Shown piece after piece: positions 1-35,780 of a stretch of 35,780 bases of DNA. The stretch comes from Candidatus Poribacteria bacterium. GTDB taxonomy: Bacteria; Poribacteria; WGA-4E; WGA-3G. The notes under the pieces are model-generated. The model made no database searches, was not told the DNA's origin, and saw only the letters and a list, made by a program, of their open reading frames with translations. Made by a program: the position numbers and the translations under genes. The stretch is from assembly GCA_009843785.1 (NCBI GenBank), contig VYCT01000193.1, positions 1 through 35,780 on the forward strand, given 5' to 3'. Every line of letters begins with the position of its first letter. Position 1 is the first letter of the stretch.

Positions 1-65
1 CACTAAAAACCTTTCACCACAAACCTTCAGAAAAAAATGGGGGTAAGTGACTTTCCGCTTTCGAC

Positions 66-94
66 TTGACTAAAACCGAAGGTTTTGGTAAACT
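66..94 (+). promoter_or_regulatory. Candidate sigma-70 promoter for the C39 peptidase gene
   Basis: TTGACT at 66-71 is followed after 17 bases by TAAACT at 89-94. Initiation near position 101 would leave a leader of only about 12 bases before the ATG at 113, just enough to include the Shine-Dalgarno AGAGGAAAGG (101-110). This is a motif match only. Confidence 0.4.
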
Positions 95-112
95 GCACCA
101 AGAGGAAAGGAT

Positions 113-1474
113 ATGAGACATCTCCGCTATTCCTACAACACCTTCCACATCGCGTTTGTGCTACTAACGCTTGCTGCTATCCCAATATGCAGCGAGGCAG
201 AAGTCTATCCGTATCCTTACGGCAAAGGCAACGAAATCGTCACCCTCAAAGGGCTCCCACTGGATCTCACACGGTTTGATCCGATTGCCAACGGATACAT
301 CCCACATAAAGGCGGAAACGATTTTATCATGATGGAGCAGTTCGACAAAAACTGCGGCCCCAACAGCGTTCAGATGCTGCTCTACTATCACAGGAAGCAC
401 CGGCGACTCAAAGATATCTGGAAGGCTGGAGGTATCCGAACTGTTGCATTCGGAACATCACCGAGCGAGCTTCGACAGGCACTCAATGAATCTGGTGTTT
501 CGGCACATTGGTACACCAACAGAACACTTGACGACGTGCGCCGCTACATCAAGGAGAATCGCCCACCTATTATGCTCTTACGACTCTCAAATACGGGGTA
601 TCACTGGGTAGTCGCCGTCGGCTATGATACGCGTTGGGATGAATTCCTAATCGCGGACCCGAACGGACACTTCAAATGGTGGACCGCGGCGCAGCTTAAC
701 GCCAATTGGACACTGGACTGGCTGCCAGAGTTTGAGACAGCAGGCGAGGAATGGTACGAATTCCAACTGGATGCAGGGGTGTTTAATCAGATACATCTCA
801 ATCCAAATATGGTAGTCGTTCCGTCAGAAGCCCCGTCCTTTGAAACAAGGTACCGTCCTTACTGGTCGGACATGCAGACGATTGAAGTCTACGGGGAAAC
901 CAAGTTCCGCGGCGGCATACGTGAGTGGGAAGATACACTCACATTCCAAAATCCATTTCGTATTGTACAAGTTTCGGACATCGAACTGCTGACCTCCACA
1001 GGTACAGCAAGCGTAGACGGATGGTCGCGTATCAATGACCGTTCAATTAAACTCTGGGGCAAGATTCAAGACGGATGGTTTTTGCGCGGCAGAATGTGGG
1101 TGATGGTTCGGACTTTCTACTTCAACGATATTGATACGCCAGTCATCACAAATGTTGCTAAAGCCCCATCTGCGCTACCCTCAGAAACATCGCTTTTGCC
1201 CAACTACCCGAACCCGTTTAACCCGGAGACGTGGATACCCTATCAGTTGGCAAAACCTGCAGATGTCAAGGTATCCATCTATGCCGCGGATGGAAAGTTG
1301 GTTAGGACACTTGCATTAGGACATAAACGGGCAGGCATCTACCACGATAAATCTCGTGCCGCCTATTGGGACGGTAAGAACAGGCAGGGCGAACCCGTCG
1401 CAAGCGGCATCTACTTCTACACTTTCAAAGCAGGCAACTTCACAACTACACGCAAAATGTTAATGATGAAGTGA
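113..1474 (+). CDS. Secreted C39-like cysteine peptidase with C-terminal FlgD/T9SS-like sorting domain
   Basis: The 453-residue protein begins with a Sec-type signal peptide (hydrophobic core about residues 11-27). A papain-like, C39-type fold follows: Q76 and catalytic C81 in QFDKNCGPNS, H164 in GYHWVVAVGYD and D182 in ADPNG give a plausible complete triad. C39-like domains cleave peptides, classically leader peptides in ABC exporters. No ABC transporter is fused or adjacent here, so it is probably a stand-alone exported peptidase of unknown substrate. From about residue 360 comes the module LLPNYPNPFNPETWIPYQL...SGIYFYTFKAGNF...MLMMK. This resembles FlgD Ig-like or type IX secretion C-terminal domains and suggests surface delivery or anchoring. 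The ATG at 113 is fixed by a strong AGAGGAAAGG just upstream. The gene converges with the histidine kinase gene, only 18 bases away. The fold call is good; the substrate is unknown. Confidence 0.85.
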   Translation: MRHLRYSYNTFHIAFVLLTLAAIPICSEAEVYPYPYGKGNEIVTLKGLPLDLTRFDPIANGYIPHKGGNDFIMMEQFDKNCGPNSVQMLLYYHRKHRRLKDIWKAGGIRTVAFGTSPSELRQALNESGVSAHWYTNRTLDDVRRYIKENRPPIMLLRLSNTGYHWVVAVGYDTRWDEFLIADPNGHFKWWTAAQLNANWTLDWLPEFETAGEEWYEFQLDAGVFNQIHLNPNMVVVPSEAPSFETRYRPYWSDMQTIEVYGETKFRGGIREWEDTLTFQNPFRIVQVSDIELLTSTGTASVDGWSRINDRSIKLWGKIQDGWFLRGRMWVMVRTFYFNDIDTPVITNVAKAPSALPSETSLLPNYPNPFNPETWIPYQLAKPADVKVSIYAADGKLVRTLALGHKRAGIYHDKSRAAYWDGKNRQGEPVASGIYFYTFKAGNFTTTRKMLMMK

Positions 1475-1492
1475 CCCCCGTGCCTCCGATTT

Positions 1493-2878
1493 TTATAGTG
1501 GCAACCACATCAAAACCGTTGTTCCTGCACCGAGAGTACTTTCAATCTCAACGTTACCGCCATGCTCTTCAAGAATCCGTTTTACATTTGCCAAGCCGAG
1601 ACCTGTGCCTCTCGTCTTTTTGGTAAAGAACGGTTCAAACAGATGTGCTAAATCTGCTGCTGATATTCCGACCCCATTATCAACAACCTTGATGCCGACC
1701 CTATCTTCATCCATAATCGTAGAGACCTTCAACACACCGCCTTGCGGCATCGCCTCCATCGCATTCAAGACGACATTCATAAACGCTTGCTTCAATTTAT
1801 CTGAATCAAATTGAAGCTCTGGGGTTTCAGGTAACACGTTTAATTCTAACCGAATCTGGTGGTGTGCTAAGTTGGCTTCCATTAAGGCTAAAACGGCTTG
1901 CAGAACAGGAGCGAGCGGCTGTTGTATCAGGGTAAGTGCCGTCGGACGCGCGAAATCCATCAACCCTTTAACAATCGTGTCAATTTGTTCAATCTCTTCA
2001 AGGATATAACGCAGCGATTGCTGATGTTTCTCGACCGCCATCTCCGGTTTCTGCATCAGCATCTGTGCCAACATCCGCATAGATGACAACGGGTTTCGGA
2101 TCTCGTGCGCAAAGGAGGCGGACATCTTGCCCGCTGTCGCTAAGCGTTCTGCTTGAATCAGCTGATCCCTTGACTGTTTAAGATCCCTGGTCATCTGATT
2201 AAACGCAGCCGCGAGATCGCCAATCTCATCATGAGTTTTAAGTTCACACTGCTCATCAAGGTTTCCTGTTGCAACGCGCGCCGTAGAATCAACCAAAACT
2301 TTGATGGGGTTCGTTAAATTCCTGCCAATGAGATGACTGATGAGAGCAACCAGTCCTATAACAAGGACAGCGACACCGAGCATATACCATGTAAGCGTCC
2401 GTTTCGCCTCAGCAATCGCTTCCATCGGACGCAGCAAGCAGTAAAATCGACCAAGGTCAAGCGGGAGATAAAAAACTTTATAAGGTTTTCCATTCAGTGT
2501 AACATCACGTATAACGGATTCGCCATCTGGATTCTCAAGGTGGGGCTGGACCTCACGCAGCCGCATTTTCTCCGCTAAATTAGTCCAATCTTGCCCGACA
2601 TCAGAGAATGCGTCCAGCGTGGTGCCATTAAGCGTGTAATCGGAGCCAAAAATCATAATCTCAACACCATAGGCACTTTTGATTTTTTCTGGCTCCTCCT
2701 GCTTAAAGTATCCCGTTTTCGTGATGGTATCAAGCCATCCTTCCGCTTCACGCGTAAACTGTTCATCGTATTTCCACGCGAAAATTTCAACGGCAACTAA
2801 CGGGAGTAAAATAGCAACCAGGGCGAAGAGCAGCATGAATGGGAGAACAATTTTGGTTTGAATGCTATACCGACGCAT
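1493..2878 (-). CDS. Orphan sensor histidine kinase (two TM, HAMP, HisKA, HATPase)
   Basis: A membrane two-component sensor kinase of 461 residues when started at the ATG at 2878. That start has AGAGGA 6-7 bases upstream; a longer frame to 2950 has no such site. Order of domains: TM1 about residues 9-34, a small extracytoplasmic domain (about 35-160), TM2 about 163-184, and HAMP (NPIKVLVDSTARVATGNL...). Next come HisKA with phospho-acceptor H258 in ASFAHEIRNPLSS and a HATPase with NAMEAMPQGG (N box), DNGVGI (G1) and GTGLGLANVKRI (G2). The AHEIRNPL signature resembles AtoS/NtrB/ZraS-type kinases, which usually pair with sigma-54 activators. No response regulator lies nearby, so it is an orphan in this window. 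It is transcribed divergently from the ECF sigma gene. The ligand is unknown. Confidence 0.92.
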   Translation of the reverse strand: MRRYSIQTKIVLPFMLLFALVAILLPLVAVEIFAWKYDEQFTREAEGWLDTITKTGYFKQEEPEKIKSAYGVEIMIFGSDYTLNGTTLDAFSDVGQDWTNLAEKMRLREVQPHLENPDGESVIRDVTLNGKPYKVFYLPLDLGRFYCLLRPMEAIAEAKRTLTWYMLGVAVLVIGLVALISHLIGRNLTNPIKVLVDSTARVATGNLDEQCELKTHDEIGDLAAAFNQMTRDLKQSRDQLIQAERLATAGKMSASFAHEIRNPLSSMRMLAQMLMQKPEMAVEKHQQSLRYILEEIEQIDTIVKGLMDFARPTALTLIQQPLAPVLQAVLALMEANLAHHQIRLELNVLPETPELQFDSDKLKQAFMNVVLNAMEAMPQGGVLKVSTIMDEDRVGIKVVDNGVGISAADLAHLFEPFFTKKTRGTGLGLANVKRILEEHGGNVEIESTLGAGTTVLMWLPL

Positions 2879-3250
2879 CGAAATCCTCTTTTTTAGATTG
2901 CCACTACCAGCAAATTGTAGAAGTTTTGCCCGTGGATTCTCGCCGACCACCTGATACTAACACGATAGATTTTATTCTTGATTACACAAAATCTCGATTT
3001 TTCTTAAATTATGCACCCTTTTTAGGTATAAATCGCGTCACTAACAATTGAAACCTATCTTCATTTCAGGGAAAATATGCGCGAACAAACCTTATACGAT
3101 AACTTGACTGTGATTGTTGTTAGTATAATCCAACGCGGTCCGCATGTCAACCGTGATTGTTTCCCTCAGCGAATGCAAACAAATTTGCATCCCTAAACCA
3201 AATATGCTATCATATAGGAATATAAGCTAAAATTTGGTACGCTTACCTCT

Positions 3251-3272
3251 TGTAGGAGCGGTTTCTAACTCC
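3251..3272 (+). repeat. TGTAGGAG-family repeat, copy T1
   Basis: TGTAGGAGCGGTTTCTAACTCC begins with the TGTAGGAG core shared with copies at 5363, 11916 (reverse), 25283 (reverse) and 33649. Its inner inverted repeat is weaker than in the other copies. Confidence 0.5.
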
Positions 3273-3344
3273 AACACCTTATTAGGTAGGGCGATTTAAA
3301 ACCGAACAAAATTCGATCAAACACGTCTAATGTACCGGAAATCA

Positions 3345-3373
3345 GGAACTTTTTAACACACATAGTGTATAAA
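3345..3373 (+). promoter_or_regulatory. Candidate ECF-type promoter upstream of the sigma factor gene
   Basis: GGAACT at 3345-3350 resembles the GGAAC -35 element of many ECF promoters. It lies 17 bases upstream of TATAAA at 3368-3373. If real, the sigma factor could control its own gene, which is common in this family. The -10 is closer to a sigma-70 box, so the reading is uncertain. Confidence 0.3.
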
Positions 3374-3436
3374 TAACAATGACCCAATAAGTTGAAACAC
3401 TCAAAATTAACTTTACGCCACACGGAGAAAATAGAC

Positions 3437-4081
3437 ATGACATATACCCAAAAGACCACCACTTTTTACACGGATACCGAGCTTGAACAGATTGATGAGG
3501 ATGCACTTGTCAAGCAGTTCCAGAACGGCGACACAGAGGCTTTTAATCCTCTCGTGCTGAAATATCAAAAGAAAATCTACAACCTCATGTACCAACGGGT
3601 TCGCGATCAGGAAACAGCAAAAGACCTCTGCCAGGAGGTTTTTCTGAAAGCCTTCAATGCCCTACCCAACTTCAAAGGCGGGTCCGCATTTTATAGTTGG
3701 ATTTACCGCATCGCGATCAATTGCAGTATCGACTTTCAGCGTCAACGTAACCGCGATAAGGTGCTTACGTTTGAAGAATTGCCATTTGAAGCCGACGAGG
3801 TGCTCAGAATGACCGATTCCCATCCATCTCCTGAGCGACTTCTTGATGAGAAGGAACTTGGGCTTATCATCCGCAAGGCGGTGAAGAAACTTCCACCTGG
3901 TCAGCGTCGGGTCTTTAATTTGCGGCACCGACGTGAACTTGCGATCAAAGAGATCGCGGCACTCCTAAACAGGTCAGAGGGCACGGTTAAAGCACACTTG
4001 CACCATGCACACCGGCAGCTTCAAGGTATGCTGCTCCCGTACTTGCGAAATGAACCGCTGGAATGGAACGGAGAAGTTTGA
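3437..4081 (+). CDS. ECF-type RNA polymerase sigma factor
   Basis: A 214-residue sigma-70-family regulator of the extracytoplasmic-function type. Sigma-2 is ALVKQFQNGDTEAFNPLV...LCQEVFLKAF...FYSWIYRIAINCSIDFQRQR. Sigma-4 is LPPGQRRVFNLRHRRELAIKEIAALLNRSEGTVKAHLHHAH, the last part being the -35-recognition helix-turn-helix. The frame is open to 3392, but the ATG at 3437 has GGAG (3424-3427) nine bases upstream and gives the usual ECF N-terminus, so I prefer it. ECF genes normally sit beside an anti-sigma gene. Here the next features downstream are tRNA genes and the upstream neighbour is a divergent histidine kinase, so its regulator is not evident. The target regulon is unknown. Confidence 0.92.
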   Translation: MTYTQKTTTFYTDTELEQIDEDALVKQFQNGDTEAFNPLVLKYQKKIYNLMYQRVRDQETAKDLCQEVFLKAFNALPNFKGGSAFYSWIYRIAINCSIDFQRQRNRDKVLTFEELPFEADEVLRMTDSHPSPERLLDEKELGLIIRKAVKKLPPGQRRVFNLRHRRELAIKEIAALLNRSEGTVKAHLHHAHRQLQGMLLPYLRNEPLEWNGEV

Positions 4082-4182
4082 TAGCACCGGAATAGGTCGC
4101 AGATCCTTCTCTGTAGGCGTGCCACCGGTCACGATTCTTCTAACCCTCGTTTCTTTAACAAGGAAACTCTTCACGCGGGCTG

Positions 4183-4222
4183 GCAACTGAAATTGATAAC
4201 CGAAAACTGAATATTAACTTGA
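4183..4222 (+). repeat. HT element fragment (heptamer arm) before the tRNA promoter
   Basis: From about 4185 the units AACTGAA, ATTGATA, ACCGAAA, ACTGAAT and ATTAACT run in 7-base register. They match the right arm of the HT repeat family. The last bases run into the -35 hexamer of the tRNA promoter. Confidence 0.5.
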
Positions 4223-4247
4223 CAAAATACCCCAGATATTGTATAAT
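4219..4247 (+). promoter_or_regulatory. Consensus sigma-70 promoter of the tRNA cluster
   Basis: TTGACA (4219-4224), exactly 17 bases, then TATAAT (4242-4247): a perfect match to the bacterial housekeeping consensus. Predicted initiation near 4254 leaves a leader of about 27 bases before tRNA-Ser(UGA) at 4281, as expected for a strong stable-RNA promoter. Confidence 0.8.
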
Positions 4248-4280
4248 ATATACGGTTAGATAATACGAAGAACAAATACA

Positions 4281-4368
4281 GGTGGGATGGCTGAGTGGAC
4301 GAAAGCGGCGGTCTTGAAAACCGTTATGGCGCAAGCCATCGTGGGTTCGAATCCTACTCCCACCGCCA
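4281..4368 (+). tRNA. tRNA-Ser(UGA), CCA encoded
   Basis: Acceptor stem GGTGGGA pairs with TCCCACC (4358-4364), with discriminator G at 4365 and an encoded CCA at 4366-4368. The anticodon loop CTTGAAA gives anticodon TGA, which reads UCA. The long class II variable arm (ATGGCGCAAGCCAT) and the T arm GTGGG-TTCGAAT-CCTAC are as expected for serine. Confidence 0.96.
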
Positions 4369-4372
4369 TTAT

Positions 4373-4457
4373 GGAGAGGTGCAGGAGTGGTTGAACTGGA
4401 CTGCCTGCTAAGCAGTTATGGCGCAAGCCATCGTGGGTTCGAATCCCACCCTCTCCG
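4373..4457 (+). tRNA. tRNA-Ser(GCU)
   Basis: Acceptor GGAGAGG pairs with CCTCTCC (4450-4456) and the discriminator is G. The loop CTGCTAA carries anticodon GCT, which reads AGC and AGU. The long variable arm is identical to that of the preceding tRNA-Ser(UGA), suggesting descent by local duplication. No CCA is encoded. It starts only 4 bases after the preceding tRNA, so the two must share a transcript. Confidence 0.96.
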
Positions 4458-4465
4458 TTTCTAAA

Positions 4466-4610
4466 ATGGTTGTCGGTTTTAACCATCAACTCGGGTTTCC
4501 TTAACATCTATAACGGAGTCGAGTTGATGGTTAGAGTTTTCAGTGACCCGTTGTGGCAGTTGTGTGTTGCTTTCACGCCGCAAACGCTCTTGACTGATAA
4601 CCCATAAGGT
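4466..4610 (+). repeat. HT-like region with a 13-bp perfect inverted repeat between tRNA genes
   Basis: AACCATCAACTCG (4481-4493) and CGAGTTGATGGTT (4520-4532) form a perfect 13-bp inverted repeat around a 26-base loop. It is preceded by heptamer-like GGTTGTCGGTTTT. The segment ends with CTCTTGACTGATAACC, a typical HT right arm. It could fold as a transcript hairpin or weak terminator, though only TTTT follows. Confidence 0.55.
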
Positions 4611-4618
4611 ATTATAAT
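4590..4618 (+). promoter_or_regulatory. Sigma-70 promoter hexamers abutting tRNA-Arg
   Basis: TTGACT (4590-4595), 17 bases, then TATAAT (4613-4618). The tRNA begins at 4621, so normal initiation about 7 bases after the -10 would fall inside the tRNA. The site may therefore serve tadA rather than the tRNA, or initiation is atypical. The -35 lies within an HT right arm. Confidence 0.5.
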
Positions 4619-4620
4619 GC

Positions 4621-4694
4621 GCGCCTGTAGCTCAGTGGATTAGAGCATCTGACTACGGATCAGAAGGCCAGGGGTTCGAATCCTCTCAGGCGCT
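4621..4694 (+). tRNA. tRNA-Arg(ACG)
   Basis: Acceptor GCGCCTG pairs with CAGGCGC (4687-4693). The loop CTACGGA gives anticodon ACG, and A34 must be deaminated to inosine to read CGU, CGC and CGA. D arm GCTC...GAGC and T arm GGGG-TTCGAAT-CCTC are standard. The base at the discriminator position (4694) is T, unlike the usual A or G for arginine, and no CCA is encoded. The next gene encodes the deaminase for this anticodon. Confidence 0.95.
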
Positions 4695-4719
4695 TCACAA
4701 GCCATTTGTTGGATTCAAC

Positions 4720-5184
4720 TTGGATAGCGATCTTTTCTGGATGGGACAAGCATTGGAGTTAGCGAAGCAAGCCGCCGAGAAGGGGGAAGTCCCTGTCGGT
4801 GCAATCCTCGTTAGCAACGGTGCCCGTATCGCTGAAGCATTCAATCTACGCGAACAGTCTGGCAGCCCTATCGCTCATGCGGAAATGCTCGTCATACAAG
4901 CGGCATCCGAGGCGATTGGTAACTGGCGGTTTGTAGATACAACGCTTTACGTGACCTTAGAACCGTGCCCAATGTGTGCCGGCGCTATTGTGTTAGCACG
5001 CATCCCGAAGGTGGTTTACGGCACGTCAGACCCGAAATCCGGGGCAGCTGGCACGCTCTACAATATCCTCCAAGATGAACGCCTGAACCATCGGGTTGAA
5101 TTAGTAAGTGGTGTGTTAGCAGATGAGAGCAGCGCGTTGCTAAAATCTTTCTTTCAGCAACGCCGCCAGAACTGTAAAAAGTGA
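4720..5184 (+). CDS. tadA: tRNA-adenosine(34) deaminase TadA
   Basis: This 154-residue zinc enzyme converts A34 to inosine in tRNA-Arg(ACG), an essential wobble modification in most bacteria. It shows the full cytidine-deaminase-fold signature: HAE in SPIAHAEMLV (zinc ligand H, proton-shuttling E) and the PCxxC motif in LEPCPMCAGA. Further family marks are KEVPVGAI-like GEVPVGAILV near the N-terminus and NHRVELVSGVLADE near the end. Length matches bacterial TadA. No ATG gives a correct N-terminus. TTG at 4720 yields MDSDLFWMGQAL, which aligns with the family's WM..AL start, whereas ATG 4741 would remove the W. No clear ribosome site is visible. It begins 26 bases after tRNA-Arg(ACG), its own substrate, so the two are probably co-transcribed. 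A serine tRNA follows. Confidence 0.95.
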   Translation: MDSDLFWMGQALELAKQAAEKGEVPVGAILVSNGARIAEAFNLREQSGSPIAHAEMLVIQAASEAIGNWRFVDTTLYVTLEPCPMCAGAIVLARIPKVVYGTSDPKSGAAGTLYNILQDERLNHRVELVSGVLADESSALLKSFFQQRRQNCKK

Positions 5185-5230
5185 ATTCAACATTGAAGGT
5201 ATGCTACGCTATCGTTATGACGCATTATAA

Positions 5231-5315
5231 GGAGAGATGCAGGAGTGGTTGAACTGGACAGTCTCGAAAACTGTTGTGGCGCAAGTCACCGTGGGTTCGA
5301 ATCCCACTCTCTCCG
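5231..5315 (+). tRNA. tRNA-Ser(CGA)
   Basis: Acceptor GGAGAGA pairs with TCTCTCC (5308-5314) and the discriminator is G. The loop CTCGAAA gives anticodon CGA, reading UCG. The long variable arm (TGTGGCGCAAGTCACC) is related to those of the other serine tRNAs here. No CCA is encoded. A T-rich tract (TTTTTTGATTTTTT) follows and could end transcription. Confidence 0.95.
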
Positions 5316-5362
5316 TTTTTTGATTTTTTCGTGTTGAACGATAATTCGTCATCGCAAGATGC

Positions 5363-5390
5363 TGTAGGAGGGTTTTGTAAACCCGATAAG
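5363..5390 (+). repeat. TGTAGGAG-family repeat, copy T2
   Basis: TGTAGGAG is followed by an inverted repeat GGGTTT-TGT-AAACCC and then GATAAG. It sits in the gap between tRNA-Ser(CGA) and tRNA-Ala and resembles the copies at 11916 and 25283. Confidence 0.6.
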
Positions 5391-5403
5391 TTTTATAACC
5401 TTT

Positions 5404-5476
5404 GGGGCAGTAGCTCAGTTGGGAGAGTGCATCCCTCGCACGGATGAGGTCACGGGTTCAAATCCCGTCTGCTCCA
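5404..5476 (+). tRNA. tRNA-Ala(CGC)
   Basis: Acceptor GGGGCAG pairs with CTGCTCC (5469-5475). Its third pair is G-U, the G3:U70 identity element of alanine tRNAs. The loop CTCGCAC gives anticodon CGC, reading GCG. T arm ACGGG-TTCAAAT-CCCGT and discriminator A (5476) are regular. No CCA is encoded. Confidence 0.96.
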
Positions 5477-5481
5477 TACGT

Positions 5482-5587
5482 GATAGTTAACAGTTATCAG
5501 TTACAAGAGGTTTTCGATAGTTCCAAAATCTCTTAACTGAGAACTGAAAGATTTTTTCGCAGAAAAAATCGTACTGACAACTATAAT
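5482..5587 (+). repeat. HT element, copy upstream of tRNA-Ser(GGA)
   Basis: The left arm reads as 7-base units (ATAGTTA, ACAGTTA, TCAGTTA). The centre pairs AAGAGGTTTTCG with the AAAATCTCTT region. The right arm is CTTAACTGAGAACTGAAAG, followed by a small hairpin ATTTTTT-CGC-AGAAAAAAT and GTACTGACAACT. Its end runs into TATAAT (5582-5587), two bases before the tRNA. Confidence 0.65.
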
Positions 5588-5589
5588 AC

Positions 5590-5681
5590 GGAGAGATGCA
5601 GGAGTTGGTTGAACTGGCATGACTGGAAATCATGTGTGCTGTTTTGCAGTACCGTGGGTTCGAATCCCACTCTCTCCGCCA
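5590..5681 (+). tRNA. tRNA-Ser(GGA), CCA encoded
   Basis: Acceptor GGAGAGA pairs with TCTCTCC (5671-5677), discriminator G, then an encoded CCA (5679-5681). The loop CTGGAAA gives anticodon GGA, reading UCC and UCU. The variable arm (TGTGCTGTTTTGCAGTACC) differs from the other serine tRNAs. This completes a full set of four serine acceptors within 1.4 kb. Confidence 0.95.
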
Positions 5682-5700
5682 GCTTTTATATTTAATCCCT

Positions 5701-5971
5701 TGGCTATGCTAGGTGGGGAGGTAGCGGTGCCCTGTATCTGCAATCCGCTAAAGCAGGACTGAATCCCCAGTATGCGGCATGTTTCTGTGGGGTCTGTCCC
5801 ACGTACGTAGTGTTGAGGGTTGGGTCTTGAGCAACGAGTGCTTGTTAAACCCCGTCAGGTCCGGAAGGAAGCAGCGGTAGATGAGTTGTTCGTGTGACGC
5901 AAGGGTGCCTGACCTGAGCTAACGGCGCGGGCAACGCTTGGAGAGGCTTGTCAACTCTGGGTGCATAGCCA
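5701..5971 (+). ncRNA. ffs: Signal recognition particle RNA, large (Alu-containing) bacterial type
   Basis: About 270 bases, the length of the long SRP RNA of Bacillus type. The Alu domain is recognised by GGTGGGGAGGTAGCGGTGCC and the following AATCCGCT...GCAGGACTGAATCCCC. The Ffh-binding helix 8 carries GTCAGGTCCGGAAGGAAGCA (5854-5873) with the return strand GGGTGCCTGACCTGAG. The ends pair: TGGCTATG (5701-5708) with CATAGCCA (5964-5971). The RNA scaffolds Ffh and the Alu domain arrests elongation during co-translational membrane targeting. It starts only 19 bases after tRNA-Ser(GGA). Either a promoter overlaps that tRNA or the two are cut from one transcript. Confidence 0.96.
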
Positions 5972-5981
5972 TTTTTTTTTT
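5964..5981 (+). terminator. Terminator of the SRP RNA
   Basis: The 3' strand of the SRP closing helix is followed directly by ten T residues (5972-5981). The RNA's own terminal stem thus provides the hairpin for intrinsic termination. Confidence 0.7.
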
Positions 5982-6016
5982 GCGCATAGTATCTGGACAG
6001 ACCACATCTCATTCCC

Positions 6017-6041
6017 AAATTGTGCCACTAAGGTACAATTT
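6017..6041. promoter_or_regulatory. Inverted repeat upstream of dnaX
   Basis: AAATTGTGCC and GGTACAATTT form a 10-bp inverted repeat with one mismatch (G-U in RNA) around ACTAA. It lies about 45 bases before the dnaX start. It may be an operator or a leader hairpin; no identity can be given. Confidence 0.35.
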
Positions 6042-6085
6042 GTCTTTGCTTTACACTCTCAAGCCGTACAGGAAAGGATTACGCA

Positions 6086-7861
6086 ATGTCTTACGAGGTT
6101 CTCGCCCAAAAATGGCGACCCCAAAACTTCAATGACGTTGTTGGACAGGCACACGTTACCACAACGCTAAAAAATCAGATTCTGTCTGAACGCGTCGGAC
6201 ACGCCTATCTTTTTTGGGGGCCCCGTGGGACCGGTAAGACCACCGTCGCGCGTATCCTTGCCAAAGCGGTTAACTGCCCGAACCGTGTTCAAGAAACCGA
6301 TTTTGAAACCATCAAAACCGCGGAACCTTGCAACCAATGTGTATTCTGTAACGACATCTCACAAGGTCGATCCCTTGATGTATTGGAGATGGACGCCGCC
6401 TCGAATCGCGGTATTGATACGATCAGGGACCTTCGGGAAAACGTTAAACTCTCTCCAGCCGCTTGCCGCTATAAAATCTATATTATAGATGAAGCGCACA
6501 TGCTCTCAACAGAGGCCTTCAACGCCCTGCTTAAAACGCTTGAAGAACCGCCGCCACATGTCATGTTCATCATGGCTACCACAGAGCACGCCAAAATCCC
6601 GAAGACGATTAGCTCCCGCTGTCAAGATTTCGATTTCCGACACTTGGAAGATGAAAAAATAATTACGCGCTTACAGCTAATCGCGAAAGAAGAAGAAGTC
6701 TCAGCGGACCTGGATGTACTCACGCTCATTACCCGTCAATCCGAAGGCTGTCTACGAGACGCCGAAAACTTGTTGGAACGTCTCGCCTCATCCGCTGGTA
6801 AGGATCTCACAATAGACGCTGTTGAACAAGTCATCGGACTCGGTTCGAGTGCGCTGATCCGAAAACTTACAACAGCCATTACAGAAAGAGACCTTTCAAA
6901 GAGTCTAAAAACGCTAAACGACTTAACGAAGCAAGGAACAGACCTGTCGCAATGCTTAGATCAACTGATCGGCTATTTCCGAGATCTACGCCTGTTAGCA
7001 ATTGACGACAACTTAAGTGAGTTGATTCAGAGTCCAAAATCAGATTTGTCGGAACTCAAGCAAAAAGCGGAGCAGATGTCGGTCAACCGGCTATCACGGA
7101 TCATCAAGATTTTGATGCACACCGACCGCGATATAAAACAGTATGGCTACCCACAAATTCAGTTAGAAGCTGCGCTGATCCAACTTAACTCACTTGAAGA
7201 GGGTGTCCCGCTTCAAGAAATTGTTGACAAATTGTCCGCCTTAGAACAGAAGTTTGATGCCGCCGGGATTTCTGCCCCTGCACAACGGCAATTTCCGCCT
7301 TCGGAAGTAAATCCGTCAGGTCAGCAAACTGCATTACCGCAGACCCCGCGTCGTACCGGCAAGGATATTCTCACCTCCACCGAACCTGATCCGGCAATAC
7401 ATTACACAGATTCATCTACGACTGCTGCACCGAATTCAAATCTCCCTACCCCATCGTCAACGCCACAAGGATCCCGTGATCTTGCAGACCTGCCTCTGTT
7501 GTGGGAGGAGATAAAATCAAAATTGCCATCGCCCAAGCTCAAATACGGCTTATTAGAAAACTCTGTTCCGACAGTGAACGGCACAAACACCGTTAAAATC
7601 GCGTGTTCACCCACACATATCTCAATGGTTACAGACGAAGACCAGAAAATCATAGCGAACATTCTAACACAAGAAATCGGAACATCTGTAAAAATTGAGT
7701 TGGTCGCGTTAGATACTGTTCCAGAATCGGCATCGGCTCAAGATGAAGCCGAAAAAACGAAACGCAAGACACCAATGATACGGATAGCTGAGGCGCGAGA
7801 CGATCCGCAGCTCAAAACTGCACTGGATCTTTTTGATGCCACAGTCTTGGAAACCCAATAA
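6086..7861 (+). CDS. dnaX: DNA polymerase III subunit gamma/tau
   Basis: The clamp-loader ATPase of the replicase, 591 residues. The AAA+ module shows Walker A GPRGTGKTT (about residue 45), a zinc module with C65 and a CNQCVFC cluster, Walker B in YIIDEAHMLS, the sensor and SRC motif TISSRCQDFDF, and a lid (GCLRDAENLLERLAS). Domain III follows. A low-complexity linker of about 100 residues rich in P, T and S separates it from a C-terminal tau-like domain (LPLLWEEIKSKLPSPKLKYGLL). ATG 6086 follows AGGAAAGGA at good spacing. No obvious slippery frameshift site was seen, so a separate short gamma form cannot be predicted. It heads the classic dnaX-ybaB-recR arrangement. Confidence 0.96.
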   Translation: MSYEVLAQKWRPQNFNDVVGQAHVTTTLKNQILSERVGHAYLFWGPRGTGKTTVARILAKAVNCPNRVQETDFETIKTAEPCNQCVFCNDISQGRSLDVLEMDAASNRGIDTIRDLRENVKLSPAACRYKIYIIDEAHMLSTEAFNALLKTLEEPPPHVMFIMATTEHAKIPKTISSRCQDFDFRHLEDEKIITRLQLIAKEEEVSADLDVLTLITRQSEGCLRDAENLLERLASSAGKDLTIDAVEQVIGLGSSALIRKLTTAITERDLSKSLKTLNDLTKQGTDLSQCLDQLIGYFRDLRLLAIDDNLSELIQSPKSDLSELKQKAEQMSVNRLSRIIKILMHTDRDIKQYGYPQIQLEAALIQLNSLEEGVPLQEIVDKLSALEQKFDAAGISAPAQRQFPPSEVNPSGQQTALPQTPRRTGKDILTSTEPDPAIHYTDSSTTAAPNSNLPTPSSTPQGSRDLADLPLLWEEIKSKLPSPKLKYGLLENSVPTVNGTNTVKIACSPTHISMVTDEDQKIIANILTQEIGTSVKIELVALDTVPESASAQDEAEKTKRKTPMIRIAEARDDPQLKTALDLFDATVLETQ

Positions 7862-7869
7862 TCAATGCT

Positions 7870-7883
7870 TTCCAAATTTGGAA
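7870..7883. repeat. Perfect 14-bp palindrome after dnaX
   Basis: TTCCAAATTTGGAA is a perfect palindrome in the 136-base gap between dnaX and ybaB. It could be a dimeric regulator site for ybaB-recR or chance; no T-run follows, so it is not a terminator. Confidence 0.35.
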
Positions 7884-7997
7884 GCGTATCTTATTAAGTA
7901 AGGAAATTTTTATTCCACCAAGCATTTTTGTAACACAACAGGAACGAAACAGAGACGTACACACGATTCAAAGTCGCTTGGTGATAGGACAACAACT

Positions 7998-8306
7998 ATG
8001 AAGATGAATGACCTGATGAAACAGGCACAACAAATGCAAAAACGGATGCTTGAAATCCGAGAAGAACTTGCAAACCGAACTGTTGAAGCAACTGTTGGAG
8101 GTGGCATGGTAACCGCTGTTGTCAATGGGCAACAGGAAGTCATCTCACTCCGGATTACCCCAGAAGTCGTTGACCCCGAAGATACCGAAATGCTTGAGGA
8201 CCTGGTTGTCGCAGCAGTCAATGAGGCACTGCAACAATCGCAAGAACTGATGTCCGCGGAAATGAGCAAATTGACGGGCGGCCTTAAAATTCCCGGACTC
8301 CCATAA
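7998..8306 (+). CDS. ybaB: YbaB/EbfC-family nucleoid-associated protein
   Basis: A 102-residue small DNA-binding protein of normal length. The N-terminal helix NDLMKQAQQMQKRMLEIREELA, the strand EATVGGGMVTAVVNGQQEVISLRITPEVV and the end DLVVAAVNEALQQSQELMSAEMSKLTGGLKIPGL match the family closely. EbfC proteins bind DNA as tweezers-like dimers and are nearly always encoded between dnaX and recR, as here. AGGA at 7986-7989 lies 8 bases before the ATG. The gene is probably in one transcript with recR. Confidence 0.95.
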   Translation: MKMNDLMKQAQQMQKRMLEIREELANRTVEATVGGGMVTAVVNGQQEVISLRITPEVVDPEDTEMLEDLVVAAVNEALQQSQELMSAEMSKLTGGLKIPGLP

Positions 8307-8308
8307 GA

Positions 8309-8396
8309 ATGGCTGTCGGCTGTCAGCCATCGGTGCCCTCAGCAAAGAGGTTTTCGCGTAACCACATACCTCTTTTACTGATGGCTGATGGCTTGC
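8309..8396 (+). repeat. HT element between ybaB and recR
   Basis: Left arm units GCTGTCG, GCTGTCA, GCCATCG precede a centre in which AAAGAGG (8344-8350) pairs with CCTCTTT (8369-8375). The right arm reads ACTGATG, GCTGATG, GCT. The element fills the gap and extends the recR frame falsely upstream to an ATG at 8309. Confidence 0.6.
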
Positions 8397-8410
8397 CGCA
8401 CAAAGAATCC

Positions 8411-9025
8411 ATGCAAGAATACCCGAAACCGCTGGCGAAACTTATCACTGAACTCCAAAAGTTACCAACGATTGGTCAAAAGACCGCGCAACGTTTAGCG
8501 TTTTTTATGCTAAAGTTACCTGACACTGAAACCGCCCAAATCGCAGATGCCATCGCGCAGGTTAAACAACAACTCTCCTACTGCGATGTGTGTGGCACGA
8601 TTACCGATACAAATCCGTGCTATATCTGTACCAGTCCGCGCCGCAACCAGCGGATAATTTGTGTCGTTGAAGAGTCGGATGACCTTTGGGCAATTGAGAG
8701 AACTAACGGCTATACAGGGTTATATCATGTACTTGGCGGTGTGCTCTCACCGTTAGACGGCACCGGACCGGACGAACTCGGAATTAATAGGCTTTTTCAA
8801 CGTATCAAGGATTCCACCATAAATGATGAACCGGTGCAAGAGGTAATTCTTGCCACGAATTGGACAACAGAAGGACAGGCGACCGCACTCTATCTTACAC
8901 AACATCTGGAAACGTTTGAAATCAATGTCACCCGTATTGCTTACGGTATTCCCGTTGGTGGCGATTTGGAGTACATCGACGAGGTAACCCTTGCGAAAGC
9001 ACTCGAAGGCAGGCGAAAAGCATAA
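8411..9025 (+). CDS. recR: Recombination protein RecR
   Basis: A 204-residue recombination mediator that acts with RecO (and RecF) to load RecA at gaps. Visible parts: the N-terminal helix-hairpin-helix LQKLPTIGQKTAQRLAFFML; the four-cysteine zinc finger YCDVCGTITDTNPCYICTSP; and the Toprim domain IICVVEESDDLWAIE...GLYHVLGGVLSPLDGTGPDEL...EVILATNWTTEGQATALYL. The C-terminal part is VTRIAYGIPVGGDLEYIDEVTLAKALEGRR. The frame is open to an ATG at 8309, but residues from there are an intergenic HT repeat. ATG 8411 gives the family-typical MQEYPKPLAKLI, so it is preferred although its ribosome site is weak. It ends exactly where the next gene begins. Confidence 0.96.
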   Translation: MQEYPKPLAKLITELQKLPTIGQKTAQRLAFFMLKLPDTETAQIADAIAQVKQQLSYCDVCGTITDTNPCYICTSPRRNQRIICVVEESDDLWAIERTNGYTGLYHVLGGVLSPLDGTGPDELGINRLFQRIKDSTINDEPVQEVILATNWTTEGQATALYLTQHLETFEINVTRIAYGIPVGGDLEYIDEVTLAKALEGRRKA

Positions 9026-9991
9026 ATGATCAAGCCGTGGTTCCTATTACTTTTAGTGAATCTGTCCTGGGGTGTGTTTAGTATCGCGTGCGCGGCACCA
9101 GATTCGGACAGCCCAAAAACGGAATTAAGAGATACTACCGATTTCAGTGCGAGCACGGCTCGCCAAGCAAATGCAGCCTTTGATGCCCAACGTGCGTTTG
9201 CAGCATTGAAAAAACAGTGCGAATTCGGTCCACGACCACCCGGGTCAGCAGCGCATCGCGAAACACAAAACTATCTATTTTCAGAACTGCAAAAGTACGC
9301 AAACAATGCTGAACTCCAGCCACATGTATACAAGGCAAAAACTGCCACACTGCATCTAAACAATATTCTGGCAGAGTTTGGAACGCCGAGTGGAGAGACG
9401 ATGCTACTCGCAGCACATTGGGACACACGTCCCATCGCCGATCACGACCCAAAGCCGGAAAATCGGGATAAACCGATTCTCGGTGCCAACGATGGCGCTT
9501 CAGGAGTGGCCATCCTTCTTGAAATGGCAAGAGTTTTTAAAGAACACCCACCCCCGCGGCGAGTTGTGATTGTGCTTTTCGATGGCGAGGATTACGGGAG
9601 AACCGCTGACGATATGTTTATCGGTTCCCGGTTTTTTGCCAAAAATCTTGGAAAATGGAAACCAGACTACGGCATCTTGTTAGATATGGTGGGCGACAAA
9701 GATTTAACACTCCCCATGGAACGCTACTCTTGGACAGCGAATCGTGAGTTTACTGAGGCTATATGGAATCGAGCAGCAAACCTCGGTTTGGGACCCTTTC
9801 AACAACGCTTAGGAAAAGCAATTATGGATGATCACGTTCCATTAATCAACGTCGGTATCCCGATGGTTGATATAATTGACTTCGATTATCCTTATTGGCA
9901 TACTATTGAAGATACTGTCGACAAATGTAGCCCCAAAAGCTTAGAAATTGTCGCGACCCTTGTTATTAGCATCGTTTACGATGGACTTTAA
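9026..9991 (+). CDS. Exported M28-family enzyme, glutaminyl-peptide cyclotransferase-like
   Basis: A 321-residue zinc enzyme with an N-terminal signal sequence (hydrophobic residues 5-22, ending CAA). Metal and catalytic positions fit the M28 fold: AAHWDTRP, then D156 in LGANDGASG, E188 in FDGEDYG, LLDMVGDKD, and H292 in YWHTIEDT. The segment DDHVPLINVGIPMVDII closely resembles the DDHIPFL..GVPVLHLI signature of type II glutaminyl cyclases. I therefore favour cyclisation of N-terminal Gln to pyroglutamate over aminopeptidase activity, although most automated systems would call it peptidase M28. The ATG directly abuts the recR stop, suggesting translational coupling. It probably acts in the periplasm. 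Confidence 0.88.
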   Translation: MIKPWFLLLLVNLSWGVFSIACAAPDSDSPKTELRDTTDFSASTARQANAAFDAQRAFAALKKQCEFGPRPPGSAAHRETQNYLFSELQKYANNAELQPHVYKAKTATLHLNNILAEFGTPSGETMLLAAHWDTRPIADHDPKPENRDKPILGANDGASGVAILLEMARVFKEHPPPRRVVIVLFDGEDYGRTADDMFIGSRFFAKNLGKWKPDYGILLDMVGDKDLTLPMERYSWTANREFTEAIWNRAANLGLGPFQQRLGKAIMDDHVPLINVGIPMVDIIDFDYPYWHTIEDTVDKCSPKSLEIVATLVISIVYDGL

Positions 9992-10031
9992 AACGTAAGT
10001 GTGTATCTCCTTGTCGTAATAGGAGAAAAAG

Positions 10032-11912
10032 ATGAATACCTATCACAAACATTATGATGTCATCGTTGTTGGCGCAGGGCACGCGGGGTGTGAGGCTGCA
10101 CTCGCTGCTGCGCGGATGGGCTGCGAAACGCTGATCGTCACAATCAATCTGGATACGATTGCTAAGATGTCTTGCAACCCCGCTATTGGTGGACTCGCCA
10201 AGGGACACCTCGTTAAAGAGATAGACGCACTCGGCGGTGAGATGGCAAAAAACATCGACAAGACAGGGATTCAATTTCGACGCTTGAATACCAAAAAGGG
10301 ACCCGCGGTTCGCTCCAGTCGCGCACAAGCCGATAAAAAGGCGTATCAAGATGAAATGAAACGCGTCTTGGAAGCACAACAAAGGCTTGACATCAAACAG
10401 GTATTGGTTGAAGAACTCCTCGTGGAGAATGGGCGGTGCATCGGGATCCTGAGTCAGACACAAACCGCTTATTTCGGAGAGACTGTCATTCTGACGACAG
10501 GGACTTTCCTGAAAGGCATCATTCATATCGGTAATGTTTCATATAGCGCAGGCAGGGCAGGCGAATCTTCGGCAGAAAAACTCTCTGAAAGTTTTTTAAG
10601 CCTCGGCTTTGAAATTGGAAGACTCAAAACAGGCACGCCGCCACGCGTGAATGCCCAAACGGTTGACTTTAGCGGGATGGAGATTCAACCCGGCGACGAA
10701 AACCCGCGCCCCTTCTCATTCTCAACCGAACAGATCACACAGCCGCAACTCCCATGCTACCTAACATACACAAATGAAAAGACACACGATGTCATTCGCG
10801 AGAATCTTCACCGTTCCGCAATGTATAGTGGTCGCATCGTAGGGATTGGGCCCCGCTATTGTCCATCAATTGAGGATAAGGTCGTCCGATTTTCTGAAAA
10901 AACAGAGCATCAAGTCTTCGTAGAGCCAGAGGGACGGGATACCGATGAAATTTACCTCAACGGTATCTCTGCAAGCCTCCCTGAAGATGTACAGGTAGAG
11001 ATGGTACATAGCATTAAAGGGTTAGAGAACGCTGAGATTATGCGCTTCGGATACGCCGTAGAATACGATTTCGCACCAGCGACGCAACTACAACCGACGC
11101 TTGAGACCAAAAACGTTCCTCGACTCTACTTCGCTGGACAACTCAATGGCACCACAGGTTATGAGGAAGCCGCCGCACAGGGACTTATCGCAGGGATCAA
11201 TGCCGCCCTAAAGGTCAAAGGCGAAAAACCGCTTGTTCTGGATAGGGCACAGGCATATATAGCCGTGCTTATTGACGATCTGGTTACGCTGGACATCCGT
11301 GAACCTTACCGTATGTTCACATCTCGTGCTGAATATCGGTTAGCGTTGCGAGAAGACAACGCCGATTTGCGACTTACCGAAATCGGTAGGCGAATCGGGT
11401 TGGTTGATGACGATACTTACCACCAGTTCCAAAACAAAGCAGTAGACATACAGACAGAATTGAAACGTTTACAAGAGACACTTCTTAAACCGACCACAGC
11501 AACTGTGGAGAATTTGGCAGATATTCTCAAGACGGGTGAGTTGAAGCAACCGACATCGTTGGCTGATCTCTTGAAGCGTCCAGAACTCTTTTATGAACAC
11601 ATCACACAAATCGCACCGCCGATTGAGATACTACCACCAGCTGTCCAAGAACAGGTAGAAATTCAGATTAAATATGATGGATATATCCAGAGACAGCAGC
11701 GACAGATTCACCAATTTAAGAGATTGGAAAATTTCCGAATCCCGGATACATTCGACTACGCGAACGTTCAAGGGCTAAAGACGGAAGCACGAGAGAAACT
11801 AACAAAGATTCGTCCTGCCTCTATTGGACAAGCGTCGCGCCTGCCCGGCGTTTCGCCAGCCGACATTTCAATCTTGACGGTTATCCTTCATCAAAAGAGA
11901 GCACGAAAGTAG
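10032..11912 (+). CDS. mnmG: tRNA uridine-5-carboxymethylaminomethyl modification enzyme MnmG (GidA)
   Basis: This 626-residue FAD enzyme, with MnmE (not in the window), modifies U34 of tRNAs reading split codon boxes. The Rossmann FAD motif is VIVVGAGHAGCEAALAAARMG. Family signatures follow: SCNPAIGGLAKGHLVKEIDALGGEM, GRLKTGTPPRV, LYFAGQLNGTTGYEEAAAQG and SRAEYRLALREDNAD. The C-terminal MnmE-binding part is YANVQGLKTEAREKLTKIRPASIGQASRLPGVSPADISIL. Length is standard. TAGGAG 7 bases before the ATG supports the start. The rsmG gene follows, a pairing common in bacteria. Confidence 0.97.
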   Translation: MNTYHKHYDVIVVGAGHAGCEAALAAARMGCETLIVTINLDTIAKMSCNPAIGGLAKGHLVKEIDALGGEMAKNIDKTGIQFRRLNTKKGPAVRSSRAQADKKAYQDEMKRVLEAQQRLDIKQVLVEELLVENGRCIGILSQTQTAYFGETVILTTGTFLKGIIHIGNVSYSAGRAGESSAEKLSESFLSLGFEIGRLKTGTPPRVNAQTVDFSGMEIQPGDENPRPFSFSTEQITQPQLPCYLTYTNEKTHDVIRENLHRSAMYSGRIVGIGPRYCPSIEDKVVRFSEKTEHQVFVEPEGRDTDEIYLNGISASLPEDVQVEMVHSIKGLENAEIMRFGYAVEYDFAPATQLQPTLETKNVPRLYFAGQLNGTTGYEEAAAQGLIAGINAALKVKGEKPLVLDRAQAYIAVLIDDLVTLDIREPYRMFTSRAEYRLALREDNADLRLTEIGRRIGLVDDDTYHQFQNKAVDIQTELKRLQETLLKPTTATVENLADILKTGELKQPTSLADLLKRPELFYEHITQIAPPIEILPPAVQEQVEIQIKYDGYIQRQQRQIHQFKRLENFRIPDTFDYANVQGLKTEAREKLTKIRPASIGQASRLPGVSPADISILTVILHQKRARK

Positions 11913-11915
11913 ACA

Positions 11916-11937
11916 CGAGTTGAAACTCGCTCCTACA
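11916..11937 (-). repeat. TGTAGGAG-family repeat, copy T3
   Basis: Read on the minus strand this is TGTAGGAG followed by the inverted repeat CGAGTT-TCA-AACTCG. It lies in the mnmG-rsmG gap and is one of the cleanest copies. Confidence 0.65.
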
Positions 11938-12069
11938 AGTTGATCAAGTCACACGTAATATAACAATATCCGTTTGTTCTCGTTTAAAACCCGTTTTGGA
12001 CAGGGGTCCCTACCCCATACTGGAAAAGGGGAACACAGCGGAGCAAAAACTCGAATATTTAATAAAATT

Positions 12070-12768
12070 TTGGCACAGGACAAGCACCTTTTATTAAAAG
12101 AAACTTTCAATCGGCACGGGTTTTCGTTAACCACGCATCAGGCAGCACAGTTTGACCAGTATCGTGACGAGCTGCTGCGGTGGAATGCGCGTATGAACCT
12201 GACGGCAATCACAGATGAGAATGAGATTATTCATAAACATTTTCTCGATTCCTTAAGCGTTTTAGAACATATAACCCTTAAAAAAGGAGACACTGTGATT
12301 GACATCGGGACAGGTGCCGGATTCCCAGGAATTGTACTGAAAATTTACGTGCCTGATATCCGATTAACACTTGTTGAAGCATCAAAAAAGAAGGGGAGTT
12401 TCCTAAAATTTCTAATCCCGCACCTAAACCTTGGCAAAGGCGCGAGTTCTTGGTCCAATCAAAAAGTCAACGTTGAAGTCCTTACCGAACGCGCGGAAAT
12501 TTGCGTGCAAGACCCTGATCGTGCGGGTGCTTATGATTGGGTTTTCACCCGTTACGTCGCAACTATTCGGGACTCCGCTGTATACTGCTTGCCGTTCCTA
12601 AAACCGACCGGAAGGTGGGTGGCTTACAAGTTTGGGCGGGAAATAATAGATACTGAAATTGATGACAGCGCGGCATACCTGAGCGCGCTCGGTGGGCGCA
12701 TTGAAACCGTTTTCACAAACCCAAAGTTCAATCGGAGTTATGTTGTGGTGCGTCGTGCTAACACATGA
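12070..12768 (+). CDS. rsmG: 16S rRNA m7G527 methyltransferase RsmG
   Basis: A SAM-dependent methyltransferase that adds the N7-methyl group at G527 of 16S rRNA. Loss is linked to low-level streptomycin resistance in several bacteria. Motifs: the N-terminal family block YRDELLRWNARMNLTAITDENEIIHKHFLDSLS, SAM motif VIDIGTGAGFPGIVLKI, and the motif LTLVEASKKKGSFLKFL. No ATG fits. TTG 12070 gives MAQDKHLLLKETFNRHGFSL, similar in length to known RsmG proteins, while another TTG at 11974 would add 32 residues of non-family sequence. Neither has a convincing ribosome site, so the start is uncertain. The insertion NLGKGASSWSNQK after the SAM site is slightly longer than usual. Confidence 0.93.
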   Translation: MAQDKHLLLKETFNRHGFSLTTHQAAQFDQYRDELLRWNARMNLTAITDENEIIHKHFLDSLSVLEHITLKKGDTVIDIGTGAGFPGIVLKIYVPDIRLTLVEASKKKGSFLKFLIPHLNLGKGASSWSNQKVNVEVLTERAEICVQDPDRAGAYDWVFTRYVATIRDSAVYCLPFLKPTGRWVAYKFGREIIDTEIDDSAAYLSALGGRIETVFTNPKFNRSYVVVRRANT

Positions 12769-12839
12769 GCAGCGGTGACACATTGGACAGGCACTAAAAA
12801 ACACGACATTCTAAGGAGAAATACTTAAGGACAAGTCCT

Positions 12840-13178
12840 ATGAATTTTGATACAACAATTGGAGAGGAAAATATCTCCACTCTTCATATAGAAGGCAAGA
12901 TCCTTGGAAATGCGACAGAGACATTTCGCAAGGAAATGGAGACGCAGCTGCAAACGGGGCACGATAAATTAGTCGTTGACTTAACAAACGTCCCGTTAAT
13001 CGACAGTAGCGCGTTGGGCGCGATAGTGACGACCTTGAAGTCCTGTCAGGAATCGGGCGGGAAACTGGTTTTGCTCAACCCACAGAAAGCAGTTCAAGAA
13101 GTTTTGGAGGTAACGCACCTCGCAACCGTTATCGAGATTTATGATACGGAGGAGTCCGCGCGCGACGCTTTCATGTAA
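12840..13178 (+). CDS. STAS-domain anti-sigma factor antagonist (SpoIIAA/RsbV type)
   Basis: A 112-residue single STAS domain. Members bind a cognate RsbW-type kinase when unphosphorylated and release its client. The conserved phosphorylation site region is present: PLIDSSALGAIVTTLKSC, with the serine pair after D. Other features are the N-terminal IEGKILG and the C-terminal VTHLATVIEIYDTEESARDAF. AAGGA 8 bases before the ATG supports the start. It is the first gene of a partner-switching module; the RsbW-like ATPase lies about 4.2 kb downstream, with a histidine kinase and PP2C regulator between. Confidence 0.92.
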   Translation: MNFDTTIGEENISTLHIEGKILGNATETFRKEMETQLQTGHDKLVVDLTNVPLIDSSALGAIVTTLKSCQESGGKLVLLNPQKAVQEVLEVTHLATVIEIYDTEESARDAFM

Positions 13179-13196
13179 CAGAAGAACGGAAATAGC

Positions 13197-13309
13197 AGTC
13201 GGCTGTCAGGGCGGTTTTTCTGCGAAAACCTTTCGACTGTCAGAAAAGAAAAGAGGTGTTCTGTAAAGCTTGTGTTTTGGCTGACGGAAACCGATGGCTG
13301 ACGACTATT
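13197..13309 (+). repeat. HT element before the HAMP-PAS histidine kinase
   Basis: The left arm AGTCGGCTGTCAGGGCGG is followed by the core GGTTTTTCTGCGAAAACC, then TTTCGACTGTCAG. The right arm GGCTGACGGAAACCGATGGCTGACGACTATTCTCC ends with the boundary ACTATTCTCC also seen in the copy within the 1295-residue gene. It falsely extends the kinase frame upstream to a GTG at 13256. Confidence 0.6.
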
Positions 13310-13348
13310 CTCCCTGAAAGCGCGTTATCCGGTACTATTTTTGGAAAC

Positions 13349-15793
13349 ATGAAAGACAAAAATCGTACAAAACGTTTTCAGTTTAAGGTCGGGTTACGCG
13401 GGCAACAGGTCGTGCTTTTTTTGTTAGTAGCTCTCATGCCGTTATTTGCGATTTCATTGGCGATCAAGGTGTTAGGCGAAAGTGCATTAAAAGGGACTGT
13501 TGGTGAAAACCATGTGCTACTTGCCCAAGAAAAACTCGCACGCGCGGACAATGCCATCTCCGAGAAAATCGCAAAGATCGAAGCGGAACTCCCAAACATC
13601 CGACCGGCAGTTGTTAGATCTAACACTGCTGACGGAAAAGAGGCCGTATTTTTTAATATTTGGGCGCAACTCATGGATAATATCCGGATCCTTGAAACTT
13701 ATGCCGGTGATAAAACAGAGGTAACCATTACAAATGCATCCGGACATGTACTGCGATCAAAAAACAATCAGGAGCTCGAATACTATACACGGAGAGGTGC
13801 GCCGCGTCGAGTGAACAACACAACCTGGTGGCAGAGCGCCTATAATCAGGGTGTCGGCTACTCCTTCGCCGAAGACATCCGCTATGATGCATCACGGGGC
13901 GTCCACCTACTCCCAATCGCACTCCCAATACGTACGGCTTCTAAAACCTCCGCTGCGCCAGGCGAAAAAAATACAGTCGGGGTCCTGAGAATTATGCTTT
14001 TACTCCCTGAACTGAAAAATATAGTTGAATCCAGCCTCGAATTGGAAGAAACGCACACGATTTTAACAAGCGAATCTGGTCAAATCATTGCCGCTTCACC
14101 GAGCAGCGGGTATCGAGTAGATACCTACATAGAGATGAACAACGCAGCAGAAGAGGCGATTATTGAGGCGAAAAAAGGCGAGCAAGGAAAATACTACGAT
14201 TATGAAGCCGACGGTGAAACAGATAGTTTCAACGAACCGCGGGTCTATGGTTGGGCGCGAACCCGACCCTCACCTACAGAGCCGTGGAAGGTGCGACAAA
14301 ACTTCAGCAACTGGATCGTTTTTATTTCACGACCGACTTCCTTTGCTTATGCAGGGGTTGTAGAATTAAACAACTATATTTTTTATGTTACCATTGTGTC
14401 AAGTTGCATCGTTGTACTTATTGCATGGTGGGCAGCGCAGCGGATCGCAACCCCTATATTGAAAGTGGCAGAAGGGGCGCGTAGCATTGGGCGCGGTGAA
14501 TTTGATAGTGAAATTGTCGTTGACAGCGATGATGAGGTGGGTGTCCTGGCTGAAGAGTTCAATGAGATGCGGCGGAATTTGAAAGCTGCGGTTGACAAAC
14601 TCACCCAAGAGGAGCGAAAACTTACCGCCATCGTCGATAATCTCGGTGAAGGTCTGATTGTTGTCGAACCCTCCGGGCGTGTGCTCTACGTCAATCCTGT
14701 GGCTGAACGGCTACTTAATCTCGGGGAAACCAGTGATTATGAAAACTTTGTTGCCATTGATACAGAAACCGGGGCAATCCATTGGACAAAAATGGTGACT
14801 TCAACCGACGGTGCCCCAATTCGGGACACGAGAGCCGTTGATATGAAAGTTCTGTCCGCTTCGCAGCGTGAGATGGCACAGCATCAAACCATGATCGTCG
14901 AAGTCAATATCAATGGGCATCAGTCAAATAGTAACGGGGCGCGCGTGCTACGCATCATCGCAAGCCATTTTCCGGATGAGAGCAATAACACCGCTGGCAC
15001 CGTTTATGTCTTTGATGACATCACAAATGAACACGAAATAGAACAGATGAAATCTGAGTTCGTCTCTCTTGTGTCGCATGAATTACGGACACCCTTAACA
15101 TCTATCATCGGCTTCATTTCACTCATACTTGATGGGAAAACCGGCGAAATTAACCAGAAACAGTATGAAAGCTTAAGTCGCGCACACCGCCAATCCAAAC
15201 GACTCGCCGCGCTTATCAACGATCTGCTCGACATCTCTCGAATTGAAGCCGGACGTATCGAGATGAAGCAGGAACAGCTGCAAATAGACTCCGTAGCACG
15301 ACGGCGCATCGAAGAACTGCGTCCACAAGCAGATGAAAAAGCAATATCTCTGCGCTTGGAGACACCATCGCATCTAACTACGATGATTGGAGATGCAGAC
15401 CGGATTGGACAAATTTTTATTAACCTCATCGGGAACGCCATTAAATTCACACCCGATAGCGGAAAAGTGACGGTCAGAATATCAGAATCTTCTGCTGAAA
15501 CACCTCATCCCGATGATCAGGCTCGGACAACTTCAGGACAAAACGGGCGCGAAAATGACGGATTCCACGTTGAAGTTATTGACACAGGACCGGGGATACC
15601 CGCTGAGGAGAGAGAAAAGGTCTTTGATAAATTCAGACAACTTGGAAGTGTACAGACACGGCAACAGGGCGGTACCGGCTTAGGGCTTTCAATCGCATCT
15701 GGCATCGTCGAAGCACACGGCGGCAAATTGTGGGTGGATACCGGTGATAATGGACGCGGATGCAACTTCCAGTTTTTTATTCCGTTTTCTTAG
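13349..15793 (+). CDS. Sensor histidine kinase with extracytoplasmic sensor, HAMP, PAS, HisKA, HATPase
   Basis: An 814-residue membrane kinase from ATG 13349. Earlier codons to GTG 13256 translate an HT repeat. TM1 is about residues 19-42, then a large extracytoplasmic domain (about 43-342, Cache-like by position and length), TM2 about 343-363, HAMP, and a PAS domain (LTAIVDNLGEGLIVVEPSGRVLYVNPVAERLL). HisKA follows with phospho-acceptor H577 in VSLVSHELRTPLTSIIGF, and a HATPase with NLIGNAIKFTPDSG, DTGPGIP and GGTGLGLSIASGIVEAHGG. The layout resembles WalK/VicK. It lies between a STAS gene and a REC-PP2C gene, so it probably phosphorylates that REC domain and feeds the partner switch. The signal is unknown. 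The ribosome site is weak (GGA very near the ATG). Confidence 0.93.
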   Translation: MKDKNRTKRFQFKVGLRGQQVVLFLLVALMPLFAISLAIKVLGESALKGTVGENHVLLAQEKLARADNAISEKIAKIEAELPNIRPAVVRSNTADGKEAVFFNIWAQLMDNIRILETYAGDKTEVTITNASGHVLRSKNNQELEYYTRRGAPRRVNNTTWWQSAYNQGVGYSFAEDIRYDASRGVHLLPIALPIRTASKTSAAPGEKNTVGVLRIMLLLPELKNIVESSLELEETHTILTSESGQIIAASPSSGYRVDTYIEMNNAAEEAIIEAKKGEQGKYYDYEADGETDSFNEPRVYGWARTRPSPTEPWKVRQNFSNWIVFISRPTSFAYAGVVELNNYIFYVTIVSSCIVVLIAWWAAQRIATPILKVAEGARSIGRGEFDSEIVVDSDDEVGVLAEEFNEMRRNLKAAVDKLTQEERKLTAIVDNLGEGLIVVEPSGRVLYVNPVAERLLNLGETSDYENFVAIDTETGAIHWTKMVTSTDGAPIRDTRAVDMKVLSASQREMAQHQTMIVEVNINGHQSNSNGARVLRIIASHFPDESNNTAGTVYVFDDITNEHEIEQMKSEFVSLVSHELRTPLTSIIGFISLILDGKTGEINQKQYESLSRAHRQSKRLAALINDLLDISRIEAGRIEMKQEQLQIDSVARRRIEELRPQADEKAISLRLETPSHLTTMIGDADRIGQIFINLIGNAIKFTPDSGKVTVRISESSAETPHPDDQARTTSGQNGRENDGFHVEVIDTGPGIPAEEREKVFDKFRQLGSVQTRQQGGTGLGLSIASGIVEAHGGKLWVDTGDNGRGCNFQFFIPFS

Positions 15794-15977
15794 ATATGGA
15801 GCCTTTGGCTACTGCGTCCTTCTGCTTCGCATTGTCCCGCAAGCCTATAGAGGCTTGCGCAGAATGCAGGTGCCTGATGAAGGACGAATCGCTAATTAGA
15901 ATCAAATTTTTTGAAACAGCTCAAAAACCCGTTTTTGACGAAGAAAAAAACGGTGCAGAAACCTAATATTTAAAAAT

Positions 15978-17222
15978 ATGGCTGAAACGATTTTAGTGGT
16001 TGACGATGATCTGGATATACTCGAACTGTTAAAGATGAACTTAGAACCAGAGGGGTACAACGTGCGTACCGCAAGCGATGGCGACAGTGCAGTACAAAGC
16101 GCATGCATGGATCCCCCGGATCTTATCCTTCTTGATGTAATGATGCCACATAAAAACGGTTTCCAGGTCATTGAAGAACTCAAAAACATAGAGGAAACGA
16201 AAAGTGTCCCTGTCATTTTAGTCACGGCGCGCGGCCAGACGGAAGATAAAGTTCGTGGGTTGGATACCGGTGCTGACGATTATATCACGAAGCCGTTTGA
16301 CTTACGCGAGGTAACAGCCCGGGTTGAAGCGGTCCTCGGTAGAACCCGACCCATTAAATATATCAATCCACTTATGCGAGCGATGGGCGAAGGGTTTAGC
16401 GAGAAAGGATTGGAACAACTCGCTGGACATCTGCAAGCCGCCGCCGCAATTCAGAAAAAATTGTTACCCGAACAGGCACCGAGTCTCGACGGGTTCGACA
16501 TTGCGACCCTGTTGCAAAGTTCCACATCTGTCTCTGGCGATTTCTACGATTTCATTCCACTCAGCGAGACACAGATCGGGATTGTGCTCGGGGACGTAAA
16601 AGGCAATGGCATCCCAGCGGCACTACTCATGGTGATGATTCGGACGGCACTCCGCTTACTCTGTCATGAGGAAGATACGCCCGCTTTGATCCTCAAACGG
16701 ATTAATGACTTAGTGGCTCGCGATACTGAGGCGGATCTGTTCGCAACGATGATTTACGGTATATTAGACACCGAAACTTCAACCTTTACATACTCAAATG
16801 GGGGACACTGCTATCCACTTCACTGGAACACCACGCGGAATATAGATGTTTTAAAAACAGGCGGTATGTTGATAGGGGCATTTGAGGAAGCGACCTTCAC
16901 AACTGGCACCTGTCTCCTCGCGCCTGGCGATATTCTCGTGTTCTATACGGATGGTATCACTGAAACGGAGGCTGGCGATGATCCGGGTTCCGACGGAAAT
17001 CGCGGCGTGTCCGAAAATTCAGAACAGAGTGACGTGTACCCAGACGCAATACCGACCGATACATTCTACGGCGGTGATAGACTTGCTGTCTGTCTTTCCA
17101 AAAACGCGGCACTGTCAGCGTCAGCGTTATGCGAAGCGGTTGTTAACGATTTAGCGAGCTTCAGCGGAAGCACACAAACCCCTGACGATCGGGCGCTAAT
17201 TGTTATAAAACGCGACGTTTAA
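15978..17222 (+). CDS. Response regulator with PP2C/SpoIIE phosphatase output (RsbU-like)
   Basis: A 414-residue two-domain switch. REC is at 1-120: acidic D9-D11, phospho-acceptor D53 in LILLDVMMP, T83, K105 in ITKPFD. The PPM phosphatase is at about 150-414, with the lead helix LQAAAAIQKKLLPEQAP and metal-binding acidic residues in SGDFYD (187-192), GDVKGNG (205-211), YTDGITE and TPDDRALIV. Such proteins dephosphorylate STAS antagonists, so phosphorylation by the upstream kinase would start partner switching. The acidic stretch TEAGDDPGSDGNRGVSENSE is an unusual insertion before GGDRL. No Shine-Dalgarno is visible before the ATG. The 184-base gap from the kinase shows nothing recognisable. 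Confidence 0.94.
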   Translation: MAETILVVDDDLDILELLKMNLEPEGYNVRTASDGDSAVQSACMDPPDLILLDVMMPHKNGFQVIEELKNIEETKSVPVILVTARGQTEDKVRGLDTGADDYITKPFDLREVTARVEAVLGRTRPIKYINPLMRAMGEGFSEKGLEQLAGHLQAAAAIQKKLLPEQAPSLDGFDIATLLQSSTSVSGDFYDFIPLSETQIGIVLGDVKGNGIPAALLMVMIRTALRLLCHEEDTPALILKRINDLVARDTEADLFATMIYGILDTETSTFTYSNGGHCYPLHWNTTRNIDVLKTGGMLIGAFEEATFTTGTCLLAPGDILVFYTDGITETEAGDDPGSDGNRGVSENSEQSDVYPDAIPTDTFYGGDRLAVCLSKNAALSASALCEAVVNDLASFSGSTQTPDDRALIVIKRDV

Positions 17223-17267
17223 ATCAAAACGGGCATGCAGTATAGCATCACCCGCAGAACAAACAAT

Positions 17268-17346
17268 ATAACAGTTAACAGTTACCAGTTACCAGTTAAG
17301 AAAGAAACCTCTTTAACTGGCCACTGGTTACTGGCCACTGGTAACT
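17268..17346 (+). repeat. HT element with clean heptamer arms (type copy)
   Basis: The left arm is four 7-base units (AACAGTT twice, ACCAGTT twice) plus AAG. A short centre AAAGAAACCTC follows. The right arm is AACTGGC, CACTGGT, TACTGGC, CACTGGT, AACT. The arms are largely complementary and the register of seven is unbroken. It lies immediately before the ribosome site of the RsbW-like gene. Confidence 0.75.
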
Positions 17347-17369
17347 TCTCCAGAGAAGGAGCTTCAAAC

Positions 17370-18062
17370 GTGGGCGAGAGAACTGAACAGGTTATTACCC
17401 TTTCTCTCCCAAGCTCAATGCAGCATGTTTACCTACTCAGGGCTGTTGTCACTGAAATCTTGAAAGAGACAGATTTCAATGAAGACACCCAAGAGCGGAT
17501 TAACCTTGCTACCATTGAAGCGGGTACAAACGCAATCCAACACGGCGATAGAGAGGATCCAGACAAACCAACAATTTTTCAGCTGATTCTTACTGAAAAT
17601 GAACTCATCATTAACACTGCGGACGAGAAAGCGGAATCCAGACACAAAGAGTCCGAAACTGAACAGGTCATTACGCTTTCTCTCCCAAGCTCAATGCGAC
17701 ATGTCTACCTACTTGATGTCGTCGTTACCGAGATCTTGAATAATTTGGATTTTGCTGAGGAGATCCAAGAGCAGATTAACCTTGCTGCCATTGAGGCAGG
17801 TACAAACGCAATCAAACACGGAAATAAAGAGGACCCAAGCAAAAAGGCCATTATGCAGTTCCTTCTCGATGAAGATAAACTCACAATTGTCATTGAGGAT
17901 GAAGGCGAGGGATTCACACGTAAAGAAGTTGCTGACCCACTTGACCCAGAGAATTTGCTGAAAAGCAGCGGCAGAGGTTTATTCTTAATGGAAGCCTGTA
18001 TGGACGCTGTTACTTACGAAGCCAACGGCACTATTATCAAAATGGTCAAATATAAGACCTAA
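17370..18062 (+). CDS. RsbW/SpoIIAB-like ATPase (anti-sigma-type kinase) with duplicated N-terminal half
   Basis: This 230-residue GHKL ATPase belongs to the partner-switching family, which phosphorylates STAS antagonists and sequesters a client. The frame is open to 17235, but those codons are an HT repeat. GTG 17370 has AAGGAG (17356-17361) 8 bases upstream and is the clear start. The second unit (about residues 97-230) is complete: N-box NLAAIEAGTNAIKHG, G1 EDEGEGF, G2 SGRGLFLMEACMD. The first unit (about 5-90) repeats the same helix and N-box (EQVITLSLPSSMQHVY..., NLATIEAGTNAIQHG) but stops before the G1 box, so it lacks the ATP lid. The near identity of the two halves indicates a recent internal duplication. 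It is flanked by REC-PP2C and STAS genes. Confidence 0.92.
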   Translation: MGERTEQVITLSLPSSMQHVYLLRAVVTEILKETDFNEDTQERINLATIEAGTNAIQHGDREDPDKPTIFQLILTENELIINTADEKAESRHKESETEQVITLSLPSSMRHVYLLDVVVTEILNNLDFAEEIQEQINLAAIEAGTNAIKHGNKEDPSKKAIMQFLLDEDKLTIVIEDEGEGFTRKEVADPLDPENLLKSSGRGLFLMEACMDAVTYEANGTIIKMVKYKT

Positions 18063-18216
18063 ATGGTTGTCGGTTGTTGGTTGTTAGTTGTCAGTTAAGA
18101 CGGAAAAGCTTATAATAAAGTCTTTCTCTTAACCGAAAACCGAAAGTTTTTTTGAAAAAAATCGTACTGAAAACTGATAACCATTCCGTAGAAAAACGGC
18201 ACTGATGACTGACCAC
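18063..18216 (+). repeat. HT element between RsbW-like and second STAS gene
   Basis: The left arm is GGTTGTC, GGTTGTT, GGTTGTT, AGTTGTC, AGTTAAG in exact 7-base register. The centre contains CTTTCTCTTAACCGAAAACCG and a TTTTTTT-G-AAAAAAA hairpin. Right arms AACTGATAACC and ACTGATG, ACTGACC, ACT follow. It fills the gap up to the ribosome site of the next gene. Confidence 0.65.
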
Positions 18217-18233
18217 TACGCTAAGGAATTATC

Positions 18234-18593
18234 ATGCAAGTCAATGTCCGACACAAAGGCAGTATTACAATCTTAGATATTGAGGGAAAAATTATTGGAC
18301 CAGATGCCTTGGCTCTTAAATCCATCATTGATCAACAGATTCAGGCATTCAGCAGCGAGACAGAACAGGGCGAAAATCTTAATTTAATTTTAAATATGGA
18401 ACGCGTCCAGATGATGGATAGCACCGGCTTAGGAATACTCGTCGCTGCTTATACGACTATCCGCCGCACTGAGGGACGCGTGGTGCTTCTTAATCTTGGG
18501 GGCAACATCAGAAGTCTTATTGTTATGGCGAAACTGATGACAATTTTTGACTGCTACAATACAGAAGCAGAAGCCATCGGTCATTTCCTATAG
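18234..18593 (+). CDS. STAS-domain anti-sigma factor antagonist, second copy
   Basis: A 119-residue STAS protein with the phosphorylatable serine in VQMMDSTGLGILVAAY. The N-terminal strand is ITILDIEGKIIG and the C-terminal part VMAKLMTIFDCYNTEAEAI. CTAAGGA upstream at good spacing supports the ATG. It directly follows the RsbW-like ATPase, the canonical position for its antagonist, so it is the more likely cognate partner. The STAS protein at 12840 may be a second input or output. Confidence 0.92.
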   Translation: MQVNVRHKGSITILDIEGKIIGPDALALKSIIDQQIQAFSSETEQGENLNLILNMERVQMMDSTGLGILVAAYTTIRRTEGRVVLLNLGGNIRSLIVMAKLMTIFDCYNTEAEAIGHFL

Positions 18594-18597
18594 GTTT

Positions 18598-18705
18598 AAT
18601 AGTTATCGGTTTTCAGTACGATTTTTCTGCGAAAAATCTTTCAGTTAACAGAAAGATTTGATGAATCAGATCATCCTCTTAACTGACAACTGATAACCAG
18701 TGCCC
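18598..18705 (+). repeat. HT element after the second STAS gene
   Basis: It begins AGTTATCGGTTTTCAGTAC. The hairpin core GATTTTTCTGCGAAAAATC follows, then TTTCAGTTAACAG and the right arm CTTAACTGACAACTGATAACC. The hairpin core is shared with the copies at 5482 and 13197. Confidence 0.6.
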
Positions 18706-18724
18706 TAAAAACTACCCAAAAAAT

Positions 18725-19447
18725 ATGGAAACAAGCATCTCTACTGACACAGGACAAAGCATCAATTTATGGCATAAATGCACAGTGTGCAAGGAAGTTG
18801 TTTTTAGAGGCGAACTCGAACGGAACCTCTATATCTGCTCACACTGCGGCGCACTGTTCCCTTTACTTGCGGAGAAACGGCTCGAATACCTCTTCGATGA
18901 TCCGTCAGTCGCAAAAATCAGATCAACCAATGCTGCCGGCCTCACCGCCGAAGGGACAATTTCGGAATATCCGACCTGTCTGTTCATCGCTGATATAGAC
19001 GTGATTCCCACAGAGATTGATGTGTCACTGCTTCTGGCATCCATTGAAAACGCGTTACAGAAACAAATTCCACTGATCACGATCATCGCATGCCAACCGG
19101 AGGGGTATAAAGATACTTTGAAGGAAACCCCCTATGTGACAATGCAAATGGAACGACTCGCAGAGGCTTCGCTCCCGCATATCACTGTTATGACTGAAAC
19201 GGAGGTGTACCCACTCGCAACGCATCTCCCTATTGGCGAATTGGTTATTGCGGAAGGAACAGTGGCTATCAAAAAACCAACACCATCAAATCTACAACCC
19301 GCACTACATGCCCCGGAAGAACAACTGATTACACAGGCACCAACATTAAAAACAGGCATAGAACCTGATATAAGTGTTGATTGCTATATCCCGCGTGAAG
19401 AGCTCCCTAACATATTAGGGCTATTTCTAAAATTTTTTTCGCCATAG
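18725..19447 (+). CDS. AccD-like zinc-ribbon protein, carboxyltransferase part degenerate
   Basis: The 240-residue protein begins like the acetyl-CoA carboxylase beta subunit. A four-cysteine ribbon WHKCTVCKEV...NLYICSHCGALF is followed by LLAEKRLEYLFDDPS, matching AccD order. The rest still follows the AccD crotonase-like outline (IENALQKQIPLITIIAC, MQMERLAEASLPHITVMTETEVYPLATHLPIGELVIAEG). However, the glycine-rich oxyanion loops normal in AccD (GGARMQE and TMGGVSAS in E. coli) are replaced by PEGYKDTL and EVYPLATH. It is also about 50-60 residues shorter than usual. I infer loss of carboxyltransferase activity; a regulatory or structural role or decay is possible. No accA is nearby. The ATG has no clear ribosome site. 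Confidence 0.75.
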   Translation: METSISTDTGQSINLWHKCTVCKEVVFRGELERNLYICSHCGALFPLLAEKRLEYLFDDPSVAKIRSTNAAGLTAEGTISEYPTCLFIADIDVIPTEIDVSLLLASIENALQKQIPLITIIACQPEGYKDTLKETPYVTMQMERLAEASLPHITVMTETEVYPLATHLPIGELVIAEGTVAIKKPTPSNLQPALHAPEEQLITQAPTLKTGIEPDISVDCYIPREELPNILGLFLKFFSP

Positions 19448-19481
19448 TTGATAGACACTGTACTACCTATCGGGCAACGCT

Positions 19482-20750
19482 ATGAGAACGCTCAGAACTC
19501 TCGACAAACAGTCCAATCAAACCTCTTTCATTACACAGAAATTTGAAGAGACCTTCGGTGGTTCCCCCGCATTCATCGCATCCGCCCCCGGCAGAGTGAA
19601 CCTTATCGGTGAACATACTGATTACAACGACGGTTATGTGTTTCCTGTCGCTATCGATAAATATATCAACATCGCTGCGCGTAAACGACCTGATCGGCGC
19701 GTCACGCTACATGCACTGGATGTGGACGATGCTTGGGAATTTAGCCTTGACACATTGCCTGCCATCCCGCCACAGGCACCCACTTGGAGTCGTTATTTCA
19801 TCGGTGTTGCGTCTCTCCTCGAAGCATCAGGAAGAGAAATAGTTGGAATAGATGCAGTCATCACAGGGGATGTACCAATTGGCGCGGGGTTAAGTTCTTC
19901 AGCCGCACTTTCGGTCGCTGCCACACTTGCCTTTTTAACTGCGAGTTCCGAACTCGTAGGGGACGGGTTTCCCGTCCCTGAAGATAACAAGAAAAAACTC
20001 GCAGCATTGTGTCAACGCGTAGAACATGAATTCGTTGATGTTAAGTGTGGTATCATGGATCAGACGATTTCGTTGTTAGGAAAAGAAAACCACGCACTGT
20101 TCCTCGATTGCCGTTCGCTTGAATATGAACACGTTCCGCTCAATTTGGGAGAGTACGCTATTGCGATTTGCAACACGAAGGTCAAACGAGAACTCGCTGC
20201 CTCTGAATACAACAAACGGCGTGCAGAATGCGAAAGAGGCGTGGATATTCTGAGCCGACGGATACCCTGCATATCTTCACTACGTGATATCGCACTAACG
20301 GATTTCAAAAAACATGAAGAAGAATTACCAGCATTAACACAAAAAAGATGCAGGTATGTAATTGAGGAAAATGCACGCGTGTTAGAGGCGGTTTCCGTGC
20401 TAAAGGGGCGCAGTCAAAGCGCACCAGAAGAAACAGACGCATCGCTTATACGGTTGGGTAGCCTAATGAACGCCTCACATAATGGGCTGCGTGATGATTA
20501 CGAAGTGAGTTGTAAAGAGTTAGATCTGCTGACCGACATCGCACGTAGCATCACGGGAGTGATTGGGAGTCGTATGACAGGCGCCGGTTTTGGCGGATGC
20601 ACAGTCAGCGTTGTTCATCAAGACGCTTTAGAGATATTCCAGACCCGTATAACAACGGAATACCACCAACAAACCGGCATTGAACCTGAAATTTATCTCT
20701 GTAATGTTAGTGACGGTGCACAAGTTTTTCGGAGCCCGGGATTATCTTGA
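19482..20750 (+). CDS. galK: Galactokinase
   Basis: A 422-residue GHMP kinase that phosphorylates galactose at C1 in the Leloir pathway. The galactokinase signature is ASAPGRVNLIGEHTDYNDGYVFPVAI, the phosphate loop is PIGAGLSSSAALSVAA, and the catalytic-region sequence is CGIMDQTISLLGKE. The third motif is GSRMTGAGFGGCTVSVVH. The loop between the phosphate loop and the CGIMDQ block carries extra residues ELVGDGFPVPED, encoded by a GTAGGGG-family palindrome (19956-19980). No Shine-Dalgarno precedes ATG 19482. Its TGA stop overlaps the TTG start of the following ROK kinase. No galT or galE is in the window, so the route onward is not visible. Confidence 0.96.
   Translation: MRTLRTLDKQSNQTSFITQKFEETFGGSPAFIASAPGRVNLIGEHTDYNDGYVFPVAIDKYINIAARKRPDRRVTLHALDVDDAWEFSLDTLPAIPPQAPTWSRYFIGVASLLEASGREIVGIDAVITGDVPIGAGLSSSAALSVAATLAFLTASSELVGDGFPVPEDNKKKLAALCQRVEHEFVDVKCGIMDQTISLLGKENHALFLDCRSLEYEHVPLNLGEYAIAICNTKVKRELAASEYNKRRAECERGVDILSRRIPCISSLRDIALTDFKKHEEELPALTQKRCRYVIEENARVLEAVSVLKGRSQSAPEETDASLIRLGSLMNASHNGLRDDYEVSCKELDLLTDIARSITGVIGSRMTGAGFGGCTVSVVHQDALEIFQTRITTEYHQQTGIEPEIYLCNVSDGAQVFRSPGLS
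19956..19980 (+). repeat. GTAGGGG-type palindrome inside galK (variant)
   Basis: Arms GTAGGGGACGGG and CCCGTCCCTG surround TTT. Read in frame it encodes VGDGFPVP in a surface-loop position of galactokinase. It is related to, but differs in sequence and reading phase from, the RRGE-type copies at 25709, 26646 and 31915. Confidence 0.6.
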
Positions 20751-21796
20751 CAACCTATAAAGAAAAAACGGAACATAGTATCGGCGTTGATCTTGGCGGA
20801 ACGGATATCAAGGCTGGATGGGTTTCATCCGTAGGTGATATTTCTTGTCGCGTCGTCGTCCCAACAGACGTAGAAACAGGGGGACCTGAGGTAGTCGCAT
20901 CGCGGATTGCAGAAGCCGTTCGTCAAGTCCTTGTGAAAGTGGAAACGCAAAGCAGCGATGCAACATCATCTGAAATTCATAGCGAGGTATACGAAATTGG
21001 GGTCGGACTCGGTTCACCGGGACTTATCATTGCTGAAACGGGTGTCGTCCACTTCTCACCAAACTTTCCGGGGTGGAGCGATATCCAGCTTGTTACTTAT
21101 GTAAACGCAGAACTGGCGAAACTACAACCCTTTAAAAAGTACAAGCCGATATTAAGAGGCATGGACAACGATGTGAATGCGATGACTTTAGGTGAACTCC
21201 ATCACGGTGCTGGTGTCGGCTATAAGAACCTTGTCGCATTGACACTCGGCACAGGCGTAGGCGGCGGTGTGGTAATTGATGGCGAGGTCTATCACGGAAG
21301 CCAAAATACTGCTGGCGAATTAGGGCATACTGTCGTTAACCCCGATGGACGGTATTGTGGGTGCGGGAATCAGGGGTGTCTTGAGGCTTATGCGGGTGCG
21401 AAAAATATCGTGGAACGCGTCCAAGAGAAGATAGCAACTGGACGCAGCACCACTTTAGCCACCGCAACAAATGCCGGAACGACCTTAACGCCGCGGATGA
21501 TAGCCGAAGCCGCGCAAGCAGGAGACGAACTCGCTATTGAGATTTTTGCTGAAACGGGGCGATATATAGGCATTGCCCTCACCTCAATAGCACATATTCT
21601 CAATCCGCAAATCGCGATCATCGGCGGTGGCATCGCAGAAGCTGGTGAGAAACTGCTCTTTGAACCGATCCGTGCTGAACTCTCTAAACGTGCGATGGAT
21701 ATACCGGCGCAAATGAAAATTGTAAAGGCACACCTCGGAAATGACGCTGGCATTGTGGGCGCTGCGATGCTTGCCCTTGAAGGATCTTTTAAATAA
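20747..21796 (+). CDS. ROK-family sugar kinase (glucokinase-like)
   Basis: A 349-residue ATP-dependent hexokinase of the ROK family. Phosphate-1 motif is IGVDLGGTDIKAGWV; the sugar-binding block includes GLGSPGLI and DNDVNAMTLGELHHGAG. The nucleotide motif is LTLGTGVGGGVVIDGEVYHG, the ExGH motif AGELGHTVV, and the ROK zinc site (H then C-G-C-G-x-x-G-C) is in GRYCGCGNQGCLEAYAG. Glucose is the likeliest substrate, but N-acetylmannosamine or fructose kinases look similar. No ATG is available. TTG 20747 overlaps the galK stop (TTGA), a typical translationally coupled start. With galK it forms a two-gene sugar-phosphorylation operon. Confidence 0.94.
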   Translation: MTTYKEKTEHSIGVDLGGTDIKAGWVSSVGDISCRVVVPTDVETGGPEVVASRIAEAVRQVLVKVETQSSDATSSEIHSEVYEIGVGLGSPGLIIAETGVVHFSPNFPGWSDIQLVTYVNAELAKLQPFKKYKPILRGMDNDVNAMTLGELHHGAGVGYKNLVALTLGTGVGGGVVIDGEVYHGSQNTAGELGHTVVNPDGRYCGCGNQGCLEAYAGAKNIVERVQEKIATGRSTTLATATNAGTTLTPRMIAEAAQAGDELAIEIFAETGRYIGIALTSIAHILNPQIAIIGGGIAEAGEKLLFEPIRAELSKRAMDIPAQMKIVKAHLGNDAGIVGAAMLALEGSFK

Positions 21797-21811
21797 AGGA
21801 ACTTTAAAAAA

Positions 21812-22534
21812 ATGAAAAATGAGATACATTTGCTGAAGACTTTAGGCTCCCGACAAAGCCTCCAATCCGTCGAAAACCCAGGCGACCGGAAAATTGTCGA
21901 ACCGCATCGGGTGTCCGTCTTACAAATTTTAGCGGCACTCTGTTTAGCGTTAATTCCGTTAAGTTGTGCCAAGGTGCCAGATTTCATCAAAGACACCTTC
22001 CAACCAGAGATGATTGTCCCTGTCTTTGATCCGGATGCTCACATCATGCCACAGACAGGCACTGTCGGTTATCTCAGAAACGGCATCAAGGTAATGGTGG
22101 TACCGCTCAACGACGTGAAGGCAGTTGACGCGTTCGGCGTCTTTATCTATAACGGGACAAACCACTGGATATCCTTCAAAAAGAAAGATTGTCAGATGCT
22201 CGATGGCACCGGTAACGTTACAATGCCAATCAACAAATCGCAGGAATCCTTTTATCTGAAAAAGAATTTTAGACCGAATCTGCCGCCTGAATTCGCGGCT
22301 GAAGTGTTCCGATGGGACAAGTCCATCAGAATACAAGGGGCACCAGCTGTACTCCCCAGAGCAGACCTTGAAAAAACAACGGTGATGCCGAGGCAATACG
22401 CGAGATTCTTTCTCTACTTCCGCAAACGGAGTATTAAGTATAGCAGCTTACGGATCATTGTGCCAAAAGTCACAAGTGATTTCAATGACCAACAAACGAC
22501 GTTCGTTTTCAAATTTAAGGTACAACGCGGCTAA
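21812..22534 (+). CDS. Exported protein of unknown function, possible lipoprotein
   Basis: 240 residues, no family recognised. A hydrophobic stretch at about 35-51 (VLQILAALCLALIPLSC) ends in a cysteine. This suggests a signal peptide with lipid attachment, but the residue at -3 is P, so the lipobox is imperfect. The N-terminal extension before the signal is long (about 33 residues). The mature part looks beta-rich, with GVFIYNGTNHWISFKKKDC and MPRQYARFFLYFRKRS. AAGGAA lies about 10 bases before the ATG. It follows the ROK kinase by 15 bases, and its 3' end overlaps the start region of the NHL-repeat gene, so the three may be co-transcribed. Confidence 0.75.
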   Translation: MKNEIHLLKTLGSRQSLQSVENPGDRKIVEPHRVSVLQILAALCLALIPLSCAKVPDFIKDTFQPEMIVPVFDPDAHIMPQTGTVGYLRNGIKVMVVPLNDVKAVDAFGVFIYNGTNHWISFKKKDCQMLDGTGNVTMPINKSQESFYLKKNFRPNLPPEFAAEVFRWDKSIRIQGAPAVLPRADLEKTTVMPRQYARFFLYFRKRSIKYSSLRIIVPKVTSDFNDQQTTFVFKFKVQRG

Positions 22535-23633
22535 TCTGGAGACCCCGCTTACCAGTTACCAGTTACCAGTTATCAGTTACCAGAAGGGAAGCTTCTTTAC
22601 TGGTTACTGGACATCGGCCACTGTTAACTACTCCTTTTGTTTTTTTTTCTTGGTTTCCTTTTGTTTCAGTTGCGCCCTCCCCGAAAGTCAAGTTGCGCAG
22701 CCGGGAGCCCCACCTGTTACCGGGAAGGGACAGATTGAAATTCTTGCATCGAATCGTGAACGCGAACTGCTGCCTATCGTCGGTATTAACTACGTCAGAA
22801 CACTTGGCAGTGCCGGACAAGGGGCAGGTGAGTTTCAGATGCCCTTGGGACTCGCAATAGATGAAGCAGATAGAATCTACATCGCCGATGCCGGGAACAA
22901 CCGAATACAAGTTATTGATGCCACCGGCAATTACATCACCGAATTCGGCGGACGTGGGTGGCAGACTGGCGAGTTTGACCACCCCTCAGACATAGCGTTG
23001 AGTTTCCAACGCAGCTACCGCCACCTCTATGTCGCAGACACGCGGAACAATCGGGTACAATACTGCAATTTCGTTGACCAAATTTTTTATCCGCTCAGCC
23101 AGAGTATAGAGGACACACCGTTAGACCAGCCTGAAGGGATCGGCATCGGACGAAATGGCGAGGTGTATGTTGTAGATACCGGCAATCATCGCTGGATTGA
23201 ATTCAACGTTACGGGGGTACCAGTTGTCGCACGTGGCAGCTTCGGCGGTGGTCCAGAGCAACTCTGGAATCCTACAGACCTCGGTGTCGATACCCACGGA
23301 AATGTTTACGTCGTTGATACAGGCAACCACCTCATCAAAAAATACGACTTTAGCGGCAATCCTATGAGTGCTTGGGGCGGTGAAGGAGATACGCTGGGGC
23401 ACCTGCGGGAACCAAAGTGCATCGCCTTAGACGACTGGAATTATCTTTACGTAACGGACAGCGGTAATCGGCGTATCCAAGTCTTCGCACCTGACGGTAA
23501 GAGCGTCACAGAGTTTACCACCCCTACACTTCTTGAGCCGATAGGCATCGCAGTCTCGAAAAACGGACGCGTCTTTGTGAGCGATGCGGAAGCGAATAAC
23601 ATAAAGGTGTTCCAAATTTTTCGTAAAAAATAG
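22485..23633 (+). CDS. Exported NHL-repeat beta-propeller protein
   Basis: The protein contains six NHL-type repeats forming one propeller from about residue 90 onward. Examples are EFQMPLGLAIDEADRIYIAD, GNNRIQVID, QPEGIGIGRNGEVYVVDTGN, NPTDLGVDTHGNVYVVDTGN and EPIGIAVSKNGRVFVSDAEA. NHL propellers usually bind proteins or ligands; some are in surface enzymes. The hydrophobic FCFFFLVSFCFSCALPES before the propeller looks like a signal or lipoprotein sequence. An HT element encodes LTSYQLPVISYQ just upstream of it, in frame. The start is doubtful: ATG 22485 (or TTG 22458) overlaps the preceding gene by 50-77 bases, and no ribosome site is visible. An origin of the N-terminus from the repeat is plausible. 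Confidence 0.8.
   Translation: MTNKRRSFSNLRYNAANLETPLTSYQLPVISYQKGSFFTGYWTSATVNYSFCFFFLVSFCFSCALPESQVAQPGAPPVTGKGQIEILASNRERELLPIVGINYVRTLGSAGQGAGEFQMPLGLAIDEADRIYIADAGNNRIQVIDATGNYITEFGGRGWQTGEFDHPSDIALSFQRSYRHLYVADTRNNRVQYCNFVDQIFYPLSQSIEDTPLDQPEGIGIGRNGEVYVVDTGNHRWIEFNVTGVPVVARGSFGGGPEQLWNPTDLGVDTHGNVYVVDTGNHLIKKYDFSGNPMSAWGGEGDTLGHLREPKCIALDDWNYLYVTDSGNRRIQVFAPDGKSVTEFTTPTLLEPIGIAVSKNGRVFVSDAEANNIKVFQIFRKK
22549..22630 (+). repeat. HT element in the 5' end of the NHL gene
   Basis: The left arm has five 7-base units (ACCAGTT three times, ATCAGTT, ACCAG). The centre AAGGGAAGCTTC follows, then the right arm TTTACTGGTTACTGG, ACATCGGCCACTG and TTAACTACTCC. The whole element is read through in frame, giving the peptide TSYQLPVISYQ. 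Confidence 0.7.
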
Positions 23634-23745
23634 TTATCGGAGGAATGGTCATCGGTTATCAGTTATCGGTCATCGGTTAAAGAGATTTTGACGCATTCAA
23701 GCCATCCCTTAACTGAAAACTGAAAACTGGAAACTGAAAACTGTT
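23630..23745 (+). repeat. HT element abutting the start of the 1295-residue gene
   Basis: Left units include ATCGGTT, ATCAGTT, ATCGGTC, ATCGGTT, AAAGAG. The right arm is five exact heptamers: ACTGAAA, ACTGAAA, ACTGGAA, ACTGAAA, ACTGTTA. It begins at the stop of the NHL gene and ends one base before the ATG at 23747, leaving no room for a normal ribosome site. Confidence 0.7.
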
Positions 23746-23746
23746 A

Positions 23747-26700
23747 ATGCGTATCCGACTCTTTTTCCTCGTTTTCTTCTGCTTGTGCCTGCTGCTATGC
23801 CTGAGAAGTACGGCACAAGAATCCCCTGATGACAAAACCAACACCCTCGAACTTCCCACCTTTTCTGTTCTCCAGAAAACGGAGTCCCTCGAACTGAAAA
23901 TCGGTGAGCAGGAATTTACGGTGAAGTACCCGCCAATTCTCCCTAACAGTGAACAGTTAGTCGCAGCGGATGGAAAAGTCCTTGTCCGAAATGTAGACTA
24001 TCAAATTGATTTCTATCCCGGAAAAATCACTATCGTAACGCCGGATGCCATAACCGACCCCTACAAATTAAAGATAACCTATCGCACACTGCCCTTCGCA
24101 ATAAAAGAGGTCTATAAACGCGACCTTTACGGTGAGCAAAACCCGGATAGCCTTCGGTTTCCATCAGCGGAGGAGTCATCAGTGAAAGAGAGGTCTGATG
24201 AGACAAACCGCTTTTTAACTGACAACCGACAACTGACAACTGACAACTATTCTCCCGATAACCAAACATCACAATTAGAAGTCTCCGGTAGCCAGACGTT
24301 CGGTATCTCGGCTGGGAGTGGGCGTGACATCACGCCGAATCAGGAATTGCGTGTTAATGTGGAGGGCAATGTCTCCGAGAATATCAGCATCCTTGCGCTG
24401 TTATCTGACCAAGACTTACCAATTCAACCCGAAGGCACAACCGAGAATATCCAAGACATCGATCAGAAGTTGGTGCGTATCACGCATCCGAACATGAGAG
24501 GCACACTCGGAGACTTTGAGGGATCACTCGGTGCCTCGGAGTTTATCTTTTTCCCACGTGCGCTCGAAGGCGTACAAGTCGAAGGCGATTTCAAGTGGGG
24601 GAAATTTCACCTCATTCCGAGTGCTATTCCGAAAGGACAGTCCACAAGCTTAGTGCTTCGTGGAGAGGAAGGACGTAGCGAATATCGCCTCACCGTCGAT
24701 GGACAATACGTCATCGTGAAAGCGGGGAGTGAAATTGTCTGGTTGAATGGCGAGCGGATGCGGCGCGGTGAGAACAACGATTACGTCATCCGTGAATATG
24801 GAGATCCGATCGTCGAATTCAACAGCAAGCACTTGATAACAAGCAACGACACGATTCGGATCGACTTTGAATATATCCCTGAAGAACGCGCATATCAACA
24901 GAATCTTTACGGACTCAGCAGTGTCTTTACACTACCCGGAGAACGGATAAGCCTCGGTGCCTCGTATGCTGTTGAGGCAGACCTAAACCAACCCGAACAG
25001 GCTTTAATCCAACTCAGAGACACCGACCTGGAGGCACTACGTCAAAATATCCTTGATCCCGAAGAAGACGGCAGATCACTTCTCACACCACCGCGGAAAC
25101 ATACAGTATGGGGTGTAGAAAGCCGCATGAATATCACCGAAAAAGCGTGGATTGAAGGCGAACTCGCTTACAGCAATCTTGATAAAAACACCTATTCCAC
25201 CGTAGACCGTAAAGAGGTGAGTCAGGCGTGGAAGCTGATCGGCTATGCAGACTGGGATTTCGCAACATGGACAGATAAACAGAATCGGGGATCCAAACCC
25301 CTCCTACACACAAATTTTGACATACGAGCAATGGATGCCGATTTTGTGCCTGTCGGCGCATCAAGTGGTAACCGCTCCCGTTCCCGTTATGAAACGCAAT
25401 ACGCCAAAGAAGGTTTTGATGATGCGTTCCTGTTTGATAGTGCAGGACGCTCGCAAATTGCCCGAGATGAGAGAGCCGCGAACTTTGACATCCGATTGAT
25501 ACCGATGGATTGGTTAGCTCTTAATGCTGGAGTCGGTAGGAGCGAAGAGAGAGAACCACAACCCACCCGAACCGTTCAGGAGGCAACGGATGCCATCGGT
25601 GGCACAGAGGTACCGTCTACCGCAAACGCAACTATCCGTGATAATTTTAATTGGGGGGTCAACTTCAATCAACGCTCGGGCAGTGGGAGTATCCTCCCTA
25701 CCCCCAGTCGTAGGGGCCAGGTCCCCTCGCCCCTACCAAGCAGGCAAACGAGAATGTCACCGGAAACACGCCATAGCGTGACTTCTGAAGAGGGGTCAGA
25801 GAAAGCACCGTCTAAGGGCGCGCAGCTCCTGAGGAAGCTACCGAATTTTCGTTGGGATGATTACCGGAGCAGTTCACGTGTGGAGAGTGAAGATTCAGCA
25901 CGAACGCAGTCGCAGCGGAAATCGCGACAAGAAGGTAACCTCTCCTATCCGCTCGGTCCGTTCAGAATTATTGGGACATTGGGCAGACTGGAATCAAACG
26001 AAGCACGCAACGCTACACTCAACCGAAAGCGGAACCGGGCGATTGGACGCGTGGATCTCGTCAAATTCAGTTGGGTGTCTGTCAACACCAGCTACGAACT
26101 TGAGGAGGCTTATGCGAAAGAACCGTTGCTCACTGTGGACGACGCACCCATCGGTCTATCCGATTGGCAGCGAAGCACGACGGCGCGGACGTGGAAAGTG
26201 GGTCTCTTTTCACAGCAAAAATCTTTTCTCAGCGGCGGGGTAAATCTGACTGCCAATCTCGCACGCCGGATGCTGAAAGCACACACGGATATCGGCGCAG
26301 ATACGACAACGCAACTCGCCGATATCAACATTCAGTTGACACCCCTCAGTCGCGCAATTGACATAGAACTCACCTACGAGTTAGATAAAAAATTGACAAG
26401 CCAACGCCACGAAATCTATACCAACATTCATCCACACACTGGTGTCTTACTTCAACCCGGCGAAGGCTATTACGTGAAGTTGGACGATCTGCACTATGTA
26501 GAAGATCCTGAGGAAGGCACCTACATCAAAATCTACCAAAATGTCGGTGATAAACCCACAACAGCGGTAGATGCCGAATTCCGTATCCGTTTTCAACCCC
26601 GTCAGTATTTCGCACGCCGTGCCAGAGCGCGCCAACAGCAGCAACGTAGGGGCGAGGGGACCTCGCCCCTACAACGCGATAGTTTACGCCCAACACCAAA

Positions 26701-27634
26701 TGGTCGTCAGTCATCAGTTATCAGTCGTCAGTTAAGAGATGGATCTGTTGAACCAGAGTCCTCTTTAACCGATAACCGAAAACTGGTAACTGTTAACTAT
26801 TTAGAATGGCTTCTGAGTGCACTCAGGGGTCAAATACGATTCTGGCTAACAGAAGAACAGGAGGTAGAAGATGCGGTGTCTCTGTATCTGCTCCAAAGCT
26901 TACAAGGTTCGGACACACTTTTCGGGCGGTTGAACCAACACCACAGACTTGAGTTTTCACCCTCACCGGCGTTCAGCCTTGAGTTCAACCTCCGCACTGG
27001 CGAGACGCTTAACAAGCGGATTAATAACCAAGAACGCCACAGGCTGCATAACACTTGGGATGTCGGTTTCTCCGTGAATCCTACGAAACGCTTGTCTGTC
27101 GGCGCAAATTGGGAACAACGTCGGGAAAACGAAAAATATAGTCAATTCAATTTTGAAAACATTGCAGCGGAAACCGATCCTACCGAAGAGATGCAAGATT
27201 CTCCGCCCACACCTATCTCAGACCTCCGTCAACTTGAACAGATAACTGAACTCAGCCTCCGATATGACCTGAACAACTCCCTAGAGTGGAGTGGTATTGG
27301 CGGCTATAAACGGACAACCGACGAGGAACAACTTGGCGAGGAACCTGAAGCTAAAACGCGCACCTTCTCTTATGAAAATCGCATCACATACAGGCTTAGC
27401 GGTAAGGGACGCATTGTTTTCAACTACAAACTCGGCTACGGCACAAGCAGCGGCGGCATCCCCTTTGCACAATATACTTTCTACGAAGGCATTAGCCACG
27501 AAATTCGTACAACAGCAGATTACAGATTACGAAAATTCACCGATCTACTCTTTCGGCTCAATTACCGTCTGCTCTCTACAAAGCACCGAAAACCCGAACA
27601 CCGCTTAGAGATGACGGTCAGCGCAGAACTTTAA
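23747..27634 (+). CDS. Very large exported protein, probable outer-membrane beta-rich protein
   Basis: 1295 residues with a strong signal peptide (LFFLVFFCLCLLLCL, cleavage near STAQ). No family is named with certainty. Two Ig-like blocks of a type seen in uncharacterised surface proteins are visible: PILPNSEQLVAADGKVLVRN...YQIDFYPGKITIV and VIVKAGSEIVWLNGERMRRG...DYVIREYGDPIVEFN. A long series of alternating, aromatic-ended strands follows to the C-terminus (LSLRYDLNNSLEWSGIGGYK, GRIVFNYKLGYG, LLFRLNYRLLS), suggesting a beta-barrel. Two HT elements, two RRGE palindromes and one TGTAGGAG element are read through in frame, giving low-complexity insertions such as NRQLTTDN, RRGQVPSPL and RRGEGTSPL. 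No Shine-Dalgarno is visible. Its stop overlaps that of the convergent sigma-WD40 gene in TTAA. Confidence 0.8.
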   Translation: MRIRLFFLVFFCLCLLLCLRSTAQESPDDKTNTLELPTFSVLQKTESLELKIGEQEFTVKYPPILPNSEQLVAADGKVLVRNVDYQIDFYPGKITIVTPDAITDPYKLKITYRTLPFAIKEVYKRDLYGEQNPDSLRFPSAEESSVKERSDETNRFLTDNRQLTTDNYSPDNQTSQLEVSGSQTFGISAGSGRDITPNQELRVNVEGNVSENISILALLSDQDLPIQPEGTTENIQDIDQKLVRITHPNMRGTLGDFEGSLGASEFIFFPRALEGVQVEGDFKWGKFHLIPSAIPKGQSTSLVLRGEEGRSEYRLTVDGQYVIVKAGSEIVWLNGERMRRGENNDYVIREYGDPIVEFNSKHLITSNDTIRIDFEYIPEERAYQQNLYGLSSVFTLPGERISLGASYAVEADLNQPEQALIQLRDTDLEALRQNILDPEEDGRSLLTPPRKHTVWGVESRMNITEKAWIEGELAYSNLDKNTYSTVDRKEVSQAWKLIGYADWDFATWTDKQNRGSKPLLHTNFDIRAMDADFVPVGASSGNRSRSRYETQYAKEGFDDAFLFDSAGRSQIARDERAANFDIRLIPMDWLALNAGVGRSEEREPQPTRTVQEATDAIGGTEVPSTANATIRDNFNWGVNFNQRSGSGSILPTPSRRGQVPSPLPSRQTRMSPETRHSVTSEEGSEKAPSKGAQLLRKLPNFRWDDYRSSSRVESEDSARTQSQRKSRQEGNLSYPLGPFRIIGTLGRLESNEARNATLNRKRNRAIGRVDLVKFSWVSVNTSYELEEAYAKEPLLTVDDAPIGLSDWQRSTTARTWKVGLFSQQKSFLSGGVNLTANLARRMLKAHTDIGADTTTQLADINIQLTPLSRAIDIELTYELDKKLTSQRHEIYTNIHPHTGVLLQPGEGYYVKLDDLHYVEDPEEGTYIKIYQNVGDKPTTAVDAEFRIRFQPRQYFARRARARQQQQRRGEGTSPLQRDSLRPTPNGRQSSVISRQLRDGSVEPESSLTDNRKLVTVNYLEWLLSALRGQIRFWLTEEQEVEDAVSLYLLQSLQGSDTLFGRLNQHHRLEFSPSPAFSLEFNLRTGETLNKRINNQERHRLHNTWDVGFSVNPTKRLSVGANWEQRRENEKYSQFNFENIAAETDPTEEMQDSPPTPISDLRQLEQITELSLRYDLNNSLEWSGIGGYKRTTDEEQLGEEPEAKTRTFSYENRITYRLSGKGRIVFNYKLGYGTSSGGIPFAQYTFYEGISHEIRTTADYRLRKFTDLLFRLNYRLLSTKHRKPEHRLEMTVSAEL
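24160..24250 (+). repeat. HT element inside the 1295-residue gene, first copy
   Basis: The right arm reads AACTGAC, AACCGAC, AACTGAC, AACTGAC, AACTATT followed by CTCC, in exact 7-base register. The left part (CATCAGCGG...GTCATCAGTGAAAGAG) is more degenerate. The frame stays open and encodes NRFLTDNRQLTTDNYS. Confidence 0.65.
25283..25308 (-). repeat. TGTAGGAG-family repeat, copy T4, inside a coding region
   Basis: On the minus strand TGTAGGAG leads into an inverted repeat GGGGTTT-GG-ATCCCC. In the sense frame it encodes NRGSKPLL within the 1295-residue protein without breaking it. Confidence 0.6.
25709..25736. repeat. GTAGGGG palindrome inside a coding region, RRGQVPSPL copy
   Basis: CGTAGGGGCCAGG and the arm CCTCGCCCCTAC form an imperfect palindrome. 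The sense frame is CGT AGG GGC, giving RRGQVPSPL, the same phase as the copies at 26646 and 31915. Confidence 0.7.
26646..26672. repeat. GTAGGGG palindrome inside a coding region, RRGEGTSPL copy
   Basis: Arms GTAGGGGCGAGG and CCTCGCCCCTAC surround GGA. It is nearly perfect and read in frame as RRGEGTSPL, about 30 bases before the second in-gene HT element. Confidence 0.75.
26699..26800 (+). repeat. HT element inside the 1295-residue gene, second copy
   Basis: The left arm reads GTCGTCA, GTCATCA, GTTATCA, GTCGTCA, GTTAAG. The right arm is TTTAACCGATAACCGAAAACTGG and TAACTGTTAACTA. The frame is maintained through the whole 100-base element, giving RQSSVISRQLRDG...LTDNRKLVTVNY in a loop between barrel-like strands. 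Confidence 0.7.
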
Positions 27635-30582
27635 GGTGATTCGGTGATAGCCTCATCCCAATCCCACAAAAAGATTGTGCCGTCTTGTGCCGTGCTAACC
27701 AGCGTTTCCCCATCAGGCGAAAATTTCAACGTCTCCACTTGCTGTGTATGCCCATCAAGCGCAGCGATTCTGTCTCCAGTCTTGGCATCCCATAATTGGA
27801 TTGTCCCGCTGCTATGCCCACTGAGGAAAATCGCGCCATCCGGTGAAAACATCAACGGTTTTGGATAATCATGGTGTATCCCCCAACCTCGTTTATGCAC
27901 AGTGCTAACCGAAAAAAGTTTATGACCGGTACGCACGTCCCATAAATGGAGTTGCCTCGGTGTACCCGCAGCGAGCAAGGCGCAGTCTGGTGAAAACGCC
28001 AATGCCGAAATATGCCTCAGATGCTCTTGTTCCATCGGTTCTGTCAGTTCTGAAAAGACGGTCAAAGCTTCGCCGGTCGCAACGTCCCACATTCGGATTT
28101 CCCCTTCTGTAGTTCCACTCACAAGCCATCTACCATCTGGTGAAAACGCCAACGCCAAAATCGTTGGCAGATTGTGGTGAAAGCCGAGGGGTAGGTCACT
28201 ATAAAGATGAAGCCCAATGACCAATTCATCGCCTGTTTCCGTATTCCATAAGCGAATGGCATCACCGGAAATAGTCGCCACCGTTTTAGTTCTATCGTCA
28301 GGAGAAAAGCTAAGTTCGCTGCTCCCTCGCTGCAATCTCGCAAGTTCGTCTCCAGTCGATACATCCATCAACCGAATTAGATTATCTGGCTTCGTAGTAG
28401 AAAACCGAATAGGGGACCCATCGAAAACTATCGTACCGTCTGCCGCTGCACTGACGAGTTTCGTGCCATCCGGTGAAAACGCTAAAGCTGAGTACCAATC
28501 CCGATGTCCTCTATTTTGGATGGTGGATTTTTGCGCTGTTTCCACATCCCAAAAGGTAATTTCACCGTTAAACGCCGCGCTGACAAGCGTGGAACTGTTC
28601 TGAAAGAAGGTCGCCGCTTTTATGGATTGTGTGTGTCCACTGATAAGGGTATCTGCTGGAGCCCCAGTCGCTGTCTGCCAGAATCGGATTGTGCCATCCT
28701 TACTCCCGCTTACGAGTGTGTTACCATCGGGTGAAAATGCTAACCCAGTAATACCGTTGATATGGCCGGTGAGCGTCGCGAGGGGTTCGCCAGTGGTGGC
28801 ATCCCACAATTGCACTGTTTTATCGGTACTGCCGCTGGCAAGCATTTTTCCATCGGGTGAAAACGCCAGCACATTTGTCGGTCCGGTATGTTTCTGCAGC
28901 GTCATCGAATCTCGATCGCCAGTGAGATCTGACAATCGGACTGTATTATCTACCCCACCACTGGCAAGACGGGTACCATCCGGCGAAAACGCCACTGCTA
29001 AAATCAGTCTACTAAACGGATGTTTGAGACGCACAGGTTTATCCAACGGCTGAAGCGGAAAATCCACGTGTCCTCTGAGCGTCGATAACTTTTTACGGGT
29101 TGCTACGTCCCATAACTGAATCATCCCGTTCTCTTTTCCAATCGCGATTTTATCGCTCGTCATCGCGTAAACACCACTAAAATCCTCTGAACTAAAGAGA
29201 CCGATCCCGAACAACCCAGTTTTAAGGTGTTTTGTTTTCCCTTTCCCGTTCTCAATATTCAATCGCGTAATCGCAGCATGCCCACCACTACTCAAACCGA
29301 TCAGCGTTTTCCCATCTGAAGAGAATCGCAATACGGAAGCATCCCCGTACAAATCAATAAGCGGCACTTCGCGCTCGGTAGCGATCTCCCACAATTGGAT
29401 GAGCCTCTCCGCAGAAGAACTGGTAAGGAAACGGCCATCCGGTGAAAAGCTGAGGGCTTCACACATCCCGCCGGCAAACAAAGATTTCTCCTCACCTGTC
29501 TCCACATCATACAACCATACCCCGATATTACTACCCACTGCAAGTAGGGTTCCATCCGGTGAAAACTGGATTGTGGTAATCCCACCTTTTCCGAAGCGCG
29601 CTTTTGCGGCTTTGGGCAGCTTCCAATGTGCGTGGTTTTTAATTGTCTCGTTTGATTCTGCTTCTACAACCGATGCTGAAACGTCGTTAGGCTGCTGACT
29701 GGAGGTTTCTCCCTCGCTCGGTGTGCTAACACTCCCAAGTTGCGTGCGAATATCGGGTTCGGCTTCAAGGTTCAGCACAATAGGTGCTTCAATGAGTTCA
29801 ACTGTCATCTCTGATGGCGCGTCGAAACTATACGGTTTTTGGAAACGCGACATATACTGATTTCCTATGCCTAACATCAAAAAGATGGCCGCTAACGTAG
29901 AAACGGCAATTGCCCACGGCACTAACGGCTTACTGTTAGATGGCGCAACCGGTTTCAACCGTGATATCTCTTGCATGATATTCTCTGTAAGGTTCGGTGT
30001 GATTTGAAAATGCTCTAAAGCCTCGCGAATCATGGGTTCCTCCTTTTTTAAGCGGCGACGTGCACGGTAGAGCCGATTCCTGATTGCCGCCTCCGATACA
30101 CCTAAAAATTCGCTAATTTCTTCGTAGGTCATTCCGCCGAGGTAATAGAGCGTGATGACCGTTCGGTCACTCTCTTGTAACTTCGCAAGCAACTTCTTGA
30201 CGACTTCGCGTTGTGTTTCCTCTGTCATCCGCTCGTTCTCCGCAATGACGTATTCCGAATACGTCGCTTTTTCTAACGGCGCCCTGCTCGTCCCTTCCAA
30301 CGCCTGCGTCCACTTCCGATTTTTCCGGAGCCACGCTTTACACTGGTTCGCGGTGATGACATACAGCCAACTCGCAAAGGACTGCGGTTCCTTCAGCGTC
30401 GAGAGGCTCTGATACGCTTTCAAGAGGGTATCTTGTGTAATATCCTCAGCAATATGGAAATCACCGATCTTTCGCCACGCAAGGGCATGAACAGATCTCT
30501 GATACTTTCCCACAAGCGCAGAGAACGCAGTATCATCGCCATCAAGGGCGCGTTGGATGAGTGCAACATCGTCATTTTTCAT
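27631..30582 (-). CDS. ECF sigma factor fused through a membrane helix to 14 WD40 repeats
   Basis: A 983-residue one-piece regulator. Sigma-2 at about 8-90 (DDTAFSALVGKYQ, AEDITQDTLLKAYQ, FASWLYVITANQCKAWLRKN). Sigma-4 at about 125-178 (LQESDRTVITLYYLGGMTYEEISEFLGV, SEAAIRNRLYRARRRL). One transmembrane segment lies at 221-240 (VPWAIAVSTLAAIFLMLGIG). A linker of about 90 residues with acidic and serine-rich stretches follows. I count 14 WD40-like blades from 332 to the end (AFSPDG...SGS.D.TVQLWD type), enough for two seven-bladed propellers. By topology sigma is cytoplasmic and the propellers extracytoplasmic. An internal AAGGAGG-5-ATG at codon 184 (30031-30045) could start a sigma-free form. 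AGAGGTG precedes the main ATG. How sigma is freed (proteolysis or separate translation) is not evident. It is paralogous to the next gene upstream. Confidence 0.93.
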   Translation of the reverse strand: MKNDDVALIQRALDGDDTAFSALVGKYQRSVHALAWRKIGDFHIAEDITQDTLLKAYQSLSTLKEPQSFASWLYVITANQCKAWLRKNRKWTQALEGTSRAPLEKATYSEYVIAENERMTEETQREVVKKLLAKLQESDRTVITLYYLGGMTYEEISEFLGVSEAAIRNRLYRARRRLKKEEPMIREALEHFQITPNLTENIMQEISRLKPVAPSNSKPLVPWAIAVSTLAAIFLMLGIGNQYMSRFQKPYSFDAPSEMTVELIEAPIVLNLEAEPDIRTQLGSVSTPSEGETSSQQPNDVSASVVEAESNETIKNHAHWKLPKAAKARFGKGGITTIQFSPDGTLLAVGSNIGVWLYDVETGEEKSLFAGGMCEALSFSPDGRFLTSSSAERLIQLWEIATEREVPLIDLYGDASVLRFSSDGKTLIGLSSGGHAAITRLNIENGKGKTKHLKTGLFGIGLFSSEDFSGVYAMTSDKIAIGKENGMIQLWDVATRKKLSTLRGHVDFPLQPLDKPVRLKHPFSRLILAVAFSPDGTRLASGGVDNTVRLSDLTGDRDSMTLQKHTGPTNVLAFSPDGKMLASGSTDKTVQLWDATTGEPLATLTGHINGITGLAFSPDGNTLVSGSKDGTIRFWQTATGAPADTLISGHTQSIKAATFFQNSSTLVSAAFNGEITFWDVETAQKSTIQNRGHRDWYSALAFSPDGTKLVSAAADGTIVFDGSPIRFSTTKPDNLIRLMDVSTGDELARLQRGSSELSFSPDDRTKTVATISGDAIRLWNTETGDELVIGLHLYSDLPLGFHHNLPTILALAFSPDGRWLVSGTTEGEIRMWDVATGEALTVFSELTEPMEQEHLRHISALAFSPDCALLAAGTPRQLHLWDVRTGHKLFSVSTVHKRGWGIHHDYPKPLMFSPDGAIFLSGHSSGTIQLWDAKTGDRIAALDGHTQQVETLKFSPDGETLVSTAQDGTIFLWDWDEAITESP
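30031..30045 (-). promoter_or_regulatory. Internal ribosome-binding site and ATG within the sigma-WD40 gene
   Basis: On the minus strand AAGGAGG (30045-30039) stands 5 bases before ATG (30033-30031), codon 184, right after sigma-4. The neighbouring sigma-less paralogue starts at the homologous ATG with a similar AAGGAG site. The site could produce a membrane-WD40 protein without sigma. Confidence 0.5.
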
Positions 30583-30952
30583 CGGACACCTCTGAAAAGG
30601 GAATGTTCATTATTTCACATCAACATATAGTGACGCGATAAGCGGAAAAATAATCTCACAATTCTGCAAAAGGTAGGAGCCAATTCATGTAAATCGGGTT
30701 GAGATTCCCGCTTGGTGATAACAAAGGGTAAGGAAACTGGCAGTTGTTCGATCTGTCTCTTTTTTTATCTGTTAGCAGAATTATAGCGTAAGTTTATAGT
30801 AGAACCCGTAATTATTTGTATACGCGGAAGGAACCGTAGAGGTGTTTTGCTTGGGTGTTTTTTCAACGTATGTGTAACAAGCGTATCAAAAAATGAGGAG
30901 GCAAGCACCTGCAACCCACAGGTCGTTACCTCCCTAACAATCTGTTTTACCA
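30583..30952. other. Intergenic region between the two WD40 genes
   Basis: 370 bases without a credible gene. It holds the leader of the sigma-WD40 gene near 30583-30600 and a GTAGGAGCC sequence near 30675 that faintly resembles the TGTAGGAG family. No clear terminator for the upstream WD40 gene or consensus promoter was found. Confidence 0.5.
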
Positions 30953-33298
30953 TTATTCGCTTTTGGGTGACCCCGTGAGGCCTTCATTCCAATCCCACAA
31001 GAGTATTGTACCATCTGTGGCAGCACTGACGAGCGTTGTACCATCCGGTGAAAATGCTAACGTGTTTACGCGTTTTGTATGCCCATCAAGCGCAGCGATT
31101 TTCTCTCCCGTCTTAACGTCCCATAATTGGATTGTACCGTTGTAAAGCCCACTAACAAGCACCTCGCCATCCGGCGAAAATACCAACAGTTCCAACAGTT
31201 CGGCAGAACCAGTGGAGGACCTGTCTTGCCTATGCCCAATCCTAATGGGGAGAAGCTCATTAGCCGTATCGACTTCCCACAAATGGATGTTACCACTTGT
31301 TCCGGCGGCGAGCAAGGCACCGTCTGGCGAAAATGCCAACGCCCGAGCTCTCAGTGCCTTCGACTCTGCAAAGGCAACCAGTGCCGCACCGGTCGCAACG
31401 TCCCACATTTGGATTTCTCCCTTTGAAGTACCACTGACGAGCCATCTACTATCTGGCGAAAACGCTAATGACCAAACCCAGGGTATATTGCGAATAATAC
31501 CGGGACCCAGATTCCTCACATCAGCGAGAGGTATTGCCACTTCATCACCCGTGTCCGTGTTCCACAAGCGAATTTCACCCAGACCCCTAAAGGCAACCGT
31601 TTTGCCATCAGGAGAAAAGGTCAGTTTTTCGGCACCTCTACCATATTGCAAGGTTGCCAGTCCACGCCCTGTCTTTACATCCGTCAGGTGAATAAAATGA
31701 TATGCCCGATAAGACGCAACAGGCTGGCGGAAACTTGTGCCTGCCCCGAAGATTGGAGTCCCTTCTTCTACGCCTAAACTAACGAGTTTTGTGCCATCGG
31801 GTGAAAATGCTAAAGTTACGAACCAATCCCGATGTTCCGTATGGTGGACAGTGGACTTTTGCGATGTTTTCACATCCCACAAGGTAATTACACCATTAAA
31901 CGCCACACTTGCAAGTAGGGGCGAGGTTACCTCGCCCCTACGATCTTCCAAGAAAGTCGCTGCTTTCGTCAACTGCGTGTGTCCAGTGATACGGTCAGCC
32001 AACGGAGCCCGAGTTTGTGTATTCCAGAAGCGGATCATGCCATCTGCGCTGCCGCTCACAAGCGTGCTGCCATCGGGCGAAAACGCTAACGCAGTAATAC
32101 CGTTGATATGACCCCTAAATGTCGCGAGCGGTTCTCCCGTGGTGGCGTTCCACAACTGCACCGTTTTATCGGTACTCCCACTGGCAAGCATTTTTCCGTT
32201 CGGAGAAAAGGCTAACACGTTTGTCCAACCCTTATGTTTTTCGAGTGTCATCCATTCGTCGGCGTTAGTGAGATCCCATAATCGCACCGTCGTATCGTCG
32301 CCTCCACTGGCAAGGCGCGTGCCATCGGGTGAAAACGCTAACGCTAAAATCTGATTTTTAGGCCGTGGTCTGTGAGGCACAGGTTCATCCAACGGCTGAG
32401 ACATCAAATCTATATGGTGGCCTCTGAGCGCAGGTAACGCTTCGCGGGTGGCTGTGTCCCATAACTGAATCTTCCCATCCGTCCGCCCACCCGCGATCTT
32501 ATCGCGTGTAATTGCGTAAACTCGATTTATCGGACGCAACCGGCCAATTGGCGCAGGACTGAAGAAAGGCTTCGCAGTCACCCTTCCAGTTTCAATATCC
32601 AAACTGATAATCGCATCTCCTGAACCGCCCACACTGACAAGCGTTTTCCCATCTGAAGTAAAACGTAACACTAAAGCGGTATCATAGACCTCAGGGAGTA
32701 ACACTTCACGTCCGGTCGCGATCTCCCACAACTGGACGCTCGGCGCGTCAGTCTCATATTCACCGCCGTTGGCAAGGAAACGACCATCCGGCGAAAATGC
32801 AAGAAATCGGCACGCGCCCTTAAACAAAGACTGCTCTTCACCTGTCTCCACATCGTACAGCCATATACCGATGTTACTCCCGACCGCGAGTTGCCTGCCG
32901 TCCGGTGAAAACTGAATGGCGTTAACGCCGCCCTTACCGAAACGCGCTTTCGCCGCTTTGGGCAGATGCCATTGAGAATAGTCTGTATCCGTTTCCTCTG
33001 ATTGCGCTTCCGCAACCAATGCCGAAATATCGTTGGGCTGCTGATTGGCGGTATCGCTTTCGCTCGGTGTATTGACATTTCCCAACTGGGTACGAACATC
33101 TGGCTTGGATTCAAGGTTCAGCACCACGGGTGCCTCAATGCGTTTAACTGTCATCAGCAGCAGAACCCCTATCACCGAAGCGATGATTGTCCATGACACT
33201 AACAGTTTAGTAGATTTGGTGGTACATAGCATTTCACGTGTCGCGCGCTGCATGGCATTTGACGTGAATTGAAGGTTGCCCAAGCCATCGCGAATCAT
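30953..33298 (-). CDS. Membrane-anchored 14-repeat WD40 protein, sigma-less paralogue
   Basis: 781 residues, closely parallel to the second part of the sigma-WD40 protein: MIRDGLGNLQFT aligns with MIREALEHFQIT. A transmembrane segment at about 33-52 (LLVSWTIIASVIGVLLLMTV) follows, then the same linker (EAPVVLNLESKPDVRTQLG, SQQPND-like NQQPND) and about 14 WD40 blades. AAGGAG 6 bases before ATG 33298 fixes the start. Upstream codons in the same frame still read HLRKEKP, matching LKKEEP of the sigma-4 end, before homology is lost; this shows the gene lost its sigma portion. One blade contains an RRGEVTSPLL insertion from a palindrome (31915-31941). Probably an extracytoplasmic propeller scaffold or sensor; partner unknown. 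Confidence 0.92.
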   Translation of the reverse strand: MIRDGLGNLQFTSNAMQRATREMLCTTKSTKLLVSWTIIASVIGVLLLMTVKRIEAPVVLNLESKPDVRTQLGNVNTPSESDTANQQPNDISALVAEAQSEETDTDYSQWHLPKAAKARFGKGGVNAIQFSPDGRQLAVGSNIGIWLYDVETGEEQSLFKGACRFLAFSPDGRFLANGGEYETDAPSVQLWEIATGREVLLPEVYDTALVLRFTSDGKTLVSVGGSGDAIISLDIETGRVTAKPFFSPAPIGRLRPINRVYAITRDKIAGGRTDGKIQLWDTATREALPALRGHHIDLMSQPLDEPVPHRPRPKNQILALAFSPDGTRLASGGDDTTVRLWDLTNADEWMTLEKHKGWTNVLAFSPNGKMLASGSTDKTVQLWNATTGEPLATFRGHINGITALAFSPDGSTLVSGSADGMIRFWNTQTRAPLADRITGHTQLTKAATFLEDRRGEVTSPLLASVAFNGVITLWDVKTSQKSTVHHTEHRDWFVTLAFSPDGTKLVSLGVEEGTPIFGAGTSFRQPVASYRAYHFIHLTDVKTGRGLATLQYGRGAEKLTFSPDGKTVAFRGLGEIRLWNTDTGDEVAIPLADVRNLGPGIIRNIPWVWSLAFSPDSRWLVSGTSKGEIQMWDVATGAALVAFAESKALRARALAFSPDGALLAAGTSGNIHLWEVDTANELLPIRIGHRQDRSSTGSAELLELLVFSPDGEVLVSGLYNGTIQLWDVKTGEKIAALDGHTKRVNTLAFSPDGTTLVSAATDGTILLWDWNEGLTGSPKSE
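31915..31941. repeat. GTAGGGG palindrome inside the WD40 gene, RRGEVTSPL copy
   Basis: Arms GTAGGGGCGAGG and CCTCGCCCCTAC surround TTA, a perfect palindrome outside the centre. On the sense (minus) strand it encodes RRGEVTSPL in place of a short loop (SSTLV) in the paralogue, between FLED and ASVAFNG. Confidence 0.8.
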
Positions 33299-33416
33299 AG
33301 GTTTCTCCTTCCTTAAGTGGTAGCAGACACAACCGAAACGTCCCTTATTTATATTAACCCAAGTTGCTACTAACAGATTTTCGGCGTTTCAACAACACTT
33401 TTCAAGTATTTTCTTT

Positions 33417-33480
33417 ACCCCGTAGGGGTGTTATGTCTATAGAAAACGTATATCTAAGGGACCGCACCCCGTAGGGGTGC
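33417..33480 (+). repeat. Paired CCCCGTAGGGGTG direct repeats
   Basis: ACCCCGTAGGGGTG occurs at 33417-33430 and ACCCCGTAGGGGTGC at 33466-33480, about 50 bases apart. Each has a palindromic core ACCCC-GTA-GGGGT. Between them lies TTATGTCTATAGAAAACG. The pair may bound a further small mobile unit. Confidence 0.55.
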
Positions 33481-33648
33481 TATTGCTTCGCAGTCAGAAT
33501 AAATAGGGGGCAACTTGCGTTATATTACCTGATTGCCTACCTTAAGTATTATACCACAAATGCAGCTAAAAGCGCATCTGTTCTGGGAAGGGTGTGCGGG
33601 GCCATTCAATTGTACCTATTCACTTTATGTCCGTGAATATTTTTCTCC

Positions 33649-33675
33649 TGTAGGAGCGAGCTGTGCTCGCGATTT
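33649..33675 (+). repeat. TGTAGGAG-family repeat, copy T5
   Basis: TGTAGGAGCGAGCTGTGCTCGCGATTTTT carries an inverted repeat CGAGC-TGT-GCTCG after the TGTAGGAG core and ends in a T run. The arrangement could also act as a weak intrinsic terminator on the plus strand. Confidence 0.6.
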
Positions 33676-33836
33676 TTCCTAAGAACATTCACCTATGTAA
33701 AGCAAAACCAAGATCCAAATCGAGAATTGAATGACCCTAGAAGGGTGTGTAAATATTTGAATAAATTATTGAGGACTTGAATACGGAGAGAAGGGCGGTA
33801 TTGTTGCACCGCCCAGGTAAGATATACCGATTTTTA

Positions 33837-35738
33837 CTATTCGTTAAGATTGAAGTGAAGTACACCATTGTTCCACGTACCGACATACAACACGTTCCCA
33901 TCAACAGCAAACGAGGTCACCCGTTCCGGCACTTCTGAAGCAACCTCTTTCCACGTGCCGTTTTCCAATTGATACACTGCTGTCTTGGAAACACCATAAA
34001 GCGTTGTGCCATCGACTGCTAATCGCCCGATAATGAGAGGCGTTCCGGCTGCATCGGTGATCGCACGCCACTGTTTGCCATCATTTGACGCAGCAACACC
34101 TGCATCCATTGCTACATACACGGTAGAACCCACAAACACCATATCATGAAAAGCTTTAACGGGAAATGGCAAGCTTGGCGTAAGGTCAATCCAATTATTC
34201 CCCTTATCAAACGAGACGACGAGGTGTCCATCCCGTTTGCCGACGTAGAGGGTATTTTCTGAAGCCGCAAGTTTCAGTTCTCTGAATGCCAATTGCGAAG
34301 TCAGTTCAACGGTTTCTTCCTGCTCGGTGTCGTACCATTCAGTATCACCCGGTTCCCATCGGAGGAGTTTATAGTTGTACTCCATATAGAACGTATCACG
34401 GCTAACAGCAAACGCCCCCTTACGGAACCCTAATTGCGTATATATATCCGGCTGTTGCGGATCCGATTTCACCAGCTGTCTGAAAAACTCTGCCGCACCG
34501 GTAGATTTTTCTTGCAACTGTTTGATGACTGATGCTTCTGGTAAATTAGGATCGTTCATCCTTTGCATCCTTCTTTCATGCATCCAGAACGTTAATTCCA
34601 TTGCGTCAAGGATTGGCATGCCTTGTATCGGTATAAGCGAATTGCTATCTGTAGATACACGATATATCCGCGTTTTTCCTCTACCAAGCGAATCTCCGCC
34701 TTTTGCGTAGATTTTACCATCAGCTTTGACGATATGGGTAATACGTGGTGGTTCCTCTCGATCTGGTTCCGTCATCGGCATTTCTATTTGGACATCCTGC
34801 CACGATGTACCCTTATCCGTCGTTTTTACGACCTTTTCTTCTTCATATCTCGCGTAGAGCGTCAGAGGTATGTTATCCCCTTTACTGTTTTCTCTATATG
34901 CGATCAGATTACCTATTTGACCCGTATCCTGAGTGATGTTTACGATGTCCCACGATTTGCCCCCATCGGTCGAACGATGGAGTCCATCTTCCCAACCATC
35001 AACATAAAAAACACGCTCGTTTACCGCTATCGCAATGTCTACATCAGCATTCATTGCAGGGGACGTACCGGGTAATTGTACGGGTAGCCACGTGTCTCCA
35101 CCATCGGTAGAACGCACCATTCCTTGTTCCATAGCCAAAAGTGTGTCACCCGCAGCAATAAGTTTAACAAAAGGCGGCCATCCTTTTACTGCCCAAGCGT
35201 TTGTCGGCGTAATATCGTCCCACGAATTCCCCAAATCAGTTGAACGGAATATCCACCAAGCTTGCAGCAGCCCCCTGGAAACTTTACGAGGATCCGCGGA
35301 TATCTCTGCTGCAACATAAAGATTCTTTTCTGTTGCAGCAACTGAACGGACCAGACTGACAGATACCGGAAATTTAACGCTTTGCCAGCTATCAGTACCG
35401 AGGCGGTAGAGTCCATTTCCTGTACCAGCAAACAATGTGTCTTGAATATTGACTATAGAGCGGATATACCCCATATTCCCCATCATTAACCCATCGTTTA
35501 TTGCCTTCCACGTTTTACCGTTATCTTCAGAACGGAAAATTCCCCTGTCAAAAGCGGCATAAAACGCTCGCTCTGTTAGTATCAAGCCAATAGCATCATA
35601 AAGTCCATCTGGCAAAGTGTTTACCAAATTCCATGTCTGACCATCGTCCTTTGAAGCAAAAAATTCGTTAGCCAGCATAACGTAGAGCGTATTTTTCCAT
35701 TTTGTGATAGGTACATTCGGAGGCAGCACTCTTACCAA
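33837..35738 (-). CDS. Asp-box (BNR/sialidase-like) propeller protein, 5'-truncated
   Basis: The frame gives 633 residues made of Asp-box repeats: FFASKDDGQTWNLV, IFRSEDNGKTWKAI, IFRSTDLGNSWDDI, MVRSTDGGDTWLPV, GLHRSTDGGKSWDIV, VVKTTDKGTSWQDV, VSFDKGNNWIDL and others. Such repeats build beta-propellers of the VPS10/sialidase/YCF48 kind. A middle segment (MERRMQRMNDPNLPEASVIK...) is helical. No start codon of quality exists: TTG 35738 has no ribosome site, no signal peptide or membrane segment follows, and an in-frame TAA lies eight codons upstream in AT-rich sequence. I infer loss of an N-terminal part, or a frameshift or rearrangement near the window edge. The neighbouring propeller genes suggest the missing part could be a sigma or membrane region, but this is unproven. 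Confidence 0.72.
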   Translation of the reverse strand: MVRVLPPNVPITKWKNTLYVMLANEFFASKDDGQTWNLVNTLPDGLYDAIGLILTERAFYAAFDRGIFRSEDNGKTWKAINDGLMMGNMGYIRSIVNIQDTLFAGTGNGLYRLGTDSWQSVKFPVSVSLVRSVAATEKNLYVAAEISADPRKVSRGLLQAWWIFRSTDLGNSWDDITPTNAWAVKGWPPFVKLIAAGDTLLAMEQGMVRSTDGGDTWLPVQLPGTSPAMNADVDIAIAVNERVFYVDGWEDGLHRSTDGGKSWDIVNITQDTGQIGNLIAYRENSKGDNIPLTLYARYEEEKVVKTTDKGTSWQDVQIEMPMTEPDREEPPRITHIVKADGKIYAKGGDSLGRGKTRIYRVSTDSNSLIPIQGMPILDAMELTFWMHERRMQRMNDPNLPEASVIKQLQEKSTGAAEFFRQLVKSDPQQPDIYTQLGFRKGAFAVSRDTFYMEYNYKLLRWEPGDTEWYDTEQEETVELTSQLAFRELKLAASENTLYVGKRDGHLVVSFDKGNNWIDLTPSLPFPVKAFHDMVFVGSTVYVAMDAGVAASNDGKQWRAITDAAGTPLIIGRLAVDGTTLYGVSKTAVYQLENGTWKEVASEVPERVTSFAVDGNVLYVGTWNNGVLHFNLNE

Positions 35739-35780
35739 TGGATTATAGTAAAGCTTTTAATTAATTATACACTTTTATAA

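Follow-up and report, generated by a model that had tools for sequence, protein, structure and literature searches.

Bacteria usually widen their surface sensing with additional histidine kinases or with separate sigma/anti-sigma pairs, each with a regulon of its own. RsgI anti-sigma factors are proteins separate from their sigma factors. In the RsgI/SigI systems of Clostridium thermocellum, several membrane sensors work in parallel (nine RsgI, with different substrates and cleavage by RseP; PMC12203970). IutY of Pseudomonas putida (ECF243) combines an N-terminal ECF sigma factor, one membrane segment, and an extracytoplasmic C-terminal part in one chain (PMC5411451, PMC8999054). It is freed by Prc and RseP and becomes an RseP substrate once cut to ∼50 periplasmic residues (PMC5411451). 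The ECF48, ECF52, and ECF53 groups of Actinobacteria, for example SCO4117, likewise consist of a sigma factor, a membrane helix, and an extracytoplasmic domain, with proposed proteolytic release (PMC8999054). ECF57 and other ECF-WD40 proteins of Planctomycetes carry C-terminal WD40 repeats and show lineage-specific expansion (PMC8999054; for Tuwongella, PMC8567305); in ECF57, a conserved pair of cysteines is described as a potential bridge between sigma 2 and sigma 4 (PMC8999054). ECF factors of Tuwongella were recovered in detergent fractions (PMC8567305), and an ECF expansion in Gemmataceae is cited in PMC11032199. Poribacteria are rich in WD40 proteins (PMC3909097), and we found no report in the searchable literature that links them with WD40 sigma factors or sigma fusions.

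Here, we describe an ECF sigma factor of Candidatus Poribacteria that shares the one-chain order of sigma, membrane segment, and outer part with IutY and the actinobacterial groups, and the C-terminal WD40 repeats and lineage-specific expansion with ECF57. Its gene lies on a contig of 35,780 bases (C278), which was analyzed as a whole (the window) and belongs to a 6.17-Mb draft genome. An earlier note on this DNA had stated correctly that ECF factors with C-terminal WD40 extensions are known (ECF57, Planctomycetes; PMC8999054). It had also taken the protein for an unusual case, a view that the analysis does not support: the same genome encodes ∼40 proteins of this type, which belong to a family found throughout Poribacteria. 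We consider it rather likely that the protein is a one-piece transmembrane receptor, and that many sensors free the same kind of sigma factor by regulated intramembrane proteolysis.

Domain layout of the 983-residue protein

The gene forms one frame with an ATG start and zero internal stops in the ORF list (Table 1). Sigma-2, sigma-4, one membrane segment, a linker, and the WD40 part had been placed in a single frame of 983 residues from the outset, and ORF, domain matches, hydropathy, and structural model agree on this architecture as read from the sequence.

Table 1. Features of the tethered sigma gene and its surroundings, in positions of the window
Feature	Position	Strand	Basis or remark
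Second ECF promoter motif in the window	3012..3040	+	before stand-alone ECF sigma gene
Tethered sigma gene, complete	27631..30582	-	ORF, orthologues, dN/dS
14 WD40 blades, residues 326-974	27661..29607	-	PF00400, E 3.6e-83; model; Foldseek
Juxtamembrane stretch, residues 240-320	29623..29865	-	conservation; pLDDT <50 at 205-320
Single membrane helix, residues 221-239	29866..29922	-	hydropathy; model helix 223-236; position kept in paralogues
Conserved linker, residues 190-210, around FQITPNLTENIMQEISRLKP	29953..30015	-	alignments; model helix 198-208
Sigma region 4, residues 127-178	30049..30204	-	Sigma70_r4_2 PF08281, E 3.3e-17
Sigma region 2, residues 23-89	30316..30516	-	Sigma70_r2 PF04542, E 5.7e-15
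Shine-Dalgarno-like AGAGGTG	30587..30593	-	sequence; good ribosome-binding site ahead of ATG
Predicted ECF promoter of the sigma gene, TGAGAT-N17-CGTCA	30631..30658	-	variant of TGCAMC-N17/18-CGTCA family motif
Sigma-less paralogue	30953..33298	-	linker, membrane helix, and WD40 part kept; 61% identical over 662 aa

The sigma superfamily model TIGR02937 (Sigma70-ECF) matches residues 19-181 (E 2.7e-30, over its cut-off). Regions 2 and 4 are present without regions 1 and 3, as in ECF sigma factors (sigma-70 group 4), and the nearest solved structures to the sigma part are SigW and RpoE. The acidic core-binding motif of region 2.2 (DAED-like) is kept as I-A-E-D; among 56 paralogues it reads IAEE or IAED in 34 and xAEE in most others. 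Activation via phosphorylation, as in EcfP, was rejected because this acidic motif is retained.

Between sigma 4 and the membrane, the AlphaFold2 model contains ∼35 residues with one helix and no visible classical anti-sigma domain. The linker (residues 190-210) would hardly accommodate a class I anti-sigma domain of the classical type, and a domain of this kind between sigma and membrane was rejected, as the segment is too short and forms a single helix. Hydropathy has a single maximum along the chain, at residues 221-239 (KD 2.15). The juxtamembrane stretch contains a conserved segment of ∼40 residues (RFQKPYSFDAxSEMTVELIEAPIVLNL...RTQLG), followed by a variable linker of low confidence or disorder and then by the propellers.

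Structure prediction of the full chain, which had been proposed as a check, gave an AlphaFold2 model (41 family sequences; mean pLDDT 68, pTM 0.54) that is helical in residues 1-188, has further helices at 198-208 and 223-236, the latter being the membrane helix, and is all beta in residues 326-974. Fourteen FSPDG-type blade positions were counted by eye in the translated sequence. The best Foldseek matches in the PDB are double WD40 propellers, including AIP1 (1nr0) and several axonemal proteins of ∼610 residues. The number of 14 blades claimed by the earlier note therefore stands, and the double-propeller matches support its arrangement of 2x7, which stays a model at the pTM given above; the WD40 part is best read as two 7-bladed propellers.

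Proposed sigma release and the promoter motif of the family

In the mechanism that we propose, the short linker and the single helix would connect the cytoplasmic ECF sigma factor (residues 1-183) with a double WD40 propeller on the outer side of the inner membrane, and this tether would hold sigma away from promoters. Binding of a ligand or protein by the propellers would expose the juxtamembrane stretch to a site-1 protease that cuts within residues 240-320, the presumed site of initial cleavage. By analogy with described systems, an RseP-type site-2 protease would then cut the membrane helix and free sigma. Free sigma would transcribe from TGCAMC/GCGTCA promoters and, as the receptor genes have such promoters too, would exert positive feedback. 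Proteolytic release, modeled on IutY, is plausible. The host encodes an RseP-like site-2 protease (C314) and three S41 (Prc-like) proteases, which are general enzymes whose presence says little on sigma release.

Sigma could instead be active while tethered. A ligand would then dimerize or reorient the chain, and sigma would bind RNA polymerase at the membrane without any proteolysis. ToxR and CadC are membrane-bound one-component activators that work without proteolytic release. The strong conservation of the membrane helix position and of the juxtamembrane stretch would fit a signal-transmitting helix too, and the stretch from sigma 4 to the membrane shows no inhibitory anti-sigma domain. 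However, in described fusions of sigma with anti-sigma, sigma works once it has been freed (IutY; PMC8999054, PMC5411451), tethering would seem ill suited to a holoenzyme in which sigma has to depart together with RNA polymerase, and the host does possess an S2P protease. We therefore regard action in the tethered state as unlikely and prefer release by proteolysis.

The host genome contains 78 region-2 matches, among them 56 proteins that match the window sigma domain at E <1e-45, and 41 copies of a profile spanning linker, membrane helix, and juxtamembrane segment. The same profile has matches in 68 of 85 genomes of the phylum, with at least 56 copies in the top genome, and 0 matches in 12 genomes outside the order. 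In a scan of genome contigs, the 80 matches listed were all from Candidatus Poribacteria MAGs. Judged by these matches, the tethered family is an expansion of Poribacteria that reaches its greatest size in two genera of a single family.

A motif, TTGCAGAATTATGCAMC-N-GCGTCACTATA, is common to the regions upstream of 188 family genes. The boxes TG[CA]A[AC]C and CGT[CAT][AT] are separated by a spacing of 18 in 58 of these regions and of 17 in 17, whereas any other spacing is found in at most 3. TGCAMC-N16-19-CGTCA is present in 65 of the 188 regions, compared with 0-1 at control spacings, and the CGTCA box lies at a median of 53 nt upstream of the start codon. Strict sites number 26 in the host genome versus 2 for the reversed pattern, and 11 of the 26 are located within 300 nt upstream of family genes (expected, 0.03). 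Several paralogues are without a clear motif, and the −35 element of the window gene is a variant. At the same place, three of four orthologue promoters have TGAAAC, TGAGAT, or TGAGAC with CGTCA or CATCA, and the fourth has GCAACC/GCGTCA. On the protein side, conservation in the 56 paralogues is 79% in the recognition helix, 73% in the region 2.4 loop, and 49% in the inter-domain linker. Because many family genes appear to have this ECF promoter in common, the family probably reads a shared promoter, autoregulates, and has common targets and one specificity. As the DNA-reading parts of the paralogues are alike, many sensors would feed one overlapping regulon, not dozens of separate ones.

The second motif copy in the window precedes a stand-alone ECF sigma gene (3392-4081, +), which could act as master regulator or be a target itself. 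Conceivably, this or another ECF factor reads the motif and switches on the receptor family, while the tethered sigmas target other genes. Indeed, the motif is also kept before the 96% identical orthologue of 3392-4081 in a second species (G082). Non-family sites common to the host and G082 lie before a secreted 245-aa protein, a STAS protein, an ABC ATPase, and 3392-4081, and their flanks differ slightly from those of family genes (GCGTCATTAA versus GCGTCACTATA). However, over 85 genomes the motif count, which rests on pattern searches of whole genomes, scales with linker-family copy number, whereas reversed-pattern control counts do not (rho 0.89 versus 0.10; the former is partly circular, because the counted sites include those of the family genes, and the genomes are related). 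Moreover, family members keep the segments that contact DNA, which is what use of one common promoter would demand. Control by another ECF factor thus seems a minor prospect, and recognition of the motif by the tethered sigmas themselves is the reading that we follow.

Sensors, topology, and genuineness

The sensors behind the common module comprise WD40 propellers, BNR/Ycf48-like propellers, Ig-like, C-type lectin, DUF3108-transglutaminase, carboxypeptidase-regulatory (CarboxypepD_reg), SdrD_B, and LolA-like tandem domains ("LolA-like" being our description of domains without a Pfam match). Cytoplasmic-type partners, namely DnaN clamp, TPR, AhpC/TSA peroxiredoxin, prolyl oligopeptidase, and HTH, come without a membrane helix. 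The helix accompanies 170 of 175 extracytoplasmic-type partners versus 0 of 10 others (Fisher P 3e-13, a guide only, as the sequences are related and the sensor classes, assigned by regular expression, are rough).

The C terminus of the window protein is placed outside because sigma must be cytoplasmic and the chain has one helix. Signal peptides on the nearest WD40 relatives that stand alone make an extracytoplasmic location of the propellers very probable. Both this and the match between partner type and membrane helix lend new support to the location proposed in the earlier note. Examples of such relatives in the host genome are L207, L209, L210, and L211 (40-51% identical). L207 is 51% identical to the WD40 part over 660 aa, and L209 (50%) lies directly behind a sigma-WD40 gene on C270. 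Similarly, L041 has a lectin-type partner that shares 37.6% identity with a signal-peptide protein ∼7 kb off on the same contig.

A cytoplasmic propeller part, acting as a scaffold for interactions in the way suggested for ECF57, with a hydrophobic stretch that does not span the membrane, is a very unlikely alternative. For ECF57, the WD40 extensions are described as domains for protein interaction (PMC8999054). A few members of the family do have BNR or WD40 propellers but no helix, so that an outside location is not obligatory for a propeller. Against a cytoplasmic scaffold, free-standing relatives of the WD40 part are secreted, C-type lectin and SdrD_B/CarboxypepD_reg sensors come after the same helix, and cytoplasmic partners do without it. 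We therefore retain the extracytoplasmic placement.

The propellers without linker and membrane helix are L067, L040, and L105 (sigma-BNR) and L073 (sigma-WD40). A soluble propeller-sigma subfamily may exist; helix-less BNR fusions have a similar junction in two genomes. In three further frames, L044:2032-3762 (+), L026:1435-2811 (+), and L248:3787-5511 (-), a family ECF sigma factor is joined to a DnaN sliding clamp, and the membrane helix is absent. The clamp is complete, with its three domains, in L044 and L248, whose promoter boxes are identical. Frames of ∼575-617 aa with clamp matches are found in most of the 38 genomes of the genus, alongside the normal dnaN of ∼371 aa, and the fusion to sigma is confirmed for only L026, L044, and L248. 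Other soluble sigma fusions (among L050, L072, L074, L024/L019/L053, and L013) carry AhpC/TSA peroxiredoxin (L072, with an additional weak TPR match), prolyl oligopeptidase, HTH, or a TPR-looking repeat domain that has no Pfam match.

Between the window gene and its WD40 orthologues, dS is 0.19-0.38 in the WD40 part and 0.65-2.1 in the sigma part. This difference in synonymous divergence shows that sigma and sensor have recombined between paralogues. The nearest relatives of the window sigma domain are sigma domains of BNR proteins (L096 and L102). A sigma tree with 180 tips and 15 sensor classes requires at least 48 class changes, compared with 75-85 for shuffled labels; on this tree, sensor classes are clustered yet often swapped. 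The secreted lectin-type protein L187 and its sigma-tethered homologue L041, neighbors on C31 of G000, have nearly identical promoters. L041 suggests that a sigma-plus-anchor module took the place of a signal peptide.

As had been noted before, no anti-sigma gene is adjacent: the 3′ neighbor is convergent, and the 5′ neighbor is the sigma-less paralogue. The start of the latter aligns with the Met at residue 184 of the sigma gene, and no sigma remnant is seen in the sequence upstream of it. A similar sigma-less gene is L090:7177-8481 (+), and such genes adjoin tethered sigma genes in two species; possible roles of sigma-less members are decoys, co-receptors, or domain-exchange donors. The convergent neighbor (23747-27634, +) overlaps the sigma gene by 4 nt at its 3′ end and encodes 1295 aa with a signal-like N terminus. 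It has no Pfam match, and its product resembles a large outer-membrane protein. For the BNR ORF 33837-35738, truncation of a sigma fusion at the end of the contig was considered; in-frame stops precede its start. The zinc anti-sigma domain zf-HC2 has 7 matches genome-wide and 0 on the window contig, and there is no TonB-dependent receptor gene among the neighbors examined.

Full-length orthologues are 83% (L087), 83% (L101), 82% (L091), and 77% (L119) identical to the window protein, and L091 is located in a closed Poribacteria chromosome (OX639973). An assembly chimera or frameshift, which the earlier note had named as fatal to its claim, is ruled out because these orthologues span the full length in four other genomes, one of them closed. 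The dN/dS ratios are 0.08-0.14 for the sigma part, 0.09-0.15 for linker and membrane helix, and 0.21-0.40 for the WD40 part; by this measure, purifying selection acts on all parts of the protein. The adjoining sigma-less paralogue demonstrates that a WD40 part can stand without sigma, but a decayed sigma remnant or an assembly join onto a surface protein is hardly credible, as it is already contradicted by the orthologues, by the sigma dN/dS of ∼0.1, and by the residues kept in sigma 2 and sigma 4.

Comparison with known systems

In the window family, a single chain comprises sensor and sigma factor, copies swap their outer domains, and many of them have a common promoter type. More tentatively, some 20-56 sensors per genome, with outer domains swapped onto one sigma-plus-membrane module, might converge on a single promoter class, and the receptors might amplify their own expression. 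Such convergence would be a many-to-one wiring that is undescribed for ECF factors in the searchable literature, with the sigma factor as the common currency of dozens of surface receptors. It would offer a handle on environmental sensing in these uncultured, often sponge-associated bacteria, and a template that could be used as it stands for synthetic one-protein receptors. Because the promoter is shared, the idea lends itself to a direct test.

In contrast to canonical ECF systems with a class I (ZAS) anti-sigma factor, the window locus has no separate adjacent zinc anti-sigma gene. ECF48, ECF52, and ECF53 combine different outer domains with a zinc anti-sigma domain; the window protein shows none of these. 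The outer part of IutY is a cell-surface-signaling anti-sigma domain driven by an outer-membrane receptor, whereas the window protein exposes a double WD40 propeller directly; a FecR-type periplasmic anti-sigma domain is absent from this WD40 outer part. Proteolysis is known for IutY, whereas for the window family, with its ∼40 members per genome and interchangeable sensors, we only infer release.

The cysteine pair of ECF57 is not found in the window protein, which has Cys81 but Tyr153. Among the paralogues, Cys81 is present in 53/56 and Cys153 in 16/56, so that at most 16/56 have both. We did not file the protein under ECF57, from whose description it departs in the second cysteine. The module of linker, membrane helix, and juxtamembrane segment and the shared promoter are, unlike ECF57, described here for Poribacteria. 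ECF-WD40 fusions (ECF57, Planctomycetes) and fused sigma/anti-sigma proteins (IutY) are thus already known; new are the heavy expansion, the interchangeable sensors, and the shared promoter.
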